From NCBI RefSeq assembly GCF_012848475.1, contig NZ_CP051666.1:209501-273500 (forward strand): DNA of 64,000 nt. Reading direction: 5' to 3'. The DNA is from Marinobacterium sp. LSUCC0821 (GTDB taxonomy: Bacteria > Pseudomonadota > Gammaproteobacteria > Pseudomonadales > Balneatricaceae). Positions within the stretch are counted from its first letter, which is position 1. The number at the start of each line of letters is the position of its first letter. The notes below the pieces were generated by a model. That model did no database searches. It had not been told where the DNA came from and saw only the letters and a program-made list of their open reading frames with translations. The translations under genes were made by a program, and so were the position numbers. Below, piece by piece: positions 1 through 64,000 of this stretch.

Positions 1-779
1 TTATCACTCTTGATTTAACATCCGATAAATTCCGTGAGGGCAAATCTGTTGCAGGCGTCGTAGTGACCCCCTTGCAGTGGTTCATAGATGTGCCGACACG
101 AATAGCAGATTCGGCATCCAATCTGTTGGTGGGACGTGCGAGTCTACTTGCTGAAAATGATTCGCTTCGCAAAGAGGCGCTATTGCTTGAACAGCGGGTT
201 TTACAGAACTCATCGTTGGCGACAGAGAATCGCCGATTGCGTGCGTTGTTGAACGCTCGCTCTAAAGTCACTGATGATGTTCAACTCGCGGAGCTTATTG
301 GGGTCAGTTCTGATCCATTTCGTCATGAAATATTAATCAACCTAGGTGTAGAGGAGGGGGTCTTTACTGGCCAACCTGCGCTCGACGCTGGGGGTGTGAT
401 GGGTATGGTGACTTCGACAGCACCCGTTACTAGTCGAGTGATGCTGCTAACAGATTCAAGAGCTGCCATTCCTGTTGAAGTGTTGCGTAATGGCTACCGC
501 ACAATTGCATTAGGTACTGGCTCTGTAGATGAGTTGAAACTCGATCATATTCCTAATACTGCGGATATTCGTGTCGGCGATCTCCTCATTACTTCAGGTC
601 TTGCTGGTGCCTTCCCACGTGGCTATCCCGTTGCTGAAATATCACAATTCACTCAAGAGCCGGGGCAGCAGTTTGCTGTTGTTCGTGCAACACCTGTTGC
701 GGATCTAAACAAAAGCCGATATCTCCTTCTTGTGAAAATGGTCAACGATGCAGTCTCAGAAGAGGTTGTAAATGAGTGA
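1..779 (+). CDS. mreC: Rod shape-determining protein MreC (5' end cut off by window edge)
   Basis: MreC is the periplasmic scaffold of the elongasome, linking MreB/MreD to peptidoglycan synthases. The frame is open to the left edge, so the real start and N-terminal membrane anchor lie outside the window. An in-frame GTG at 63 is not a start: the codons before it encode the usual VVVTPLQW stretch that follows the anchor. A coiled coil rich in Leu/Glu follows (about positions 140-260), then the beta-rich MreC domain. The gene overlaps mreD by 8 bp, as in the mreBCD operons of gammaproteobacteria. The order mreC-mreD-maf-rng supports the call. Confidence 0.95.
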   Translation, partial: ITLDLTSDKFREGKSVAGVVVTPLQWFIDVPTRIADSASNLLVGRASLLAENDSLRKEALLLEQRVLQNSSLATENRRLRALLNARSKVTDDVQLAELIGVSSDPFRHEILINLGVEEGVFTGQPALDAGGVMGMVTSTAPVTSRVMLLTDSRAAIPVEVLRNGYRTIALGTGSVDELKLDHIPNTADIRVGDLLITSGLAGAFPRGYPVAEISQFTQEPGQQFAVVRATPVADLNKSRYLLLVKMVNDAVSEEVVNE

Positions 780-1266
780 TGATCGATCTGGTAATGGTGG
801 TTATTTAGTCACCTTCGCAACTTTTATTGTTGCGATTGCATTGAGTGAAATTCCTCTCCACCCATCTCTACAGTGGTTTCGTCCAGACTGGCCGCTCTTG
901 GTTTTGTTATTTTGGGTTTTATGGGCCCCTAATCGAGTTGGTCTGATTACCGCATTTTTGGTTGGTCTACTACTTGACCTCATTCGAGGTGGACTGCTAG
1001 GGCAGACTGCGCTAACTCTGACTATACTGACTTTTGTAGCGCAGCTTCTATACCAGCGTGTGCGTGTATTTCCTCTTCTTCAGCAGTCGATTGTTGTTGG
1101 TTTGTTAGTTTCTCTGAACCAACTTTTCTACTTTGGAATGCAGGGGTTGTTTGGTAACACAGGTGACTCTTTGATGTTTTTAGTACCTGCGTTAACCAGT
1201 GCGATTGTATGGCCACTGCATTTTATGCTGATGCGAAAGCTAGCTCGGGCTTTGGATCTCAATTGA
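772..1266 (+). CDS. mreD: Rod shape-determining protein MreD
   Basis: MreD is an inner-membrane subunit of the Rod/elongasome complex. The 164-residue product is almost entirely hydrophobic, with about five to six membrane segments. It has the usual family length and the typical FRPDWPLLVLLFW stretch near residues 36-48. The ATG overlaps the end of mreC by 8 bp and its TGA overlaps the ATG of maf (ATGA), so translation of the three genes is probably coupled. Confidence 0.93.
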   Translation: MSDDRSGNGGYLVTFATFIVAIALSEIPLHPSLQWFRPDWPLLVLLFWVLWAPNRVGLITAFLVGLLLDLIRGGLLGQTALTLTILTFVAQLLYQRVRVFPLLQQSIVVGLLVSLNQLFYFGMQGLFGNTGDSLMFLVPALTSAIVWPLHFMLMRKLARALDLN

Positions 1267-1853
1267 TGTTGGTTTTAGCTTCTCAATCTCCTCGCCGAAA
1301 AGAGCTGCTTGAGCAGATTGGCGTTATTGCAGAATCTGTTCCGGCGGATATTGATGAAACTCCATTAGCAGGTGAGTTGCCCCAAGCCTATGTTGAGCGC
1401 CTAGCTCGTGAAAAGGCGGAGTGTGTAGCAGAGATTAAACCAGGTCGAGTGGTGCTGGGATCTGACACAACTGTTGTATCCGATGGCAAGGTGTTGGGTA
1501 AGCCCGAGAGTTTTGATGATTTTAAGTCGATGTTCAGTGCATTGGCGGATAATGTCCATCAGGTTATGACGGCGGTTGCCGTGACCGATGGCTCTACTAC
1601 TCGATCACAAGTAGTGATCACTGATGTTGTATTTGGTCCTGTTAGTGAGCAGCAACTGCGAGCCTATTGGGATTCTGGTGAACCGCAAGATAAAGCAGGC
1701 GGTTATGGTATTCAGGGCTTGGCTGCCATTTTTGTAAAGCGAATTGAAGGGAGTTACAGCGCAGTCGTTGGACTTCCATTGTCTGAAACAGCAGAGCTTT
1801 TATCTATTTACTCTGTTCCTGTTTGGCAAACTGAGAAAAGTAAGGAGTTTTAG
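1266..1853 (+). CDS. maf: Maf family nucleoside triphosphate pyrophosphatase (YhdE type)
   Basis: Maf proteins hydrolyse non-canonical or excess dTTP/UTP-type nucleotides to monophosphates and help couple nucleotide quality control to division. The N-terminus carries the family signature LASQSPRRKELL, followed by SDTTV and the conserved GYGIQG segment. An upstream ATG at 1209 in the same frame is inside mreD and would add a non-conserved leader. I chose the ATG at 1266, which overlaps the mreD stop and gives the expected length of about 195 residues. The next gene, rng, starts directly after its stop codon. Confidence 0.93.
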   Translation: MLVLASQSPRRKELLEQIGVIAESVPADIDETPLAGELPQAYVERLAREKAECVAEIKPGRVVLGSDTTVVSDGKVLGKPESFDDFKSMFSALADNVHQVMTAVAVTDGSTTRSQVVITDVVFGPVSEQQLRAYWDSGEPQDKAGGYGIQGLAAIFVKRIEGSYSAVVGLPLSETAELLSIYSVPVWQTEKSKEF

Positions 1854-3332
1854 GTGGGTGAAGAGATACTAATTAACTTCACGCCGATGGAGACTCGCGT
1901 GGCTGTTATCGAAAACGGCATGCCACAGGAGATCTATGTTGAACGCACTAAGCGTCGTGGCATATTGGGTAACATCTATATCGGCCGTGTTGTACGAGTT
2001 CTTCCCGGCATGCAAGCTGCGTTTGTTGATATTGGTTTGGAGCGAGCTGCTTTCATCCATGTTGATGAAGTTGTTTCGCAACAGCTTACTCAAGAGGAGC
2101 GCGCCTCGCTCTCGATTGCTCAAGTATTGCGTGAGGGTCAATCGTTAACCGTGCAGGTTACGAAGGATCCAATTGGCAGCAAAGGAGCACGATTAACAAC
2201 TCATCTTTCTCTCCCTTCCCGTTATATCGTATTGATGCCTGAAGCGGGTCATATTGGTGTTTCACAGCGTATCGAAGATCCAGAGGAAAGAGATCGACTA
2301 AAGTCCTTGCTGACCTCATTAGTATCGACACCAGAAACATCAGAGGCCAACTCTGGTTTTGGATACATTCTACGTACAGTGGCTGAGGGTGTCTCCGATC
2401 AAGAGCTTGCGGCTGATTTGAAATTCTTACACCGTCTTTGGGACAACGTGCAGACACGTATTCAGGGAGCTAAGGCACCTGCAACTGTATACGAAGACCT
2501 TCCACTGAATATGCGCGCCTTGCGTGACATGACCCACTCTGAGGTAGAGCGTATTCGTATCGACTCAAAAGAGACCTATCAACGTGCGATTAGTTTTGCT
2601 CGCTCTTTGGTTCCAGAGATCGAAGAGAAGCTGGAGTACTACCCAGGTGAGCGCCCGATCTTCGACCTCTTTAGTGTTGAAGAGGAGATGCAGCGTGCCC
2701 TGGGTCGAAAAATTGAACTGAAGTCTGGTGGCTATTTGATCTTTGACCAGACTGAAGCGATGACCACCATTGACATCAATACCGGAGCATTTGTTGGTCA
2801 TCGAAATCTTGAAGAGACCATCTTTAAGACTAACTTAGAGGCAGCAACTGCAATCGGTAGACAGTTACGCCTGCGAAACCTTGGTGGCATTATCATTATC
2901 GACTTTATCGATATGGAAGATCCTGAGCATCAGCGTCAGGTGCATCGCACTCTTCAGCGCGTATTAGAGAAAGATCACGCCAAGTGTAAGGTGACAGGTG
3001 TTTCGGAGTTGGGTCTTGTAGAGATGACGCGAAAACGTACGCGTGAAAGTCTTGAACAGGTGCTCTGTGAAACCTGTAACCAGTGTCATGGTCGTGGGAC
3101 TATTCGTACGCCTGAAACCGTTTGTTATGAGATCTTCCGAGAAATTCTACGCCAGCATCGCGCTTATGATACCGATTCGTATCTAGTGATTGCTGCACGA
3201 ACAGTAGTGGAGTATCTGATGGAGGATGCATCGGATCATGTCGCTGAACTTGAGGCGTTTATTGGTAAAACAATTCGCTTCCAGAGTGATAATTTCTATA
3301 ACCCTGAACACTTTGACGTTGTATTACGTTAA
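1854..3332 (+). CDS. rng: Ribonuclease G
   Basis: RNase G is an endoribonuclease of the RNase E/G family that matures the 5' end of 16S rRNA and cleaves some mRNAs. The 492-residue product matches the usual RNase G length and lacks the long RNase E tail. It shows an S1-like domain around residues 38-120, a 5'-sensor/RNase H-like region, the catalytic DNase-like part with TTIDINTGAFVG and IIIIDFIDM, and a zinc-link cysteine cluster at C405, C408 and C411. Translation starts at a GTG directly following the maf stop. The maf-rng order is conserved. Confidence 0.96.
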   Translation: MGEEILINFTPMETRVAVIENGMPQEIYVERTKRRGILGNIYIGRVVRVLPGMQAAFVDIGLERAAFIHVDEVVSQQLTQEERASLSIAQVLREGQSLTVQVTKDPIGSKGARLTTHLSLPSRYIVLMPEAGHIGVSQRIEDPEERDRLKSLLTSLVSTPETSEANSGFGYILRTVAEGVSDQELAADLKFLHRLWDNVQTRIQGAKAPATVYEDLPLNMRALRDMTHSEVERIRIDSKETYQRAISFARSLVPEIEEKLEYYPGERPIFDLFSVEEEMQRALGRKIELKSGGYLIFDQTEAMTTIDINTGAFVGHRNLEETIFKTNLEAATAIGRQLRLRNLGGIIIIDFIDMEDPEHQRQVHRTLQRVLEKDHAKCKVTGVSELGLVEMTRKRTRESLEQVLCETCNQCHGRGTIRTPETVCYEIFREILRQHRAYDTDSYLVIAARTVVEYLMEDASDHVAELEAFIGKTIRFQSDNFYNPEHFDVVLR

Positions 3333-3350
3333 TCGAGAGTTGATAGCTAG

Positions 3351-6300
3351 ATGGTAAAGCATACCTTTTGGGCAGGATGGTGGAGTTTGGTGATTGGAGC
3401 TGTGCTCGCAATCATTCTCTCGGCTATCCGTTTTGCTTTTCCGTTGTTGGGCCAATACAAACCCTATTTAGAAGATCAGATTGGCCAGTTTGTCGGAACT
3501 GAAGTTTCGATTGCAGAGCTCAATACCGGCTGGAATGGTCCATTTCCTCGATTTGAAGTTAGAGGCTTCAAAACTCAAGTTGGCGGACCGCTCAATCCAC
3601 TACTAGACATTAAGGTCGATTCAGTCAGTTTTGAGATCAATCCTTGGCAATCTCTAATCGATCTTGCCCCCATCTTTCAAAAAGCCACTATCGATGGCGT
3701 TAATGTAAAGTGGAGTCAGCAGCAGGGGCTGTGGACGTTTAGTTCAGGGGAGCAAAAGTCGGTAGATCCAGATGCCATGGCGCTGCTAGCCCTTCTGGTT
3801 CTGGAGCAGCCTGAAATCCTAGTGACCAATGCCCAGTTGCATCTGAAGCCTGACTCAGGACGTTCTCGCTTTATCAATCTTGATAAGATGCAGGTTGAGA
3901 GTAGTGAGACAGAACATCAACTGAGTGGCCAGTTTTGGATGCCGGTACTGGGTAAAGATACCCGTATGGATTTCGCACTGCGCTATGATGGCAAACAAGA
4001 TTCAGGTGTTGATCTTTTTCCCTTCTATTTGAAACTCAACCACCTAGGCCCAGAGCTACCGGCGCTTTTTAATCTAGAGTCCAATTTGAGCTCGATGTCT
4101 GCTGATGCGGAGCTATGGGGCACGCTTCGAGGAGCTGCGCTGCAGAGTTTGAACGGCCAGATTAGAGTTGCAGATTTTGTCTATGGGGATAGTAATAATG
4201 GCGTTCTATTTTCAGAGGTTCAATCTAACTTCTCCCTGCAATCGATTATGGGGGATTATCAGCTCTTCTTTGATAATTTAACCCTTGCTCAAACAGGCGA
4301 TCCCGTAACCATTCCGCCGATTGCAATCGATATTCACAAAGGTATTGATGGTTGGGTACCGAATCGTGTTCAGTTGCCCTCTTTATCCATCGATGATCTT
4401 TGGAGCGTAACTCAGTATCAGCCATTACCTGAAAAAATGATGGGTATCCTGCGTGATATGAATCCCCAGGGTTCATTAAGTGCTGTATCGGTCGACCTTT
4501 CGGGTGGCTTGGGGGCTTTATCATTGAGTGCCAATCTGGATAACGTCTCCATAAAACCTTGGCATGGTGTGCCAGGTGTTCAGAACCTTAATGGTACCTT
4601 GGCCTTATCACCGCAGGGTGGCAAGGTGGAAATTGGGTCTAACAATACGGCTTTTCATTTTGCGTCTGTCTATGAAGAAGCGTTGATGTTCGATCAGGTG
4701 AATGGATCTGTGCGATGGTCGCTTGATGATGTTGGCGCACGGGTGAGTGCAGATCATCTGAATATCGTGATCAATGGCTTTGATGCCAATGGTGCATTTG
4801 CGATTGACCTACCTTATGAATCAACCGAACAGGCGATGTTTAATCTTGCCATAGGTTTAAGGGGTGCTAAAGCGCGTGATGCACTAACGTTGACTCCAAA
4901 AAATGTTGTGGGTGAGAAACTCTACACCTGGATGGAAAACGCACTAATTAGCGGTGAGGTTCCTGAAGCGGGTTTAGTCCTAGTTACACCAACACGTGAC
5001 GTTGAAGATAGGCCAACCCCACTCTCTGAGCTCTATGTAATTACACAAGATGCTCAGTTAGATTATCAGTCACCTTGGCCACAGCTCGAGCATGCTGATT
5101 CAGTGGTGCACATTCGTGATGGGGATGTGCGGGTTCAGTTGCAACAGGGTATTGTTGCAGGTACCGAAGTCGCTTACGGTGAAGCATACAAATCACAAGG
5201 CTTAGATGAACTCTCGGTCGATCTATCACTAAATGGATTCGCATTCCCTCTTAATACGTTGCTTCGTTCAGGGCCTCTCAATGAGAGCGTTGGTAAATCT
5301 CTGACAGATTGGCAAATTTCGGGTGCCCATCAATCGCTTGTGCAGCTCAGCTTGCCGCTCTCTAAGGGTGAGCCAACCATTCTTGTTGATTCTAAAATTA
5401 GCGGTGGCATCTTCGCTTCGCAATCGAATCGAATTGCGGTCACTGATATTGCTGGTGAGCTTAAGTTTGATAACCGTAAGGGGCTTTCAGCGAATTCACT
5501 CTCTGCTCATCTTCTAGGTCGGCCGGTTACGGCGGATATAAAAAGTAGTGACACCAAGACCGAAGTTGAGATCTCAGGTCGCATGGATAGTACCTATCTT
5601 CTCCATTGGGTTGGCGCGCCATTAGAGCAGATCATTACAGGAGAGATACCACTCTTCTCTACATTGACCCTCTGTAAAGCTAAGGGCTGTAGCTCATCGC
5701 TACAAATAGAGTCTAACCTTGTTGGTACAACGGTGGATGCGCCTGCATACCTCTATCATGACCCCAAAGATAAGAGTCGGTTGAGTCTATTGGTCTCCTT
5801 GGATAAAGGATCACAGTTACAGCTCAACTATGCAGATCGATTACGTGGTGATCTATCAGTAGGTAGTTCACTTTCTGGTAATTTGCGCATCGGTGGCAAA
5901 CCTGCCTCTGGTAAAGATGTTTCAGGCCTATTAATCGATGGCCAGTTGCCAGAATTAGATCTTTCAGAGTTGTTGACCTTTTTGGCTAACCTAACCCCTA
6001 AAGACACCAACTCTAGTGAACCCTTGAAGGTTACATCTGAAGTAACTATTGATAAGTTGGTAGTATCTGAGTCGATTGCATTTGAAGGGATTCATAGCTC
6101 TGCACATCAACAAGAGGGTGCATGGGTTGTCTCATTGGATGGCAAACCGGTGCAAGGTGTAATTAATTATCAGCCTGTTGATAACGCCATGGCAATCAAC
6201 TTTAAACATCTCGTATTAACCACGCCTGAGAGCGAAACTGACGTTGTTGAGTCTGAAATTCCACTCCCAGAACCGACTGATCCATCCCTTTTAGATCAGA

Positions 6301-7109
6301 TCCCTCAAGGTGCGGTGACAATTGATCGTTTAGTTTGGAACGGCGAAGATTGGGGACGCTGGCAGGCTAATATCTCACCTAAGTCAGACCGTGTTGTTCT
6401 TGAGGAGCTAACTGCAGATGTTGCGGGGATTAATCTAGCTGGAGAGGTGCAGTGGATTCTTTATGATGAGCGTACCGAACTCAACCTTACTGCAACGGGT
6501 AAAAGTTTGGGTAACTATTTGGAGGCGATGGGTGATCCACGCTTTATAGAGACAAAAGAGCTTTCTGGTGCAGTTGATCTTAAATGGCCGGGTGCTCCAT
6601 GGTCATTTAGTAAATATCGTCTATCTGGCCCAATTAAGTTTGATCTTCGCAACGGGCAATTGACTGAAGCTAAGGGCAACTCAGATTTGCTACGTCTCTT
6701 TAGTATTTTGAACTTTGATGCGCTGTTTAGACGTTTGAAACTTGATTTTAGTGACCTATACAAACAGGGGATATCCTTCGATAAGTTGGTCGGTAATTAC
6801 CAGATTGATAAGGGCGTTGCACACTCATCTCAGCCTCTCTTAATGCGTGGTCCATCTACGGATATGAAAGCGGAAGGCTCGATAGATCTTATCCATAAAA
6901 CCTTGGATAAACGGGTTGATATCATTCTGCCATTGGTGGGCACTACACCTTTGGCGGCAGTGCTTCTTGGTGCGCCACAGGTTGCTGGTGCGCTTTGGTT
7001 AATTGATAAAGTGATTGGCGACAAAATTAACGAAGCGACCAAGATTAGCTACACCCTAACAGGTCCTTGGAGTGAACCTGCTCTCGAGCTTGTAGAGAGA
7101 GCGAAGTGA
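3351..7109 (+). CDS. yhdP: YhdP family AsmA-like phospholipid transport protein (DUF3971)
   Basis: YhdP is a very large envelope protein of the AsmA/TamB-like bridge family that moves phospholipids from the inner to the outer membrane. The 1252-residue product has one N-terminal membrane anchor (about residues 8-30), then a long beta-rich repetitive body. The C-terminal AsmA-like region contains the LSGAVDLKWPGAPW motif and ends near LTGPWSEP. Its length and its position directly after rng are those expected of yhdP in E. coli and pseudomonads. The stop overlaps the GTG of the next gene. Confidence 0.93.
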   Translation: MVKHTFWAGWWSLVIGAVLAIILSAIRFAFPLLGQYKPYLEDQIGQFVGTEVSIAELNTGWNGPFPRFEVRGFKTQVGGPLNPLLDIKVDSVSFEINPWQSLIDLAPIFQKATIDGVNVKWSQQQGLWTFSSGEQKSVDPDAMALLALLVLEQPEILVTNAQLHLKPDSGRSRFINLDKMQVESSETEHQLSGQFWMPVLGKDTRMDFALRYDGKQDSGVDLFPFYLKLNHLGPELPALFNLESNLSSMSADAELWGTLRGAALQSLNGQIRVADFVYGDSNNGVLFSEVQSNFSLQSIMGDYQLFFDNLTLAQTGDPVTIPPIAIDIHKGIDGWVPNRVQLPSLSIDDLWSVTQYQPLPEKMMGILRDMNPQGSLSAVSVDLSGGLGALSLSANLDNVSIKPWHGVPGVQNLNGTLALSPQGGKVEIGSNNTAFHFASVYEEALMFDQVNGSVRWSLDDVGARVSADHLNIVINGFDANGAFAIDLPYESTEQAMFNLAIGLRGAKARDALTLTPKNVVGEKLYTWMENALISGEVPEAGLVLVTPTRDVEDRPTPLSELYVITQDAQLDYQSPWPQLEHADSVVHIRDGDVRVQLQQGIVAGTEVAYGEAYKSQGLDELSVDLSLNGFAFPLNTLLRSGPLNESVGKSLTDWQISGAHQSLVQLSLPLSKGEPTILVDSKISGGIFASQSNRIAVTDIAGELKFDNRKGLSANSLSAHLLGRPVTADIKSSDTKTEVEISGRMDSTYLLHWVGAPLEQIITGEIPLFSTLTLCKAKGCSSSLQIESNLVGTTVDAPAYLYHDPKDKSRLSLLVSLDKGSQLQLNYADRLRGDLSVGSSLSGNLRIGGKPASGKDVSGLLIDGQLPELDLSELLTFLANLTPKDTNSSEPLKVTSEVTIDKLVVSESIAFEGIHSSAHQQEGAWVVSLDGKPVQGVINYQPVDNAMAINFKHLVLTTPESETDVVESEIPLPEPTDPSLLDQIPQGAVTIDRLVWNGEDWGRWQANISPKSDRVVLEELTADVAGINLAGEVQWILYDERTELNLTATGKSLGNYLEAMGDPRFIETKELSGAVDLKWPGAPWSFSKYRLSGPIKFDLRNGQLTEAKGNSDLLRLFSILNFDALFRRLKLDFSDLYKQGISFDKLVGNYQIDKGVAHSSQPLLMRGPSTDMKAEGSIDLIHKTLDKRVDIILPLVGTTPLAAVLLGAPQVAGALWLIDKVIGDKINEATKISYTLTGPWSEPALELVERAK

Positions 7110-7906
7110 AGTCTCTGATTGCCGTAGCGCAGCTCTGTTCAGGTACATCACCCGAAAAAAATCTAGCCAAAGCGATCTCTTTGATAGAGCACTCTGCTAG
7201 TTCTGGCGCTTCGCTAACCTTGCTGCCAGAGAACTTCATTCTTTTTGATTCACTCAATCTAATTAAGTTTGGACAATCGGATGAGGCAAGAATATACCTT
7301 GAGCAGTTATCTAACTTAGCGCTTACGCTCAAGCATTGGATCGTATTGGGTAGTTTTCCAGTGCCGTCGAACGATGGCAGAGTCTATTCGCGATCTATGG
7401 TTATATCGGAGCAAGGTGAAATTGTAGGTGCTTATGATAAGCGCCATTTGTTCGATGTGATCGTAGATGATGCTAAGGGTTCTTACCTAGAGTCAAAATT
7501 TATAGCACCAGGGGACGCACTTTCGGTTGTTGATACGCCTATCGGTCGATTGGGATTAAGTATCTGTTATGACTTGCGCTTCCCTAACCATTACCAGGCG
7601 CTTCGCGATTTGGGTGCTGAAATCATTACAGTTCCAAGTGCATTCACCGCAGTGACAGGGGAGGCGCATTGGGAGCTTCTGTTGCGTGCCAGAGCCGTTG
7701 AGACACAATCTTACGTATTGGGTGCCAATCAAGTTGGCGAGCACGGTGCAGGTCGGTTTACCTATGGTCACTCTATGATTGTAGATCCATGGGGTAGAGT
7801 GGTTGCATCGCTTAAATCTGAGATGGGTGTAGCATTTGCAGAGGTAGATCTCTCTTTGCTAAATAAAGTTCGAAGTGAAATGCCGCTTTTAGCGCAGCGT
7901 CGTTAG
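7106..7906 (+). CDS. Carbon-nitrogen hydrolase family amidase (Nit1/NIT2-like)
   Basis: This is a nitrilase-superfamily amidase. In this genomic context the family is usually linked to hydrolysis of deaminated glutathione, a metabolite repair reaction, but the substrate is inferred. The full catalytic triad is visible: E42 in LLPENF, K112 in YDKRHLFD and C154 in LSICYDLRFP. The length (266 residues) is normal. The start is a GTG overlapping the yhdP stop. In many relatives tldD follows; here the next gene is instead convergent darP. Confidence 0.9.
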   Translation: MKSLIAVAQLCSGTSPEKNLAKAISLIEHSASSGASLTLLPENFILFDSLNLIKFGQSDEARIYLEQLSNLALTLKHWIVLGSFPVPSNDGRVYSRSMVISEQGEIVGAYDKRHLFDVIVDDAKGSYLESKFIAPGDALSVVDTPIGRLGLSICYDLRFPNHYQALRDLGAEIITVPSAFTAVTGEAHWELLLRARAVETQSYVLGANQVGEHGAGRFTYGHSMIVDPWGRVVASLKSEMGVAFAEVDLSLLNKVRSEMPLLAQRR

Positions 7907-7929
7907 CTGCACTAAAAGCTGAGAATATC

Positions 7930-8451
7930 TTAAACGGTCTCGTCGAGAGTTCGCAGGTACTGGAATAGTTTTCTAAAGCTCGCAGGTGGTTTGTTATGCT
8001 CTCGCTCTTTTTGCGCATTTCTAATCAGCTGTCTGATATGTTGGATATCACAGTCTGGATAGGCCGCAAGAGTCTCATTCATCGCAGCTTGGTCACCGTC
8101 AATTAAGCGCTCTCGTAGACGTTCAAGTGCGTGGAAGCGTTGGTTATGAGCATCGCTCGCTGAGTCAAATCGCTCAATAGCGACTTTAATTGCCTCTTCA
8201 TCCTCATGCTTCATCAGTTTCCCAATATAGTTGAGGTGACGTTTCTTCGCCCCATGCGAGCTGATACGCGCCATCTCTTCGACAGCCTCGGCTAGTACCT
8301 CAGACATAGGTACCTGTGCCTGCTGATCAGGGCGAAGCTCTGTAATCTTTTTGCCAAGATCTTGAAGCGCCTCTACTTCACGCTTCATCTGGCTGCGACT
8401 GACGTATTCGATCTCTTCTTCAGGTTCGATATTTAAATCTTTTTTTCTCAT
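7930..8451 (-). CDS. darP: Ribosome biogenesis factor YjgA/DarP (DUF615)
   Basis: DarP (YjgA) binds late 50S precursors and supports large-subunit assembly. The 173-residue, highly charged helical protein has the family's N-terminal SRSQMKREVEALQDLGKKI segment and the C-terminal LFQYLRTL ending. It begins 3 bp after the mgtE stop, so the two are probably co-transcribed. In related bacteria it more often sits between tldD and pmbA, neither of which is in this window. Confidence 0.92.
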   Translation of the reverse strand: MRKKDLNIEPEEEIEYVSRSQMKREVEALQDLGKKITELRPDQQAQVPMSEVLAEAVEEMARISSHGAKKRHLNYIGKLMKHEDEEAIKVAIERFDSASDAHNQRFHALERLRERLIDGDQAAMNETLAAYPDCDIQHIRQLIRNAQKEREHNKPPASFRKLFQYLRTLDETV

Positions 8452-8454
8452 AAA

Positions 8455-9810
8455 CTATCCGTAAAAAAATGTCGCTAGGCCAAGAAACGCAAAGAAACCG
8501 ACCACATCGGTGATTGTCGTCAGCAAGACGCCGCCAGCGAGGGCTGGGTCTATGCCTGCCTGTTTTAAAAACATCGGTAATAAGCTGCCTGCCATTGCGC
8601 CTGCCAACAAGTTAATGACTATAGCTAACGCAATGACTATTCCGATGGTGGTATCTTGGAACCAAAGCATAGAGACTGCCGCAACTACGGCAGCCCAAAT
8701 TATACCGTTTATAAGGCTTACCACCATCTCACGATTGAACAACCAACCGATATTGTGACGTTCAATGTGGCCAAGAGCTTGGCCGCGAATAACCAGAGTC
8801 AGCGTTTGGCTGCCAGCGATACCGCCCATTGAGGCGACGATAGGCATCAAAACAGCAAGTGCAACGACACGATCAATGGTGGCCTCAAATAGCCCAATCA
8901 CAGCTGATGCTAGAAATGCTGTCAGTAGGTTTATACCTAACCAAACTGCGCGTCTGCGGCTGGTACGCATCACAGGAGCGAAGGTGTCTTCATCCTCATC
9001 AAGACCCGCCATACTCATCAGTGAGTGATCGGCGTCTTCACGAATAACATCGACGATGTCATCGATTGTGATACGGCCGAGTAGCTGACGCTCCTCATTG
9101 ACTACCGGTGCAGAGATCAAATCTCGCTGCTCGAATATACGAGCAACATCGAGTTCCGGCATCTCAGCAGGGATCGCGTGGTCTTGCTCTGTGCGCATGA
9201 TTTCACGAACCAGCATCTGTGGATCTGAAATCAGCAATCGAGTGATTGGAAGTACACCGATTAATGTGTTTTTACGACGGCTTACAACGAAAATGCTGTC
9301 AGTATTATCCGGTAGTTCACGGTGACGGCGCAGGTAACGTAGGGCTGTCTCCACTGTGATATCAGGACGCATGGTCACGGTATCAGTATTCATCAGACCG
9401 CCAGCTGTATCCTCTGGATAGGATAGGACTGCTTCAACGCGCTCACGGTTTTGAAGGTCCATGTTCTGAAGCATCTCCTGCATGATCGTGTCAGGCAGTT
9501 GCTGCAAAATATCGGCAAGGTCATCAGTATCGAGTGATTCTGTCAGAGCTAGAAGCGATGCCGCGTCCATCTCGCTAATGATCTCGGCCTGAATGTCTTC
9601 ACCTAGGTGCTGTAGAACATCACCCTCATTTTCAGAACTGATAAGGTTCCAGAGAATACGTCGCTCACGAGGCGGTGTTTTTTCAAGAAGGTGTGCTACT
9701 TCAACAGGACGCATGCCTTTATTCAGCATGTAGCGTATCTGTTTGAGGTTTTCTGATTGGAGTGCTTCGCTCAGCGTATCGAGTGCGATGTGTGCGCTAT
9801 CTGTGCTCAT
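8455..9810 (-). CDS. mgtE: Magnesium transporter MgtE
   Basis: MgtE is a Mg2+-gated magnesium channel of the inner membrane. The 451-residue product has the expected order: a cytosolic helical N domain (residues about 1-135), two CBS domains (about 140-265, starting near YPEDTAGGLMNTD) that sense Mg2+, and five membrane helices at the C-terminus. These include the conserved MPIVASMGGIAGSQTLTLV pore segment. It lies between ptsO and darP on the same strand, with a short gap to each. Confidence 0.95.
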   Translation of the reverse strand: MSTDSAHIALDTLSEALQSENLKQIRYMLNKGMRPVEVAHLLEKTPPRERRILWNLISSENEGDVLQHLGEDIQAEIISEMDAASLLALTESLDTDDLADILQQLPDTIMQEMLQNMDLQNRERVEAVLSYPEDTAGGLMNTDTVTMRPDITVETALRYLRRHRELPDNTDSIFVVSRRKNTLIGVLPITRLLISDPQMLVREIMRTEQDHAIPAEMPELDVARIFEQRDLISAPVVNEERQLLGRITIDDIVDVIREDADHSLMSMAGLDEDEDTFAPVMRTSRRRAVWLGINLLTAFLASAVIGLFEATIDRVVALAVLMPIVASMGGIAGSQTLTLVIRGQALGHIERHNIGWLFNREMVVSLINGIIWAAVVAAVSMLWFQDTTIGIVIALAIVINLLAGAMAGSLLPMFLKQAGIDPALAGGVLLTTITDVVGFFAFLGLATFFYG

Positions 9811-9846
9811 CTGTGACTCCTAGCTGATCGAGATTAAAGAGGAGTG

Positions 9847-10116
9847 TTACTCCTCCTCATCGAAACGGTTGTTAATTAGCGCGACGACTGCATCCATCGC
9901 TTCGACTTCGTCTTCACCTTTTGTGGTGATCTTAAGTTCAGTGCCAATAGAGGCTGCAAGCATCATAACGGCCATAATGCTCTTTGCATCGACCTCACGG
10001 CCCGCTTTGTCGAGACGAATATCTGCACTGAATCGACTCGTTGTCGCAATCAGTTTCGCAGTCGCTCGTGCGTGCAAGCCCAATTTGTTGATTATAGTAA
10101 CGTTTTTTTCGATCAT
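9847..10116 (-). CDS. ptsO: HPr-like phosphocarrier NPr of the nitrogen PTS
   Basis: NPr passes phosphate from EI-Ntr to EIIA-Ntr. The 89-residue product has the HPr fold signature: active-site His15 in GLHARA and regulatory-site Ser46 in AKSIMAVMML. It follows rapZ on the same strand with an 8 bp gap and sits in the rpoN-hpf-ptsN-rapZ-ptsO cluster, which separates it from a sugar-PTS HPr. Confidence 0.94.
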   Translation of the reverse strand: MIEKNVTIINKLGLHARATAKLIATTSRFSADIRLDKAGREVDAKSIMAVMMLAASIGTELKITTKGEDEVEAMDAVVALINNRFDEEE

Positions 10117-10124
10117 TGCGAATT

Positions 10125-10985
10125 CTAAACCGACAATTCCCTATGGCGAACCTGCACATTTTCCATTTTTTTGGTAAAGATGTCTGCTAGCTGCTCAGCG
10201 ATAAATACGGATCGGTGCTGTCCACCGGTACAGCCGATGCCGACTGTAACATAGCTACGGTTATTATTTTTAAATTCTGGTATCCAGTCGCTGATAAAAC
10301 GCTCGATGTCCGCAATCATTTTTTGCACTTCTGGTGAGCTATTTAGAAACTCTTGAACTGGTTTGTCCTTGCCCGTCAGGGAACGTAGTTCAATAAACCA
10401 ATAGGGGTTCGGCAAAACTCGAACATCAAAGCTAAAGTCCACATCCAGCGGTACGCCATGCTTAAAACCAAAGGATTCAAATTGCAAAGAGAGCGCCTGC
10501 TCCTTACGTTGTGCAACCCTTAACTTAATGGTGTCTCTAAGTTCATAAAGAGATAGTCGCGTGGTATCGACCCGCATGTCTGCAGAACTAGCTATCGGTT
10601 CAAGGAGGGTTCGCTCACGATGGATAGCCTCCTCTAAGCCTATTTCGGAAGTGCTGAGTGGGTGCTTACGGCGCGTAGCACTGTAACGTTTAATAAGTGT
10701 TGCTTCTGAAGCATCTAGAAAGGTGATCTCTAGTGAAATTTCAGAGCGTTTTCTTAGGGTGCTGATGATTTCAGGAAATGCAGCAAGATCACTATCGAGG
10801 TTACGCGCATCGATGCTGACAGCAATTAGATTTGTCTTGTCACGATTTTGCCACATCTGCTCCATCAACGATGGAAGTAGGGTGGCAGGTAAGTTATCAA
10901 TGCAGTAGAAGCCTACATCCTCTAGGGCTTGTAGCGCGGTACTTTTACCTGAACCGCTTCGACCGCTAATGACAACAACACGCAT
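10125..10985 (-). CDS. rapZ: RNase adapter protein RapZ (YvcJ-like P-loop protein)
   Basis: RapZ family proteins bind nucleotides. In enterobacteria RapZ delivers the GlmZ small RNA to RNase E and senses glucosamine-6-phosphate; the exact role here is inferred. The 286-residue product shows the Walker A motif GRSGSGKST at residues 8-16 and the conserved C-terminal VGIGCTGGQHRSV segment. It is the fourth gene of the rpoN-associated cluster, between ptsN and ptsO. Confidence 0.94.
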   Translation of the reverse strand: MRVVVISGRSGSGKSTALQALEDVGFYCIDNLPATLLPSLMEQMWQNRDKTNLIAVSIDARNLDSDLAAFPEIISTLRKRSEISLEITFLDASEATLIKRYSATRRKHPLSTSEIGLEEAIHRERTLLEPIASSADMRVDTTRLSLYELRDTIKLRVAQRKEQALSLQFESFGFKHGVPLDVDFSFDVRVLPNPYWFIELRSLTGKDKPVQEFLNSSPEVQKMIADIERFISDWIPEFKNNNRSYVTVGIGCTGGQHRSVFIAEQLADIFTKKMENVQVRHRELSV

Positions 10986-10996
10986 GATAAATGGTC

Positions 10997-11449
10997 CTAG
11001 GAGAACTGATTAATAGTTTCAGTAATCATCTCTGCCGTTGCACATTCGCGAAGTGCCGCAAGTGCTTCTGGTTTGTTGAATAGTTCAGCAAGCCCACCCA
11101 GAGTTTGTAAATGTTCATCATTGCCATCATCTGGAACAATCAGCGCACAAATAAGATCAACTGGTTTTTGATCGATCGCATCATAATCTATCCCCTCTTC
11201 AAGGGTGATTAGTGCGGCAGTAGCTTTCTCTGCGCCAGATAAACGGCAGTGGGGAATTCCAACACCTGATCCTATTCCTGTGCTTCCAAGTCGTTCACGA
11301 TTGAGTAGGCCGGTAAAAATTTCATCTTCAGTAACGCCTCCAACGGAAGTGGCCAGCTTGGAGCTGGCCACCTGTAGAACGCGTTTCTTACTGTTTACAG
11401 ACTCGCGACATGCGATAGCGTCTGTGGTCAGTAGTTCACGTAGTTGCAT
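10997..11449 (-). CDS. ptsN: PTS IIA-like nitrogen-regulatory protein PtsN
   Basis: EIIA-Ntr is the last phosphoacceptor of the regulatory PTS-Ntr chain and controls potassium transport and other targets rather than taking up sugar. The 150-residue protein has the phosphorylated histidine H67 in GVGIPHCRL, and the family's usual length. It lies between hpf and rapZ in the rpoN operon. Confidence 0.95.
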   Translation of the reverse strand: MQLRELLTTDAIACRESVNSKKRVLQVASSKLATSVGGVTEDEIFTGLLNRERLGSTGIGSGVGIPHCRLSGAEKATAALITLEEGIDYDAIDQKPVDLICALIVPDDGNDEHLQTLGGLAELFNKPEALAALRECATAEMITETINQFS

Positions 11450-11461
11450 TGTTTTGGTCGA

Positions 11462-11752
11462 TTATTTGTGTGATTTCATTTTTTCTTTGTGACGAATAAT
11501 TTGTCGATCCAGTTTATCAACTAGGTTGTCGATAGCTGCATACATATCGTCATTCTCATCTGATGCGACTATCTGTCCACCCGCTAGGTGTACATCCGCT
11601 TCAGCTTTTTTACCTTGCTTCTCAACGCTCAGTGTTACTTGTACGTTCTGAATGTTGTCGAAGTGTCGTTCAAGTTTGTCGAACTTCGTGCGAACGTATT
11701 CACTGAGAGATTCAGTCAGGTCCACGTGATGGCCAGTGATGTTGATCTGCAT
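11462..11752 (-). CDS. hpf: Ribosome hibernation promoting factor HPF
   Basis: HPF binds 30S subunits in stationary phase and promotes inactive ribosome dimers. The product is about 96 residues and starts MQINITGHHVDLTESL, the family N-terminus. The open frame extends 17 codons further upstream, but I chose the ATG at 11752. It has a strong ribosome binding site (GAGGAGAAG) a few bases before it, and the extension is not family-like. It is the short HPF form, without the C-terminal dimerisation domain of long HPF. Confidence 0.94.
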   Translation of the reverse strand: MQINITGHHVDLTESLSEYVRTKFDKLERHFDNIQNVQVTLSVEKQGKKAEADVHLAGGQIVASDENDDMYAAIDNLVDKLDRQIIRHKEKMKSHK

Positions 11753-11803
11753 ATGACTTCTCCTCGTCCAGGGCGGGGTAGAAAATGAGGCCGCCCACCT
11801 CAA

Positions 11804-13357
11804 TTAAACCAAACGTTTTCGTTCATTAGAAGGTGGAATGTTCAGTGCTTCGCGATATTTTGCGATTGTTCTACGAGCAACATTAACTCCTTCCTCTTCT
11901 AGCAGTGTAGCAAGTTTGCTGTCACTTAGAGGTTTTCTTGGATTTTCTTCTGAAATTAATTTTTTAATGATGGCACGAATCGCTGTAGAAGAGGCCGCGC
12001 CGCCATCTGCAGTCCCTACATGGCTTGAGAAAAAGTACTTCAACTCAAAAACACCACGCGGGGTGAGCATATATTTCTGGGTGGTCACACGAGATATGGT
12101 CGACTCGTGCATCTCAACCGCATCAGCTATATCGTGAAGCACGAGAGGCTTCATACCTTCATCACCAATATCTAAAAACTCTACCTGCCTAGCAACTATT
12201 TCGCTAGATACTCTTAATAAAGTTTCATTTCGGCTCTGCAAGCTTTTTAGAAACCAACGTGCATCCTGCAGTTGATCTCTAAGAAATTGCTGGCCCTCAT
12301 CACTAGAGTGCTCATTAATGAGGGCGGAGTAGGTCTCATTGATTCTGATTTCAGGCGCCGCATCAGAGTTAAGGATTACTATCCACTCACCAGAACGCTT
12401 TCTAACGATAACATCTGGGATAACGTAGTCTGTTCGGCCAAGGGATAGTTGTTCGCCAGGTGTTGGATTTAAACTTTGTATCAATTGAATGACACTGGTG
12501 AGCTCGTGCTCTTTGATTCGTAACCGGCGGACTAGTGTTTTGAAATCACTAGCACCTAATAGGTCAAGGTAATCAGTGACTAGACGAAGTGCTTCAGCGC
12601 GCCAGGGAGTATCCTGAGGAAGTTGGCGAAGTTGTATCTTTAAACACTCTGATAGGTCGCGTGCACCAACGCCTGGAGGATCAAACTGCTGAACACGATG
12701 CAGTACAGTTTCGACCTCATCAAGCTCTACTTCGAAAAAGAGTTCTGGTAACTCCTCTTGGCAGCTCAAAAGGATCTCATCCAGAGCGGTTGTTAAATAG
12801 CCACGCTCATCAATCGAGTCGATGATTATTTCAGCCACGTGGCGATCGATATCAGAGAGTCGAGTTAAATTTAACTGCCAGCTGAGGTGGTCTTGAATCG
12901 TTTCATCGGCACTCTCATTATCGCCTGGCATCCAATCATCATCACGACTACTGAAGTCGCTCGACTGGTAGGTGTCATCCCACTGACTATCGGTGCTTAG
13001 ATGCTCTGGTATCGCATCTGACCACTGTTCATCTCCAAATTCTTGAGAGCTATCTTCATTCTGATTATCAGAGAGTAAACTCTCGTCGTTGAATGAAGGT
13101 GAATCAAACTCTGATTCGAACTCATTTGATTCGGAGTGATCGATCGATTGCTCTGACTCACTCTCAAAATCATCAGTTGATTCGACAGATTCGTTCTCCT
13201 CTTCCTCTGCAAGCTCTAGCAGCGGGTTGTTGTCGAGGGCATTCTGAATCTCTGTTTGGAGTTCTAGCGACGATAGTTGCAGCAGTTTGATTGCTTGCTG
13301 CAATTGTGGGGTCATGGTCAGGCTTTGCCCGATCTTTAATTGAAGTGAGTGCTTCAT
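11804..13357 (-). CDS. rpoN: RNA polymerase sigma-54 factor RpoN
   Basis: RpoN directs RNA polymerase to -24/-12 promoters and needs AAA+ activators. The 517-residue product has region I (MTPQLQQAIKLLQLSSLEL) that binds activator, a long acidic Ser/Glu/Asp-rich region II (about residues 50-150), the core-binding domain, the helix-turn-helix and the RpoN box ARRTIAKYRE near the C-terminus. It sits between lptB and hpf, the standard location. The acidic linker is long for the family but intact. Confidence 0.96.
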   Translation of the reverse strand: MKHSLQLKIGQSLTMTPQLQQAIKLLQLSSLELQTEIQNALDNNPLLELAEEEENESVESTDDFESESEQSIDHSESNEFESEFDSPSFNDESLLSDNQNEDSSQEFGDEQWSDAIPEHLSTDSQWDDTYQSSDFSSRDDDWMPGDNESADETIQDHLSWQLNLTRLSDIDRHVAEIIIDSIDERGYLTTALDEILLSCQEELPELFFEVELDEVETVLHRVQQFDPPGVGARDLSECLKIQLRQLPQDTPWRAEALRLVTDYLDLLGASDFKTLVRRLRIKEHELTSVIQLIQSLNPTPGEQLSLGRTDYVIPDVIVRKRSGEWIVILNSDAAPEIRINETYSALINEHSSDEGQQFLRDQLQDARWFLKSLQSRNETLLRVSSEIVARQVEFLDIGDEGMKPLVLHDIADAVEMHESTISRVTTQKYMLTPRGVFELKYFFSSHVGTADGGAASSTAIRAIIKKLISEENPRKPLSDSKLATLLEEEGVNVARRTIAKYREALNIPPSNERKRLV

Positions 13358-13395
13358 GACTTAACAATGACTCAAATAAACAATCTTTTCCATCC

Positions 13396-14121
13396 TTATA
13401 AACGGAAATCTTCGCCAAGATAGGCGTCACGTACAGCACGGTTTTCCATGATCACAGAAGGCGCGCCCTCAGCAAGGATAGTTCCCTCACTGACAATGTA
13501 AGCGCGCTCACATATGTCAAGCGTCTCACGGACGTTATGGTCTGTTATAAGTACCCCGATACCACGCTCTTTTAAATGGCGTATCGTCTGTTTGATATCG
13601 CTAACTGATATTGGGTCTACGCCTGCAAATGGCTCGTCCAGCAGGATAAACTCAGGGTCGTTGGCGAGTGCACGAGCTATCTCAACGCGTCGACGCTCAC
13701 CACCGGAAAGAACCATGCCTTTGCTGTCGCGGATGTGAGTGATGTGAAACTCTTGCAGCAATGCTTCAGCTTTCTCATCACGTTCAGTTTTTGTCAGATC
13801 TTTACGATTCTCAAGGATCGCCATCAAGTTGTCGTAGACACTCAACTTTCTGAATACCGACGCCTCTTGAGGAAGATAGCCTAATCCGCGAGCGGCCCGT
13901 TGATGGATAGGCATGCGGGTGACATCATCTTGATTCAACCGAATGTTTCCCTGGTCTGCTCTAATGAGTCCTACGATCATGTAGAAACAGGTGGTTTTAC
14001 CAGCACCATTTGGGCCTAAAAGGCCGACAATTTCACCACGTTCGACACGCACTGAAACATCTCGGATGACAGCGCGCCCTTTATAGCTCTTAGCTAGGTT
14101 TAATGCTTCTAATGAACTCAT
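13396..14121 (-). CDS. lptB: LPS export ABC transporter ATP-binding protein LptB
   Basis: LptB is the ATPase that powers LptFGC extraction of lipopolysaccharide from the inner membrane. The 241-residue product has Walker A (GPNGAGKTT), signature [15 protein letters not shown], Walker B ([13 protein letters not shown]) and the switch histidine in [10 protein letters not shown]. Its ATG overlaps the lptA stop by 4 bp, and rpoN follows after a 38 bp gap. Confidence 0.97.
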
Positions 14122-14666
14122 TTTTTCTTATCTGAACGTGGCTGCAGAACCATTTGTACACGCTTATTCGAACCGCTGTCGCTAAATGCTTTAACCTTCG
14201 CGTTAGCCATGTCGTAATTGATCTTTGCGCCCGTAAAACTATCTGCACCCTGAGTAACTTTGGCATTATCTGAAATGACAAGGAACTGTGAGCTGACGGT
14301 GTAGTCCAGCTTATTGCCAGTCGCATAGGTCACTTTCTGATCGAGTTGTGGTTGTTGCTGGAAGTGCGCCGGCTTACCAAGTGAAATAATTTGGTTGATG
14401 TCTCCGGCGTCATCACGGTAGAGCTCTACACGGTCGCCTTTTAAGATCATGCTGCCCTGTGTGATCTTTACGCTGCCTGTATAAACCGTAATCCCCTTGG
14501 CGTCATCAATTGAGGCCGCATCAGCTTCGACATAGATAGGTTCTTCTCTATCTGTTGGCAACGCAGAAACTTGGCTAGCGAATAACGATGAAATTAAAAG
14601 AGCTGGAAGTGTCAGCAAGTGAAAAGATTGAATTGAAAAAAACTTAGTTAGTCGTTGCGGGTACAT
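14118..14666 (-). CDS. lptA: LPS transport periplasmic protein LptA
   Basis: LptA forms the periplasmic beta-jellyroll bridge that carries LPS to LptDE. The 182-residue product has an N-terminal signal peptide (hydrophobic segment about residues 13-35, with likely cleavage after SALP or nearby) and the OstA/LptA domain, including [20 protein letters not shown]. It overlaps lptC by 23 bp upstream and lptB by 4 bp downstream, indicating a tightly coupled operon. Confidence 0.94.
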
Positions 14667-15231
14667 AGGTGCCTCTAACTTTCGTCAAAATGTCGAGCTT
14701 CTGTTGTTCAGTATCAAGTTTCATACCGACACCTGTTGTAATGCCTTGTTGATTCAAAAACTCAACAGCAACATCACTGGTTGCTATGCCGGTATCTGGG
14801 AAATAACTCAGGGCTTCTGCAAATAGCGCTGTATCACTCTCTGTCTCAGGATTATGGTGAAGCTCTACTTCCCCTGCAAGGTCGAATCGACTGTTATCAT
14901 CGAGAAGCGTCCCTTTTTTTGCAGAAAGGGTATGGTCTACGCTGCCCTTGGTTGTAAAACCAACACTGTACGGGGTGTCGATCAGCATCACTTTGCTGTT
15001 GGGAAGGTGTTCTGCATATGGGGTGTTTGTAACCGAAACCAGTGAACCTGTTTCATCCCAGCGTCTTAGTGTTCCATCTGTAACAAAAAAATCGATCTGT
15101 TCAGTAGCGGCAGTGGTCGGCTTTTGGATTGTTTCTCCCTCTTTTTGCCAAAAGAAGGTGGTGGCAAGGATCGCTGCGACAAGTGCAGTCGCAATGACTA
15201 TCCGAAGTTTTGACCGCAGGTGTCTGATCAA
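14644..15231 (-). CDS. lptC: LPS export protein LptC
   Basis: LptC is a bitopic inner-membrane protein that passes LPS from LptB2FG to LptA. The 195-residue product has one N-terminal membrane helix (about residues 9-28) and a periplasmic beta-rich domain of the LptC family. It overlaps kdsC upstream by 4 bp and lptA downstream by 23 bp. Sequence conservation is low in this family, so position contributes strongly to the call. Confidence 0.9.
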   Translation of the reverse strand: MIRHLRSKLRIVIATALVAAILATTFFWQKEGETIQKPTTAATEQIDFFVTDGTLRRWDETGSLVSVTNTPYAEHLPNSKVMLIDTPYSVGFTTKGSVDHTLSAKKGTLLDDNSRFDLAGEVELHHNPETESDTALFAEALSYFPDTGIATSDVAVEFLNQQGITTGVGMKLDTEQQKLDILTKVRGTYVPATTN

Positions 15232-15764
15232 AGGTATTGCCCCAGAGCTGAATCAAGGTTTCCTTGTGCGGCCATGATCAGTTCACAGATTTCGCGAGCC
15301 GCCCCTTTTCCGCCTTCACTTGTTGAGATCCAGTCGGCGTGTTCTTTAATCAACCAGTGTCCATTTGGCACTGTTGCACCAAACTGTACTGCTCGAATCG
15401 CGCTTAGATCTGGGAGATCATCGCCCATGTAAGCTGTGTTTGAAGCGTCATATCCCGTGCGCTCCCAAAGCTCTTTTAGCGCAACTAATTTATCTTCGCG
15501 ACCCTGCTGGGTGAAATTAATCCCAAGGGATTCTGCGCGCAGTGTGACCTGAGGCGAGCTTCTTCCGGTAATGATGGCTGTCTCTACACCGCTAGACATT
15601 AATAATTTAAGACCTAAACCATCGAGAATACTGAAAGTTTTAATCTCAGTACCATCAGCAAGAAAGCTAAGCGTTCCATTCGTCAAAATACCGTCCACAT
15701 CAAAGACCATTAGTTTGATTTTGGATAGCTTTTCAACTTGTTCAGAAGTGGGTGAAGGACGCAT
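15228..15764 (-). CDS. kdsC: 3-deoxy-D-manno-octulosonate 8-phosphate phosphatase KdsC
   Basis: KdsC is a HAD-family phosphatase that makes free Kdo for the LPS core. The 178-residue product carries the HAD nucleophile motif FDVDGILTNG (D22, D24), the second motif IITGRSSP and the Mg2+-binding MGDDLPDL. Length and position directly after kdsD are typical. It overlaps lptC by 4 bp and starts at the last base of the kdsD stop. Confidence 0.96.
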   Translation of the reverse strand: MRPSPTSEQVEKLSKIKLMVFDVDGILTNGTLSFLADGTEIKTFSILDGLGLKLLMSSGVETAIITGRSSPQVTLRAESLGINFTQQGREDKLVALKELWERTGYDASNTAYMGDDLPDLSAIRAVQFGATVPNGHWLIKEHADWISTSEGGKGAAREICELIMAAQGNLDSALGQYL

Positions 15765-16750
15765 TAGATTACACCTGCTTTAAGCATGTCATGCATGTTG
15801 AGCGCGCCTGTGACCTGTGATTGATCATTAAGAGCAATTAGTGCATTAATTTTCTTATCTTGCATGATTTGAAGTGCTTCAGCGGCAAGCATGTTTGGCG
15901 TCACGGTGGTGAACTGTTTTGTCATCACAGCATCAATAGGGGTGTTGTAAAGATCAACGCCCTGGTCAATTGCACGACGCAGGTCACCATCAGTAAATAT
16001 ACCAAGTGGCTGATCATTCGCATCAACCACGGTTGTCATACCCAAACGCTTACGAGTGATCTCAAGAAGTGCATGTTGAATGGTGGTTTGTGGAGATACG
16101 CGAGGGATCTCGTCACCACTGTGCATTAGATCTTCAACCTTAAGGAGAAGGCGACGACCCAATGCTCCACCTGGGTGAGAAAATGCAAAATCTTCAGCAC
16201 TAAAACCTTTCGCCTCTAAAAGGGCGGTCGCCAAGGCATCGCCCAACACCAATTGCGCTGTTGTGCTTGAGGTAGGCGCAAGGTTAAGTGGGCAGGCTTC
16301 TCTTTCAATAGGAATGTTGAGTTGTACATCTGCAGCTTTAGCTAGTGAGGAGTTTGGGTTAGCCGTGATTGAGATAAGACCAATGTTTTTTCGTTTGAGT
16401 AGCGGCAGTATGGTTACAACTTCTGCTGACTCACCAGAGTTTGAGAGTGCAATAACCACATCTTGCTCAGTAAACATGCCGAGGTCGCCGTGGCTGGCTT
16501 CACCTGGGTGTACAAAAAATGCCGGAGTTCCGGTGCTGGCAAGAGTCGCCGCAATTTTGGTGCCGATATGGCCTGACTTGCCCATACCTGTCACTATCAC
16601 TCTCCCTTTGCACTCGATCATCAGCCGGCAAGCCGCATCAAATGATTGATCTAAAGAGTTGAGAAGGTCGTTAATGGCCTCTTGTTCAAGCTGGATAGTC
16701 CGCTTGCCTGCAGAGATGAAGTCAAAATTGGCGTATTGATGATTGCTCAC
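15764..16750 (-). CDS. kdsD: D-arabinose 5-phosphate isomerase KdsD
   Basis: KdsD converts ribulose-5-phosphate to arabinose-5-phosphate, the first step of Kdo synthesis. The 328-residue protein has an N-terminal sugar isomerase (SIS) domain with VIVTGMGKSGHIGTKIAAT, and HPGEASHGDLGM. Two CBS domains follow from about residue 205 (LMHSGDEIPRV). It is the first gene of the minus-strand kdsD-kdsC-lptCAB-rpoN run and is divergent from the mla genes. Confidence 0.96.
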   Translation of the reverse strand: MSNHQYANFDFISAGKRTIQLEQEAINDLLNSLDQSFDAACRLMIECKGRVIVTGMGKSGHIGTKIAATLASTGTPAFFVHPGEASHGDLGMFTEQDVVIALSNSGESAEVVTILPLLKRKNIGLISITANPNSSLAKAADVQLNIPIEREACPLNLAPTSSTTAQLVLGDALATALLEAKGFSAEDFAFSHPGGALGRRLLLKVEDLMHSGDEIPRVSPQTTIQHALLEITRKRLGMTTVVDANDQPLGIFTDGDLRRAIDQGVDLYNTPIDAVMTKQFTTVTPNMLAAEALQIMQDKKINALIALNDQSQVTGALNMHDMLKAGVI

Positions 16751-16957
16751 CCGATGAGGCCTCTTAAGTTAGTGTTAATGCACTATAATTTACCCTAACA
16801 CTTCGAATTTATCGACGGAGAAGGGCGAGTTTTCCCCTTCATAATCAATAAAATGTGCCTTTATTGCTGTATCTAGCCTTTTTATTGCGCGAATTGTTGA
16901 TAATCCCAGTTTGCAGACTAAAATTCACTGCAAGATTAATAACCCATAAGCGGACTG
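16751..16957. promoter_or_regulatory. Divergent kdsD/mlaF intergenic region
   Basis: This 207 bp gap must carry the start signals of both envelope operons. A TATAAT hexamer is visible on the plus strand at 16784-16789, but it lacks a clear -35 element at the right distance, so I do not assign a promoter with confidence. A short imperfect inverted repeat (GTGTTA ... TAACAC) flanks it at about 16772-16801. Confidence 0.35.
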
Positions 16958-17764
16958 ATGATGCCTGAACAGCAGAATCACATCGATGTTGAAAATTTGA
17001 CCTTCTCAAGAGGTGAAAGAAAGATCTTCGATCAACTTTCACTATCAATTGAGCGGGGCAAAATTACCGCGATTATGGGGCCTTCCGGAACCGGTAAAAC
17101 TACCTTGCTTAAACTCATCGGCGGCCAGTTATCTCCAGATGCGGGTGAAATTCGAGTTGAAGGTAAAAATGTTCACAAGCTTTCTCGCTCGGATCTTTTC
17201 GCTTTACGAGCAAAAATGGGGATGCTTTTCCAAAGTGGTGCCCTTTTTACCGATATGAGTGTTGAGGAGAATGTAGCCTTCCCTCTGAAAGTTCATACAG
17301 ACCTTCCTGAATCGGCAATCTTTGATCTGGTGTTGATGAAGTTGAATGCCGTTGGTTTGCGCGGCGCTTTCAAGCTTAAACCTGCTGAGCTATCAGGTGG
17401 CATGGCGCGCAGAGCTGCTTTGGCGCGTGCTATTGCGCTAGATCCTGAGATTCTGATGTATGACGAGCCGTTTGCCGGTCAAGACCCAATCGCCATGGGT
17501 GTTCTCATTAATCTGATTGCACGGTTGAACAGAGCGCTAGGGCATACTTCAATTATCGTCTCGCATGATATTCAAGAGACGTTAAGTATTGCGGACTATG
17601 TTTACCTAATTGCAGACGGCAAGGTCTTAGCTCAGGGGCGGCCGGATGAGCTAAGTAGCTCAGAGGATGAGCGCGTACTTCAATTTATGAAAGGTCAGCC
17701 TGATGGGCCTGTACCATTCCATTATCCTGCTCCAAATTTCATGACACAGCTGTTAGGTGAGTAA
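16958..17764 (+). CDS. mlaF: Phospholipid ABC transporter ATP-binding protein MlaF
   Basis: MlaF is the ATPase of the MlaFEDB complex, which maintains outer-membrane lipid asymmetry. The 268-residue product has Walker A (GPSGTGKTT), the variant signature LSGGMARRAALARA typical of MlaF, and Walker B (ILMYDEPFAGQDP). Two adjacent ATG codons (16958 and 16961) are possible starts. It is first in a mlaFEDCB series. Confidence 0.96.
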   Translation: MMPEQQNHIDVENLTFSRGERKIFDQLSLSIERGKITAIMGPSGTGKTTLLKLIGGQLSPDAGEIRVEGKNVHKLSRSDLFALRAKMGMLFQSGALFTDMSVEENVAFPLKVHTDLPESAIFDLVLMKLNAVGLRGAFKLKPAELSGGMARRAALARAIALDPEILMYDEPFAGQDPIAMGVLINLIARLNRALGHTSIIVSHDIQETLSIADYVYLIADGKVLAQGRPDELSSSEDERVLQFMKGQPDGPVPFHYPAPNFMTQLLGE

Positions 17765-17768
17765 TTAG

Positions 17769-18551
17769 ATGTTAAATGTTCTCCAGCGTCTGGGTCATCA
17801 GTTCTTTAATCGTCTCTCTGCACTTGGACGGGCAGGCCAGTTATTATTTCAATCCCTGATTGCAAAGCCTGCGCCATTGATGATGCTTCCACTATTGGTT
17901 CGCCAGCTCTACTTTGTAGGTGTTTTGTCATTAGTCATTATTGTGGTCTCAGGTCTATTTATCGGTATGGTTTTAGGGCTTCAGGGATATACGATTCTGG
18001 TAGATTATGGCTCTGAGCAAGCAGTGGGGCAGATGGTGGCATTGTCGCTCGTGCGAGAACTAGCTCCTGTAGTAACAGCGCTTCTGTTCGCAGGTCGTGC
18101 AGGTTCTGCCGTGACAGCAGAAATTGGTTTAATGAAAGCCACTGAGCAACTGGCAAGTTATGAGATGATCGGTGTGGATCCTATGCGCCGTATTATTGCA
18201 CCAAGACTTTGGGCGGGTTTTATCAGTATGCCTATCCTTGCGGTGATCTTCTCAGTTGTTGGTATTTGGGGTGGTTCACTTGTCGCTGTCGATTGGCTAG
18301 GTATTTTTGAAGGTAGCTTCTGGGCCAACATGCAAGCTTCTGTGAATTTTTATGATGATGTCGTCAACGGCATTATTAAATCTGTTGTGTTCGGGTTTGT
18401 TGTGATCTGGATCGCAGTTTTTCAGGGTAATGATTGTGTGCCAACCTCTGAGGGTATATCTCAGGCGACAACGCGCACGGTGGTTTACTCATCACTGGCT
18501 ATACTAGGGTTAGATTTCTTACTAACCGCAATGATGTTTGGGGAGTTGTAA
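17769..18551 (+). CDS. mlaE: Phospholipid ABC transporter permease MlaE
   Basis: MlaE is the inner-membrane permease of the Mla lipid transporter. The 260-residue product has about five to six membrane segments and the conserved [20 protein letters not shown] and [17 protein letters not shown] loop characteristic of the MlaE/YrbE family. Its last base overlaps the mlaD ATG. Confidence 0.96.
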
Positions 18552-19009
18552 TGCGAATTCGCACACTCGAAATTAGTGTTGGTGCTCTAATCCTAGCGGG
18601 TTTATTAGCGCTTGTTGTTTTAGCGATCAACGTCAGTGGTTTGAATGTTGCTGATCAGGGACAGGGTTACAAAGTTGTCGCTCGATTCGACAATATCGGC
18701 GGTCTAACTGAACGCGCTAAGGTCTCTCTATCAGGCGTACAGATTGGTCAGGTATCGGCTATACGAATCGATAAGAAACGACTGATGGCTGAGGTGGAGA
18801 TGACTATTTTCTCCGATGTAAATTATCTCTCTTCAGACAGTTCCGCACAGATTTTGACGGCTGGGCTTTTGGGTGAAAAGTACATTGGTATTACACCAGG
18901 CTTTGAAGAGGAGCTGCTGAAAGATGGCAGCACCATTGAAGATACTCAGTCAGCACTTGTGCTTGAAGAGATAGTTGGTAAGTTTCTGTTCAACAAGGTG
19001 AGCGAGTAA
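18551..19009 (+). CDS. mlaD: Outer-membrane lipid asymmetry protein MlaD (MCE domain)
   Basis: MlaD forms a hexameric MCE ring on the periplasmic face of MlaFEB and handles phospholipid substrate. The 152-residue product has one N-terminal membrane helix (about residues 7-27) and an MCE domain with FDNIGGLTERAKVSLSGVQIG. The final residues are hydrophobic, as in the MlaD pore helix. Neighbours overlap by one base on each side. Confidence 0.96.
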   Translation: MRIRTLEISVGALILAGLLALVVLAINVSGLNVADQGQGYKVVARFDNIGGLTERAKVSLSGVQIGQVSAIRIDKKRLMAEVEMTIFSDVNYLSSDSSAQILTAGLLGEKYIGITPGFEEELLKDGSTIEDTQSALVLEEIVGKFLFNKVSE

Positions 19010-19641
19010 TGAATCCTTTGAGTATTGCTAAAGCTCTTTTGCTGTCACTCGCATTCATCAGTTTCAATGCGAGTGCAAGCTATGATGATGCCAAAGCGCT
19101 TGTTGCAAAAACTACGCAAGAGATGTTGGGGCTTGTGAGTAATAAAGAGCTTCGTCAGCCAGAAAATATTGATCAGTTAATTGATGGTATCGATAACGTG
19201 ATTGGCTCTTTTGTCGATTTCCAGTACATCGGTAACTCTGTTATGGGTAAGTACTATCGTCGTGCCAGTGACGGCGAAATTGAGTCATTCGCTGGAGTCT
19301 TGAAAACGACACTGTTAAGAACTTTTTCAAAGGCTATTGTTGGTTTTGAGTTTCAATCATTTGAAGTTGTAGATCCAGCTGAAGCAAGTCCTGAAGAGGA
19401 TAAGCAGATTGTCTCAGTGAATATGACCTCCACCAATGGCACCGTATATTCTGTGGTCTACTATCTTGTTCTAAAAGACGGGCAGTGGACTCTGGTGAAC
19501 GTGGTTGTGGATGGCATTAATTTACGCATAACGTTCCGAAATCAGTTCGCTAGCCTTATGGAGCGTTTCGGAAAGATATCTGTCGTGATTGATCATTGGG
19601 CAGAAGCGATGTCCGACAGTTCAACCAAGGCTGGCGCTTAA
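19009..19641 (+). CDS. mlaC: Periplasmic phospholipid-binding protein MlaC
   Basis: MlaC shuttles phospholipid between the outer-membrane MlaA complex and MlaD. The 210-residue product has a signal peptide (hydrophobic segment about residues 8-22, cleavage likely after SASA or ASA) and the Ttg2D/MlaC domain, with YRRASDGEIESFAGVL and VDGINLRITFRNQF. The stop overlaps the mlaB start (TAATG). Confidence 0.95.
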   Translation: MNPLSIAKALLLSLAFISFNASASYDDAKALVAKTTQEMLGLVSNKELRQPENIDQLIDGIDNVIGSFVDFQYIGNSVMGKYYRRASDGEIESFAGVLKTTLLRTFSKAIVGFEFQSFEVVDPAEASPEEDKQIVSVNMTSTNGTVYSVVYYLVLKDGQWTLVNVVVDGINLRITFRNQFASLMERFGKISVVIDHWAEAMSDSSTKAGA

Positions 19642-19886
19642 TGGCTGAAACGTTAAAGCTTCAGGGTGACTTAACCCGTGTGAGTTATACCCAGCAGTTA
19701 ACTCTTCTAGAGTCTGCCGCAAAGCAAGGCTGCCAAACTGTTGATTTATCTAATGTGGGTGCAATCGATAGTACGGCTGTAGCACTTTGGGTGGAATCGA
19801 AACGTCGTTTCAACTCGGTAAAATGGGTTAATTTGCCAGTTCAAATGGTAACCATCGCTGAGCTTGTGGGTGTCGATTTAGAGTAA
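19641..19886 (+). CDS. mlaB: STAS-domain protein MlaB
   Basis: MlaB is a small cytosolic STAS protein needed for assembly and activity of MlaFE. The product from the ATG at 19641 is 81 residues and contains the STAS core VDLSNVGAIDSTAVALWVES. An earlier in-frame ATG at 19596 lies inside mlaC and gives a non-conserved leader. I preferred the TAATG-coupled start. A strong terminator follows at about 19928-19962. Confidence 0.9.
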   Translation: MAETLKLQGDLTRVSYTQQLTLLESAAKQGCQTVDLSNVGAIDSTAVALWVESKRRFNSVKWVNLPVQMVTIAELVGVDLE

Positions 19887-19927
19887 ATTTTCGGTTTTAT
19901 CTTTGTAGTTGATAAACCGGTCAGGAA

Positions 19928-19962
19928 AAAGGGCCTTGATAGATGCTATCAAGGCCCTTTTT
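19928..19962 (+). terminator. Rho-independent terminator after mlaB
   Basis: A perfect stem GGGCCTTGATA / TATCAAGGCCC (19931-19941 with 19947-19957) is flanked by A-tracts upstream and a T-tract downstream (TTTTT). It closes the mlaFEDCB operon before ibaG and could also act in the reverse direction. Confidence 0.9.
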
Positions 19963-20009
19963 CGTTATTATACGTGGCTAAATTTTGGTTATAGGTTACG
20001 GAGATAGAG

Positions 20010-20249
20010 ATGCACGCTGAAGAGGTAAAACAGCTCGTTGAGAGTCAGTTAGATGGTTGCACAGTGCACACGGCTGGTGAGGGTTGTGATTTTCAGATTA
20101 CAGTTGTTGGCGATCTTTTTTCGGGCATGAGTCCTGTTAAGAAGCAGCAAGCTGTCTACGCATGTCTAAATGAACAGATCGCATCGGGTGCTATCCATGC
20201 AGTCTCTATTAAAACCTTCACTCCTGAACAGTGGGAAGCGCAGCAGTAA
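20010..20249 (+). CDS. ibaG: BolA family protein IbaG
   Basis: IbaG (YrbA) is a BolA-like protein that partners with monothiol glutaredoxins in iron-sulfur handling and acid stress. The 79-residue product has the BolA fold with GCDFQITVVGDLFSGMSPVKKQQAVY, which includes the family's FxGxxxxxRHQxV-like segment in IbaG form. The site GGAGATAG precedes the ATG. It lies between the mla terminator and murA, its usual place. Confidence 0.93.
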   Translation: MHAEEVKQLVESQLDGCTVHTAGEGCDFQITVVGDLFSGMSPVKKQQAVYACLNEQIASGAIHAVSIKTFTPEQWEAQQ

Positions 20250-20281
20250 CGTCCGCTGTACAGAATCGAAAGGCTGATTGA

Positions 20282-21544
<1,263 letters not shown>

Positions 21545-21558
21545 CAGGATTAGATTAA

Positions 21559-22206
21559 ATGAAAGAGCAACTCACCATTGCCTTGTCTAAAGGGCGTATC
21601 TTGGAAGAGACCCTGCCGCTATTTGCTGCCGCTGGGATTGAACCGACGGAAGATATTTTCAAAAGTCGCAAACTCATCTTTGATACTAACCATGAAAACA
21701 TCAAATTAGTTGTTATTCGTGCGACTGACGTACCGACCTATGTTGAGTATGGCGGTGCTGATATGGGTGTTGCCGGCAAAGATGTGTTGATGGAACACGG
21801 CGGCGCAGGCCTCTATGAGCCGTTGGATCTTGAGATCTCTACCTGCCAGCTTCGCGTAGCTGGTATGAAAGGTGCGAAGCCTGTAGAAGGGCGTATGCGC
21901 GTTGCCACTAAATTTGTAAACGTGACGCGTGAGTTTTTTGCTCGCCAGGGTCAGCAGGTCGATATTATTAAGCTTTACGGTGCGATGGAGCTGGCTCCAA
22001 TTATGGGTTTAGCAGATCGTATCGTTGATATAGTTGATACCGGAAATACACTGCGCGCGAATGGTCTTGAGGCGATGGAGCATATCGCAGATATCAGTTC
22101 GCGTTTGGTAGTTGGTCAGCCATCGATGAAGATGAAGTATGACCAAATTCAACCAATTCTAGATCGACTAACTCAGGCTGTGATTGCTAAGCGGAGTGCA
22201 TCGTGA
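21559..22206 (+). CDS. hisG: ATP phosphoribosyltransferase HisG (short form)
   Basis: HisG joins ATP and PRPP in the first step of histidine synthesis. At 215 residues it is the short form, lacking the C-terminal ACT-like regulatory domain; such enzymes need HisZ, which is not in this window. The motif [17 protein letters not shown] marks the PRPP-binding region. It overlaps hisD by 4 bp (GTGA). Confidence 0.96.
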
Positions 22207-23516
22207 CATCGAAAATTACGATTAAGCGACTGGTTAGTAGCCAGATAGATTTTAATCAGCAACTCGATCAAATGCTGGCTTGGGAATCAGTCTCTGACCA
22301 AGCGGTAAATCAGCGAGTTGATGAGATCATTGCGGCTGTTCGTGCTTCTGGCGACAGTGCAGTTGTTGAGTTAACGAACCGTTTCGATCGTACCCAGGTC
22401 AGCTCATTCGCAGAATTGGAGATGAGTAAGGATCGCCTTCAAACAGCTCTTACTCGCATATCTCCCGAACAGCGTGAAGCACTTGAGGTTGCGGCTAATC
22501 GTGTGCGTAGCTATCACGAACGTCAATTAAGCCACTCTTGGCAGTACGAAGAGGCAGACGGCACGCTATTGGGTCAAAAAGTGACACCGATGGATCGTGT
22601 AGGTATCTATGTCCCAGGTGGTAAGGCAGCTTACCCATCATCGGTGCTTATGAATGCAATGCCAGCCAAAGTGGCCGGTGTGGCAGAGATAATTATGGTT
22701 GTGCCAACACCTGATGGAGTGGTCAATGAGATGGTACTTGCTGCTGCGGCTATTGCCGGTGTTGACCGTGTATTTACCATCGGTGGTGCTCAGGCCGTAG
22801 CTGCATTGGCATACGGTACTGAGACTGTTCCACGTGTCGATAAGATAGTTGGTCCTGGTAATATCTATGTCGCAACCGCTAAACGTGCTGTTTTTGGTGC
22901 TGTAGGTATTGATATGATTGCTGGTCCTTCAGAGATTCTTGTGATCTGTGATGGTAAGACAGACCCTGATTGGGTGGCGATGGATCTCTTCTCACAAGCG
23001 GAGCATGACGAAGATGCACAGCCAATTCTTATTGCGACTGACTCTGCCTTTATAGATCAGGTTGAAGCAAGTATCGCTAAGCTTCTTCCGACTATGGAGC
23101 GTGAACAGATCATCACTGCATCTTTGTTGGATCGTGCGATTCTTATTGAAGTTGCTGATCTTGATGAGGCAGCTGCGATCTCAAATCGTATCGCACCAGA
23201 GCACTTGGAACTTTCAGTTGAAGATCCGATTGGTTTGGCCGAGAAGATTAAGCACGCAGGTGCAATCTTTATGGGACGTTACACAGCTGAAGCGCTGGGG
23301 GATTACTGCGCAGGGCCTAACCATGTGTTGCCAACCTCTGGTACTGCTCGTTTTAGCTCGCCTTTGGGTGTGTATGACTTCCAGAAACGCTCATCACTCA
23401 TCATGTTCTCTGCTGATGGTGCTTCAGAGATGGGTAAGGTTGCATCGGTATTGGCCCGAGGCGAGGGGCTTACCGCTCACGCTCGTTCTGCTGAGTACCG
23501 AATCAAAGAGGATTGA
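22203..23516 (+). CDS. hisD: Histidinol dehydrogenase HisD
   Basis: HisD oxidises L-histidinol to histidine in the last two steps of the pathway. The 437-residue product has the family signatures [26 protein letters not shown], the catalytic EH pair in RIAPEHLEL and a C-terminal [13 protein letters not shown]. The start is a GTG overlapping the hisG stop. In pseudomonads hisC usually follows; here the next gene is the convergent protease. Confidence 0.97.
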
Positions 23517-23528
23517 TCTGTTAGGTAG

Positions 23529-23562
23529 GTTAGGTAGCCTATGCTTACCTAGGCTACCTAAC
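23529..23562. repeat. 13-bp perfect inverted repeat between hisD and algW
   Basis: Arms GTTAGGTAGCCTA (23529-23541) and TAGGCTACCTAAC (23550-23562) are separated by 8 bases. It lies between the convergent ends of hisD and algW, where a shared terminator is expected. Neither side has a clear T-tract, so classic intrinsic termination is uncertain. The left arm is preceded by a partial copy of itself (TTAGGTAGG). Confidence 0.7.
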
Positions 23563-23591
23563 TAAATACTTGGCAAATCCCAATGAAGGCT

Positions 23592-24680
23592 TTATCGGCT
23601 TCTTGGGCGCTCAGTCGTCGTGATCTGAATCTCTTTTTCTGCTTTATCTCTAAATATCGTAAAGTTCGTCACATCGCCCGGTTTTACTCGGGCGATTTTG
23701 TTCATGGCATCGATACCTGAGCCGATGATCGGTTCGCCATCTATTGCTAATAACACATCGCCTGGTAGTAGGCCTGCTGTTTGAGCTGGACTATCTTTGT
23801 AGATGCCTGAGAAGAGAAGTCCGCGAGTCGCTTTATCAAGGCCTGCAGCTTCAGCCTCAGCTGGAAGTATGATTCTAGCTTCAACACCGACCCAGCCACG
23901 AATTACACGTCCATAGCGGACTAGGTCAGACATTACCTGAAGTACTTGATCCGAGGGAATTGCAAAGCCTATACCTTGAGATCCACCCGATTTCGAGAAA
24001 ATAGCCGTATTGATACCTGCTAAATCTCCCATGGCTGTTACTAGTGCGCCACCCGAATTGCCCGGGTTGATTGCAGCGTCAGTTTGAAGAAAGTCTTCGT
24101 AGGTGTTCAGCCCTAAACTATGACGATCCATTCCGGAGATAATGCCTTGGGTCACTGTCTGGCCAACCCCAAACGGATTACCAATAGCGAGCACCACATC
24201 GCCAATAGAGAGTGCTTTGCTTGGAATTAGTGTAATGGCGGGTAGTTCGGTCGCATCAATTTTAAGCAGTGCTAAATCTGACTCAGGGTCTGTTCCAACT
24301 ACCTTGGCTAACAATTCTCGTCCATCACGCATAGAGACAAGGATCTCATTCGATCCACTCACAACGTGGTTATTGGTGACTACAAAACCATCTTTGGTGA
24401 GGATTACACCGGAGCCCAAGCTCTGTGGGATAACCAGTGCATCCTTTTGAGGGTCGGTCTCGGTTCGGCCATAAATACTGACAACAGATGGTGCAGCCTT
24501 CTCAACTGCATCTGCGTAACTAGTGATAAGCTGAGCGCCTGCCTGATCTGCAGTAGCCGGAAGTACTTGAATTTCAGTCTGCTTAGAACCGGTTAGCTGA
24601 GGAAAAAATTGTACGATGAGGACAGCCGCCAGTATCCCTGTAAGTGTCGGCCAAACAATCGTATTTAGTGTTTTGCTCAT
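23592..24680 (-). CDS. algW: Membrane-anchored periplasmic serine protease, AlgW/DegS type
   Basis: DegS/AlgW proteases cut the anti-sigma factor RseA/MucA when misfolded porins bind their PDZ domain, which starts the sigma-E envelope stress response. The 362-residue product has one N-terminal membrane helix (about residues 8-26) and a trypsin-like domain with triad H105 (TNNHVV), D135 (ESDLALL) and S209 (NPGNSGGAL). A single PDZ domain follows (about 265-355), which separates it from two-PDZ DegP/MucD. The gene's place near murA-hisGD matches algW of pseudomonads. Confidence 0.93.
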   Translation of the reverse strand: MSKTLNTIVWPTLTGILAAVLIVQFFPQLTGSKQTEIQVLPATADQAGAQLITSYADAVEKAAPSVVSIYGRTETDPQKDALVIPQSLGSGVILTKDGFVVTNNHVVSGSNEILVSMRDGRELLAKVVGTDPESDLALLKIDATELPAITLIPSKALSIGDVVLAIGNPFGVGQTVTQGIISGMDRHSLGLNTYEDFLQTDAAINPGNSGGALVTAMGDLAGINTAIFSKSGGSQGIGFAIPSDQVLQVMSDLVRYGRVIRGWVGVEARIILPAEAEAAGLDKATRGLLFSGIYKDSPAQTAGLLPGDVLLAIDGEPIIGSGIDAMNKIARVKPGDVTNFTIFRDKAEKEIQITTTERPRSR

Positions 24681-24769
24681 CTTTCTATTCCTAGCTCATT
24701 TACAGCTACTGATTATAGGGATAGAGGAGGGTAAGATGTAAGGCTTGTTAAAGTTTTATTGGGGCGTGT

Positions 24770-25531
24770 ATGTCGGTAAATCTAAAAGAGCTGGTCAATT
24801 TTGCAAATGAAACCCTGTCTGTCGAGCGTTTCAAGGATTACTGCCCAAATGGTCTGCAGATAGAAGGTAAGTCAGCCGTTACAAAAATTGTATCAGGTGT
24901 CACTGCAAGTCAGGCATTGATTGATGCCGCTATAGCAGCTAATGCTGATCTTCTATTGGTGCACCATGGCTACTTTTGGAAGGGTGAATCTGAACCTTTA
25001 GTTGGAATAAAAGGGAAGCGAGTTAAGGCGCTGATGCAAGCGGATGTAAGCCTACTTGCCTATCATCTACCTTTAGATGCACATCCAGAGTTAGGAAATA
25101 ATGCTCAGTTAGCCAAGATTTTGGATATAGAAATTGAGTCAGGCATGGAGCCTGGAAACCCTTTTAGTGTTGGAAATATAGGTTCGCTATCCGAAGCTAT
25201 CAGCGCAGAAGATTTCACTCATAGGGTGACTACACAATTGGGTCGTGAAGCAACCCTGATATCCGGTGGTGATCGATCAGTAAAACGTATTGCCTGGTGC
25301 ACGGGTTCAGCAGATCGAATGATCGAGCAAGCTGATAAATTAGGTGCCGATCTATTTCTCAGCGGCGAGATTTCTGAGCCTGTAGTGCACTACGCGCGGG
25401 AGGCGGGTATTCATTATCTATCTGCAGGACATCATGCGACAGAACGCTATGGTGCAAAAGCTTTAGGTGAGTTCTTAGCAGACCGTTTTGGTTTGGAGCA
25501 TCAATTTATCGATATTGATAATCCGGTTTGA
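24770..25531 (+). CDS. Nif3-like dinuclear metal-centre protein (YbgI/DUF34)
   Basis: NIF3/DUF34 proteins form toroidal hexamers with a dinuclear metal site; they are proposed metal insertases or GTP cyclohydrolase-type proteins, but the role is unsettled. The 253-residue product has the metal-binding residues H65/H66 in LLVHHGYFW, D103 in HLPLDAHPELGNN, and a C-terminal SAGHHATERYG. It is divergent from algW. Confidence 0.92.
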   Translation: MSVNLKELVNFANETLSVERFKDYCPNGLQIEGKSAVTKIVSGVTASQALIDAAIAANADLLLVHHGYFWKGESEPLVGIKGKRVKALMQADVSLLAYHLPLDAHPELGNNAQLAKILDIEIESGMEPGNPFSVGNIGSLSEAISAEDFTHRVTTQLGREATLISGGDRSVKRIAWCTGSADRMIEQADKLGADLFLSGEISEPVVHYAREAGIHYLSAGHHATERYGAKALGEFLADRFGLEHQFIDIDNPV

Positions 25532-25564
25532 TAGCAGCTTGCTGTACTAAAACTGGAAATAAAA

Positions 25565-25584
25565 AAGAGCGCTTAAGCGCTCTT
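25565..25584 (-). terminator. Terminator containing the zapG stop codon
   Basis: The palindrome GAGCGCTTAAGCGCTC at 25567-25582, extended by one or two base pairs, is followed on the minus strand by TTTTTT. The minus-strand stop codon TAA of zapG (25573-25575) is in the loop. It would end zapG transcription and may also work for the convergent Nif3-like gene. Confidence 0.85.
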
Positions 25585-26079
25585 CTCATGTTTGCTGTAA
25601 ACCTTAGCAGGATCTGCCGGGTTCTCTACAATTTCAGAGTGTAGGCCGAAACTGTCTGAAAGCGTTCCAGGCTCATCGTTGCTGCGCTTTGGTGCGTAGT
25701 CGAGAGGAACGTGAATTGCACTGCTCTCCTGAGGACTAACGCTAGCTGAGCCGTTCTGGTTCTCAATCTGCATGGTTGCAGAGCGCTGTAGGCTCGCAAC
25801 GAGCTTCTCATCACGAACTAGCTGACCTGCGCTCTCAGCAAGATGCTGGTGTACCTTTTGGTACTGAGTGGTTAAACCATTTACGAGTTCTGCAGTTTTA
25901 GAGAAGTGCTCATTAACCTCATCTCGGTATTTAGCAAGTTCTAACTGAGCTTTTTCCAACTCATTTGCGAGTTGAACCTCTCGACTGCCATTGCTACCGC
26001 TGCGACCAAAGAGGAAGCCAAGTAGTACACCGATAACTAGAGCAGCAATTGCAATTACCCAAACAGAATTCTGATCCAC
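25573..26079 (-). CDS. zapG: Z-ring associated protein ZapG (YhcB, DUF1043)
   Basis: YhcB/ZapG is an inner-membrane protein that links division and envelope synthesis. The 168-residue product has one N-terminal membrane helix (about residues 7-24) ending in GFLFGR, a predicted coiled coil with TTQYQKVHQHLAESAGQLV typical of the family, and a polar tail. Sequence beyond about residue 105 is low-complexity and weakly conserved. Confidence 0.9.
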   Translation of the reverse strand: MDQNSVWVIAIAALVIGVLLGFLFGRSGSNGSREVQLANELEKAQLELAKYRDEVNEHFSKTAELVNGLTTQYQKVHQHLAESAGQLVRDEKLVASLQRSATMQIENQNGSASVSPQESSAIHVPLDYAPKRSNDEPGTLSDSFGLHSEIVENPADPAKVYSKHEKSA

Positions 26080-26163
26080 GATTTAACCCTTGTTGTATCT
26101 ATCCATGAGCCTTAAGAATAAAACAAAGATTCAGTGTTGCCCATGCTAAGATTCAATTTCTTA

Positions 26164-27006
26164 ATGAAAAAACTGACTGTGGGCAAAATGTTTCGAGTTC
26201 TTACTGCTCTCTTACTCTCTTCTCTGCTTTCGATTGATGCGTTTGCGGCTCGATTCGTCGTACTTGCTCCTGATTTAACTGAAAATATGTTTGCTATAGG
26301 TGCAGGGGAGTCGGTAGTAGGTCGTGTTGAATCAGCGGATTTTCCATCAGAAGTTACCTCTATCCCGGTAGTTGGAGACTTTCAATCTATTAATGCTGAA
26401 TTGATTCTTTCACTTAAACCCGACTATGTATTAGCTTGGCAAGGGGGGAATCCCGAGAGGCATTTGCAGTATCTGGAAGGGCTTGGATTGAATGTGGTGC
26501 GTCTAAGTTCTCAGTCAATTCTAGATCTGCCCGAGCAGCTTAGATTATTAGGAGAGCTGAGTGGTCAGATTGAAGTAGCTAATAAACGTGCAGTTGAATT
26601 TGAAACCGAGCTGCAAGGTCTATCTGAGGGGCGTAAAGGTCGAAATTTACCGATCTTCTATCAAATTTGGCACTCTCCATTGATGACTATTAATAGCTCT
26701 TCATGGATTACCGAGGCTATCACCTATTGCGGTGGCTTGAACCAGTTTGCGGATAGGGCAGAGGCTGTACCGCAATTAACGGTAGAATCGATAATTGCCG
26801 CTAATCCAAAGCTGATTATTGCAGGCAGCGGGGCGGATCAAAGCTGGGTCGAATTTTGGAAGCCTTGGGGTATGATCGATGCTGTGGCTAATAATCAGCT
26901 CAAGATAGTGGAGGCTGACTATCTTCACCGTTTGACTATGCGAACTCTGTTGGGGATGGAGCAGCTGTGTCAGACAATTGATTCAGCTGCAGAGGTTTAT
27001 CATTAG
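26164..27006 (+). CDS. btuF: BtuF-like cobalamin/haem ABC transporter substrate-binding protein
   Basis: This is a periplasmic helical-backbone binding protein of the BtuF/FhuD/HemT superfamily. Its place beside a B12 riboswitch operon favours vitamin B12. It has a signal peptide ending near DAFAA, then motifs typical of the class: VVGDFQSINAELILSLKPDYVLA and LTVESIIAANPKLIIAG. The frame could start at 26134, 26164 or 26188; none has a good ribosome binding site, and I chose the second because it gives a compact Lys-Lys-leading signal peptide. No BtuC or BtuD gene is adjacent. It ends 2 bp before a convergent gene. Confidence 0.78.
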   Translation: MKKLTVGKMFRVLTALLLSSLLSIDAFAARFVVLAPDLTENMFAIGAGESVVGRVESADFPSEVTSIPVVGDFQSINAELILSLKPDYVLAWQGGNPERHLQYLEGLGLNVVRLSSQSILDLPEQLRLLGELSGQIEVANKRAVEFETELQGLSEGRKGRNLPIFYQIWHSPLMTINSSSWITEAITYCGGLNQFADRAEAVPQLTVESIIAANPKLIIAGSGADQSWVEFWKPWGMIDAVANNQLKIVEADYLHRLTMRTLLGMEQLCQTIDSAAEVYH

Positions 27007-27008
27007 GG

Positions 27009-27344
27009 TTAGTTAGACTCTTTTTTCATTCCGTTTAAGAAGTCTTTTGTTTTATCCCAAGCATTCTCACCCATCTCTTTAACCGAGTCTGAGGTCAGAC
27101 CGTTGATAAAAGACTTGGAGTCTTCAAGAACCTCTTTGCCAATATCGGTCGCTTTATCAGCTCCAACTTTGGCCGAGCAAACCGCGCGCTCTGCAACGCA
27201 TCGTGATATGCAGCCGGCTTGTTCTGCGTCATTCGTTACAAAACGAACTTTGCAGGTCGCCTCACACCAATTCTGCTCCAATGCACAGTCTGCATTGGCT
27301 AAAGGTGAAACTAGAGAAAGGGCTAGAACAAACCGATACATCAT
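27009..27344 (-). CDS. Small exported protein with six symmetric cysteines, B12 operon
   Basis: I do not recognise this family. The 111-residue product has a signal peptide (residues 1-18, cleavage likely after ANA). Six cysteines follow at 20, 27, 31, 45, 49 and 56, giving the mirror spacing C-x6-C-x3-C-x13-C-x3-C-x6-C, and then a charged helical tail. The pattern suggests a disulfide-stapled helical hairpin in the periplasm. Its ATG overlaps the stop of the cobalamin adenosyltransferase gene (TAATG), so it is probably the third gene of the B12-controlled operon. Function is unknown. Confidence 0.72.
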   Translation of the reverse strand: MMYRFVLALSLVSPLANADCALEQNWCEATCKVRFVTNDAEQAGCISRCVAERAVCSAKVGADKATDIGKEVLEDSKSFINGLTSDSVKEMGENAWDKTKDFLNGMKKESN

Positions 27345-27907
27345 TAACTCTCACGCTGTTTAGATGGCTGCCAGAGTACTTCCTCTTCGCCATTACGTCG
27401 AGCGAAAACCCTCGCAATCACAAATAGCAGATCTGAAAGTCGATTGAGATAGGCTACTGACTGCGGGTTAATCGTTTCGCTTTGAGCAAGCTCCACTAAA
27501 CGACGCTCTGCACGGCGACAGATGCTGCGCGCTAGATGCGTCTGCGCAGCACTTGGCGTGCCGCCCGGTAGTATGAAGTTCTCAAGCGGCGGTAGTGCTT
27601 CGTTGTATGAGTCCAATGTCTGCTCTAAACGATCAATCATAGCTGGCGTAATAGCCTGATATTCGTCGCTTGCCATCGCCAACTCACCACCTAGATCAAA
27701 TAGATCGTTCTGAATCTGACGCAGCACAGGCGAGAACGCATCCTCATAAGAGAGATGTGCATCAATAACGCCAATCAGACAATTAAGCTCGTCAATATCG
27801 CCCATCGCTTCAATGCGAGGGTGTGTCTTATGCACTTCAGTGCCAGTGGCAAGTCGGGTAGTCCCCTTGTCGCCAGTGCGTGTGTAGATTTTGGTGAGTC
27901 GACTCAT
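27344..27907 (-). CDS. Cob(I)yrinic acid a,c-diamide adenosyltransferase, PduO type
   Basis: PduO/MMAB-type adenosyltransferases attach the 5'-deoxyadenosyl group from ATP to cob(I)alamin. The 187-residue product has the N-terminal ATP-binding signature YTRTGDKGTTRL, GDIDELNCLIG, and the C-terminal RRAERRLVEL and YLNRLSDLLFVIAR segments of the family. It lies 3 bp after btuB and is thus under the cobalamin riboswitch; it would convert imported corrinoid to coenzyme B12. Confidence 0.94.
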   Translation of the reverse strand: MSRLTKIYTRTGDKGTTRLATGTEVHKTHPRIEAMGDIDELNCLIGVIDAHLSYEDAFSPVLRQIQNDLFDLGGELAMASDEYQAITPAMIDRLEQTLDSYNEALPPLENFILPGGTPSAAQTHLARSICRRAERRLVELAQSETINPQSVAYLNRLSDLLFVIARVFARRNGEEEVLWQPSKQRES

Positions 27908-27910
27908 TGT

Positions 27911-29869
27911 TTACTCAAAGTAATATTTTGCAGTTATTGAAAGGTTTCTTTCAGTAATGGGATAGTAACCAATTGTGCTTCCAGATAGGCTAGCAGTATT
28001 GACTGATTTTTTGTCGAATATGTTGTTTAGCTTGAAGCTAAATTCCCAACTTTTTTGTTTCAACAAACTGCTAAAGTTGAACGTGCTGTATCCTTTTATT
28101 TTATCGTAATTATTCAGGAAGTCCGCACCAACATAGCGTTCCCCAATATATTTCCAGTTTAGGTCGTTGATCAATCCGTTGTTGGTTTTCCAGGTTACCC
28201 CAGCATTGGCTGAGTGTTTTGCAGTTAAGGGGATGGTCTTATTGTTAAAGTCTAATGTTGTTCCGTAGTAATCAATTACAGCGTTTTCGACCTTCGCATT
28301 CAGATAATCATATCCAAAATTAAGGTCTGTTAATTCATTGATGCTTTTCTTAAGTGAAATGGATATGCCATTTCTCTCAGTCTTTTCAAAGTTAGTTGTT
28401 AAATAATTAGCGCCATCATAAATCAACTCATCATCTAGTCTTAACGTATATGCTTGAATTTGAGCAGTAGTTCCTTGTTCCTCAAACGTCAGAGCTGCTT
28501 CATAAGAGTTGCCAGTTTGGGTTTTAAGTGTGCTTGTTGAGCCTGCGTATAGATAATTGTTGTGCTCATCAACCAGTGCGAATCTGTAATTTTGGTCAGC
28601 CCTTAAATCAACACTCCAGTTTGGTGATATGTGTAATGTTAATCCTATATTGCCAACGGTTTGATTGTCGTTATTCTTTTGAGACAACGGAGATGTATGG
28701 GTGTTGCCAATATGAGTATATTCCATATACGCATGGCGTAATCCAGTGTTGATTGTGACTCTGTCGTTTATCTTGTGATCAAGAACCCCGTAAACGGCAT
28801 ATATGTTTTGATCAATGTTCATCGGACCAAAAGAAGACGAAAAAGCATAGTCTGTGTATGTATAGTCAATGCCTGTAAGAAGGTTTGTGTCTTCGTTTAG
28901 ATTGCTTATAACTCTTGGGCTAAACGAGACGCTCTTTCTGTCTTGAATGGTGTTATCAACAGAGCCGCCAATGTAAGCATTTGCATTAGTTTTTTCACTA
29001 TTTACAAATGCATCGACGGTAAGGGTATTAATACTGTCTATTGATTTTAAGTGATTAAGTTTAATTGAGGTCCCTTTTTTATCGTACCAATCATCAGCAT
29101 AAATATTTTGTGAAACGGTAGGATTGTTTAGAACATCGTTCACCGAACTTAATGGACCGCTGTTAAGCCAGTAATCTTCAATTCTTTGAATCGAAATTTG
29201 TGTATCACCCAACTGACTTTTTTTCTGAAAATTAACATTAAATTTCTTTAAGTCTGAGTCATTGTGGTCTCTAAAATTATTAGCTTCCGTTCTCTCTAGT
29301 GTGAGGTTGAATGAACTGTCTTTTGATAAATAGTCACCAATTGACGCTTTTACGGAGCTTCTATCAAAACTTCCAACCTCAACTGATGCGCTGTTATGGC
29401 GTCTGTTGTTCTTTTTGGTGATGATGTTAATAACTCCGCCAACCGCCTCATGGCCATAAAGTACTCCAGCACTACCTTTTATGATTTCAATTCGGTCTAT
29501 CTGTTCTAGGTTGAACATATTTAGATCTATGGATGATTGGTCTGCAGCGCGGTTGATCTTTTGACCATCAATTAGAATTACAGTATTGAAAGAGCTGAAT
29601 TCACCAAACCCTCTCATATCTATGTTCCCTTTGCCGTTCACTCCAGAACTGTCAGTGATTTGAATGAAGCTCTGTTGGCGAAGAATATCGGTTAAAGTAG
29701 AAGCACCACTATTCAAAATTTCATCTGATGTAATTACAGTCTTAGCAGCAGGAATTCCGATTGTTGATGATTCCATTCGGCTCCCTGTCACGAAAACCGT
29801 AATTGGATTTGCTAAGGCAAAAGAAGAAACAGTCGACGCTGCTAGGATAAGGGTCGTAAGTAATTTCAT
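27911..29869 (-). CDS. btuB: TonB-dependent outer-membrane receptor, probable vitamin B12 receptor BtuB
   Basis: This is a TonB-dependent beta-barrel receptor. The cobalamin riboswitch upstream and the adenosyltransferase downstream indicate B12 or related corrinoid as substrate. From the ATG at 29869 (preceded by GAGAGA) it has a signal peptide ending near FALA, a TonB-box-like segment (ITVFVTGSR) and the plug domain (GVNGKGNIDMRGFGEFSS, then IEIIKGSAGVLYG). A barrel of about 480 residues follows. An extra 7-codon upstream extension lacks support. The gene is visibly AT-rich: the 60 bases from 28021 contain 19 G/C, against 31 in the 60 bases from 27361. Confidence 0.87.
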   Translation of the reverse strand: MKLLTTLILAASTVSSFALANPITVFVTGSRMESSTIGIPAAKTVITSDEILNSGASTLTDILRQQSFIQITDSSGVNGKGNIDMRGFGEFSSFNTVILIDGQKINRAADQSSIDLNMFNLEQIDRIEIIKGSAGVLYGHEAVGGVINIITKKNNRRHNSASVEVGSFDRSSVKASIGDYLSKDSSFNLTLERTEANNFRDHNDSDLKKFNVNFQKKSQLGDTQISIQRIEDYWLNSGPLSSVNDVLNNPTVSQNIYADDWYDKKGTSIKLNHLKSIDSINTLTVDAFVNSEKTNANAYIGGSVDNTIQDRKSVSFSPRVISNLNEDTNLLTGIDYTYTDYAFSSSFGPMNIDQNIYAVYGVLDHKINDRVTINTGLRHAYMEYTHIGNTHTSPLSQKNNDNQTVGNIGLTLHISPNWSVDLRADQNYRFALVDEHNNYLYAGSTSTLKTQTGNSYEAALTFEEQGTTAQIQAYTLRLDDELIYDGANYLTTNFEKTERNGISISLKKSINELTDLNFGYDYLNAKVENAVIDYYGTTLDFNNKTIPLTAKHSANAGVTWKTNNGLINDLNWKYIGERYVGADFLNNYDKIKGYSTFNFSSLLKQKSWEFSFKLNNIFDKKSVNTASLSGSTIGYYPITERNLSITAKYYFE

Positions 29870-29914
29870 GATCTCTCTCAATGCGCCCACCGCGCATGGT
29901 TGGATGGTATTGAG

Positions 29915-30075
29915 AGTGGGCCGGTATCCGGGCTTGGAGGTCTCTATTTCAACGCCTTCCCAGCTGTCGCCAGTGGCATGATGTTGAAATAACCTTCCTT
30001 ACCGTTGCGGGGGCAGCGTCAGCTTCTACTGATCTTCCCGTTTAACGCTCAAAAAAGCGCACCTACTCCATTAAG
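29915..30075 (-). ncRNA. Cobalamin (AdoCbl) riboswitch
   Basis: On the minus strand the leader of btuB contains the conserved cobalamin riboswitch core: GGTGCGC with a T-run near the 5' end, AACGGGAA, CTGCCCCCGCAACGGTAA (about 29999-30016), the GCCACTG segment, and a B12-box-like end, AAGCCCGGATACCGGCC (about 29919-29935). When B12 is bound such elements block translation or transcription of transport genes. It begins right after the predicted promoter and ends about 45 bases before the btuB start codon. Boundaries are approximate. Confidence 0.95.
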
Positions 30076-30082
30076 GGGCGGG

Positions 30083-30111
30083 ATTTTAGAGATAAGAGGG
30101 TAGTTTCACAA
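30083..30111 (-). promoter_or_regulatory. Sigma-70 promoter of the btuB riboswitch transcript
   Basis: On the minus strand there is a -35 TTGTGA (30111-30106) and a -10 TAAAAT (30088-30083) with a 17 bp spacer. The predicted start near 30076 coincides with the first bases of the riboswitch, which supports the assignment. Confidence 0.7.
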
Positions 30112-30148
30112 CCGAAAGCTTTTCAGCTCTCGATGAAAGCAACTCAAG

Positions 30149-30784
30149 CTAGTCTTGAACTATATGAAGGTCTGCCTTTAGGCTCTCTTCGAGGATGGTC
30201 TTGGCATTTAACAGGTCATTTCCCTCAATCTTTGTCTGAGCTTCTTTAGGGCTGTACCCATAACTCAACCAGCGATCGAGGAGTCTACTTTCAATTGCTT
30301 TAATGGATGGAGCAAGAAAAACTGTTAGATCAAACAGGGGCCTTAGCTCTCGCCAATAATCTCTGTTTAACAGTAGGTAGTTGCCTTCAACGATAACCAC
30401 TTTGCATTTAGCATCGAGTTGCGCGCCATTGGGCACAGTGCATTCGTTTGAGCGATCAAAAGTTGGGTAGTGGACGTTAGTATTTGAGTCTTTTAATTGA
30501 GAAACCAGCTCGACAAAACCTTTAGCATCGAAGGTCTCGGGTGCACCTTTGCGACTCAAAAGCCCCATCTCAATCAACTCTGGATTATTCAGGTGGAAGC
30601 CATCCATCGGTACCACCGCACTTTGATAGGTTGGGTATTTGAGGTTCCACTCTGAAACTAAGTGCTCTGCAACAGTTGATTTACCGGATCCAGGAGGCCC
30701 TGCTAAAGCGATAAGAGTTCTATTCTCATTGTCCAATGACTCTATCTTTTCAATGATGAGTTTTACTTCTTCATCCAGTGTCAT
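30149..30784 (-). CDS. P-loop nucleoside/sugar kinase of the uridine kinase/PanK-like family (YggC-like)
   Basis: The 211-residue protein belongs to the phosphoribulokinase/uridine kinase/type I pantothenate kinase superfamily. It shows Walker A GPPGSGKST at about residues 29-37, MDGFHLNN after the second strand, RKGAPETFD, and VVIVEGNYLLL, as in the YggC group. The natural substrate is not established for these proteins. It is 13 bp downstream of the ketopantoate-reductase-like gene, which may hint at pantothenate/CoA metabolism, but this is inference. Confidence 0.8.
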   Translation of the reverse strand: MTLDEEVKLIIEKIESLDNENRTLIALAGPPGSGKSTVAEHLVSEWNLKYPTYQSAVVPMDGFHLNNPELIEMGLLSRKGAPETFDAKGFVELVSQLKDSNTNVHYPTFDRSNECTVPNGAQLDAKCKVVIVEGNYLLLNRDYWRELRPLFDLTVFLAPSIKAIESRLLDRWLSYGYSPKEAQTKIEGNDLLNAKTILEESLKADLHIVQD

Positions 30785-30797
30785 CTTGCTTTCCCGG

Positions 30798-31697
30798 TTA
30801 GCCGTTTGTTTCTAAATCGATGATCAATTTTAAAAGTGATTGGTTATGAGGAACTGCTAAACCTGATTGCTCTGCTAGGTCACAAAGTGCACCTGTAATT
30901 TGTCGAATCTCGGTCCGCCTTCCTGCACGTATATCTTGCAACATAGACGATATGTTCCCTTGAGTTGTTCGTGCAACTAGTTTGGCTTGATCCAGCAAAG
31001 GGGTATCGAATAAATGTTTCTGAGTAGCATTGCTGATGGCTTCGAACTCTGACGCGATAATAGACATCTCTGCCATTGCGCCCGGAATATCCAATAACTC
31101 GCCATTTCGACAGTTGTATTTCACAGTTAATGGGTTGATACAGCAGTTAATGGCCAGCTTTCGCCAAAGGATTAAGTCTATATCTTCGGTTGCCTCGATC
31201 TGCGGAAGCGCCTCCCACTCCTTAGGAGTCTTTGCAGTGCCTTTAATGCTCCCGACAAGTGTTTTGCCTTGGCCTGCCCAAACTGTCTCAAACTCTCCGG
31301 TTTTATAGCCACCGTCGGTCGTGCTGGCGAAGGTGAAAATCAAATGAGGAAATTTGGTCTGAAGCTCCTGTTGCACACCATAGCCATTGATCATGACCAC
31401 AATTGTGCTCTCCGCTGTTAACCAGTTACTTAGAGTAGTAATAGCGCTTACGGCATCAAAGGCTTTGGTTGCGACAAGCAGGTTTTGAATAGGGGTTGTC
31501 AATTTGTTGGCTGTAGTCGCTAAACATTGAAATTGATCCAGCCCCTGATCGCTTCGAACAGACACAAGATTGCCAGTAGTTGCAAAGCTGCCTAATCGCT
31601 CTTCATCCCGAAAAATAAGCGTAATGTCGAGATTTAGGGAGTTAAGTTTACTGGCCCAAATCGACCCTATCGCTCCTGATCCTAGAATATGCCACAT
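30798..31697 (-). CDS. 2-dehydropantoate 2-reductase family protein (PanE-like)
   Basis: PanE reduces ketopantoate to pantoate with NADPH for CoA synthesis. The product has the N-terminal Rossmann motif WHILGSGAIGSIWAS, an AINCCINPLTVKYNCRNGEL segment corresponding to the catalytic-lysine/ketopantoate region, and SSMLQDIRAGRRTEIRQITG near the C-terminus, all typical of the family. The frame extends 7 codons to a TTG; I chose the ATG at 31697 because it begins directly before the Rossmann strand. Other ketopantoate reductase paralogues with unknown substrates exist, so I leave the symbol empty. Confidence 0.85.
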   Translation of the reverse strand: MWHILGSGAIGSIWASKLNSLNLDITLIFRDEERLGSFATTGNLVSVRSDQGLDQFQCLATTANKLTTPIQNLLVATKAFDAVSAITTLSNWLTAESTIVVMINGYGVQQELQTKFPHLIFTFASTTDGGYKTGEFETVWAGQGKTLVGSIKGTAKTPKEWEALPQIEATEDIDLILWRKLAINCCINPLTVKYNCRNGELLDIPGAMAEMSIIASEFEAISNATQKHLFDTPLLDQAKLVARTTQGNISSMLQDIRAGRRTEIRQITGALCDLAEQSGLAVPHNQSLLKLIIDLETNG

Positions 31698-31768
31698 CTT
31701 TGCTAACAGCCTTGCCAAAAAGAGGTATCATACCGGTCATTGTTAGTTTCAAGAAATAGGAGAGGGCT

Positions 31769-32251
31769 ATGCCATCTTTCGATATCGTATCTGAAGTAGA
31801 TGTTCATGAGGTGACCAACGCAGTTGATCAGGCTAATCGTGAAATCACAACACGATTTGACTTCAAAGGCGTGGATGCTGGTTTTGAGCGCGATGGTGAC
31901 AACATCAACATGCACGCAGAAGCTGAGTTCCAGCTGCAGCAGATGATTGATGTACTTCGTGCAAAACTTGTTAACCGTAAGGTAGATCCAGATGCTATGG
32001 ACCCGCAAAAGGTTGAACAAAATGGTATGCAAGCACGCCAGAAGATCGTTATGCGTCAGGGTCTAGATCAGGATGCAGCTAAGAAGATTACCAAAATCAT
32101 TAAAGAGTCTAAGTTGAAAGTTCAGACCCAGACTCAAGGTGAGCAGGTTCGTGTCACTGGTAAAAAGCGAGATGACCTGCAAGATGTTATCGCACTTTTG
32201 CGTGAGTCTAATGTTGGCTTACCGCTGCAGTACAAGAACTTCCGCGACTAA
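31769..32251 (+). CDS. yajQ: YajQ family nucleotide-binding protein (DUF520)
   Basis: YajQ proteins are small two-domain proteins reported to bind nucleotides, with a cyclic-di-GMP effector role in some species. The 160-residue product has the usual start MPSFDIVSEVDVHEVTNAVDQ and the conserved TRFDFKG, KQKIVMRQG-like and DDLQDVIALLR segments. GGAGAG precedes the ATG. A strong terminator follows. Confidence 0.95.
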   Translation: MPSFDIVSEVDVHEVTNAVDQANREITTRFDFKGVDAGFERDGDNINMHAEAEFQLQQMIDVLRAKLVNRKVDPDAMDPQKVEQNGMQARQKIVMRQGLDQDAAKKITKIIKESKLKVQTQTQGEQVRVTGKKRDDLQDVIALLRESNVGLPLQYKNFRD

Positions 32252-32265
32252 TCTAGCTTTGAACC

Positions 32266-32296
32266 AAAAGGCGAACTCGTGAGTTCGCCTTTTTTG
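32266..32296 (+). terminator. Rho-independent terminator after yajQ
   Basis: A stem AAAAGGCGAACT / AGTTCGCCTTTT is followed by a T-tract (32289-32295). It lies just after the yajQ stop and, by its A-tract, may also serve the convergent permease gene. Confidence 0.88.
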
Positions 32297-32342
32297 TGTC
32301 TCTGGTCCCGTTCTGAAATAGGTGTCCTGACCTAGGTTAGAT

Positions 32343-33752
32343 CTATTGAGAATCTTGACGTTGATTATGCTCTAGGGTTTTCGCTTGTGCAGCTTCTAGC
32401 TTGTCACGAAGAAGCCAAAGCATAACCAGAGACGGGATCACCATTAGCGTTGTAATAATGAAGAATAGACTCCAGTTACCTGCGAGACTGTCCACCATGC
32501 TGCCACTGAAACCTGCTAGGGTAGTGCGTCCCAAGTTTCCTAGGGATGCAAGTAGAGCATATTGGCTGGCACTGAATGCCCTGCCCGTTAACGCTGTTAG
32601 GAATGCGACAAAGGCGACGGTTGAAAAGGCTGTAGTGAAGTTGTCAACAATGATGGTTGCAGCAAAGAGCCACTCGATGGGTCCCATCTCTGCTATCAGA
32701 GCAAACATTAGATTAGACGCAGCCATGGCGATACCGCCAATCATCAATCCCTTCAAAACACCGAAGCGAACGTTGATGGCACTACCGATTAGCGTGAAAA
32801 AGACGGTTGCAACCCAACCGAGCATTTTGGTGTATTCACCTATCTGCTCATTGGTAAAGCCAATCTCTTTGTAGAATACAACTGACATTCGGCCGAGGAA
32901 GGCCTCGCCAATTTTAAACATAAAAATGAAAGCGAGAAGGGTAATAGCAACACTCAATCCGTTACGGCGAATGAAGTCGGCAAAGGGTTCTACAACCGTT
33001 ACTGCGATCCAGGATGCAAAGCGTCCTAAACCATAGCGCTTCTGATAGCTGTTCTCCATGTCGTTTTGAATGGCAGAGCGGCGATCCTCAGGTTCACCCA
33101 CGAATAGGGTGAAAATCATCAACAGCGCCATAATTAAGGCCATTGCGGCATAAACACCGTTCCAGCCAATTGCATCGGCATTAACAAACGCGAGGTAACC
33201 AGGAAGTGAATATCCAGTCCACCAGCCGACGACAGCCATGGCTGATGCTGGTGGCATCTTCTCTGTCTCATTGACATTGAATTGATCGATACGGAAGGCG
33301 TCAATGGCGATATCTTGTGTTGCAGAGGCGATAGCGATAAGCAGAGCAACTAATGAGATAAACATCATGCCAGGGATTTTCCCAGCCTCTGTGGTTGGAG
33401 CCCCCATCGCTTGGTAGGCGCCGCCTGGATCTGCCTGAGTAATTGCCAGAATCATAATGAGCATGATTCCCTGACAGAGGAAAATCCAAGATCTACGCTG
33501 GCCTAGTCGCCCTAAAAGCGGGAGACGAACACGGTCGACTAGTGGCGCCCAGAGAAAATTGAACGCATAGACTGCAAAGATAGAGCCAAAGAAACCAATC
33601 GCAGTACGAGAAAGGCCTTCATCCTTGAGCCATCCACTCATATTGGAGCCGATCAATACCCATGGGAAACCGGAGCTACAACCCATAAGGAAAACCCAGA
33701 GAAGGCGTTTATCTTTATAAACACGAAAAGTATCAATCCACTTAGAGATCAT
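32343..33752 (-). CDS. ampG: AmpG-like MFS permease
   Basis: AmpG is the inner-membrane importer of GlcNAc-anhydromuropeptides for cell-wall recycling and beta-lactamase regulation. The 469-residue product has about 12 or more membrane segments, beginning LLWVFLMGCSSGFPWVLIGSNMSGWL. The SATQDIAIDAFRID motif is characteristic of AmpG/acetyl-CoA-type permeases. No other recycling genes are adjacent, so the exact substrate is inferred from family. Confidence 0.85.
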   Translation of the reverse strand: MISKWIDTFRVYKDKRLLWVFLMGCSSGFPWVLIGSNMSGWLKDEGLSRTAIGFFGSIFAVYAFNFLWAPLVDRVRLPLLGRLGQRRSWIFLCQGIMLIMILAITQADPGGAYQAMGAPTTEAGKIPGMMFISLVALLIAIASATQDIAIDAFRIDQFNVNETEKMPPASAMAVVGWWTGYSLPGYLAFVNADAIGWNGVYAAMALIMALLMIFTLFVGEPEDRRSAIQNDMENSYQKRYGLGRFASWIAVTVVEPFADFIRRNGLSVAITLLAFIFMFKIGEAFLGRMSVVFYKEIGFTNEQIGEYTKMLGWVATVFFTLIGSAINVRFGVLKGLMIGGIAMAASNLMFALIAEMGPIEWLFAATIIVDNFTTAFSTVAFVAFLTALTGRAFSASQYALLASLGNLGRTTLAGFSGSMVDSLAGNWSLFFIITTLMVIPSLVMLWLLRDKLEAAQAKTLEHNQRQDSQ

Positions 33753-33822
33753 CGCTAAATCCAGTCACAGTTAATCGCCATAAATTAACAGGCTAAAACT
33801 GAATAGTGAATGAAGTGGGCAT

Positions 33823-33848
33823 AAAAAAAGCCGGCACAGAGGCCGGCT
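33823..33848 (-). terminator. Rho-independent terminator of the FabG/PhaB-like gene
   Basis: On the minus strand, AGCCGGC / GCCGGCT (33829-33848, 6-base loop) is followed by a run of seven Ts. It lies 21 bases downstream of the reductase stop codon. Confidence 0.9.
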
Positions 33849-33869
33849 AATCTAATGACTAGTTTTAAG

Positions 33870-34634
33870 TTAGATGCGAAGACCGCCATCAACCTCAAAA
33901 CAACGACCAGAGATGTAGTCGTTTTCGAAGATGAACGCAGCTGTGCGTGCGATCTCTTCTGGCTTACCTAGACGTTTAGAAGGGATGCCAGCCGCAATCT
34001 TCTCGCGAGCTTCCTCTTTCATTGCCATAACCATCTCAGTACCGATGTAACCCGGTGCAATTGATGCAGCACGGATACCGTAGCGAGCAAGTTCTTTAGC
34101 CCAGGTTACTGCCATTGCTTCTACGCCTGCTTTAGTTGCAGTGTAGTTTGTCTGACCCATGTTGCCTGAACGTGAGATCGAAGAGATGTTTACGATACAA
34201 CCTTCCTGCTTATTCTTGATCATCTGCACAGCAGCTTCACGAGCACATAGGAAAGTACCTGTTAGGTTTACATCCATAACTAGGTTCCACTGATCCATAG
34301 ACATCTTAGAGACGATTTCGCCATCTTTAACTTTGATGAATAGGCCGTCACGTGTGATACCGGCGTTGTTAACTACACCGTTAAGTGCGCCGAAATCGTT
34401 GTAAACTTTTTCAAATAAAGTTTCTACTTCAGCTTCTTGAGCAACGTTGCACAGGTAAGTGCGACCATCGCTGCCTGCAGCTTTAACTAATCCAAGAGTT
34501 TCATCTAGATCGGCTTGGTTAAGGTCGACAAGTGCAAGCTGAGCACCTTTGCCTGCGAATTCCAAAGCCATTGCGCGACCAAGACCGCGGCCGCCACCAG
34601 TGATTACGATTACTTTACCGTTGAGTTCCATCAA
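33870..34634 (-). CDS. Short-chain dehydrogenase, FabG/PhaB-like 3-oxoacyl reductase
   Basis: This is a classical SDR. It has the cofactor motif TGGGRGLG near the N-terminus, NNAG, catalytic Ser in NISSISRSG, and YxxxK in NYTATKAG, with GQTNYTATKAG resembling acetoacetyl-CoA reductases (PhaB). The acidic residue after the second strand (LALVDLNQ) favours NAD(H). It stands alone, flanked by its own terminator and an upstream region with TGCA palindromes like PhaR sites, so a role in polyhydroxybutyrate or 3-hydroxyacyl metabolism is plausible but unproven. Start at 34634; a second Met follows directly. Confidence 0.85.
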   Translation of the reverse strand: MMELNGKVIVITGGGRGLGRAMALEFAGKGAQLALVDLNQADLDETLGLVKAAGSDGRTYLCNVAQEAEVETLFEKVYNDFGALNGVVNNAGITRDGLFIKVKDGEIVSKMSMDQWNLVMDVNLTGTFLCAREAAVQMIKNKQEGCIVNISSISRSGNMGQTNYTATKAGVEAMAVTWAKELARYGIRAASIAPGYIGTEMVMAMKEEAREKIAAGIPSKRLGKPEEIARTAAFIFENDYISGRCFEVDGGLRI

Positions 34635-35019
34635 AGGACTCCTTATTTGTATTGTTCTTTATATCGTTTAACGATGCTGCACTGCAGCTTTTGCACTGCA
34701 TCAAATTACGTAGATTTAATGTGGAAATCTATTAGTCCTTTGAATCATTTGGGAATAAAAATATTTTTTTTAATTACTAATATCGAATTTTTGCGTTTTA
34801 CGTCTTATAACCTATTGATTTTATAAGGCGGATATCTAGATGGGTTTTTCTGCTTTCCTTATTAGACATAGGTAAAAGGGATGTGCACAAAAATCGGATT
34901 TTTGATGCATGGCAAAAAATATAAGCTGTGCAAGTGCACAAGATTGAGGTGTTTGTGTGCTGCTTTTATGAAAGGGAGATGCCTGTTACATTGTTCTTAC
35001 AGTTCGCTTAGGAGTTAGC
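34635..35019. promoter_or_regulatory. Intergenic region with TGCA palindromes between SDR gene and fxsA
   Basis: This 385 bp gene-free region must hold the divergent promoters of the SDR gene and fxsA. It contains GCTGCACTGCAGC (34676-34688), matching the CTGC-N3-GCAG form reported for the PHB regulator PhaR, and a second TTGCACTGCATC (34691-34702). It also contains TGTGCAAGTGCACA (34927-34940) and the inverted repeat CAAAAATC-G-GATTTTTG (34888-34904). No open frame of note was seen. The SDR start is preceded by AAGGAG-like AAAGGACTCC on the plus strand reading (GGAGTCCTTT on the minus strand). Confidence 0.5.
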
Positions 35020-35526
35020 ATGCCAATTCTATTTATTCTTTTTGTTGTCATCCCCGTCATTGAAATCACCATATTGATTAAAGTAGGGCAGGCAATAGGT
35101 GGTTGGTACACGGTCGGCTTGGTTCTTCTTTCTGCTTTTATTGGCGTTAATATGCTCCGCTACCAGGGTGTCACCACGCTCATGCGGGCGCAGGCAAAAA
35201 TTCAATCAGGTGAAATGCCGCTCTCTGAGATGCGCGATGGGATTGTTATCGCCATTGGTGGAGCGCTCCTCATTACTCCCGGATTTGTAACTGATGCCAT
35301 CGGTTTTGCCTGTCTACTTCCCTTTACCCGTGGATTGTTTTTCAAGATCTTCGGCGAAAGGGTTGCTTCAGCTTTTGTTAGTCGCGGTGGATCTGCTCAC
35401 TTCTACTCACAGAGTGATTCATCCTTTGGTGAGTCAAATAGATCATCGGGTGATGACATAATTGAGGGTGAGTTTGTTGATGTCGAAGATTCAAATAAAA
35501 CTGACGATCGTAAACGCATCGAATAA
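35020..35526 (+). CDS. fxsA: FxsA family membrane protein
   Basis: FxsA is a small inner-membrane protein named for overcoming F-plasmid exclusion of phage T7; its normal function is unknown. The 168-residue product has three to four hydrophobic segments and the conserved MRDGIVIAIGGALLITPGFVTDAIG stretch, with a hydrophilic Ser/Asp-rich tail. It lies directly before groESL, as in many gammaproteobacteria. Confidence 0.93.
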   Translation: MPILFILFVVIPVIEITILIKVGQAIGGWYTVGLVLLSAFIGVNMLRYQGVTTLMRAQAKIQSGEMPLSEMRDGIVIAIGGALLITPGFVTDAIGFACLLPFTRGLFFKIFGERVASAFVSRGGSAHFYSQSDSSFGESNRSSGDDIIEGEFVDVEDSNKTDDRKRIE

Positions 35527-35561
35527 TTTTTTGCCAAATCCAACTTTTTTTTCAATTTGCA

Positions 35562-35590
35562 GTTGAAATAGTCCAACTCCTCCCCAATTT
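35562..35590 (+). promoter_or_regulatory. Sigma-32 (heat-shock) promoter of groESL
   Basis: The sequence GTTGAAA (35562-35568), a 13-base spacer and CCCCAATTT (35582-35590) match the sigma-32 consensus (CTTGAAA, 11-15 bases, CCCCATnT). The start of transcription would be near 35597, about 90 bases before the groES ATG. Confidence 0.8.
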
Positions 35591-35612
35591 ACTTTTTCAC
35601 AAGATAAAGACT

Positions 35613-35637
35613 CCCGGCTCAAATGGGTCGGGTTTTT
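35613..35637 (+). terminator. Terminator-like hairpin in the groESL leader
   Basis: CCCGGCTC (35613-35620), loop AAAT, GGGTCGGG (35625-35632), then TTTTT. The 8 bp stem includes two G-T pairs. It may be the fxsA terminator, but it lies downstream of the predicted heat-shock promoter and therefore inside the groESL leader. Confidence 0.6.
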
Positions 35638-35687
35638 ACTAACAAAAACCAACATCGCATTGGATCCTTAACTCAGGAGAAAAATAG

Positions 35688-35981
35688 ATGACTATTCGTC
35701 CACTACATGACCGTGTTGTTATTCGTCGCAGCGAAGAGGAAGCAACCTCGGCTGGCGGTATCGTTCTTCCAGGTTCGGCTGCAGAAAAGCCAAACCAGGG
35801 TGTTGTTGTAGCTGTAGGCCCAGGCCGTGTGGCTAACAACGGTGAAGTAATCGCTCCTTCTGTTAAAGAAGGTGACAAAGTTCTTTTCGGTCAGTACGCA
35901 GGTACTAACACCATTAAAGTTGATGGTGAAGAACTACTGATCATGCAAGAGAGCGAAATTTACGGCGTGTTAGAAGCTTAA
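35688..35981 (+). CDS. groES: Co-chaperonin GroES
   Basis: GroES caps the GroEL chamber during ATP-driven protein folding. The 97-residue product starts [18 protein letters not shown] and has the mobile loop [12 protein letters not shown] (about residues 21-32). The binding site AGGAG precedes the ATG. It is 52 bp before groEL under a sigma-32 promoter. Confidence 0.98.
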
Positions 35982-36030
35982 TAGCTCTAACGTTTTAGAT
36001 TTATAGACGTAACTATTTAAAGGATTTTGA

Positions 36031-37668
<1,638 letters not shown>

Positions 37669-37692
37669 TCATCCTCCCTGTTCCAAATAGAG

Positions 37693-37724
37693 ACCCCGCA
37701 CAAGAAATTGTGCGGGGTTTTTTA
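37693..37724 (+). terminator. Rho-independent terminator after groEL
   Basis: The stem ACCCCGCACAA / TTGTGCGGGGT (37693-37703 with 37708-37718) has a GAAA tetraloop and is followed by a run of T residues. It ends the groESL operon. Confidence 0.95.
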
Positions 37725-37904
37725 TTATGTGAAATGAGCTAAGTTATTAGGTTATAAGGCTTTATTCCTTGCAAAGAGAAAGGTTATAGCCCTCTCATCC
37801 ATTGGTCTAAATCATGCTTTAGTGGGGTTGAAGGTTTGCTCTGAGTATCCTAACTTGTCCATTCCGCTTGTACATAACAACAAATTAACAACGGAGTTAA
37901 TCTA

Positions 37905-39254
37905 ATGACTGATAAGAAAACTGGCTACTCTCGCCGTACGGTACTTAAAGGTACTGCTGCGTCGGCTGCAGCCATCGCTGTACCAAGCTTTTACATCCCA
38001 ACTGCATCTGCTGCTGGTTCGTTCCGTAACGACCCAGCCGCATCTGGTAAGTGTGTCCTAGGCTTTAACGTGCCTCAGACTGGTGCTTACGCAGACGAAG
38101 GTGCAGACGAACTACGCGCATTCAAACTGGCTGTTAAACACCTAAACGGTGAAGGCGACGGCGGTATGATGAACACCATGAAACCAATGAATCTTAAAGG
38201 TAACGGTATTCTTGGTATGAAAGTTGAGTACGTAACAGGTGATACTCAGACTAAGTCTGACGCTGCACGTGCATCGGCTAAGCGTATGATCGAGAAAGAT
38301 GGCGTAATCATGTTCTCTGGTGGTTCATCATCAGGTGTGGCGATCGCTGTACAGGCTCTAGCTGAAGAGATGGGTACCATCTTCATGGCGGGTCTAACTC
38401 ACTCAAACGATACAACTGGTAAAGACCGTCGTCGTCACGGTTTCCGCCACATGTTCAACTGTCACCAGTCAGCACTTGCTCTTCGTCCAGTGCTAGCTAA
38501 AGAGTACGGTGCAGATCGTCAGGTTTACCACCTAACGGCTGACTACACTTGGGGTTGGTCACAGCAGGACTCAATCGAGAAAGGTATGGCTGCGGAAGCA
38601 AACTGGCAGACAGTTGCTAACGTTAAAACACCAGTAGGTGCAGGCGACTTCTCTCAGTACATCACACCAATTCTAAACTCTGGTGCTGATACCCTAATCC
38701 TTAACCACTACGGCGGTGACATGGTTAACTCTTTGACTCAGGCGATTCAGTTCGGCCTGAAAGATAAGCAGGTTAACGGTAAGGACTTCCAGATCATCGT
38801 TCCTCTTTTCTCTCGTCTAATGGCGAAAGGTGCGGGCGACAACATGAAGGGCATCCTAGGTTCTACGAACTGGAACTGGAAGCTGACTGACGAAGGTTCT
38901 AAAGCATTCGTTAAGTCGTTCGGTCAGGAATATGGTTTCCCACCATCACAGGCAGCTCACACTTGTTACGTTCAGACTATGCTTTACGCAGATGCTGTTG
39001 AGCGTGCAGGTTCATTCGATCCGCAGGCAGTTATTGCTGCGCTTGAAGATCACGAGTTCGATGGTATGGGTAACGGTGCTTCTCTATACCGTAAAGCGGA
39101 CCACCAGGTTATGAAGAATGGCCTAGTTGTACGCGGTAACATGAACCCAACATCTGACTTCGACCGTCTTGAAGTTCTTGATGTGGTTTCTCGTGAGAAG
39201 CTTACTTACGATCCAAACGAAGGACCATTCGCCGGCGGCGCTCAGTGGTCTTAA
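37905..39254 (+). CDS. Branched-chain-type ABC importer substrate-binding protein with Tat signal
   Basis: This is a LivK-family (periplasmic type I) binding protein of a HAAT-type importer. The N-terminus SRRTVLKGTAASAAAIAVP is a twin-arginine signal, so the protein is exported folded. The mature part includes VLGFNVPQTGAYADEGADEL and YTWGWSQQDSIEKGM. The ligand (amino acid, urea, amide or aromatic acid) cannot be read from sequence. Codon bias is strong, as in groEL, so it is probably abundant. A weak promoter (TTGAAG, 17 bp, TAACTT at 37828-37856) may precede it. Confidence 0.9.
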   Translation: MTDKKTGYSRRTVLKGTAASAAAIAVPSFYIPTASAAGSFRNDPAASGKCVLGFNVPQTGAYADEGADELRAFKLAVKHLNGEGDGGMMNTMKPMNLKGNGILGMKVEYVTGDTQTKSDAARASAKRMIEKDGVIMFSGGSSSGVAIAVQALAEEMGTIFMAGLTHSNDTTGKDRRRHGFRHMFNCHQSALALRPVLAKEYGADRQVYHLTADYTWGWSQQDSIEKGMAAEANWQTVANVKTPVGAGDFSQYITPILNSGADTLILNHYGGDMVNSLTQAIQFGLKDKQVNGKDFQIIVPLFSRLMAKGAGDNMKGILGSTNWNWKLTDEGSKAFVKSFGQEYGFPPSQAAHTCYVQTMLYADAVERAGSFDPQAVIAALEDHEFDGMGNGASLYRKADHQVMKNGLVVRGNMNPTSDFDRLEVLDVVSREKLTYDPNEGPFAGGAQWS

Positions 39255-39255
39255 T

Positions 39256-39317
39256 CCAAGTGTAATTTTTTATTACACCTTGGCGTGCGAAGGGGTCCAA
39301 GGGACCCCTTCGTTTTA
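39256..39317 (+). terminator. Tandem hairpins after the binding-protein gene
   Basis: First hairpin: CCAAGTGTAA / TTACACCTTGG (39256-39283, one bulged C). Second: CGAAGGGGTCC / GGACCCCTTCG (39288-39298 with 39302-39312), then TTTTA. The second resembles a partial terminator. Because the permease genes follow on the same strand, it probably reduces read-through and protects the binding-protein mRNA. Confidence 0.75.
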
Positions 39318-39342
39318 TTAGCATTTTTGGAGATTCGTAGCT

Positions 39343-40359
39343 GTGGATGCAATAATCCTCCAGATTTTGAACGGTCTAGATAAGGGTGGTGCTTATGCGC
39401 TGATTGCCCTGGGTCTAACGTTGATTTTCGGTACCTTAGGCGTCGTGAACTTTGCTCACGGTGCGTTATTCATGTTGGGTGCTTTCGTCGCAGTATCAGT
39501 TCGCGAAGTACTTACAATTTCAACAAAAATTAAAGATGAATCGGTAACATTCTTTGAAGCATTCAAAGAAGTACCATATCTTGAGTTATGGCTTGGAGAT
39601 ACTGGTAAAGCGATCATAGATTGGTCCGTACCGATATCTATACTCATTGCAGTTCCGATCATGTTGGCGATTGGCTTGATTATGGAGCGCGGTCTTATCC
39701 GTCACTTCTATCGCCGTCCGCACGCTGATCAGATTCTTGTAACCTTTGGTTTGGCAATTGTCATTCAAGAGATTATCAAGGCTATCTACGGTGCTAACCC
39801 AATTCCACAGCCAGCACCTGAAATATTCGAGGGTACAGCTAACATAGGTGCGCTCTTTGGATTAGGGGACAATATTGTCTACCCTAAATGGCGTCTTGTT
39901 TACCTCGGTTTTGCAGGCTTAATCATAGCTGCTGTGTTTGCATTCTTGCAGTTCACCACCTTTGGTATGGTCGTGCGTGCAGGTATGGCTGATCGTCAAA
40001 CGGTTCAGCTCCTAGGTATTAACATTACCAAACGCTTTAGTATTGTCTTTGGTCTTGCCGCTGTCGTAGCGGGCTTGGCTGGTCTTATGTATACCCCAAT
40101 ACTCTCACCTAACTACCACATGGGTATGGACTTCTTGGTTCTCTCCTTTGTCGTGGTTGTAGTCGGCGGTATGGGCTCACTCCCTGGTGCAGTAGCGGCT
40201 GGATTCCTCCTAGGTATTTTGCAGTCATTCGCGTCAATGAATGAAATTAAGAGCATTATTCCAGGTATCGACCAGGTCATCATTTATCTTGTAGCTATGA
40301 TCGTACTGCTTGTTCGTCCACGCGGTCTCATGGGTCGTAAAGGTGTGATGGAGGACTAA
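39343..40359 (+). CDS. Branched-chain-type ABC transporter permease (LivH family)
   Basis: This is the first inner-membrane permease of the importer. The 338-residue product has about eight membrane segments. It carries the LivH signatures [25 protein letters not shown] near the N-terminus and the EAA-type loop in [18 protein letters not shown] near the C-terminus. It is longer than a typical LivH of about 300 residues because of a soluble insertion at about residues 53-85. Translation starts at GTG. The livM-type gene follows after 1 bp. Confidence 0.92.
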
Positions 40360-40360
40360 C

Positions 40361-41476
40361 ATGCATATTGAAAAATTTACCCCTAAATCGGACATGATGC
40401 TGTTGCTTGGTTTCTCAGCATTTGTCCTTCTAATGCCATTGTGGATGCAGCCTTTCGGTGCAGCTTACCCAGACTTGATGCAGCGTTTCGCTATCTTCGG
40501 TCTATTTGCAATTGGCTTTAACATTCTCTTTGGTCAGACGGGTTACCTGTCATTTGGTCATGCCGCATTTATCGGTATGGGCTCGTACACAACGGTTTGG
40601 ATATTCAAACTGTTTACACTCAATATCATTCCGGCAATGGTTGCAGGTGTAGTGGTGTCAGGTATCTTTGCTCTGTTGATTGGTTTTATCTGTCTTCGTC
40701 GTACAGGTATCTACTTCTCAATTCTGACTCTTGCATTGGCTCAGATGTGTTACAACCTTGCGTACTCTGTACTAACCCCGCTTACTATGGGTGAGACAGG
40801 TCTTCAGGTTGAAGCAGCAGATCCGCGTGCTTGGGATGCTCCACTAGCGGCAGGTGAAGTACCACGTACACACCTCTTCGGTATGGAGATGACAGATATG
40901 GGCGGCCTAGCAGGTTTCTACATCTGTGCAGTCATTCTGATTATCGGTTTCTACGTCGCGCTACGAATCACACGCTCTCCTTTTGGTTCGATGCTGCGCG
41001 GTCTTAAAACTAACCAGAACCGTATGGCGTACACGGGTTTGAATACACGTCCTTATGCACTAGCGGCATTTGTAATCTCTGGCATGTATGCAGGCCTTGC
41101 AGGTAGCTTGATGGCAGCAATGGACCCACTTGCGGGCGCTGAACGTATGCAGTGGACAGCATCAGGTGAGGTTGTTCTTATGACCATCCTAGGTGGTGTG
41201 GGTACGCTAGTCGGTCCTTTCCTAGGTGCTGTTTCAATCAAGTACTTCGAGAATATCTTCTCTGCTATCGATGGTGCAGTGCTTACTAGCATGTTCGATT
41301 TCTTACCAGATTTTCTTGTGTCAGCGATTGTTCCAGTACTCTCGTTGTTCGTAGGTAAAGGGTGGCACCTAACACTGGGTCTCATCTTTATGCTAGTGGT
41401 TATCTTCCTGCCTGGCGGCATCATGGAAGGTTACCGTCGAATCAAAGCTCGCTTTACGAAGTCGGCTGAAGAATAA
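40361..41476 (+). CDS. Branched-chain-type ABC transporter permease (LivM family)
   Basis: The second permease, 371 residues, has about nine to ten membrane segments. It shows the LivM signatures [24 protein letters not shown] and the [13 protein letters not shown] loop that contacts the ATPases. It is one base after the LivH-type gene and 22 bases before the first ATPase gene. Confidence 0.93.
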
Positions 41477-41498
41477 CTTAAGCTAACAGGATATTGAT

Positions 41499-42254
41499 AT
41501 GTCAGTACTAGAAATCTCTGGCGTAAACAAAACATTCGGTGGCTTGAGAGCACTGGATGACGTCAACTTAAAAATTGAAGAGAAAACTGTGCATGCGGTT
41601 ATCGGACCGAATGGTGCAGGTAAATCAACTCTACTAAACGCAGTTATCGGTAAGCTGATTCCGGACAATGGTTCGATCACTTTTGCGGGTAACAGCATGA
41701 TCGGTCTAAAACCGCACAAGATTAACCAGTTGGGTATCTCTCGTGTATTCCAGACTCCTGAGATCTTTGCAGATCTCTCGATTATGGAAAATATGATGAT
41801 TCCTCTGCTTGCGCACCGTGATGGCGAATTCAAGCTTAACGCTTGGAAACGTTCTGATACGGATGCTGATCTGCAAGATAAAGCAGCTAAATACCTTGAG
41901 TATGTGAACATGCTCGGCAAGTCAGATGACCATGCGGGCAGCATGAGCCGTGGTGATAAACGTCGCCTTGAACTTGCTATGTGTCTCTCTCAAGAGCCAA
42001 AACTATTGCTACTTGATGAACCAACTGCGGGTATGGCTCGTGCTGATACCAACAACACCATCGACCTTCTTAAGAAGATTAAAGCGGATGGTATGACCAT
42101 GGTTATCATTGAGCACGACATGCACGTTGTATTCTCGCTTGCTGACAAAGTAAGCGTTATGGCTGCGGGTCACGTAATTGTGGAAGGTTCACCGGATGAG
42201 ATTAAAGTTAACCCTAAAGTTCGTGAAGCGTACTTGGGAGGAGCAGAAGTATGA
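41499..42254 (+). CDS. Branched-chain-type ABC transporter ATP-binding protein (LivG family)
   Basis: LivG-type ATPase of 251 residues. It has Walker A (GPNGAGKST), the family's ISRVFQTPEIFADLSIMEN segment, signature-like MSRGDKRRLELAM, which departs from the canonical LSGGQ (here S-R-G-D), and Walker B (LLLDEPTAGM). The serine-arginine-glycine-aspartate signature is seen in the urea/short-chain amide sub-branch of LivG proteins. It overlaps the LivF-type gene by 4 bp. Confidence 0.92.
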   Translation: MSVLEISGVNKTFGGLRALDDVNLKIEEKTVHAVIGPNGAGKSTLLNAVIGKLIPDNGSITFAGNSMIGLKPHKINQLGISRVFQTPEIFADLSIMENMMIPLLAHRDGEFKLNAWKRSDTDADLQDKAAKYLEYVNMLGKSDDHAGSMSRGDKRRLELAMCLSQEPKLLLLDEPTAGMARADTNNTIDLLKKIKADGMTMVIIEHDMHVVFSLADKVSVMAAGHVIVEGSPDEIKVNPKVREAYLGGAEV

Positions 42255-43009
42255 CAAACTCTGTAGCAACTGAAGCGGTACTTACCCAAAATTTGGGTAC
42301 GCCGGTTACTTACTGTTCAATACACGATATCCACGGCTACTACGGTGAGTCTTACATCGTTCAGGGTGTTAGTTTTAATATCCACGAAGGTGAAATTCTT
42401 GCCCTGTTAGGCCGAAACGGTGCGGGTAAGACCTCTACACTTCGTACAATTGCACGTTGTGATGACCCAGTTCTTAAAGGCGGTGAGATCTGGTTGGATC
42501 ACCAGAATATCCATGAAATGACAGCATACGAGGCATCACAAGCGGGTATCGCACTCGTGCCTGAAGATCGCTGTATCATTCCAGGACTTACTGTTGAAGA
42601 GAACTTGCAGCTCGCTCAAATTGCCCCGCCTAAGGGTTGGAGCATTGAGCGTATATACGAACTCTTCCCACGTTTGGGTGAGCGCCGCAACCAGGAGGGT
42701 GTAACTCTCTCGGGTGGTGAGCAGCAGATGCTTGCCATTGGACGTGCACTTTGCCGTGACATTAAAGTCCTTCTTCTTGATGAGCCATATGAAGGTTTGG
42801 CTCCAGTAATCGTTCAAGAGATTGAACGTACCCTGAAAGAGATTAAGGGTCTTGGTATCACTACAGTTATCGTCGAGCAGAACGCCATAGCGGCACTTAA
42901 ACTTGCCGATCGTGCTGTTATTCTAGATACAGGTAATGTGGTATTTGATGGAACTGCACAGGAGGTGCTTGAAAATGAAGCACTTCGAAATGAGTACCTC
43001 GCGATCTAA
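42251..43009 (+). CDS. Branched-chain-type ABC transporter ATP-binding protein (LivF family)
   Basis: LivF-type ATPase of 252 residues, with Walker A (GRNGAGKTS), IALVPEDRCIIPGLTVEENL typical of LivF, signature LSGGEQQMLAIGRAL and Walker B (VLLLDEPYEGLAP). It is the last gene of the five-gene importer operon and is followed by a strong terminator. Confidence 0.94.
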   Translation: MTNSVATEAVLTQNLGTPVTYCSIHDIHGYYGESYIVQGVSFNIHEGEILALLGRNGAGKTSTLRTIARCDDPVLKGGEIWLDHQNIHEMTAYEASQAGIALVPEDRCIIPGLTVEENLQLAQIAPPKGWSIERIYELFPRLGERRNQEGVTLSGGEQQMLAIGRALCRDIKVLLLDEPYEGLAPVIVQEIERTLKEIKGLGITTVIVEQNAIAALKLADRAVILDTGNVVFDGTAQEVLENEALRNEYLAI

Positions 43010-43037
43010 CATTTGTTGTTAGATGCAAGTGGAACTA

Positions 43038-43068
43038 AGTGCCCGGCAATTGCCGGGCACTCTTTTTT
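43038..43068 (+). terminator. Rho-independent terminator after the importer operon
   Basis: The stem AGTGCCCGGCA / TGCCGGGCACT (43038-43048 with 43051-43061) is followed by CTTTTTT. It closes the liv-type operon. Confidence 0.95.
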
Positions 43069-43125
43069 GAACTCGCCAAAACTGCTAGTGTTAGCACATC
43101 TTTTTACTGATTATAGATTTAAGCA

Positions 43126-44052
43126 ATGTCAGAACGTCGCGAACCCGGTTTCAATATTGATCAGCTTAATGATCCAGTCCCTACACTGGAGCCTTCGGCA
43201 CCTACTAAAACTCAGTCCAAGCCAAAAGCGCTTAGAGCATCTGAAGCTCCAGTACCCGCGCGTGGCAATGGTCTGTTAGTGGGTTTGGTAGTAGTGTCGT
43301 TAGCTGCAACGGCTGCCATCGGATTTCTTAACTATAAGATGCAGCAAAAATTAGATCAGCAGTCCTCATTGATCGAGCAGATGAATCTCTGGCTTGAGAG
43401 CACCGATGCGAACCTAGCAAAAACTTCAACTACAGCATCACAGTCAGGTGAGACCCTTCAGTCACGAATGGAGCAGGTAAGTCAGCGCCTTGAAGATCGT
43501 ATCAAACACTTCGACTCTGAAATCGCTAAGCTGTGGACTGTCTCATACCAGAGAAATAAGCCGCAACTTGAAGAGCAGGGTAAACTTTTGGATGCGCAGA
43601 CCAGTAAGCTAGATAAGCTAGCCGCTACGGTTGAGGTTCAAAGCAAAGAGCTGCAAAAGCAGATTGCTACCGTCGGTGGAATTCAAACCGCCAGTGACAC
43701 TGCCGCTAAAGATGCAAAAGAGGCCCTCAATAAGGCTTCAGGTGTTGATAAGCAGCTTAAAACGCTTTCGGATTCCCTAGCTAAATTAAGTAAAGCAAAT
43801 AGTGCGCTACAGAAACAGCTCACTCAACTCACAAGTGACACTGAATTCCAGTTGTCGATTGAGCGTGACGAGCGCGCCAAGCTAGCTGATCGTATTCAAA
43901 AGGGGGGTGATACCCTGCCTATTGAGCGTCGCCTAGTGACTATTGAAGAGCGACTTGCTTCTATCGATTCAAGTAGAAAAACAGTTAACGATGAGTTGCT
44001 AAAAGTTAAACAGCAGGTCAATACCTTGCTGTTAGAGGGAGCAATCCGTTAA
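43126..44052 (+). CDS. Membrane-anchored coiled-coil protein of unknown function
   Basis: I do not recognise a named family. The 308-residue product has a polar, proline-rich cytosolic N-terminus (about 1-45), one membrane helix (about 48-66, GLLVGLVVVSLAATAAIGF), and a long alpha-helical coiled-coil region to the C-terminus with many Gln, Lys and Leu residues. The topology suggests a periplasmic or envelope scaffolding role. No ribosome binding site is evident before the ATG. It lies between the importer terminator and thpR, with no obvious functional neighbour. Confidence 0.75.
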   Translation: MSERREPGFNIDQLNDPVPTLEPSAPTKTQSKPKALRASEAPVPARGNGLLVGLVVVSLAATAAIGFLNYKMQQKLDQQSSLIEQMNLWLESTDANLAKTSTTASQSGETLQSRMEQVSQRLEDRIKHFDSEIAKLWTVSYQRNKPQLEEQGKLLDAQTSKLDKLAATVEVQSKELQKQIATVGGIQTASDTAAKDAKEALNKASGVDKQLKTLSDSLAKLSKANSALQKQLTQLTSDTEFQLSIERDERAKLADRIQKGGDTLPIERRLVTIEERLASIDSSRKTVNDELLKVKQQVNTLLLEGAIR

Positions 44053-44141
44053 TTTGAAAAGTTTTCAACTGATCAATACTTGTTCACTTCGTCTCGAATC
44101 GGCACAATACGCGCCACGCGTGAACGTGGGACAAAAAAGTT

Positions 44142-44702
44142 TTGAAACTTAGGACTTTTTTTGCACTCAGGGTCCCGGAACGATTAGCCAGAGATCTGGC
44201 TAACTTTTCGGATGAGCTCTGTGAATATGATCGTGGCTTGGATGCCCTATGGGTCGATTCGAGCGGTTACCATCTCACCTTGAGTTTTCTAGGTGATATC
44301 GATCTCGATCAGGTTGAATTGCTTGAGTCACGTGTGAGAGATATTTCACTCGGACCACGATTCGATGTCCAGCTTGACCATATTGGTTACTACGCTGTAA
44401 ATCCTTCACTATCTGTTGTGGCTGCAATGACAGCTCAGCAAGAGGAGCTGATTTGTTTACAGCAGAGTCTAGTCGATATAGCGACTGATGTCGGAATCGA
44501 GTTAGATGATCGAAACTTTATGCCCCATGTCACACTTGCTCGTTTGCCATCGCAAAGTCGTTTCGCAATAGAGTCAGAATTACCCAAGATCGATAAACAT
44601 CTTCCAGCTGATTCAGTAGTTCTTCTGCAGAGTCGGCCAGGTGAAAAAGGGTCGATCTACACGCCGCTGTTTGAAGTTGAATTGCCGCGGTCAGATGTTT
44701 AA
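44142..44702 (+). CDS. thpR: RNA 2',3'-cyclic phosphodiesterase ThpR (LigT-like)
   Basis: ThpR hydrolyses 2',3'-cyclic phosphodiester ends of RNA and belongs to the 2H phosphoesterase family. Both HxTL motifs are present: H44 in YHLTLSFLG and H129 in MPHVTLARL. The 186-residue product begins at a TTG (MKLRTFFALRVPERL), which matches the family N-terminus; no ATG is available nearby. The trhP gene follows on the same strand after 18 bp. Confidence 0.92.
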   Translation: MKLRTFFALRVPERLARDLANFSDELCEYDRGLDALWVDSSGYHLTLSFLGDIDLDQVELLESRVRDISLGPRFDVQLDHIGYYAVNPSLSVVAAMTAQQEELICLQQSLVDIATDVGIELDDRNFMPHVTLARLPSQSRFAIESELPKIDKHLPADSVVLLQSRPGEKGSIYTPLFEVELPRSDV

Positions 44703-44720
44703 CCAAAATTTGAGAAAGTA

Positions 44721-46073
44721 ATGCGTAAGCCAGAACTTCTATCCCCTGCGGGAACCCTTCGTAACATGAAGTACGCCTTTGCGTACGGTGCTGATGCTGT
44801 ATACGCAGGACAGCCACGTTACAGCCTTCGTGTCCGCAACAACGACTTTACCCACGAAAACCTTCAAGAAGGTATCAATATCGCTCATCAGTTAGGTAAG
44901 AAGTTTTTTGTGGCAAGTAATATTTTGCCGCACAACTCAAAACTCGGTACCTACATGAAGGATATCGATCCCGTTATTGCGATGAATCCAGACGCGATGA
45001 TCATGTCAGACCCAGGTTTGATTATGATGGTTAAGGATAAGTACCCAGATCTCCCAATCCACCTATCAGTTCAGTCAAACACTATGAACTGGGCGGCAGT
45101 GAAATTTTGGGAGCGTGCTGGTATTGAGCGCATCATCCTATCGCGTGAATTGAGCCTCGATGAAGTTGAAGAGATTCGTCAGCAGTGTCCAGATATTGAG
45201 CTTGAAGTATTCGTTCACGGTTCACTCTGTATTGCTTACTCTGGTCGTTGTCTGCTCTCTGGTTACATCAACCACCGTGATCCTAACCAGGGTACCTGTA
45301 CTAACTCTTGTCGTTGGAAATACGATGCGCATGAAGCGAAAGAGGATGATTCAGGTGATGTGGTTGCCGTTCAAAGCTTTGATCCTGTAGCTGAGAAGAA
45401 ACCAGCGCTGGGTGAGGGTGAACCAACTGATAAGATCTTCCTGCTTCAGGAAGAGACTCGTCCTGGTGAATACATGCCAGCGTTTGAAGATGAGCATGGT
45501 ACTTACATCATGAACTCTAAAGACCTGCGAGCTATTCAGCACGTACACCGTCTTGCTGCGATGGGTGTGGATTCACTGAAGATTGAAGGTCGTACGAAGT
45601 CGCACTACTACGTAGCGCGTACAGCTCAGGCCTACCGTCAAACGATCGATGATGCTGTTGCTGGTCGCCCGTTTGATAAGGGTTTGATGGATGTTCTTGA
45701 GAACCTGGCAAACCGCGGTTACACCGAAGGTTTCTACCGTCGCCATGTGCACGATGAGTACCAGAACTATGAGACTGGTAGCTCTGTTGGTGTACACCAG
45801 CAGTTTGTTGGTGAAGTTGTCGAGCATGATGCGGCTGCAGGCAAGCTCGTTATCGATGTTAAGAATAAGTTTGAAGTGGGTGATACGCTTGAACTGATGA
45901 CCCCTGTTGGTAACCGTCGCTTCAAGCTAGGTGAGCTTTACGATAAGAAAGGTGCTTCAATCGAAGTTGCACCGGGTTCTGGTCACCGCGTAACCCTGCC
46001 ACTCGATTTCGCGACTGATATGGAATATGCACTTCTGATGCGTGACCTGCCAAACGCCCCAGAGCGAGGCTAA
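44721..46073 (+). CDS. trhP: Prephenate-dependent tRNA uridine(34) hydroxylase TrhP (YegQ, U32 family)
   Basis: TrhP makes 5-hydroxyuridine at the wobble position of several tRNAs, using prephenate. The 450-residue product belongs to peptidase U32-like proteins: RKPELLSPAGTLRNMKYAF at the start, EVFVHGSLCIAYSGRCLLS, and conserved cysteines in NQGTCTNSCRW that likely bind an iron-sulfur cluster. Its length matches YegQ rather than the shorter UbiU/UbiV or longer RlhA proteins. Confidence 0.93.
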   Translation: MRKPELLSPAGTLRNMKYAFAYGADAVYAGQPRYSLRVRNNDFTHENLQEGINIAHQLGKKFFVASNILPHNSKLGTYMKDIDPVIAMNPDAMIMSDPGLIMMVKDKYPDLPIHLSVQSNTMNWAAVKFWERAGIERIILSRELSLDEVEEIRQQCPDIELEVFVHGSLCIAYSGRCLLSGYINHRDPNQGTCTNSCRWKYDAHEAKEDDSGDVVAVQSFDPVAEKKPALGEGEPTDKIFLLQEETRPGEYMPAFEDEHGTYIMNSKDLRAIQHVHRLAAMGVDSLKIEGRTKSHYYVARTAQAYRQTIDDAVAGRPFDKGLMDVLENLANRGYTEGFYRRHVHDEYQNYETGSSVGVHQQFVGEVVEHDAAAGKLVIDVKNKFEVGDTLELMTPVGNRRFKLGELYDKKGASIEVAPGSGHRVTLPLDFATDMEYALLMRDLPNAPERG

Positions 46074-46078
46074 CAAAT

Positions 46079-46108
46079 AAATACCGGCACCTGTTGCCGG
46101 TATTTTTT
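46079..46108 (+). terminator. Rho-independent terminator after trhP
   Basis: The stem ATACCGGCA / TGCCGGTAT (46081-46089 with 46095-46103) is followed by TTTTT. It ends the trhP transcript before the fumarase gene. Confidence 0.93.
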
Positions 46109-46188
46109 ATCTAAATTTATCCCAATTCGTTATGTAAAAAGGTCTTTTCTTAGACCAACGGTGGCATCCAAGCTTTGCTGCAATGCGT

Positions 46189-46194
46189 TATAAT
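46189..46194 (+). promoter_or_regulatory. Possible -10 element of the fumarase promoter
   Basis: A perfect TATAAT is located 65 bases before the fumarase ATG. No good -35 element is seen at 16-18 bases upstream, so the assignment is tentative. Confidence 0.35.
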
Positions 46195-46258
46195 GCGCAC
46201 CACATTTTGGGTTCTTTATTCATAACCCTTTGCTTTCACCTGTAAATGGAGTCTTACA

Positions 46259-47767
46259 ATGAGCGTAATCCGCCAGGACGATTTGATCAGCAGTGTTGCT
46301 GATGCACTTCAGTTTATTTCGTACTACCACCCGATCGACTTTATCGAAGCGGTAAACGAAGCGTATTTACGAGAAGAGAACCCTGCCGCTAAGGATGCGA
46401 TGGCTCAAATTCTTATCAACTCACGTATGTGTGCAGAGGGTAAGCGTCCAATCTGTCAGGATACTGGTATCGTTACCGTCTTCCTGAAAGTGGGTATGAA
46501 TGTGCAGTGGGATGCGACCATGTCTGTAACCGATATGGTTAACGAAGGTGTACGTCGTGCCTACATGAATCCAGATAACGTGCTGCGTGCCTCTATTCTT
46601 GCAGATCCAGCAGGTAAACGTCAGAACACCAAAGACAACACGCCAGCGGTTATTCACTACGAAGTGGTACCAGGTGATGAGGTTGAAGTGCACGTCGCAG
46701 CGAAAGGCGGCGGCTCAGAAAACAAATCTAAGATGGTCATGCTTAACCCATCAGATAGCATTGTTGACTGGATTGTTAAAACAGTCCCAACAATGGGTGC
46801 AGGCTGGTGTCCGCCAGGTATGCTGGGCATAGGTATCGGCGGTACTGCTGAGAAAGCTGCAGTCATGGCCAAGGAGTCTCTAATGGATCCAATTGATATC
46901 CATGAGATTCGCGCACGTGGACCGCAGAACCGTATCGAAGAGCTACGTCTTGAGATCATGGATAAGGTCAATGAGTTAGGTATTGGTGCTCAAGGTCTTG
47001 GTGGTCTTACAACCGTGCTTGATGTGAAGATTATGGACTACCCAACCCACGCAGCTTCGCTGCCTGTATGTATGATCCCTAACTGTGCGGCAACTCGCCA
47101 TACTCACTTCAAACTTAACGGTTCAGGTCCTGCGGTTCTAACTCCGCCAAGCCTAGATCAGTGGCCAGATGTAACCTTTGAGGTGGGTGCAAATACACGC
47201 CGAGTTAACCTTGATGAGATTACCCCTGAAGATGTCAAAGATTGGAAGGTAGGTGAGACAGTTCTTCTTAACGGCAAGATGCTAACTGGTCGTGATGCTG
47301 CTCACAAACGCATGGTTGAGATGCTAAACAACGGTGAAGAGCTTCCAGTAGATCTGAAAGGTCGTTTCATCTACTACGTAGGCCCAGTAGATCCAGTACG
47401 TGACGAAGTAGTAGGTCCAGCAGGCCCAACTACCTCAACACGTATGGATAAGTTCACTCGCCAGATTCTTGAGTCGACAGGGCTGCTTGGCATGATCGGT
47501 AAATCGGAGCGTGGTCCAATTGCGATTGATGCAATCAAGGACAACCAAGCTGTTTACCTCATGGCTGTAGGTGGTGCTGCGTACCTTGTATCTAAAGCGA
47601 TTACTGATGCTAAGGTGCTAGCCTTCCCAGAGATGGGCATGGAAGCGATCTATGAGTTTGAAGTGAAAGATATGCCAGTGACGGTGGCAGTAGATGTGAA
47701 TGGTGAGTCTGTTCATACCACTGGTCCAGCTAAGTGGCACGACATCATCGTTAAAGCGAAAGGCTAA
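46259..47767 (+). CDS. Class I fumarate hydratase (iron-sulfur)
   Basis: Class I fumarase interconverts fumarate and malate in the citric acid cycle with an oxygen-labile 4Fe-4S cluster. The 502-residue single-chain product matches the FumA/FumB type. The likely cluster ligands by alignment of motifs are C66 (PICQDTG), C183 (GAGWCPPGM) and C275 (IPNCAATRH). The C-terminal part has GPTTSTRMDKFTRQILE of the beta-domain. It is monocistronic, with its own terminator. Confidence 0.95.
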   Translation: MSVIRQDDLISSVADALQFISYYHPIDFIEAVNEAYLREENPAAKDAMAQILINSRMCAEGKRPICQDTGIVTVFLKVGMNVQWDATMSVTDMVNEGVRRAYMNPDNVLRASILADPAGKRQNTKDNTPAVIHYEVVPGDEVEVHVAAKGGGSENKSKMVMLNPSDSIVDWIVKTVPTMGAGWCPPGMLGIGIGGTAEKAAVMAKESLMDPIDIHEIRARGPQNRIEELRLEIMDKVNELGIGAQGLGGLTTVLDVKIMDYPTHAASLPVCMIPNCAATRHTHFKLNGSGPAVLTPPSLDQWPDVTFEVGANTRRVNLDEITPEDVKDWKVGETVLLNGKMLTGRDAAHKRMVEMLNNGEELPVDLKGRFIYYVGPVDPVRDEVVGPAGPTTSTRMDKFTRQILESTGLLGMIGKSERGPIAIDAIKDNQAVYLMAVGGAAYLVSKAITDAKVLAFPEMGMEAIYEFEVKDMPVTVAVDVNGESVHTTGPAKWHDIIVKAKG

Positions 47768-47783
47768 ACAAAAACTCACTCTA

Positions 47784-47810
47784 TGGGCCGCGTTTATCGC
47801 GGCTTTTTTG
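47784..47810 (+). terminator. Rho-independent terminator after fumarase
   Basis: The stem GCCGCG / CGCGGC (47787-47792 with 47798-47803) is followed by TTTTTT, 20 bases after the stop codon. Confidence 0.9.
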
Positions 47811-47829
47811 TCTGTGGAATATACAACAC

Positions 47830-47858
47830 TTGCCGTGGGTCGCTAATCTCGCTAGAGT
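47830..47858 (+). promoter_or_regulatory. Possible promoter of the amino-acid importer operon
   Basis: TTGCCG (47830-47835) and TAGAGT (47853-47858) are separated by 17 bases; each matches four of six consensus bases. The site is 34 bases before the start codon of the ATPase gene. Confidence 0.35.
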
Positions 47859-47891
47859 CCCATGATTACATGACTGTTTGGTTAAGTTTTA

Positions 47892-48674
47892 ATGTCCCAA
47901 GTTTTACAACCAGCTACTGCGCTTCGTCTGGTCGATATTCATAAATCCTACGGATCCCTGAACGTTATCAAAGGGGTCTCACTGGAGGCGAAAGATGGCG
48001 ATGTGATCTCTATTCTCGGTTCGAGTGGTTCGGGTAAGAGTACGCTACTGCGCTGTATTAACCTGCTTGAAAATCCAAGCAAGGGTGAGATCTACCTTGG
48101 TGATGAGAAGCTTGAGTTAGTGCCTTCCAAGAGTGGCGAGTTGCATGCAAAGAGTCGGAAGCAGCTTGAAAATATGCGTTCGCGTATTGGCTTTGTATTC
48201 CAAAACTTCAATCTCTGGCCACACCGTACGGTTTTAGAGAACATTACAGAAGCCCCCATTCAAGTTTTAAAACAGTCGAAAGATGAAGCGGTGGGTCAGG
48301 CGAAACTGATCCTACAGCAGGTCGGGCTCGTAGATAAGATCGATGCCTATCCGAGTCATCTATCAGGTGGTCAGCAGCAGCGTATTGCGATAGCTCGTGC
48401 TTTAGCGATGGATCCGCAGCTGTTGTTGTTCGATGAGCCAACCTCCGCATTAGATCCTGAGTTGGTCAATGAGGTGTTGGCGGTCATGCGTGATCTTGCC
48501 TCCCAGGGGCGCACTATGTTGATTGTGACCCATGAGATGCGGTTCGCACGTGATGTTTCAAGTCAGGTGGTCTTTCTTCATGAAGGGCACATCGAAGAGC
48601 AGGGAACACCAGAGAAACTATTCGAAAATCCTTCATCTGCAAGGGTGAAGGCCTTTATGTCGAGTCATCAATAG
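47892..48674 (+). CDS. Polar amino acid ABC transporter ATP-binding protein (HisP-like)
   Basis: ATPase of a PAAT-type importer, probably for basic amino acids. The 260-residue product closely follows the HisP layout: Walker A (GSSGSGKST), a charged insertion before FVFQNFNLWPHRTVLENI, signature LSGGQQQRIAIARAL and Walker B (LLLFDEPTSALDPELV). It is first in the order ATPase-binding protein-permease-permease, which resembles artPIQM. Confidence 0.93.
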   Translation: MSQVLQPATALRLVDIHKSYGSLNVIKGVSLEAKDGDVISILGSSGSGKSTLLRCINLLENPSKGEIYLGDEKLELVPSKSGELHAKSRKQLENMRSRIGFVFQNFNLWPHRTVLENITEAPIQVLKQSKDEAVGQAKLILQQVGLVDKIDAYPSHLSGGQQQRIAIARALAMDPQLLLFDEPTSALDPELVNEVLAVMRDLASQGRTMLIVTHEMRFARDVSSQVVFLHEGHIEEQGTPEKLFENPSSARVKAFMSSHQ

Positions 48675-48701
48675 GACAGTAGATCCTAATAGGAGAAAAT
48701 A

Positions 48702-49439
48702 ATGAAATTAAAAAACCTCGTTGTTGGTCTTACTTTGAGTGCTGTTGCAGCCTCTTCAGCTTTCGCTGGCGATAAAATCCGTATCGCTACTGAAGGTGCA
48801 TACGCGCCTTTCAATATGGTCGATGACAAAGGTCAGCTTCAGGGCTTTGACGTGGATATCGCTAATGCACTTTGTGCAGAGATGAAAGCTGACTGTACTC
48901 TAGTGGCACAGGATTGGGACGGTATTATCCCTGGTCTTATGAGCCGTAAGTACGATGCAATCATCGCATCAATGTCGATCACTGAAGAGCGTCTAAAAGT
49001 TGTCGACTTCACTAACCCATACTACTCAAACGTTCTCGCTTACGTGGGTCCTAAAGGTCAGTCTATGGGTGACATGAAGGGTAAAACCCTTGGCGCACAG
49101 CGTGCGACTATCGCTGGCCAGTACCTAGAAGACAACATGTCAGGTAGCGCGAGCGTAAAACTTTACGATACACAGGATAACGCATACCTAGACCTTGCTG
49201 CCGGCCGTCTTGATGGCATGCTGTCAGATAAGTTCCCAGCATACGACTGGCTGCGTACTGATGACGGTAAAGGCTTTGAATTCAAAGGCCAGGATATCGA
49301 CATCGACGATAAGATCGGTATCGCAATCCGTAAAAACGATGCTTTAAAAGAGAAGTTTAACAAAGCTCTTCAAGCGATTGTTGATAACGGTACTTACGCG
49401 AAAATCAACGCTAAGTACTTCCCATTCTCGATCTACTAA
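48702..49439 (+). CDS. Polar amino acid ABC transporter substrate-binding protein (HisJ/ArgT-like)
   Basis: Periplasmic type II binding protein. The 245-residue product has a signal peptide ending in SSAFA, then GDKIRIATEGAYAPFN, LQGFDVDIANALC and CTLVAQDWDGIIPGL, as in lysine/arginine/ornithine and histidine binding proteins. GGAG precedes the ATG. Which basic amino acid it binds is inferred only by family. Confidence 0.92.
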   Translation: MKLKNLVVGLTLSAVAASSAFAGDKIRIATEGAYAPFNMVDDKGQLQGFDVDIANALCAEMKADCTLVAQDWDGIIPGLMSRKYDAIIASMSITEERLKVVDFTNPYYSNVLAYVGPKGQSMGDMKGKTLGAQRATIAGQYLEDNMSGSASVKLYDTQDNAYLDLAAGRLDGMLSDKFPAYDWLRTDDGKGFEFKGQDIDIDDKIGIAIRKNDALKEKFNKALQAIVDNGTYAKINAKYFPFSIY

Positions 49440-49447
49440 TCGGGACA

Positions 49448-49470
49448 GGCTGCTCCTAACGGGCGCAGCC
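49448..49470 (+). repeat. Hairpin between binding-protein and permease genes
   Basis: GGCTGC (49448-49453) and GCAGCC (49465-49470) can pair. There is no T-tract. It lies in the 44 bp gap after the binding-protein gene, where mRNA-stabilising hairpins are common. Confidence 0.45.
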
Positions 49471-49483
49471 ACTATCTTACTCT

Positions 49484-50179
49484 ATGTTTGATCTTCACGG
49501 CTTCGGTCACCTTCTTTGGGAGGGTGCCTGGGTAACTATTCAGCTTGCAGTCGTTAGCCTATTTTTTGGGCTGATTATTGGACTTGCTGGCGCCTCAGCA
49601 AAACTATCTTCGAAAGCGCCACTTCGCTGGTTAGCAACCGGATATACAACGCTGATTCGCGGAATACCTGAACTGCTTCTAGTGCTTACCATCTACTTTG
49701 GTGGTTCGATGCTGTTGATGGCTATCGCAGAGCGTTTTGGTTACACAGATTACATAGAGGTTGGTGCTTTTGCAGCGGGCGTCACTGCGCTCTCTATTGC
49801 ATTTGGTGCCTACGCTACTGAAGTTTTTCGAGCTGCTATTCAAGCGCTCCCGAAGGGCCAGTGGGAGTCAGCCTATGCGTTGGGCTTACCTCGCCTGACA
49901 ACCTTCTATCGAATTATTCTGCCCCAGGTCTGGCGTCTTGCACTGCCAGGTCTTGGCAACCTTTTCCAAGTACTTCTAAAAGATACCGCACTCGTCTCTG
50001 TTGTTGGTTTGAACGACATTATGCGACAGTCTTACGTTGCGACGGGATCTACCAAAGAGCCGTTCACTTTCTACATGGCTGCAGCTCTGATCTATCTTGG
50101 CCTGACGGCAATATCTACTTTTATAACTACTTATCTAGAGCGTGCATCAAATCCTGCTGATAAGAGGGTTGCTGCATGA
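49484..50179 (+). CDS. Polar amino acid ABC transporter permease (HisQ-like)
   Basis: The 231-residue membrane protein has about five membrane segments and the EAA loop EVFRAAIQALPKGQWESAYALGL of PAAT permeases. TLIRGIPELLLVLTIYFGG is typical of HisQ/ArtQ. It overlaps the second permease by 4 bp. Confidence 0.93.
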   Translation: MFDLHGFGHLLWEGAWVTIQLAVVSLFFGLIIGLAGASAKLSSKAPLRWLATGYTTLIRGIPELLLVLTIYFGGSMLLMAIAERFGYTDYIEVGAFAAGVTALSIAFGAYATEVFRAAIQALPKGQWESAYALGLPRLTTFYRIILPQVWRLALPGLGNLFQVLLKDTALVSVVGLNDIMRQSYVATGSTKEPFTFYMAAALIYLGLTAISTFITTYLERASNPADKRVAA

Positions 50180-50868
50180 ACTGGTCATGGGATGTTATCT
50201 GGGAATATTTCCCGCGCCTCTTTGACGGCGTGTGGTTAACACTCGAATTGGTTCTCTATTCAGCGTTAGCGGGGCTAGCGATTGCTGTGCCTCTAGCACT
50301 GATGCGTGCCTCTAAAAACCGCGTAGTATCTGCGCTTCCTTGGGCTTACATCTATTTCTTCCGCGGCACGCCGTTATTGGTTCAAATATTTCTGATCTAC
50401 TATGGCTCAGCGCAGTTTGATTTCATCCGAAACACATCCCTCTGGGAGATCTTCAGTGAACCCTTCTGGTGTGCACTGATAGCGTTAACGCTGAACACAG
50501 CGGCTTACAGTGCTGAGCTTATTCGGGGCGCAATCCAGTCTATTCCTAAAGGGGAGATTGAAGCAGCAGAGGCTTTTGGAATGTCTAAACTGGTTCAGAT
50601 TCGGCGTATCGTCCTGCCTCGCGCATTTGGTATTGTGCTGCCTGCCTACGGGAATGAGTTAATTCTGATGTTGAAGGGGAGTGCGCTCGCCTCAACCATT
50701 ACTCTGTTGGATCTTACCGGTATGGCGAGAACCATTATTGCTCGTACTTATACCCCGTTGGAGATCTTCTTTGCGGCAGGTATGTTGTATCTTGCTATCG
50801 CTGCGCTCTTTATTTTGGCGTTCCGTTTCATTGAGCGCTGGCTAAACCGCTACCAATATCCGCGTTAA
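50176..50868 (+). CDS. Polar amino acid ABC transporter permease (HisM-like)
   Basis: The 230-residue partner permease has about five membrane segments and contains YIYFFRGTPLLVQIFLIYYG and the EAA loop ELIRGAIQSIPKGEIEAAEAFGM, typical of HisM/ArtM. It is the last gene of the importer operon. Confidence 0.93.
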   Translation: MNWSWDVIWEYFPRLFDGVWLTLELVLYSALAGLAIAVPLALMRASKNRVVSALPWAYIYFFRGTPLLVQIFLIYYGSAQFDFIRNTSLWEIFSEPFWCALIALTLNTAAYSAELIRGAIQSIPKGEIEAAEAFGMSKLVQIRRIVLPRAFGIVLPAYGNELILMLKGSALASTITLLDLTGMARTIIARTYTPLEIFFAAGMLYLAIAALFILAFRFIERWLNRYQYPR

Positions 50869-50946
50869 CTTTTATCGATTCTGAGCAGATCTTCTAACTG
50901 CTCTCACGTATAATTTCACCCTAACCATTAGATCCCTGGATTGATC

Positions 50947-53145
50947 ATGCAAACCACTCCAACAATCACCGCGATTGCCCAGCGTAACGATGCGCCACAT
51001 GCACCGTTTTTGCCGCTGTCTAAAGCTGAGATGAAGAAGTTAGGGTGGGACCAGTGTGACATCATCATTGTGACCGGCGATGCCTATGTAGATCATCCCT
51101 CTTTTGGTATGGCGATTATTGGTCGTTTACTTGAGTCGCAAGGGTTTCGTGTAGGCATTATTTCTCAGCCGGATTGGCAGAGTGCTGATGCTTTCAAAGC
51201 TTTAGGTAAACCGCGCCTCTTCTTTGGTGTTGCTGCCGGCAATATGGATTCAATGATCAACCGCTACACAGCTGATCGTAAGATTCGCTCTGATGATGCC
51301 TATACCCCTGGCGGTAAGGCGGGTAGTCGTCCTGATCGCGCTAGTATCGTCTACAGTCAGCGCTGTCGTGAAGCCTATAAAGATGTGCCTATTGTGCTCG
51401 GCGGTATTGAGGCGTCGCTGCGTCGCATTGCTCACTACGACTATTGGCAAGATAAAGTGCGTCGCTCTATTTTGCTCGATTCGCGTGCTGATATTTTGCT
51501 TTATGGTAATGCGGAACGTGCTGTAGTTGAGGTCGCCAACCGACTCGCACAAGGTGTGTCTATTGATCAGATTCGCGATGTGCGAGGTACAGCATTTGTT
51601 CGTACAGACACCCCTGATGGGTGGATGGAGATGGATTCAACGCGTATTGATAGACCGGGAAAGATCGATCGTATCGTAAACCCCTACGTCAATATGAAAG
51701 AGCTTGATGCCTGTGAGTTAGAGAAGCGAGCTAACCCACCCGTTGAAGATGATGGCGTACAAGTTCTCCATATTCAGCAGAAAGTACCTCTAGATCGATC
51801 TAAAACGGTGATTCGTCTACCTTCATTTGAGAAGGTGAGCAAAGACCCGGTGCTCTATGCTCATGCGAGTCGTGTACTGCATCTTGAGACAAACCCAGGA
51901 AATGCCCGTGCGCTTGTGCAACAGCAGGGTGATCAAGAGGTGTGGTTAAATCCGCCTCCGATTCCACTTACAACTGAAGAGATGGATTTCGTCTTCGGAC
52001 TTGAGTATGCACGCATTCCGCATCCAAGTTACAAAGGTCTAGAGATTCCTGCGTACACAATGATCCGTTTTTCGGTCAACATAATGCGAGGATGTTTTGG
52101 TGGCTGTACCTTCTGTTCAATTACTGAGCATGAGGGGCGAATCATCCAGAACCGCTCCAAAGAGTCCATCCTGAAAGAAATTGAAGATATTCGCGATAAG
52201 GTCCCAGGTTTTACTGGAGTTATATCGGATCTGGGCGGTCCTACCGCGAATATGTATCGCATTGCTTGTAAGTCAGAAGCAATCGAGAAGTCTTGTCGTA
52301 AGCTCTCTTGTGTCTATCCAGATATCTGCCACAACCTTAATACAGACCACTCAGCTCTGACGGAACTTTACCGTGAGGCTCGCAAAACCAAAGGGGTTAA
52401 GAAAGTTCTTATCGCCTCAGGTCTGCGTTATGACCTTGCTGTTAAAGATCCAGAGTACGTTAAAGAGCTTGTGACTCATCATGTCGGCGGTTATCTGAAA
52501 ATAGCGCCTGAACATACAGAGCGTGGCCCCCTTGATCATATGATGAAGCCAGGTATCGGTACTTATGATGCCTTTAAAAAGATGTTTGAACGTTTCTCAA
52601 AAGAGGCGGGCAAAGATCAATACCTCATTCCTTACTTTATCGCGGCGCACCCTGGCACAACTGATGAAGACATGATGAATTTGGCGCTCTGGTTAAAAAA
52701 CAATGACTTCAAAGCGGATCAGGTTCAGGCCTTCTATCCATCACCGATGGCGACGGCGACGGCGATGTACCACACCGGTCGAAACCCATTAAAACGTCAG
52801 ACCTACAAAAAGAGTGCTGAAAAAGTTGAGACTGTTAAGGGTGAGAAACAGCGCCGTCTACACAAAGCATTTTTACGTTGGCATGACCCAGAAAATTGGC
52901 CATTACTTCGCGAAGCTTTGAAAACGATGGGGCGTGCAGATCTTATCGGTGAGGGACCTAAGTGTCTGATACCATCGAAACAACCAGAAAGTGAAGCTTA
53001 TCAAAGTCCTCGCAGAAAGAATTCGGTCGCGGGCAAAGGAGTGAAGCGAGGTCGTGTTCTTACTCAGCACACCGGTTTACCTCCAAGAGCGGGAAATAAG
53101 TCGCAGCATTCCAAATCTCGGAATACAAAAACGCGTCAACGTTAA
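50947..53145 (+). CDS. YgiQ family radical SAM protein (UPF0313)
   Basis: YgiQ proteins are large radical SAM enzymes of unknown reaction. The product of about 732 residues has a non-catalytic N-terminal domain ([20 protein letters not shown]), the radical SAM CxxxCxxC cluster in [13 protein letters not shown] at about residue 385, and a basic C-terminal tail. The frame can start at TTG 50941; I chose the ATG at 50947. There is no functional partner nearby. Confidence 0.92.
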
Positions 53146-53505
53146 ATAATAGTTGTATTCGGCTAGGTTTGGACTAAACTGTCGTCAGCGTAAATAGTTA
53201 CTAGCCTATCCGGCTCAGGGAAAAGTTTGCGAGAGAGTGTTTTTGTACCACCGGTTCTACCGTCTGATCAATCTTCCTCTACTGCTTCTGTTTTACTCTG
53301 CTGTACAGCTTAACTAGGAATGTTAGGCGACTGCTGTTGTAACAATTCTGTTACAGGCGTTCGTTATAAAGGTTTGGCTTATGTTCGCATAGGTCCAAAA
53401 AGCGACTTCGGTCGTAAGAAGGTTTAGCACATACGGTGTTAAACAGAATACCCCATTTGGGGCGCACAAATGTTCCACAGTGGAACACAGAAATAGAGGC
53501 AAAAG
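53146..53505. promoter_or_regulatory. 360 bp structured leader/intergenic region before the cold-shock gene
   Basis: No gene is seen. The region holds several inverted repeats: TGTAACA/TGTTACA (53338-53355), CCCC/GGGG around ATTT (53451-53462) and TGTTCCAC-A-GTGGAACA (53471-53487), the last ending 18 bases before the start codon. Cold-shock genes often have long structured 5' leaders that act as thermosensors, so a long leader is plausible. I could not place the promoter. Confidence 0.5.
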
Positions 53506-53718
53506 ATGTCACAGATTCTTACCGGTACCGTTAAATGGTTTAACGATGAAAAAGGCTTTGGTTTTATCAAGCAGGAAAACGGCCCAGACGTGTTCGTACA
53601 CTTCCGTGCTATCAACGGTACTGGCCGTCGTTCACTGGCTGAAAACCAGGAAGTAACTTTCGAAGTTACTCAGGGCCAGAAAGGACCGCAGGCTGAGAAC
53701 GTTACTGTAGTAGCGTAA
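53506..53718 (+). CDS. Cold-shock protein, CspA family
   Basis: Single cold-shock domain protein (70 residues) that binds RNA and DNA and melts secondary structure. RNP1 (KGFGFI) and RNP2 (VFVHF) are both present, followed by the usual [18 protein letters not shown]. Codons are optimal and a clear GAGG site precedes the ATG. Whether it is cold-inducible cannot be told from the sequence alone. Confidence 0.96.
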
Positions 53719-53732
53719 GCCACCTTGATTTG

Positions 53733-53757
53733 AAAGGGCGCCTTAGGGCGCCTTTTT
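53733..53757 (+). terminator. Rho-independent terminator after the cold-shock gene
   Basis: The stem GGCGCC / GGCGCC (53737-53742 with 53747-53752), with flanking A and T tracts extending it, is followed by TTTTT. Confidence 0.92.
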
Positions 53758-53800
53758 GTTTTCTACAGAATCGATTTACAGGTGAATAGAGGGTATTGGA

Positions 53801-54238
53801 ATGTCTAATCTATTGATTGCTGTTGGTACTGTTTATGGCTCAACGATAGATCTAGCAGAGGAGGCGATAGAGGTTTTGGCCGCCATGGGGCACTCGGCTG
53901 AGATGTTCATGGATTTCCAGACCAATCAACTCAACTCTGACTCAATTCTTTTGATTATGACCGCCTCCACCGGTATGGGGGATATCCCGGATAACCTGAT
54001 GGGCTTCTATTGCGACCTTTTAGATGAAAAGCCCGATCTTAAGGATCAACGCTTTGCGATAGTGGGTTTGGGGGATTCTGGTTACGACTATTTCAACGGT
54101 GCAGCTAGACGTCTTAATGAGCTGCTCTTAGAACTTGGCGCTCAGCCTGTTGCCGAGACTCTGCTGGTCGATGCAAATGAGCACCCAGACCCAGCAGAAC
54201 CTATCGCTAGCTGGTTGGCGACGTTTAACGCGTATTAA
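53801..54238 (+). CDS. Flavodoxin (MioC-like)
   Basis: Short-chain FMN-binding flavodoxin of 145 residues. The phosphate loop VGTVYGSTIDLAEE is at the N-terminus, and TASTGMGDIPDNL and GLGDSGYDYFNGAARRL form the flavin-binding loops; the layout matches MioC. Its partner oxidoreductase is unknown. Its last 14 bases overlap the end of the convergent nitroreductase gene. Confidence 0.92.
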   Translation: MSNLLIAVGTVYGSTIDLAEEAIEVLAAMGHSAEMFMDFQTNQLNSDSILLIMTASTGMGDIPDNLMGFYCDLLDEKPDLKDQRFAIVGLGDSGYDYFNGAARRLNELLLELGAQPVAETLLVDANEHPDPAEPIASWLATFNAY

Positions 54239-54962
54239 AACCCTGTCCGTTGAGTGATTTCATAAGGGTTGGTCGCGACTCTTTGCTTAGGCGTTTAGCC
54301 ATCTGTTCACTCCAGGCTTCACTTACATCCCCATTGGTTCGTTCAATATAGTAGTCGCGCGTAGTCTTATCATAAGCGTTGCTATGCTCTGAGTAGCGAT
54401 CGGCTTGGTAGCCATTGCTATGCAGTACCGCATTGAGTGGAAGTCGAGGCTTCAGGCCTGGGTCTTGATCTGGATAGCCGAGACACATTCCAAATAGTGG
54501 GTAGACATGCTTAGGAAGTGATAGCAGCTCAATCACTCGTTCAGGGTTATTGCGAAGTGCGCCAATATAGACCCCACCAAGTCCTAATGACTCCGCAGCG
54601 ATAAGTATGTTTTGTGCTACCAATGCTGCATCAATCGATGAGTTGAGTAGCTGCTCTGCGTAGCCCGCATCTGGTGATAGACCAGCTTTTACTGCATTAC
54701 CAATCAGACGGCTGTTATCAGCACAGAAGACTAAGAATCGTGGGGCTGAGCCAACATATGCCTGGTTGCTGGCACACTCCATCAGTCCGTTTCGAAGGGT
54801 CTGATCGGTGATGTCGATGATTGAGTAAGCTTGAATGAAACTTGAACTCGAAGCTGCCTGTCCTGCAAGAACGAGTTCCTGAAGTGTCTCATCAGAGATT
54901 GCATCAGGTTTGAATTTACGGATTGAACGGTGGCTCTTTAGGAGTTCGATTGTACTGTTCAT
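54225..54962 (-). CDS. Oxygen-insensitive NADPH nitroreductase (NfsA-like)
   Basis: FMN-dependent nitroreductase-family protein of 245 residues, with SHRSIRKFKPDAISDETL at the N-terminus, then LVLAGQAASSSSFIQAYSII and GLGGVYIGALRNNP typical of NfsA/FRP. It would reduce nitro compounds or quinones with NADPH. It is the last gene of a four-gene operon, overlapping the AlkB-like gene by 4 bp. Confidence 0.92.
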   Translation of the reverse strand: MNSTIELLKSHRSIRKFKPDAISDETLQELVLAGQAASSSSFIQAYSIIDITDQTLRNGLMECASNQAYVGSAPRFLVFCADNSRLIGNAVKAGLSPDAGYAEQLLNSSIDAALVAQNILIAAESLGLGGVYIGALRNNPERVIELLSLPKHVYPLFGMCLGYPDQDPGLKPRLPLNAVLHSNGYQADRYSEHSNAYDKTTRDYYIERTNGDVSEAWSEQMAKRLSKESRPTLMKSLNGQGFNTR

Positions 54963-55543
54963 GGCTGCTCTATATTGTAGATATATCGAAAGGTCAGATT
55001 AATTCTTGGCTGGCTTACTCGCAAGCGTTTTGGCAGTGCGTGTTGCCACTGTTGTTGCAGTTCAGGTCCCATGATTAGAAGGGATCCAGAGGCGAGCTCA
55101 ATATCTATTCTCTGTTTTGGTGAGCGTCGATTTCGAAGTTGGAAGGTTCTCTCAGCCCCGAGTGAAAGCGAAGCAATCACCGGTGCGGCGCCTAACTCTC
55201 TCTCGTCGTCACTGTGCCACCCCATATGGTCTTTACCGTCTCTATAGAGATTCGCCAAAAGGGCGTTAAACCTTGAATTTGTAATAGATGAGATACGGTT
55301 TTTAAGTGTCTGAATGTAATCAGGAAATCCCGATCCATACAAAGTAAGACCAGAGTAGGTGTAGGTTATGCCCTCATCAGCAATAAATGCCTGCAGTCTG
55401 GGGATAGGGTATTGCTTACCATAGACACTGATTTTATCTTGGCGCCAGTCGATTGAACTCTTTAATTGATTAAAGAGCTGCTCGGCCTCGGACTGCGCTA
55501 GAAACTCTGGGATGTATTGGTAATCAGCTTGGTTGTTCAGCAC
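54959..55543 (-). CDS. AlkB-like 2-oxoglutarate/Fe(II) dioxygenase
   Basis: AlkB-family enzymes repair alkylated bases in DNA or RNA by oxidative demethylation. The 194-residue product shows the metal ligands H110 and D112 (GWHSDDE) and H168 (WQHALPK), the 2-oxoglutarate-binding arginine in RINLTFR, and SLGAERTFQLR. It resembles ALKBH2/3-type AlkB proteins common in marine bacteria. It lies one base after the PRPP-synthetase-like gene and overlaps the nitroreductase gene. Confidence 0.92.
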   Translation of the reverse strand: MLNNQADYQYIPEFLAQSEAEQLFNQLKSSIDWRQDKISVYGKQYPIPRLQAFIADEGITYTYSGLTLYGSGFPDYIQTLKNRISSITNSRFNALLANLYRDGKDHMGWHSDDERELGAAPVIASLSLGAERTFQLRNRRSPKQRIDIELASGSLLIMGPELQQQWQHALPKRLRVSQPRINLTFRYIYNIEQP

Positions 55544-55544
55544 G

Positions 55545-56429
55545 TTATTTTAAATAGTGGTTAATCTTCTCTGCCAAGGTGTACGTCAGATCCAACTTGT
55601 TAGATGAATGCGCAATGCTATTACAGGTAATCACTTCAGCTTTTTTAGCAAGTAATTTGTAAGCATCGCCAGCAAAAATCCCGTGAACCCCAATAATTAG
55701 CGCTTTAGGCATATCTGCACTTTCCAAGTGCTCTAGGGTCTTCAGCATGGTACGCCCACTGGAGATGATGTCGTCGACCAGTACCGGCCTGTGATTTGTC
55801 CAGTGGCTTAGATGGGGTGTTGAGACCTCTACATCGTAATCCCCAGAGCGCTCTTTAAGGAGAATCTCATACGGGAGTGATGCATCACTTGCGATCGTCG
55901 AAACCCACTGCTCACTTTCAGAATCTGGTCCGATCAAGAGTAGGGGATCATCTAGAGTTTTAAGGTATTCAACTATGACTTGGCGGGCAGTAGTGACCAT
56001 CCCTTCAAGCGTGTATATGCAGTCAAGCGTTGGGTAACGATGAAGGTGAGGGTCAACGGTTACTAGGCCATCAAAAGCGAGTGAGAGGTGTTTAGCAAAA
56101 TGGGCAGAGGTGATCGACTCTCCTGGATTAAAGCGTTTGTCTTGGCGCATGTAGGGTAAATAGGGGGTCACCAACAGGTTGCGCTTTGCACCAAGCTCAC
56201 GGGCATTGTGTGCAAAGGTAAGTAACGGAAACAGTTTCTCGTTGGGTTGGTAAAGATCACAAAAAATGATCACATCCTGGTCAGTTACATCGGTAAGGAT
56301 GCGCAAATAACTCTCTCCGTCCGGAAAAAGGCGCGTATCAAAGCTGCCGATGCTGGCACCAATATTTGAAGCTAATTTTTCACCAATCGGGTGGCCTGGG
56401 GATAGGTTAAAAAAGGTTCTTGGCAACAT
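55545..56429 (-). CDS. Atypical ribose-phosphate pyrophosphokinase (PRPP synthetase-like)
   Basis: This is a divergent Prs homologue of 294 residues, shorter than standard Prs of about 315. Conserved parts are FPDGESYLRI, PYLPYMRQDKRF (residues 90-100, ATP-binding flexible loop region), VDPHLHR (125-131), and the PRPP loop VLVDDIISSGRTM (216-228). Its start abuts the stop of the AMP-phosphorylase-like gene without a gap, suggesting linked use of ribose phosphates. The housekeeping prs is presumably elsewhere. Confidence 0.88.
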   Translation of the reverse strand: MLPRTFFNLSPGHPIGEKLASNIGASIGSFDTRLFPDGESYLRILTDVTDQDVIIFCDLYQPNEKLFPLLTFAHNARELGAKRNLLVTPYLPYMRQDKRFNPGESITSAHFAKHLSLAFDGLVTVDPHLHRYPTLDCIYTLEGMVTTARQVIVEYLKTLDDPLLLIGPDSESEQWVSTIASDASLPYEILLKERSGDYDVEVSTPHLSHWTNHRPVLVDDIISSGRTMLKTLEHLESADMPKALIIGVHGIFAGDAYKLLAKKAEVITCNSIAHSSNKLDLTYTLAEKINHYLK

Positions 56430-57941
56430 TTAAATCCCCTCGATTTTAACAATTGAAAGATGTTCAAGCAGGTAATCCACCGCGTAGTTTAGCTCTCCTA
56501 CATGCTCTGCATGTACGGTTAGAAGGGGTTGGTCTTTAGCAACTTGATGTCCACACTTTACATGTAGATCAACGCCTGCGGCCAAATCTGCTGGCGCGCC
56601 TGCAAGTTTTGCAACCTTGGCAAGCAAGCGATTATCAATTTCAGAGACAACGCCTGCCACTTCGGAAAGCATCTCATATCGATAGTGGGCAACAGGTGGA
56701 GAGGTGAACTTCCCTTGAGCCTCACAGATCTTCACAAATTGGCTCCAGGCCTGTCCGTTTTTGATCAGTTCAAGCGCAAGGCCTTTCCCCTTGCCAGCAG
56801 CCACTTTCCCAGAGAGTTCAAGCATTGCACCCGCCAATAGGGTTGCTCGATCAAGTAGGTCTTGTGGTGCCTCCTCCTGGTTCTGCAGCACACGTAAAAT
56901 ATCGCGTGCTTCAAGTGCAGGGCCAATACCCTCACCAATAGGCTGCGATCCATCAGTTTTTAAGATGGCCAGTTTGATACCTAAGTTTTCGGCCACCCGT
57001 GAGAAGCTAGATGCTAATTGATCTGCCGCTTGTTGGCTGCGAACCTTAGCCGTTGGTCCGACTGGAATGTCGATGAGTACGTGCGTAGCACCTGCTGCGA
57101 CCTTCTTAGAGAGTACCGAAGCGATTAGTTGACCTTCGCTGTCGATATCCAGCGCTCGTTCAACCTGAATGAGTAGGTCGTCGGCGGGGCTCAGTCTTAC
57201 TGAACCGCCCCAGGCTAAGCATCCCCCTTGACTATTCACAACATCGCGCATCTGCTCCAGCGTTAGGCTGACATTCGTAAGTGTCTCCATTGTGTCCGCA
57301 GTACCAGCAGGTGAGGTGATGGCGCGAGATGATGTTTTGGGGATGGTGAGGCCGGCAGCCGTTAAAATTGAGACTACAATTGGAGTGGTCCTGTTACCCG
57401 GTAGGCCTCCAACACAGTGCTTATCAAGAACTTGATCCAAGCCCCAATCAATGGTGCTGCCTGCGTTGATCATGGCTCGAGTTAAATCTGTAATCTCTTG
57501 GTCATCGAGTTTGTCATCACCGCAAGCTGTGATGAATGCAGCTAGGTGGACGTCAGCATATCGCTCATCAACGATATCATTGATGATCTCTTGGAACTGT
57601 TCTGCATTGATACGGTGACCATACACTTTTGAGCGTACATAGGAGAGGGACTGCACTGGACGAGGGTGAGAGATCCAGATCGACTCTCCTCCTGTTAGCC
57701 CCATGCGCTCCCAGGCTGACTCAGAAAAGCCAACATGCCCCTCTTCAATGAGTGATTCTGTAACGATATTAAGTGTGGCGATGATGTGTTGAGATTCGCT
57801 GGCAACTAAAACTCGGGTCAGGCTATTAAAACCCTCCGACTTACAAACAGGGCTGTCACCTCTTAAGTAGATGTAGGGTTCATGATGGGTATCGATCCCT
57901 AAACGGCAAGCTCTAAGGGGATTCATCTTCTCTGGAAGCAT
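56430..57941 (-). CDS. AMP phosphorylase-like thymidine phosphorylase family protein
   Basis: The 503-residue protein has the three-part layout of archaeal AMP phosphorylases: an N-terminal double-psi-like extension (about residues 1-90) absent from DeoA, then the helical and glycosyltransferase domains. Motifs DKHCVGGLPGNRT (173-185) and SSRAITSPAGTADTMET (204-220) match the AMP phosphorylase type and differ from the KHSTGGVGD of classic thymidine phosphorylase. Expected reaction: nucleoside monophosphate plus phosphate to base plus ribose 1,5-bisphosphate, by family. The first ATG is at 57941; another at 57926 has a better-looking upstream GAGAAG but too close a spacing. Confidence 0.87.
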   Translation of the reverse strand: MLPEKMNPLRACRLGIDTHHEPYIYLRGDSPVCKSEGFNSLTRVLVASESQHIIATLNIVTESLIEEGHVGFSESAWERMGLTGGESIWISHPRPVQSLSYVRSKVYGHRINAEQFQEIINDIVDERYADVHLAAFITACGDDKLDDQEITDLTRAMINAGSTIDWGLDQVLDKHCVGGLPGNRTTPIVVSILTAAGLTIPKTSSRAITSPAGTADTMETLTNVSLTLEQMRDVVNSQGGCLAWGGSVRLSPADDLLIQVERALDIDSEGQLIASVLSKKVAAGATHVLIDIPVGPTAKVRSQQAADQLASSFSRVAENLGIKLAILKTDGSQPIGEGIGPALEARDILRVLQNQEEAPQDLLDRATLLAGAMLELSGKVAAGKGKGLALELIKNGQAWSQFVKICEAQGKFTSPPVAHYRYEMLSEVAGVVSEIDNRLLAKVAKLAGAPADLAAGVDLHVKCGHQVAKDQPLLTVHAEHVGELNYAVDYLLEHLSIVKIEGI

Positions 57942-58077
57942 GGCTTATCTCAACGACTTCTAACTCAACGACTAGCTTTCAGTGTAACTCACTCAATAAG
58001 ATTAGCCAGTGACGTTTTTAAACTGTTTTCCCCAAACAAGCGCTGGTAAACTGTTAGGCCAATTTTGAGAACTGCCC

Positions 58078-58887
58078 ATGCACCCGAACGAAAACCTACC
58101 TTTAACAGTCAATCCTCAGAAAGCACTCGCCTTTGGTGTCGAGAAAGCGCTGCTTGTTGAGTTGTTAGAGCAGTTCGCTGTGTTAACGCCAGATTCCCGT
58201 TTTACTATTTCTACCTCTCGGATTCAGCAACGTTGTCCTTTTTGGAGCAGCGCGCAAATCGCTCTGTACTTAGAGGAGCTTCTGCAGGCGGGAGTCTTTT
58301 CCGCATCGTCTGAGGGGGAGCTTTGGCACATCAGTTTCAATGATCAACTGCCTGTTCAGAGCGACTCTGTTGTAAGTTCACATCTTTCTGAAAATAGAGA
58401 GCGAGAGCCAGTTCTTAAGCCTGAACCTGTGGCTCCATCAGAAAAGATTCAGAAACCGCAAAGATCAAAAGTTCCGAGTTTTGGTGGCGGTTATCGTCGT
58501 TCTGCCAGTGAGTTGGATGAGATATTTGCCGCGGCAGAAGCGAAGAAGCGTCAGCAGATACGCATGGAGTTAAGCTGGCAGCCGACACAAGCATTTTTTG
58601 AACAACTGCAGATGCATGGCATTCAGAATGAGTTTGCCCAATCTTGCCTGCCAGAGTTCACGCTTTACTACCTGGATCAGTCTGATTCAGAGACGACTTG
58701 GAACCAAAAGCTTCTCGCTTGGGTGCGTCGTGCGGTTCGAGATGAGCAGAGCCGCACTTCAAAAGAGCAGCGTTTGAACAACCCTTCACATTCCGGTGGA
58801 CACAATGAAAAAGGTCGACGAGATACTCGCGAGAACCGAAAGCGGGTTACCGCAGCAGTCATGGACCTCAAAAACCTCGACTGGTGA
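58078..58887 (+). CDS. DnaT-like ssDNA-binding domain protein
   Basis: The 269-residue protein has an N-terminal winged-helix-like region (about 20-105) and a basic linker. A C-terminal DnaT-like single-strand-DNA-binding domain follows (about 165-230, LSWQPTQAFFEQLQMHGI ... TTWNQKLLAWVRRA), then a charged tail. DnaT acts in primosome assembly and replication restart. Its end overlaps the next gene, a lambda-P-like protein, by about 83 bp, indicating a functional pair. Confidence 0.82.
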   Translation: MHPNENLPLTVNPQKALAFGVEKALLVELLEQFAVLTPDSRFTISTSRIQQRCPFWSSAQIALYLEELLQAGVFSASSEGELWHISFNDQLPVQSDSVVSSHLSENREREPVLKPEPVAPSEKIQKPQRSKVPSFGGGYRRSASELDEIFAAAEAKKRQQIRMELSWQPTQAFFEQLQMHGIQNEFAQSCLPEFTLYYLDQSDSETTWNQKLLAWVRRAVRDEQSRTSKEQRLNNPSHSGGHNEKGRRDTRENRKRVTAAVMDLKNLDW

Positions 58888-59608
58888 TCTTTCCGAGGTA
58901 GCTGAAGAGTCTACTACACGTCGAGTGATCAGTGATCAGACCAAAGCCTTGGTCAATATGGTCTTTGCTCGCTTCATGGCTATCTATGGCCATAAGTTCA
59001 AAAGCGCCTTTGAGACTGAGCAAGAGATTATGCTCGCTAAGCGTGAATGGGCGATGAGCATTCAGCGTTACAGTGAAAATGAGCTGGTGGCTGCAGTAAA
59101 TCGCTGTAAAGCAGAACTTGCTTGGATGCCCTCCATATCGGAATTTCTAAAATTGTTGAATGAGGTAGGTGGTGATCATGGCTTACCTTCTGCCTTCGCC
59201 GCTTATCAAGAGGCGTGCAAATCTGCAGAGCACCCTTTGCAGCACAGTTGGTCGCATCCCGCTATCTACTTTGCTGGTCGTGAGACGGGTTGGTTTGAGC
59301 TTCGTAGCGAATCTGAAAGTGAAATCTTTCCACGTTTCAGCTACCACTATGATCTACTCTGTCGACGCGTTCGCGAGGGTGAGCGACTAGATATCCCTAA
59401 CCCTATTGCCATTGAGCAGAAGAGTGATGTGACGCAAGCTAACCAAATGCTTGAGTTTGCAAAGCGCTATCAGATTGATGAGAGTGAGGCGTGTCAATTG
59501 CTCTACTATTTGACCCTGCCTAAGGGCTCTAAAGTGCGCGCTCGTCAGTTTGCACTAAGTCAAGAAACTGCCAACACGCATGGGTGGCAGTTACCCACTG
59601 AGGCCTAA
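58805..59608 (+). CDS. Replication protein P-like (phage lambda P family) protein
   Basis: The product of about 267 residues contains a lambda-P-like region (FARFMAIYGHKFKSAF ... EREWAMSI-like, then ELAWMPSISEFLKLL). Lambda P loads the DnaB helicase. The frame could start at GTG 58796; I chose ATG 58805, which has GGTGGA upstream. No integrase, lysis or structural phage gene is near, so it appears to be a resident chromosomal gene paired with the DnaT-like protein rather than a prophage part. The role as helicase loader is inference. Confidence 0.8.
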   Translation: MKKVDEILARTESGLPQQSWTSKTSTGDLSEVAEESTTRRVISDQTKALVNMVFARFMAIYGHKFKSAFETEQEIMLAKREWAMSIQRYSENELVAAVNRCKAELAWMPSISEFLKLLNEVGGDHGLPSAFAAYQEACKSAEHPLQHSWSHPAIYFAGRETGWFELRSESESEIFPRFSYHYDLLCRRVREGERLDIPNPIAIEQKSDVTQANQMLEFAKRYQIDESEACQLLYYLTLPKGSKVRARQFALSQETANTHGWQLPTEA

Positions 59609-59617
59609 CAGCCTCAG

Positions 59618-60658
59618 TTAAAATGCACTGCCGAACATTGCCGCCGTTGCAGACTTTAGCTCGGTGCTGGTCTCAGCTGATCGCAAAGCCTGAACAATCA
59701 ATACACGATGTACCGGAAGATACATCAAATCCGCAAGAATTCGACTGAACCCCGTCTGCCCAGATTCCCCAACCGCTAGGCGCTCGAGGAAAAGTTTCAG
59801 CGTGCTAGGATCCATCAGGGCAGCTTCGCAGCGAGTCGCAATAGCTGATAGCACCTCTGCACTTTTTCCAGCTTCTGAATTCAGCACCTGTTGTAAGGAA
59901 TCAATCAAAAGGGCGCTCACTTTGCTGCCGGAAAGTGCGCGCAGTAGCAGCGAAATTTTTATCGGATCACCACTGTTTTTAAGTGCATCTGTAAGGAGTT
60001 CAGCAAGCTTACTACTCAGTTCCTGGTCTGGTTGAGCATGTTCCAATAACGCTAGAATCTGAGCTGTTAATGCCTCCGGTAGGTTGGCAATTGAGCGCGC
60101 TAAGTTACTCTGATTATCAGTGGCATCGAGACGTACAATAAAGTCAGCGAGCCCCTGAAGAGATAGGTTTTCCCAGCCTGTAGTTAGCGTAGGATCTGCT
60201 ATGAATTGTTGAACGGGTTCATAAAAAGCAGACGCAGCTAAGCCCTGATCGAGTGCCGCTTTTGCATGGAATATCGCCATCTTCTCATCCGATGGCTTGA
60301 ACATGAATGGGTTCTCTTTAAGGCTGTCTTCAACTGGAACCCCATCAACACTATGTTGAACATTAGTCAGTAGACGATTGACAATATCATCGCGAACAGC
60401 GGGAATCATGAAGCCCTGTTCATCGAGAGGAAGCTTAAGGAACCAAACTGCGTTTTCACTGTTCTGCTTTGGATTCCATAGCACTAGAGCAATCCAGGCG
60501 TGGTGTAGATATGGAGTTGGGTAGGGGGTGGCGATCGCCTCTATACGTTCAAACTCATCGCGACCTAAACTGCGAATGCGACGCCCTAGGTCATAGATGC
60601 GCATTGCTGTTCCAGATTTGTTGAACAGTTCAGTTAGTGTGATCGCGTTTTCGCTCAT
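59618..60658 (-). CDS. DUF3549 family protein
   Basis: The 346-residue, mostly helical cytosolic protein starts MSENAITLTELFNKSGTAMRIYDLGRRI, and includes YPTPYLHHAWIALVLWNPK, the conserved N-terminal block of DUF3549, known from pseudomonads, Vibrio and Shewanella. The C-terminal two thirds look like helical repeats. Function is unknown. It is convergent with the lambda-P-like gene, with only a 9 bp gap. Confidence 0.85.
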   Translation of the reverse strand: MSENAITLTELFNKSGTAMRIYDLGRRIRSLGRDEFERIEAIATPYPTPYLHHAWIALVLWNPKQNSENAVWFLKLPLDEQGFMIPAVRDDIVNRLLTNVQHSVDGVPVEDSLKENPFMFKPSDEKMAIFHAKAALDQGLAASAFYEPVQQFIADPTLTTGWENLSLQGLADFIVRLDATDNQSNLARSIANLPEALTAQILALLEHAQPDQELSSKLAELLTDALKNSGDPIKISLLLRALSGSKVSALLIDSLQQVLNSEAGKSAEVLSAIATRCEAALMDPSTLKLFLERLAVGESGQTGFSRILADLMYLPVHRVLIVQALRSAETSTELKSATAAMFGSAF

Positions 60659-60715
60659 CGCTCGACTCCAAATTCAGTGCCGGCGATTCTAACACTATCC
60701 AAAAACAGATGCAGT

Positions 60716-62695
60716 TTAGCCGAGCAAAAGTCGCTCTTCAGCAAGCTCAACTTCACTGGGTGAACCGGAGATGATTAGAGTATCTCCTGCAGCTAACACG
60801 CTTTGCAGGGAAGGGTTTTCTGTCTCTTCCCCTGCATGAATCAGTGCCACAATCGCTAGGTCGAAATCGAAATCTTCAATTCGCTTGCCACAGGCAAAAG
60901 CCGATTCACTGATCACAACAGCATGACGTTGGATGACCAAGCTCTCTTCGGTCGATAGCTTCTTCGAGTGGTCACCATGAACAAAACCGTGCAGGATTTG
61001 GTAGCGTTGACTACGAACCGTGCGAATACGCTCTTTGATCTCCTCTGTGGGTACGCCTAGAAGAGTCATGACGTGAGAGACGAGCATAAGACTTCCTTCA
61101 AGGGCCTCTGGAATCACCTCTGCCGCACCTGAACTTTGGAACTGCTCAAGGTGACTGTCATCTTGGGTTCTAACTAATACCGGTATGTTGCCAAATTCAC
61201 GCTTAATGTTACGCAGTATCTCAAGCGCTGATTTAGGTGCAGGTATGGTTAAAATTACTAGTCGTGCTCGTTCCGTGCCGAGATTACGCAGAATATCGAC
61301 ACGCTTTGCATCTCCATAGTAAGCCGGCTCGCCGGCGGTAGAGGCCTCGCGGATTCTTACAGGATCAGGATCAACTGCTATGTAGGGGATATTCATCTGC
61401 TTTAAAAAGCGAGCAATGATCTGTCCAACACGGCCATAGCCACAGATGATTACATGCTTGTTAAGGTGAGCAAGTTTTGACTCAGATAGAGAGTCTACGC
61501 GCTCGATCTCACCATCCTGCTCAGTTGTGCTTAGAGGGAAAAATCTATTTGCCCAGCGTTCGGCCATATTCATGAGGGTAGGTGTTAACACCATAGATAG
61601 GATAATCGTCGAGACCAAAACAGCATTCAGGTCGGTATCAATCACCTGATAACTGAGTGCAACAGCCAGTAGTGCAAATCCAAACTCGCCACCCTGAGCA
61701 AGACTCACCGATGCTCGGAAAGCGGTGTTCGCTGGATGTTTAAAGAGTACGCCGACCATCAACACGACAACCAGTTTAGCGGTGATGAGAAGCAGGGTGG
61801 TTAAAACTACCCAATGTATATTCTCAACAAGAGCTGATAGATCGAGCTGCATCCCAACTGAGATAAAAAAGAGTCCGAGCAACACATCACGGAAGGGGCG
61901 TATATCACTCTCTAGCTGGTGTTTGAAATGGCTCTCGCCAAGCATCATGCCAGCCAAAAAACCGCCCAGCGCCATTGATAAGCCTGCTGCGTGTGTAAGC
62001 CAGGCGGCACCCATCGCGGTAACAAGCGCAACTAGAACGAACAGCTCATCAGAGCGCTCACGAGCGATCTCGTTAAATAGCGCTGGCAGTAGCTTATGGC
62101 CTAAAAAGAGGAGAGTTAAAAGAAGCCCACCACCTTGCATGAACACTAACCAAAGGGGCTCTGCATTATCCTCTACTGCGCTTGTGCCAAGTGCAGGTAC
62201 CAGAATGAGGAAGATGACTGCGGCTACGTCCTGAAATAGTAGAATACCAAAACTTAACTGACCATGCGGCTCACTGAGATGCTGCATGCGAATCAGCTCT
62301 TTGGTCACTATCGCTGTAGAAGATAGCGCTAGGGCGCCAGCAATAACGATTGAAGCGTTAAAGTCCATTCCCATGAGGAGACTCATGCCAATGAATACTA
62401 GTGATGTAAGTAAAACCTGTGCAGATCCTAACCCCAGTACGGTTCTCCGCATGGCGATCATTTTAGGCAGTGAAAACTCGAGTCCCAGCATGAAGAGCAG
62501 GAAAACCACCCCCATCTCAGAGAGGAGTGCCATATTGCCGGGGTGCGAGAGTTGCATCGCGAAGGGGCCAATAAGGGCACCCAGAGCTAGGTAGGCAAGT
62601 ATAGGCGGAAGTTTTAGTCGTCTAAACAGTGCTGTACCAACTACTGCACCGATTAGCATTAAGAGAATCTGCTCAAAGAGCCCGTAATCTTCCAA
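60716..62695 (-). CDS. CPA2 family cation/proton antiporter with TrkA domains (Kef type)
   Basis: Glutathione-gated-type potassium efflux system family. The 659-residue product has about 12 to 13 membrane segments, with LALSSTAIVTKELI and LSMALGGFLAGMMLGE typical of Kef. A TrkA-N Rossmann domain follows (about residues 405-530, VIICGYGRVGQIIARFL) and a C-terminal TrkA-C domain (about 575-659). The TrkA-C domain and lack of a kefF/kefG-type partner make the gating and ion (K+ or Na+) uncertain. Confidence 0.92.
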   Translation of the reverse strand: MEDYGLFEQILLMLIGAVVGTALFRRLKLPPILAYLALGALIGPFAMQLSHPGNMALLSEMGVVFLLFMLGLEFSLPKMIAMRRTVLGLGSAQVLLTSLVFIGMSLLMGMDFNASIVIAGALALSSTAIVTKELIRMQHLSEPHGQLSFGILLFQDVAAVIFLILVPALGTSAVEDNAEPLWLVFMQGGGLLLTLLFLGHKLLPALFNEIARERSDELFVLVALVTAMGAAWLTHAAGLSMALGGFLAGMMLGESHFKHQLESDIRPFRDVLLGLFFISVGMQLDLSALVENIHWVVLTTLLLITAKLVVVLMVGVLFKHPANTAFRASVSLAQGGEFGFALLAVALSYQVIDTDLNAVLVSTIILSMVLTPTLMNMAERWANRFFPLSTTEQDGEIERVDSLSESKLAHLNKHVIICGYGRVGQIIARFLKQMNIPYIAVDPDPVRIREASTAGEPAYYGDAKRVDILRNLGTERARLVILTIPAPKSALEILRNIKREFGNIPVLVRTQDDSHLEQFQSSGAAEVIPEALEGSLMLVSHVMTLLGVPTEEIKERIRTVRSQRYQILHGFVHGDHSKKLSTEESLVIQRHAVVISESAFACGKRIEDFDFDLAIVALIHAGEETENPSLQSVLAAGDTLIISGSPSEVELAEERLLLG

Positions 62696-62709
62696 GCTGT
62701 AACCCTACC

Positions 62710-63648
62710 TTAAGCGGATGTAGATGTGTCTGGCGTAGCGCTGCGAATGCCTTTCAATGTTTTGAAACTTACATCACGTGCGGTAGCAAGGAAATCTGTC
62801 ATAAAGTCAGAGTTTTGTTGGTCCTCTCGGATAGCTGCATAGAGGGTGCACCATAGACCTTTCTCTCCAAGCGGCCTCGCTTGAATGAAGTCACGCTCTA
62901 AGTACTCATGCATTGCCCAGTTGGGTAGGGCGGCAACGCCTCGGCCACTGGCCACAAGCTGCACCATCATGACCGTTAATTCGGCAGTGCGAATCTCTGC
63001 GGGTTCCACTTCAGCTGGATCAAGAAAACGGCTAAACAGATCGAGTCGGTTGGTATCAACGGGATAGGTGATGAGTGTCTCTTCTGCAAGATCGTCAGGT
63101 TGAATGAACTTACGAGCTACCAAACGGTGTTGTCGACTTAAGCCAAGCAGCGATTCATAACTGAAGAGGGGTTCGTAAACTATGCCGTTGCGTGGTTCTG
63201 GATCTGAAGTAATAACAAGATCTATATCGCCACGTGCCAATGCAGGTAGGGGTTGAAAACTAAATCCTGTGGAGAGATCCATCTCAACCTCTGGCCAGTT
63301 TTGGCGGAAGTGATCGATGGTCGGCATCAACCAGTCGAAACAGCTGTGACACTCGATGCAGATGTTCAGACGACCAGCCTCTCCGCCAGCTAAGCGAGCA
63401 ATATCCCGCTCGGCTGTTTTGATCATTGGCAGTATGTCATCAGCAAGAGTTAAAAGACGTTGGCCAGCTGCGGTAAAAGTGATTGGCTTGGTTTTACGAA
63501 TAAAGAGCGAGCAGTCGAGACGCTCTTCAAGGTCTTTAATCTGGTGTGAGAGAGCCGATTGGGTTAGATGAACACGCTCCGCAGCTTCAACTAGGCTACC
63601 TGCATCACGCAGTGCGGCAAGTGTTTTGAGGTGGCGTAGGTCGATCAT
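62710..63648 (-). CDS. metR: LysR-type regulator MetR
   Basis: MetR activates methionine-synthesis genes (metE, metH, glyA) with homocysteine as effector. The 312-residue product begins MIDLRHLKTLAALRDAGSL with the winged helix-turn-helix (ERVHLTQSALSHQIKDLE). Its effector domain includes GRLNICIECHSCFDWLMP and PLGEKGLWCTLYAAIRE, which match MetR rather than other LysR proteins. No methionine gene is adjacent. It is 14 bp upstream of the antiporter gene. Confidence 0.9.
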   Translation of the reverse strand: MIDLRHLKTLAALRDAGSLVEAAERVHLTQSALSHQIKDLEERLDCSLFIRKTKPITFTAAGQRLLTLADDILPMIKTAERDIARLAGGEAGRLNICIECHSCFDWLMPTIDHFRQNWPEVEMDLSTGFSFQPLPALARGDIDLVITSDPEPRNGIVYEPLFSYESLLGLSRQHRLVARKFIQPDDLAEETLITYPVDTNRLDLFSRFLDPAEVEPAEIRTAELTVMMVQLVASGRGVAALPNWAMHEYLERDFIQARPLGEKGLWCTLYAAIREDQQNSDFMTDFLATARDVSFKTLKGIRSATPDTSTSA

Positions 63649-63688
63649 TTCTGACTCCGAGCAGGTTTCTCTGGTCAGTATAATATAG

Positions 63689-63718
63689 AAAAGGCGCGAC
63701 GATCACGTTACGCCTTTA
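63689..63718 (-). terminator. Possible terminator after argF
   Basis: On the minus strand AAGGCG (63716-63711) and CGCCTT (63696-63691) can pair, with an inner ACG/CGT stem, and TT follows. The stem is interrupted, so the strength is uncertain. It lies between argF and metR. Confidence 0.5.
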
Positions 63719-63733
63719 TATTGTTTTGGATTA

Positions 63734-64000
63734 TTAATACCCGACGAGCAGAAACTCGAGTAGCGCTTTTTGCGCGTGAAGACGGTTTTCCGCCTCTTGG
63801 AATGCAATGCAGCGAGGATCATCCATCATATCTTCACTAACCTCTTCACCACGGTGCGCAGGCAAGCAGTGCATGAAGAGTGCATCTTGGTTTGCAAGGT
63901 CCATAAGTGCAGGATTGACCTGGTAGCCGTCAAAGCGCTTCATGCGAAGACGCTCTTCATCCTCTTGTCCCATTGATGCCCAAACATCAGTAACAACAAG
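63734..64000 (-). CDS. argF: Ornithine carbamoyltransferase ArgF (C-terminal part, start outside window)
   Basis: ArgF makes citrulline from ornithine and carbamoyl phosphate. Only the last 88 or so codons are present; the frame is open to the right edge ([13 protein letters not shown]). The ornithine-side motif [17 protein letters not shown] is intact, and the C-terminus [13 protein letters not shown] is typical. An internal ATG at 63973 is not the start. Confidence 0.95.

Follow-up and report, generated by a model that had tools for sequence, protein, structure and literature searches.

A conserved exported six-cysteine protein, probably a helical hairpin clipped by three disulfides, encoded behind a cobalamin adenosyltransferase gene

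Why should one bacterial family keep the gene of a small exported protein directly behind its B12 adenosyltransferase gene? The question is posed by TC3, as the protein is called here, which is encoded in the window, by which is meant the whole 64,000-nucleotide stretch of the Marinobacterium sp. LSUCC0821 genome that was analysed (Table 1). An original prediction, made from the letters of this stretch, had described TC3 as an exported protein with symmetrically spaced cysteines and suggested a stapled helical hairpin, translation coupled to pduO, and a possible periplasmic role in B12 handling.

Table 1. Features of the TC3 locus (positions in the window)
Feature	Coordinates	Strand	Basis
Six-cysteine exported protein TC3, 111 aa	27009..27344	-	ORF and homologue search
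TC3 signal peptide, residues 1-18, cleavage between ANA and D	27291..27344	-	judged by eye
TC3 hairpin core C20-C56, C-x6-C-x3-C-x13-C-x3-C-x6-C	27177..27287	-	sequence, alignment, model
TC3 amphipathic C-terminal tail, 55 aa after C56	27012..27176	-	sequence comparison
pduO-type cob(I)yrinic acid a,c-diamide adenosyltransferase	27344..27907	-	TIGR00636, PF01923
TonB-dependent receptor, BtuB-like by context	27911..29890	-	TIGR01779, 117 bits, below cut-off of 599.7
Cobalamin riboswitch aptamer, upstream of receptor	29902..30081	-	RF00174, 101.4 bits
BtuF-like periplasmic binding protein, convergent	26134..27006	+	PF01497; NF002894 below cut-off

TC3 is the apparent last gene of a riboswitch/receptor/pduO operon, judged by gene order: the riboswitch is followed by the btuB-like gene, pduO and TC3, these three genes being separated by 3 and -1 bases. 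The pduO/TC3 junction reads ...GTGAGAGTTAATGATGTAT, its TAATG overlapping the pduO stop, and the predicted coupling behind a B12 riboswitch thus appears to hold in the window genome. The real start of TC3 may be the second ATG (27341), which is better placed behind GAGAG. On the other side, the BtuF-like gene ends 2 bases from the TC3 stop. Promoter-like and terminator-like sites show no excess over shuffled sequences. The best match of the receptor by E-value is to a siderophore-receptor model; its score against the B12 receptor model lies far below the cut-off, so that its assignment to a B12 substrate rests on the riboswitch context.

The leader of TC3 is MMYRFVLALSLVSPLANA, followed by DC (assigned by eye rather than with a predictor); homologues have an equally short hydrophobic leader, mostly ending A-D-C in the alignment. 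TC3 is probably a small periplasmic protein exported by this leader, as had been proposed. A bacterial lipoprotein was considered and rejected: A-D-C or a similar sequence precedes the first Cys in homologues, and no lipobox is seen by eye. The genome of Marinobacterium sp. LSUCC0821 itself contains three genes of the DSBA family.

The six Cys residues of the window protein (20, 27, 31, 45, 49 and 56) are spaced as the original prediction had it, and the exact spacing recurs at all 20 places found by tblastn-type search (window included) and in every one of the 28 named loci. Six Cys codons at these distances, taken as a bare DNA skeleton, also have a match in 86 of 299 genomes of the phylum, many of these matches being simple repeats. 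Such a skeleton is not rare by chance; it is conservation, not the pattern alone, that makes the observation real. (A set of 38 mature sequences, selected by their Cys pattern, is left out as evidence for the spacing.) Among ten compared pairs, the four with unsaturated dS yield core dN/dS values of 0.01, 0.02, 0.07 and 0.09; on these values the core is under strong purifying selection. The only invariant residues of alignment A2 are Cys, Gly, Ala and Phe. A corrinoid ligand within TC3 was rejected as the main reading, no His or other likely non-Cys ligand being invariant there. The hairpin unit also occurs in tandem: it is duplicated within one exported protein of genome G004 (L062, 518-1030; the genome also contains L006 and L025), and a second unit of such an arrangement is visible in G005 (L014/L033), where the contig end cuts the locus.

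The mirror symmetry of the spacing has a simple structural meaning: the Cys pairs 31+45, 27+49 and 20+56 share a constant sum of positions, which is precisely what an antiparallel hairpin requires. Ideal-helix geometry places the three Cys of each arm within 40 degrees, on one face. The AlphaFold2 model of a 67-residue Amphritea homologue (L059) consists of two helices (residues 2-16 and 21-66), with a pLDDT of 75 overall and block means of 79-89 over the hairpin part; the model of the window TC3 has a similar first helix pair at a pLDDT of only 56.8. With models of this quality, the disulfide-stapled hairpin of the original prediction is probable: TC3 is probably clipped by three disulfides that join just these pairs as a three-rung ladder, a pairing that we infer. 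The cysteines may instead be free and bind metal. Foldseek comparison of the TC3 models with PDB folds yields no match at E <= 0.001, the top row being a vicilin leader at a non-significant E of 3.9. The best VIA-align match among the few rows compared (small Tim chains not among them) is a V-ATPase subunit at Z 6.7, which at the level of models is read as a common arrangement.

The hairpin is followed by a tail of variable length. Counted from one residue after C56, it is 28 residues long in 15 and 39 residues long in 10 of 38 distinct sequences of the pattern-chosen set, a difference of exactly 11 residues between the two commonest lengths. Hydrophobic moments of tail 18-mers rise to ~0.5 in the four examined. 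The window tail contains two related units, SKSFINGL and TKDFLNGM; the tails of relatives commonly end TKSF(F/I/V)KG(L/A)TE.

TC3 homologues were found in 19 of 57 genomes searched, all 19 within the protein's own GTDB family (36 genomes); 21 genomes from other families of the order yielded none. A family profile search locates TC3 in 31 of 60 genomes and 8 of 16 genera, and the 28 loci with named records belong to Amphritea, Neptuniibacter, Marinobacterium, Pontibacterium and unclassified Oceanospirillaceae/Oceanospirillales bins. Across the class, a profile search of 369 genomes returned, besides the window, a single convincing distant relative (G295) and a weak match with stops (G346). Wide Cys-pattern scans mostly return wrong-frame matches or simple repeats: among 30 translated loci from the phylum, L084 alone looks like a genuine distant relative (L071 is doubtful), and in the class scans the only genuine-looking places, judged from the printed matches, are the window and L040/L146 (G295). 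On these searches, the occurrence of TC3 is mainly in one GTDB family. The distant relative at L146, 7575-7817(-), comes after a lipoprotein-like gene and an MlaD-domain gene (PF02470), hinting at a lipid-transport neighbourhood. A second one, from another lineage of the phylum (L144, 7809-8246(+)), adjoins a PAS-domain gene, and no B12 gene was recognised by eye in the stretch viewed there.

The window TC3 has no Pfam or PADLOC match up to E 1, one PHROGs match (E 0.11), and NCBIfam matches to the XAC1346 family (19.5 of 120 bits, E 0.0011) and lipo_Ag473, both far below cut-off; other members have scattered weak profile matches. PDB sequences provide nothing better than E 0.2 for TC3 members, and no relative was found among viral contigs, phages and plasmids. 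None of the literature titles and abstract beginnings searched names a bacterial twin-CX3C periplasmic family. By profile comparison, no entry of Pfam, NCBIfam, PHROGs or PADLOC matches the TC3 family convincingly. TC3 marks out a small conserved envelope protein family with nothing convincing in the profile libraries searched and, if the pairing holds, offers a clean natural design of three nested disulfides on one helical hairpin.

In 25 of the 31 TC3-bearing family genomes, coordinate comparison places TC3 immediately after pduO and on its strand. Four genomes have it elsewhere: with valS and holC as neighbours (L028), behind kinases that match Pfam APH and that we take to be srkA-like (L029, L030), and, at L187, close to uvrD-like and chemotaxis-hemerythrin genes. 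The locus of the other two (G005, G715) runs into a contig end and allows no decision. In 36 distinct linked loci (start codons set by leader length; seven rows with identical cores and the contig-cut L033 dropped), pduO and TC3 lie -26 to 137 bases apart, while the panE-pduO and TC3-btuF distances at linked loci range from under 100 to over 3000 bases. The tight gap, set against variable outer distances, suggests that shared transcription has been kept. At the Rfam gathering score, a cobalamin riboswitch is present at 7 of 14 fetched pduO-linked loci (the window apart) and absent from 6, with L025 undecidable because the contig is cut; four of these six, searched again at E <= 1, still yielded no cobalamin match. 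Some pduO-linked loci have no detected btuB. As gene order has it, TC3 keeps steady company with pduO rather than with the riboswitch or the receptor. Immediately upstream of pduO, in most cases between it and panE, there is often a polyphosphate kinase 2-like gene (L131, L135, L136, L139, L140; tested with PF03976 for L136 and assigned by eye for the other four).

A Cob_adeno_trans (PF01923) match is found in 30 of the 31 TC3 genomes; of the 50 family genomes that have one, 20 lack TC3 (the match being marginal in one of them, G009), as do all nine without a match, G005 set aside. The co-occurrence has a Fisher p of 0.0008 counted per genome (without G005) and of 0.2 counted per genus. The latter is not significant, and shared descent thus explains much of the co-occurrence.

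The reading of these facts that is preferred here, with confidence about evenly balanced, is that TC3 is a stapled periplasmic hairpin that shows an amphipathic helix to an envelope partner and is hitched to pduO. Its two helices would be stapled antiparallel by C31-C45, C27-C49 and C20-C56, and the second would run on into the amphipathic tail, with its conserved F-x-x-G-type stretches. The hairpin would serve as a rigid, protease-resistant scaffold, presenting the tail to the membrane surface or to a protein partner; TC3 itself would bind no corrinoid. In the window genome it would be translated with pduO from the B12-riboswitch operon; across the family, common transcription and descent would keep it with pduO, and it could also live elsewhere. 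We infer the scaffold or adaptor role, the co-transcription with pduO and the lack of corrinoid binding. PduO acts in the cytoplasm. A periplasmic TC3 cannot act on it directly, so that the two genes are most likely tied by a common promoter or by some loose physiological connection. The relatives found at other sites and away from B12 switches suggest that the job of TC3 itself is not specific to B12. Counting against the scaffold reading, the lasting adjacency to pduO in 25 of 31 genomes could signify a real link with B12 metabolism.

That link is the substance of the notion, unlikely on balance, that TC3 serves B12 uptake as an accessory, either by carrying corrinoids or by helping the TonB receptor or BtuF in the periplasm. 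The window speaks for it, with TC3 in a riboswitch-btuB-pduO operon convergent with btuF, as do the seven other riboswitch-bearing loci and the absence of TC3 from the nine family genomes lacking a Cob_adeno_trans match once G005 is set aside. The linked loci without riboswitch or without detected btuB speak against it, as do the four genomes with the gene elsewhere, the 20 that have Cob_adeno_trans and no TC3, the co-occurrence lost at genus level, and the lack of any invariant ligand except Cys. The B12 role of the original prediction survives to the extent that pduO is the usual direct upstream neighbour; as a B12-specific role it is not supported, because both kinds of contrary evidence that had been named for it were found in part: homologues away from B12 genes (in 4 of 31 genomes, and at the distant L040/L146 behind the MlaD-domain gene) and pduO-linked loci at which no cobalamin riboswitch is seen (6 of 14). 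Rather unlikely, too, is a neighbour with no functional tie, the result of one ancestral insertion behind pduO that was inherited with the conserved yajQ-panE-pduO block. The existence of that block both with and without TC3, and of TC3 beside srkA-like, valS/holC and uvrD-like genes, would be explained; the maintenance of the pduO-TC3 gap while the outer distances vary speaks against it.

Two further proposals look beyond the operon to the shape of the protein. An oligomeric periplasmic chaperone for outer-membrane proteins, of the small-Tim kind, would account for the twin CX3C and the predicted helical hairpin, features described for small Tims (PMC3759932), in a topologically comparable compartment. 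It is nonetheless improbable: zf-Tim10_DDP (PF02953) reaches its cut-off in none of 60 family genomes, the sub-threshold matches listed all lie away from TC3 loci, and TC3 is absent from half of the family genomes. A third rung is, to our knowledge, not a feature of small Tims. More improbable still is that TC3, secreted or periplasmic, acts as an inhibitor or as an antimicrobial peptide of the alpha-hairpinin type. The profile PF14861 (Antimicrobial21), which we take to be the nearest for alpha-hairpinins, exceeds its cut-off nowhere in 60 genomes and matches no TC3 locus (one of 17 TC3 members reached E 0.11 in the profile check); the loop of the alignment has no conserved basic residue, and the steady vertical linkage is to a housekeeping gene. 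In favour of such a peptide stand the vicilin leader of the Foldseek comparison, non-significant as it is, and an inner Cys spacing equal to that of VhTI and EcAMP1 (PMC7191063). More speculative, and a long shot, is an independently evolved bacterial counterpart of the small Tims, a three-rung stapled hairpin that acts as chaperone or docking partner for a client in the envelope and is wired in one lineage to cobalamin adenosylation; if so, the amount of TC3 would follow B12 status in that lineage.

Among known systems, the accessories of B12 uptake (in the BtuB/BtuF context) share operon or neighbourhood with TC3 in the window and in several relatives, but TC3 is not confined to that context and has no recognised B12-binding fold. 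The small Tims form a hexameric chaperone of the mitochondrial intermembrane space. Like TC3 as predicted here, they combine twin CX3C with a helical hairpin (for the small Tims, PMC3759932) and an oxidising compartment; unlike them, TC3 has the extra outer Cys pair and is exported by a signal peptide. The plant alpha-hairpinins (VhTI, EcAMP1, vicilin-leader peptides) are antiparallel helical hairpins with nested pairing, as is predicted for TC3. In VhTI and EcAMP1 the pairs are Cys7-Cys29 and Cys11-Cys25, and their CX3C-x13-CX3C spacing equals that of the inner four Cys of TC3 (both from PMC7191063), which by its spacing would be compatible with the alpha-hairpinin Cys1-Cys4 and Cys2-Cys3 disulfides. 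TC3 differs from these peptides in being bacterial, in its extra outer Cys pair, the predicted third rung, and in its long amphipathic tail, and no sequence relationship to them is detectable. Since no profile relationship joins TC3 to the small Tims or to the plant peptides, its likeness to both is one of design, not of membership.

Follow-up and report, generated by a model that had tools for sequence, protein, structure and literature searches.

An NMP (nucleoside-5'-monophosphate) phosphorylase has been described from T. kodakarensis, which cleaves AMP, CMP, and UMP and forms ribose 1,5-bisphosphate (R15P), and R15P is known to be converted to PRPP by PhnN (PMC9700705). With this archaeal NMP (AMP) phosphorylase (TK0352, PDB 4ga4-4ga6) the product of a gene from Marinobacterium sp. 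LSUCC0821, here called gene 1, has in common the phosphate and ribose motifs and the whole fold with its N-terminal domain (TM 0.93; 36% identity when the structures are aligned). It differs from the archaeal NMP phosphorylase of the pentose bisphosphate pathway in that it belongs to a bacterial branch, has a partner resembling PRPP synthetase (Prs), here called gene 2, and occurs in a genome without R15P isomerase. The catalytic domains of DeoA and pyrimidine-nucleoside phosphorylase (PyNP) are homologous to those of gene 1 (23-29% identity), but these enzymes lack its N-terminal domain and differ in the substrate motifs. Gene 2 shares fold (TM 0.83-0.88) and catalytic residues with the archaeal short and the canonical bacterial PRPP synthetases, whereas its family is a separate clade with a residue set of its own and in the relatives always comes in addition to a housekeeping Prs. 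PhnN has the unrelated fold of a P-loop kinase, and gene 2, which does not belong to that family, could at most be its functional stand-in. Like gene 2, however, PhnN is found together with phosphorylases of this family, fused to them and mostly in genomes without the Prs-like gene.

The window, i.e. the whole stretch of 64,000 nucleotides which was analysed, is located on a single 2.36 Mb contig with an estimated completeness of 99%. The closest named relatives are Marinobacterium, Nitrincola, Amphritea, and Neptuniibacter. An earlier note on this DNA had described two minus-strand genes abutting without a gap, and both reading frames are found where it had placed them, with the TAA of gene 1 and the ATG of gene 2 separated by zero bases (Table 1). 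A GAGGGG located 6 nt upstream of this ATG reads like a candidate coupled ribosome site. No RNA structure exceeding that of shuffled sequences was found at the junction, and a scan for promoters and terminators yielded matches no more numerous than in shuffles. At least five relatives have an AlkB gene after the pair, and the AlkB-like and NfsA-like genes (window 54225-55543) trail it in several Oceanospirillales relatives. Upstream of the operon and divergent to it, overlapping reading frames at 58078-59608 of the window encode a DnaT-domain protein and a lambda-P-like protein, which look like a helicase-loader pair. An ordinary prs is also present in the genome (C1:53170-54069).

Table 1. 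The phosphorylase/Prs-like pair and the genes following it (positions in the window).
Feature	Position	Strand	Remarks
Gene 1, archaeal-type nucleoside-5'-monophosphate phosphorylase homologue, 503 aa	56430..57941	-	NF003338/TIGR02645, extra N-terminal domain
Gene 2, PRK07199-type PRPP-synthetase homologue, 294 aa	55545..56429	-	catalytic residues kept
Gene 1/gene 2 junction	56427..56441	-	GAGGGG 56441-56436, TAA 56432-56430, ATG 56429-56427; read from sequence
AlkB-like 2OG-Fe(II) oxygenase	54959..55543	-	next operon gene; GTG start 1 base past Prs-like stop
NfsA-like nitroreductase	54225..54962	-	last operon gene; 4-base overlap with AlkB stop; NF008033, 293.9 bits

In profile searches gene 1 was matched nearly over its full length, including the N-terminal domain, by NF003338 (665.6 bits, cut-off 434) and again nearly full length by TIGR02645 (590.7 bits, cut-off 434.6). 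The AMP_phos equivalog TIGR03327 yielded 488.6 bits, under its cut-off of 535, and gene 1 is therefore filed as an archaeal-type phosphorylase and not as a proven AMP phosphorylase. An AlphaFold model (pLDDT 90) could be superposed over its whole length with AMP phosphorylase 4ga5 at the TM score given above, as compared to 0.69-0.73 for pyrimidine and thymidine phosphorylases. The extra N-terminal domain claimed in the earlier note is borne out by these full-length matches in both profile and structure. The nearest solved structure is that of the T. kodakarensis AMP phosphorylase, for which this organism is also named in the literature (PMC8376864). Gene 1 has the GGxPGN(K/R)T loop, the TSSRAITS-AGTAD segment, and the N-terminal domain, i.e. 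the features of NMP phosphorylases. Across the bacterial family the substrate sites are archaeal-like, reading GGxPGN(K/R)T, KTSSRAITSxAGTAD, and WGG..L(S/A)PADD, where DeoA has GGVGD, MISGRGLGHTGGTLD, and IGQT..LAPAD(K/R/Q)R. The earlier note is to be corrected in that KHCVGGLPGNRT is the bacterial form of the loop, as compared to VHSIGGVPGNKT in the T. kodakarensis enzyme and KHSTGGVGD in DeoA. Judged from family and motifs, gene 1 is very likely an NMP phosphorylase. Its annotation as thymidine phosphorylase was ruled out by profile scores and motifs, and it is hardly credible that the NCBI name is right, with gene 1 a phosphorylase of thymidine or pyrimidine nucleosides and gene 2 a bystander. 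This reading is backed by the NCBIfam family name only. It is contradicted by scores far under the cut-offs of the DeoA/PyNP equivalogs (189.6 versus 269, 157.1 versus 559, and 139.9 versus 570.7 bits), by TSSRAITSPAGTAD in place of the DeoA motif ISGRGLGHTGGTLD, by WGG..LSPADD, as found in the T. kodakarensis AMP phosphorylase, instead of IGQT..LAPADKR, and by the conserved pairing of the two genes.

Gene 2 had been called a short Prs homologue, and its length as well as its scores agree with this. NF005537/PRK07199 was matched with 339.6 bits (cut-off 322) and the PRPP synthetase profile TIGR01251 with 161.1 bits (cut-off 113), and archaeal PRPP synthetases were the top fold matches of the model (pLDDT 91), whereas a search of gene 2 for the PhnN P-loop domain (TIGR02322) gave no match. 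The Prs-superfamily residues FxDGE, RQD, H, PD, KxR, and DD..T are kept in nearly all of 121 Prs-like sequences, and the residues of the site for ATP, Mg, and ribose 5-phosphate (R5P), namely F35, D37, E39, R95, Q96, H128, D169, K192, R194, D219, D220, and T227, are likewise kept in these relatives. These sites have in part been described for E. coli Prs (PMC9232217); the remaining positions are those of the Prs family in general. Another set, consisting of H130, R131, E171, S172, W175, G196, D197, and a mostly basic position 226, is invariant or nearly so in the 121 sequences and specific for the family. E171 occurs in all 121 of them and S172 in 118, while position 226 is mostly R or H and sometimes Q, K, or T. 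As a set these residues are absent from the canonical and archaeal Prs compared; D197 alone also occurs in one archaeal Prs. E171 and S172 stand in place of Gly-Gly or Gly-Ala, just after the aspartate which holds Mg on the C1-C3 hydroxyls and next to the reacting oxygen. Gene 2 thus lacks the Gly-Gly/Gly-Ala after the Mg-binding aspartate and the glycine in the R5P loop which mark a canonical Prs. The divergence stated in the earlier note is seen in the phylogeny as well, where the Prs-like sequences form one clade separate from the 11 canonical and three archaeal Prs sampled. As an ordinary Prs is additionally present in 37 of 37 relatives, the housekeeping role does not fall to gene 2.

Conserved pairing in other genomes had been set beforehand as a test, and it was found. 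Among 249 Pseudomonadota genomes 31 contained both genes, two the phosphorylase only, none the Prs-like gene only, and 216 neither (Fisher p about 1.6e-37, uncorrected for kinship). All 31 genomes with the Prs-like gene thus had the phosphorylase, and in 30 of them the Prs-like gene came immediately after it in the same orientation. The Prs-like gene likewise came next in 18 of 18 near relatives carrying the phosphorylase. In a scan of named genomes, Bacteroidota and Verrucomicrobia were found to have the phosphorylase as well, and the next gene was the Prs-like one in 63 of the 84 loci parsed. Besides Pseudomonadota and Bacteroidota, both families were seen in a few further phyla, and one Prs-like gene is located on a Criblamydia plasmid. 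Intact Prs-like genes occur in two genomes where a phosphorylase of the gene 1 family is absent, with an AlkB-like neighbour in G009 (L241) and an NfsA-like neighbour in G018 (L242), and some genomes have a phosphorylase with no adjacent Prs-like gene. The pair is a real, conserved, and widespread feature of bacteria. It is also under-described; no paper treating the two bacterial genes as a pair was found in the literature.

No R15P isomerase over the cut-off was found in the 249 Pseudomonadota genomes. In the genome of the window (G000) the isomerase profile TIGR00511 had no match at E 1e-30, by which an exit via an archaeal-type R15P isomerase is ruled out there; sub-threshold matches in other genomes are probably MtnA paralogues. 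PhnN (TIGR02322) was not found in this genome at E 1e-25, and its occurrence in seven of the 31 pair genomes equals the background rate. The other 24 have neither R15P isomerase nor PhnN, so R15P would be orphaned in them with regard to these two families, and the Prs-like gene is the one constant companion there. The converse arrangement was found in a genome without Prs-like gene (G276), where a PhnN domain replaces the N-terminal domain of the phosphorylase (TIGR02322, 168.8 bits, cut-off 156). Such full-length PhnN-phosphorylase fusions occur in nine of 150 genomes of one bacterial family, and the fusion is regarded as real in view of the TIGR02322 score over the cut-off, the P-loop, and its recurrence in nine genomes. 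Several further long phosphorylase reading frames were rejected as fusions since they had over-extended starts only. Of the nine fusion genomes, seven have no Prs-like gene, and the two which have one possess an unfused phosphorylase in addition; in G448 this unfused phosphorylase adjoins the Prs-like gene. Among eight checked family members with unfused phosphorylase only, the Prs-like gene is present in seven. Comparing fusion-only (0/6) to unfused-only genomes (7/8) yields a Fisher p of 0.005, uncorrected for kinship. This exchange is the strongest evidence that the job of the partner may be the conversion of R15P to PRPP.

The surroundings of the fusion point in a similar direction. The product of nadC is a PRPP user, and nadC is located near the fusion genes (L118, L243-L251, L260, L261, and L263), namely upstream in the loci with a readable flank, with a TctC/Bug receptor often downstream. 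In L260, L261, and L263 genes of nicotinate catabolism are contained in the fusion cluster. Matches in fusion clusters, each from one locus, were obtained for 6-hydroxynicotinate monooxygenase (E 9.5e-168), 2,5-dihydroxypyridine dioxygenase (1.6e-120), maleate isomerase (3.8e-110), and the deformylase (3.9e-89). In the fused phosphorylase the base pocket differs and reads WNGRLNHS..DD. The combination of fusion, nadC, and nicotinate genes suggests a PRPP-recycling route from quinolinate to nicotinate. NadC would form NaMN from quinolinate and PRPP, the phosphorylase domain would cleave NaMN with phosphate to nicotinate and R15P, and the PhnN domain would regenerate PRPP from R15P and ATP, with nicotinate passing into the nic pathway. 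An occurrence of bug27 beside nadC and phnN has previously been noted in Variovorax (PMC11452294).

For the pair in the window a route is proposed in which the phosphorylase would convert a 5'-mononucleotide and phosphate to the free base and R15P, and the Prs-like enzyme, standing in for the unrelated PhnN, would form PRPP from R15P with an adenine nucleotide as the phosphate donor. PRPP could then be passed on to phosphoribosyltransferases, and in many relatives a neighbouring RNase could deliver the mononucleotides. That genes 1 and 2 catalyse these consecutive steps has close to an even chance. The earlier note had put forward the same route. It fits the near-obligatory pairing, the isomerase search with no match over the cut-off, the usual lack of PhnN, the exchange for PhnN, the changes at the C1/Mg site with intact catalytic residues, the position of the fusion beside nadC, and the joint induction in microoxia of genes annotated alike in Bradyrhizobium diazoefficiens (PMC6515984); both substrates and the direction of flow are what we infer from the observed families, fold, pairing, active-site conservation, and exchange. 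An R15P-using, PRPP-forming enzyme of the Prs fold is the best-supported reading of gene 2, at about even odds, because the Prs residues kept allow the R5P reaction and by Prs chemistry AMP or ADP could also receive the 1-phosphate from R15P. Slightly less probable is the joint proposal of a switch from R5P to R15P within the Prs fold, which replaces PhnN, together with a PhnN-fusion/NadC cycle making nicotinate from quinolinate for catabolism. In the Prs fold it is the C1 hydroxyl that receives a diphosphate, and use of R15P means another register of attack. Against the route are also the Prs-like genes without phosphorylase in G009 and G018 and the phosphorylases without adjacent Prs-like gene elsewhere, the lack of kinship correction in the fusion comparison, and the differing base pocket of the fused phosphorylase.

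Gene 2 keeps every residue by which E. coli Prs binds ATP, Mg, and R5P. This agrees equally with gene 2 being an ordinary Prs, which would form PRPP and AMP from R5P and ATP, so that fresh PRPP salvages the freed bases and its AMP is cleaved again. The TIGR01251 score and the archaeal PRPP synthetases as top fold matches agree with this. It is nevertheless unlikely, as every relative already has a canonical Prs, E171/S172 are family-specific where a true Prs has Gly-Gly or Gly-Ala, R15P would be left without a consumer from the two families searched in 24 of 31 genomes, and the exchange for PhnN is left unexplained. Still less probable is that gene 2 forms another diphosphorylated compound instead of PRPP. 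Adps, a Prs homologue of phages, reportedly does so with ADP-ribose, a phage Prs homologue adjoins nicotinamide phosphoribosyltransferase, and the changes in gene 2 are located around the acceptor. Such phage matches are only about 28% identical, however, and a phosphorylase as the partner and PhnN in the same slot speak against it; an identity of gene 2 with the NARP1-like Prs of phages was rejected since the homologues are too distant.

A third use of the fold would be transfer of the 1-phosphate from R15P to AMP (or ADP), yielding R5P and ADP (or ATP), with R5P going to phosphoketolase, so that the ribose of RNA would serve as an energy source when oxygen is low or the cells starve. This is the usual Prs reaction backwards, minus one phosphate, and by reasoning the chemically closest use of R15P for a Prs active site. 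Larger clusters around the pair, frequent outside the lineage of the window, bear on it. A beta-CASP/RMMBL RNase is found in 55 of 92 loci parsed, where it mostly adjoins the phosphorylase directly; 19 loci have a divergent phosphoketolase and 13 an acetate kinase. Of the 31 pair genomes surveyed, 14 have the RNase beside the pair or inside its cluster. Where phosphoketolase and acetate kinase belong to the cluster, they suggest that R5P and not PRPP is the end product. In L112 and L113 genes for the Prs-like protein, phosphoketolase, beta-CASP RNase, and phosphorylase form one run, and in L113 genes resembling Pta and AckA come after it. Three adjacent genes of Bradyrhizobium diazoefficiens, bll3115 (MBL), bll3116 (Prs), and bll3117 (TP), are induced together in microoxia, with protein log2 values of 2.9, 4.4, and 2.1 and 15-, 8-, and 5-fold higher transcripts, respectively, and a phosphoketolase is induced likewise (PMC6515984); the three genes were matched to the present families by product names and gene order only. 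Formation of R5P by gene 2 is still rather improbable, as the same slot is held in the fusions by PhnN, whose product is PRPP and not R5P, and the step would be uphill by an estimated value of about 10 kJ/mol. In addition, beta-CASP RNase and divergent phosphoketolase adjoin in genomes without the pair (G043, G132, G136, G210, and G314), and both were absent from the genome of the window at the limits used. They are therefore regarded as helpers and not as obligate steps, and the idea that the route requires phosphoketolase was rejected.

The family names thymidine phosphorylase and ribose-phosphate diphosphokinase look wrong or incomplete for these two families. If the proposed route from mononucleotides via R15P to PRPP is true, R15P would be widespread as an intermediate in bacteria and not confined to the phosphonate and Rubisco pathways, an established fold would have gained a new substrate, and the ribose of RNA or nucleotides could be led straight to PRPP. 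The PhnN-phosphorylase fusion makes this idea directly testable, and the proposed role of the fusion would offer an explanation for the quinolinate receptors (Bug27) beside nadC and phnN.
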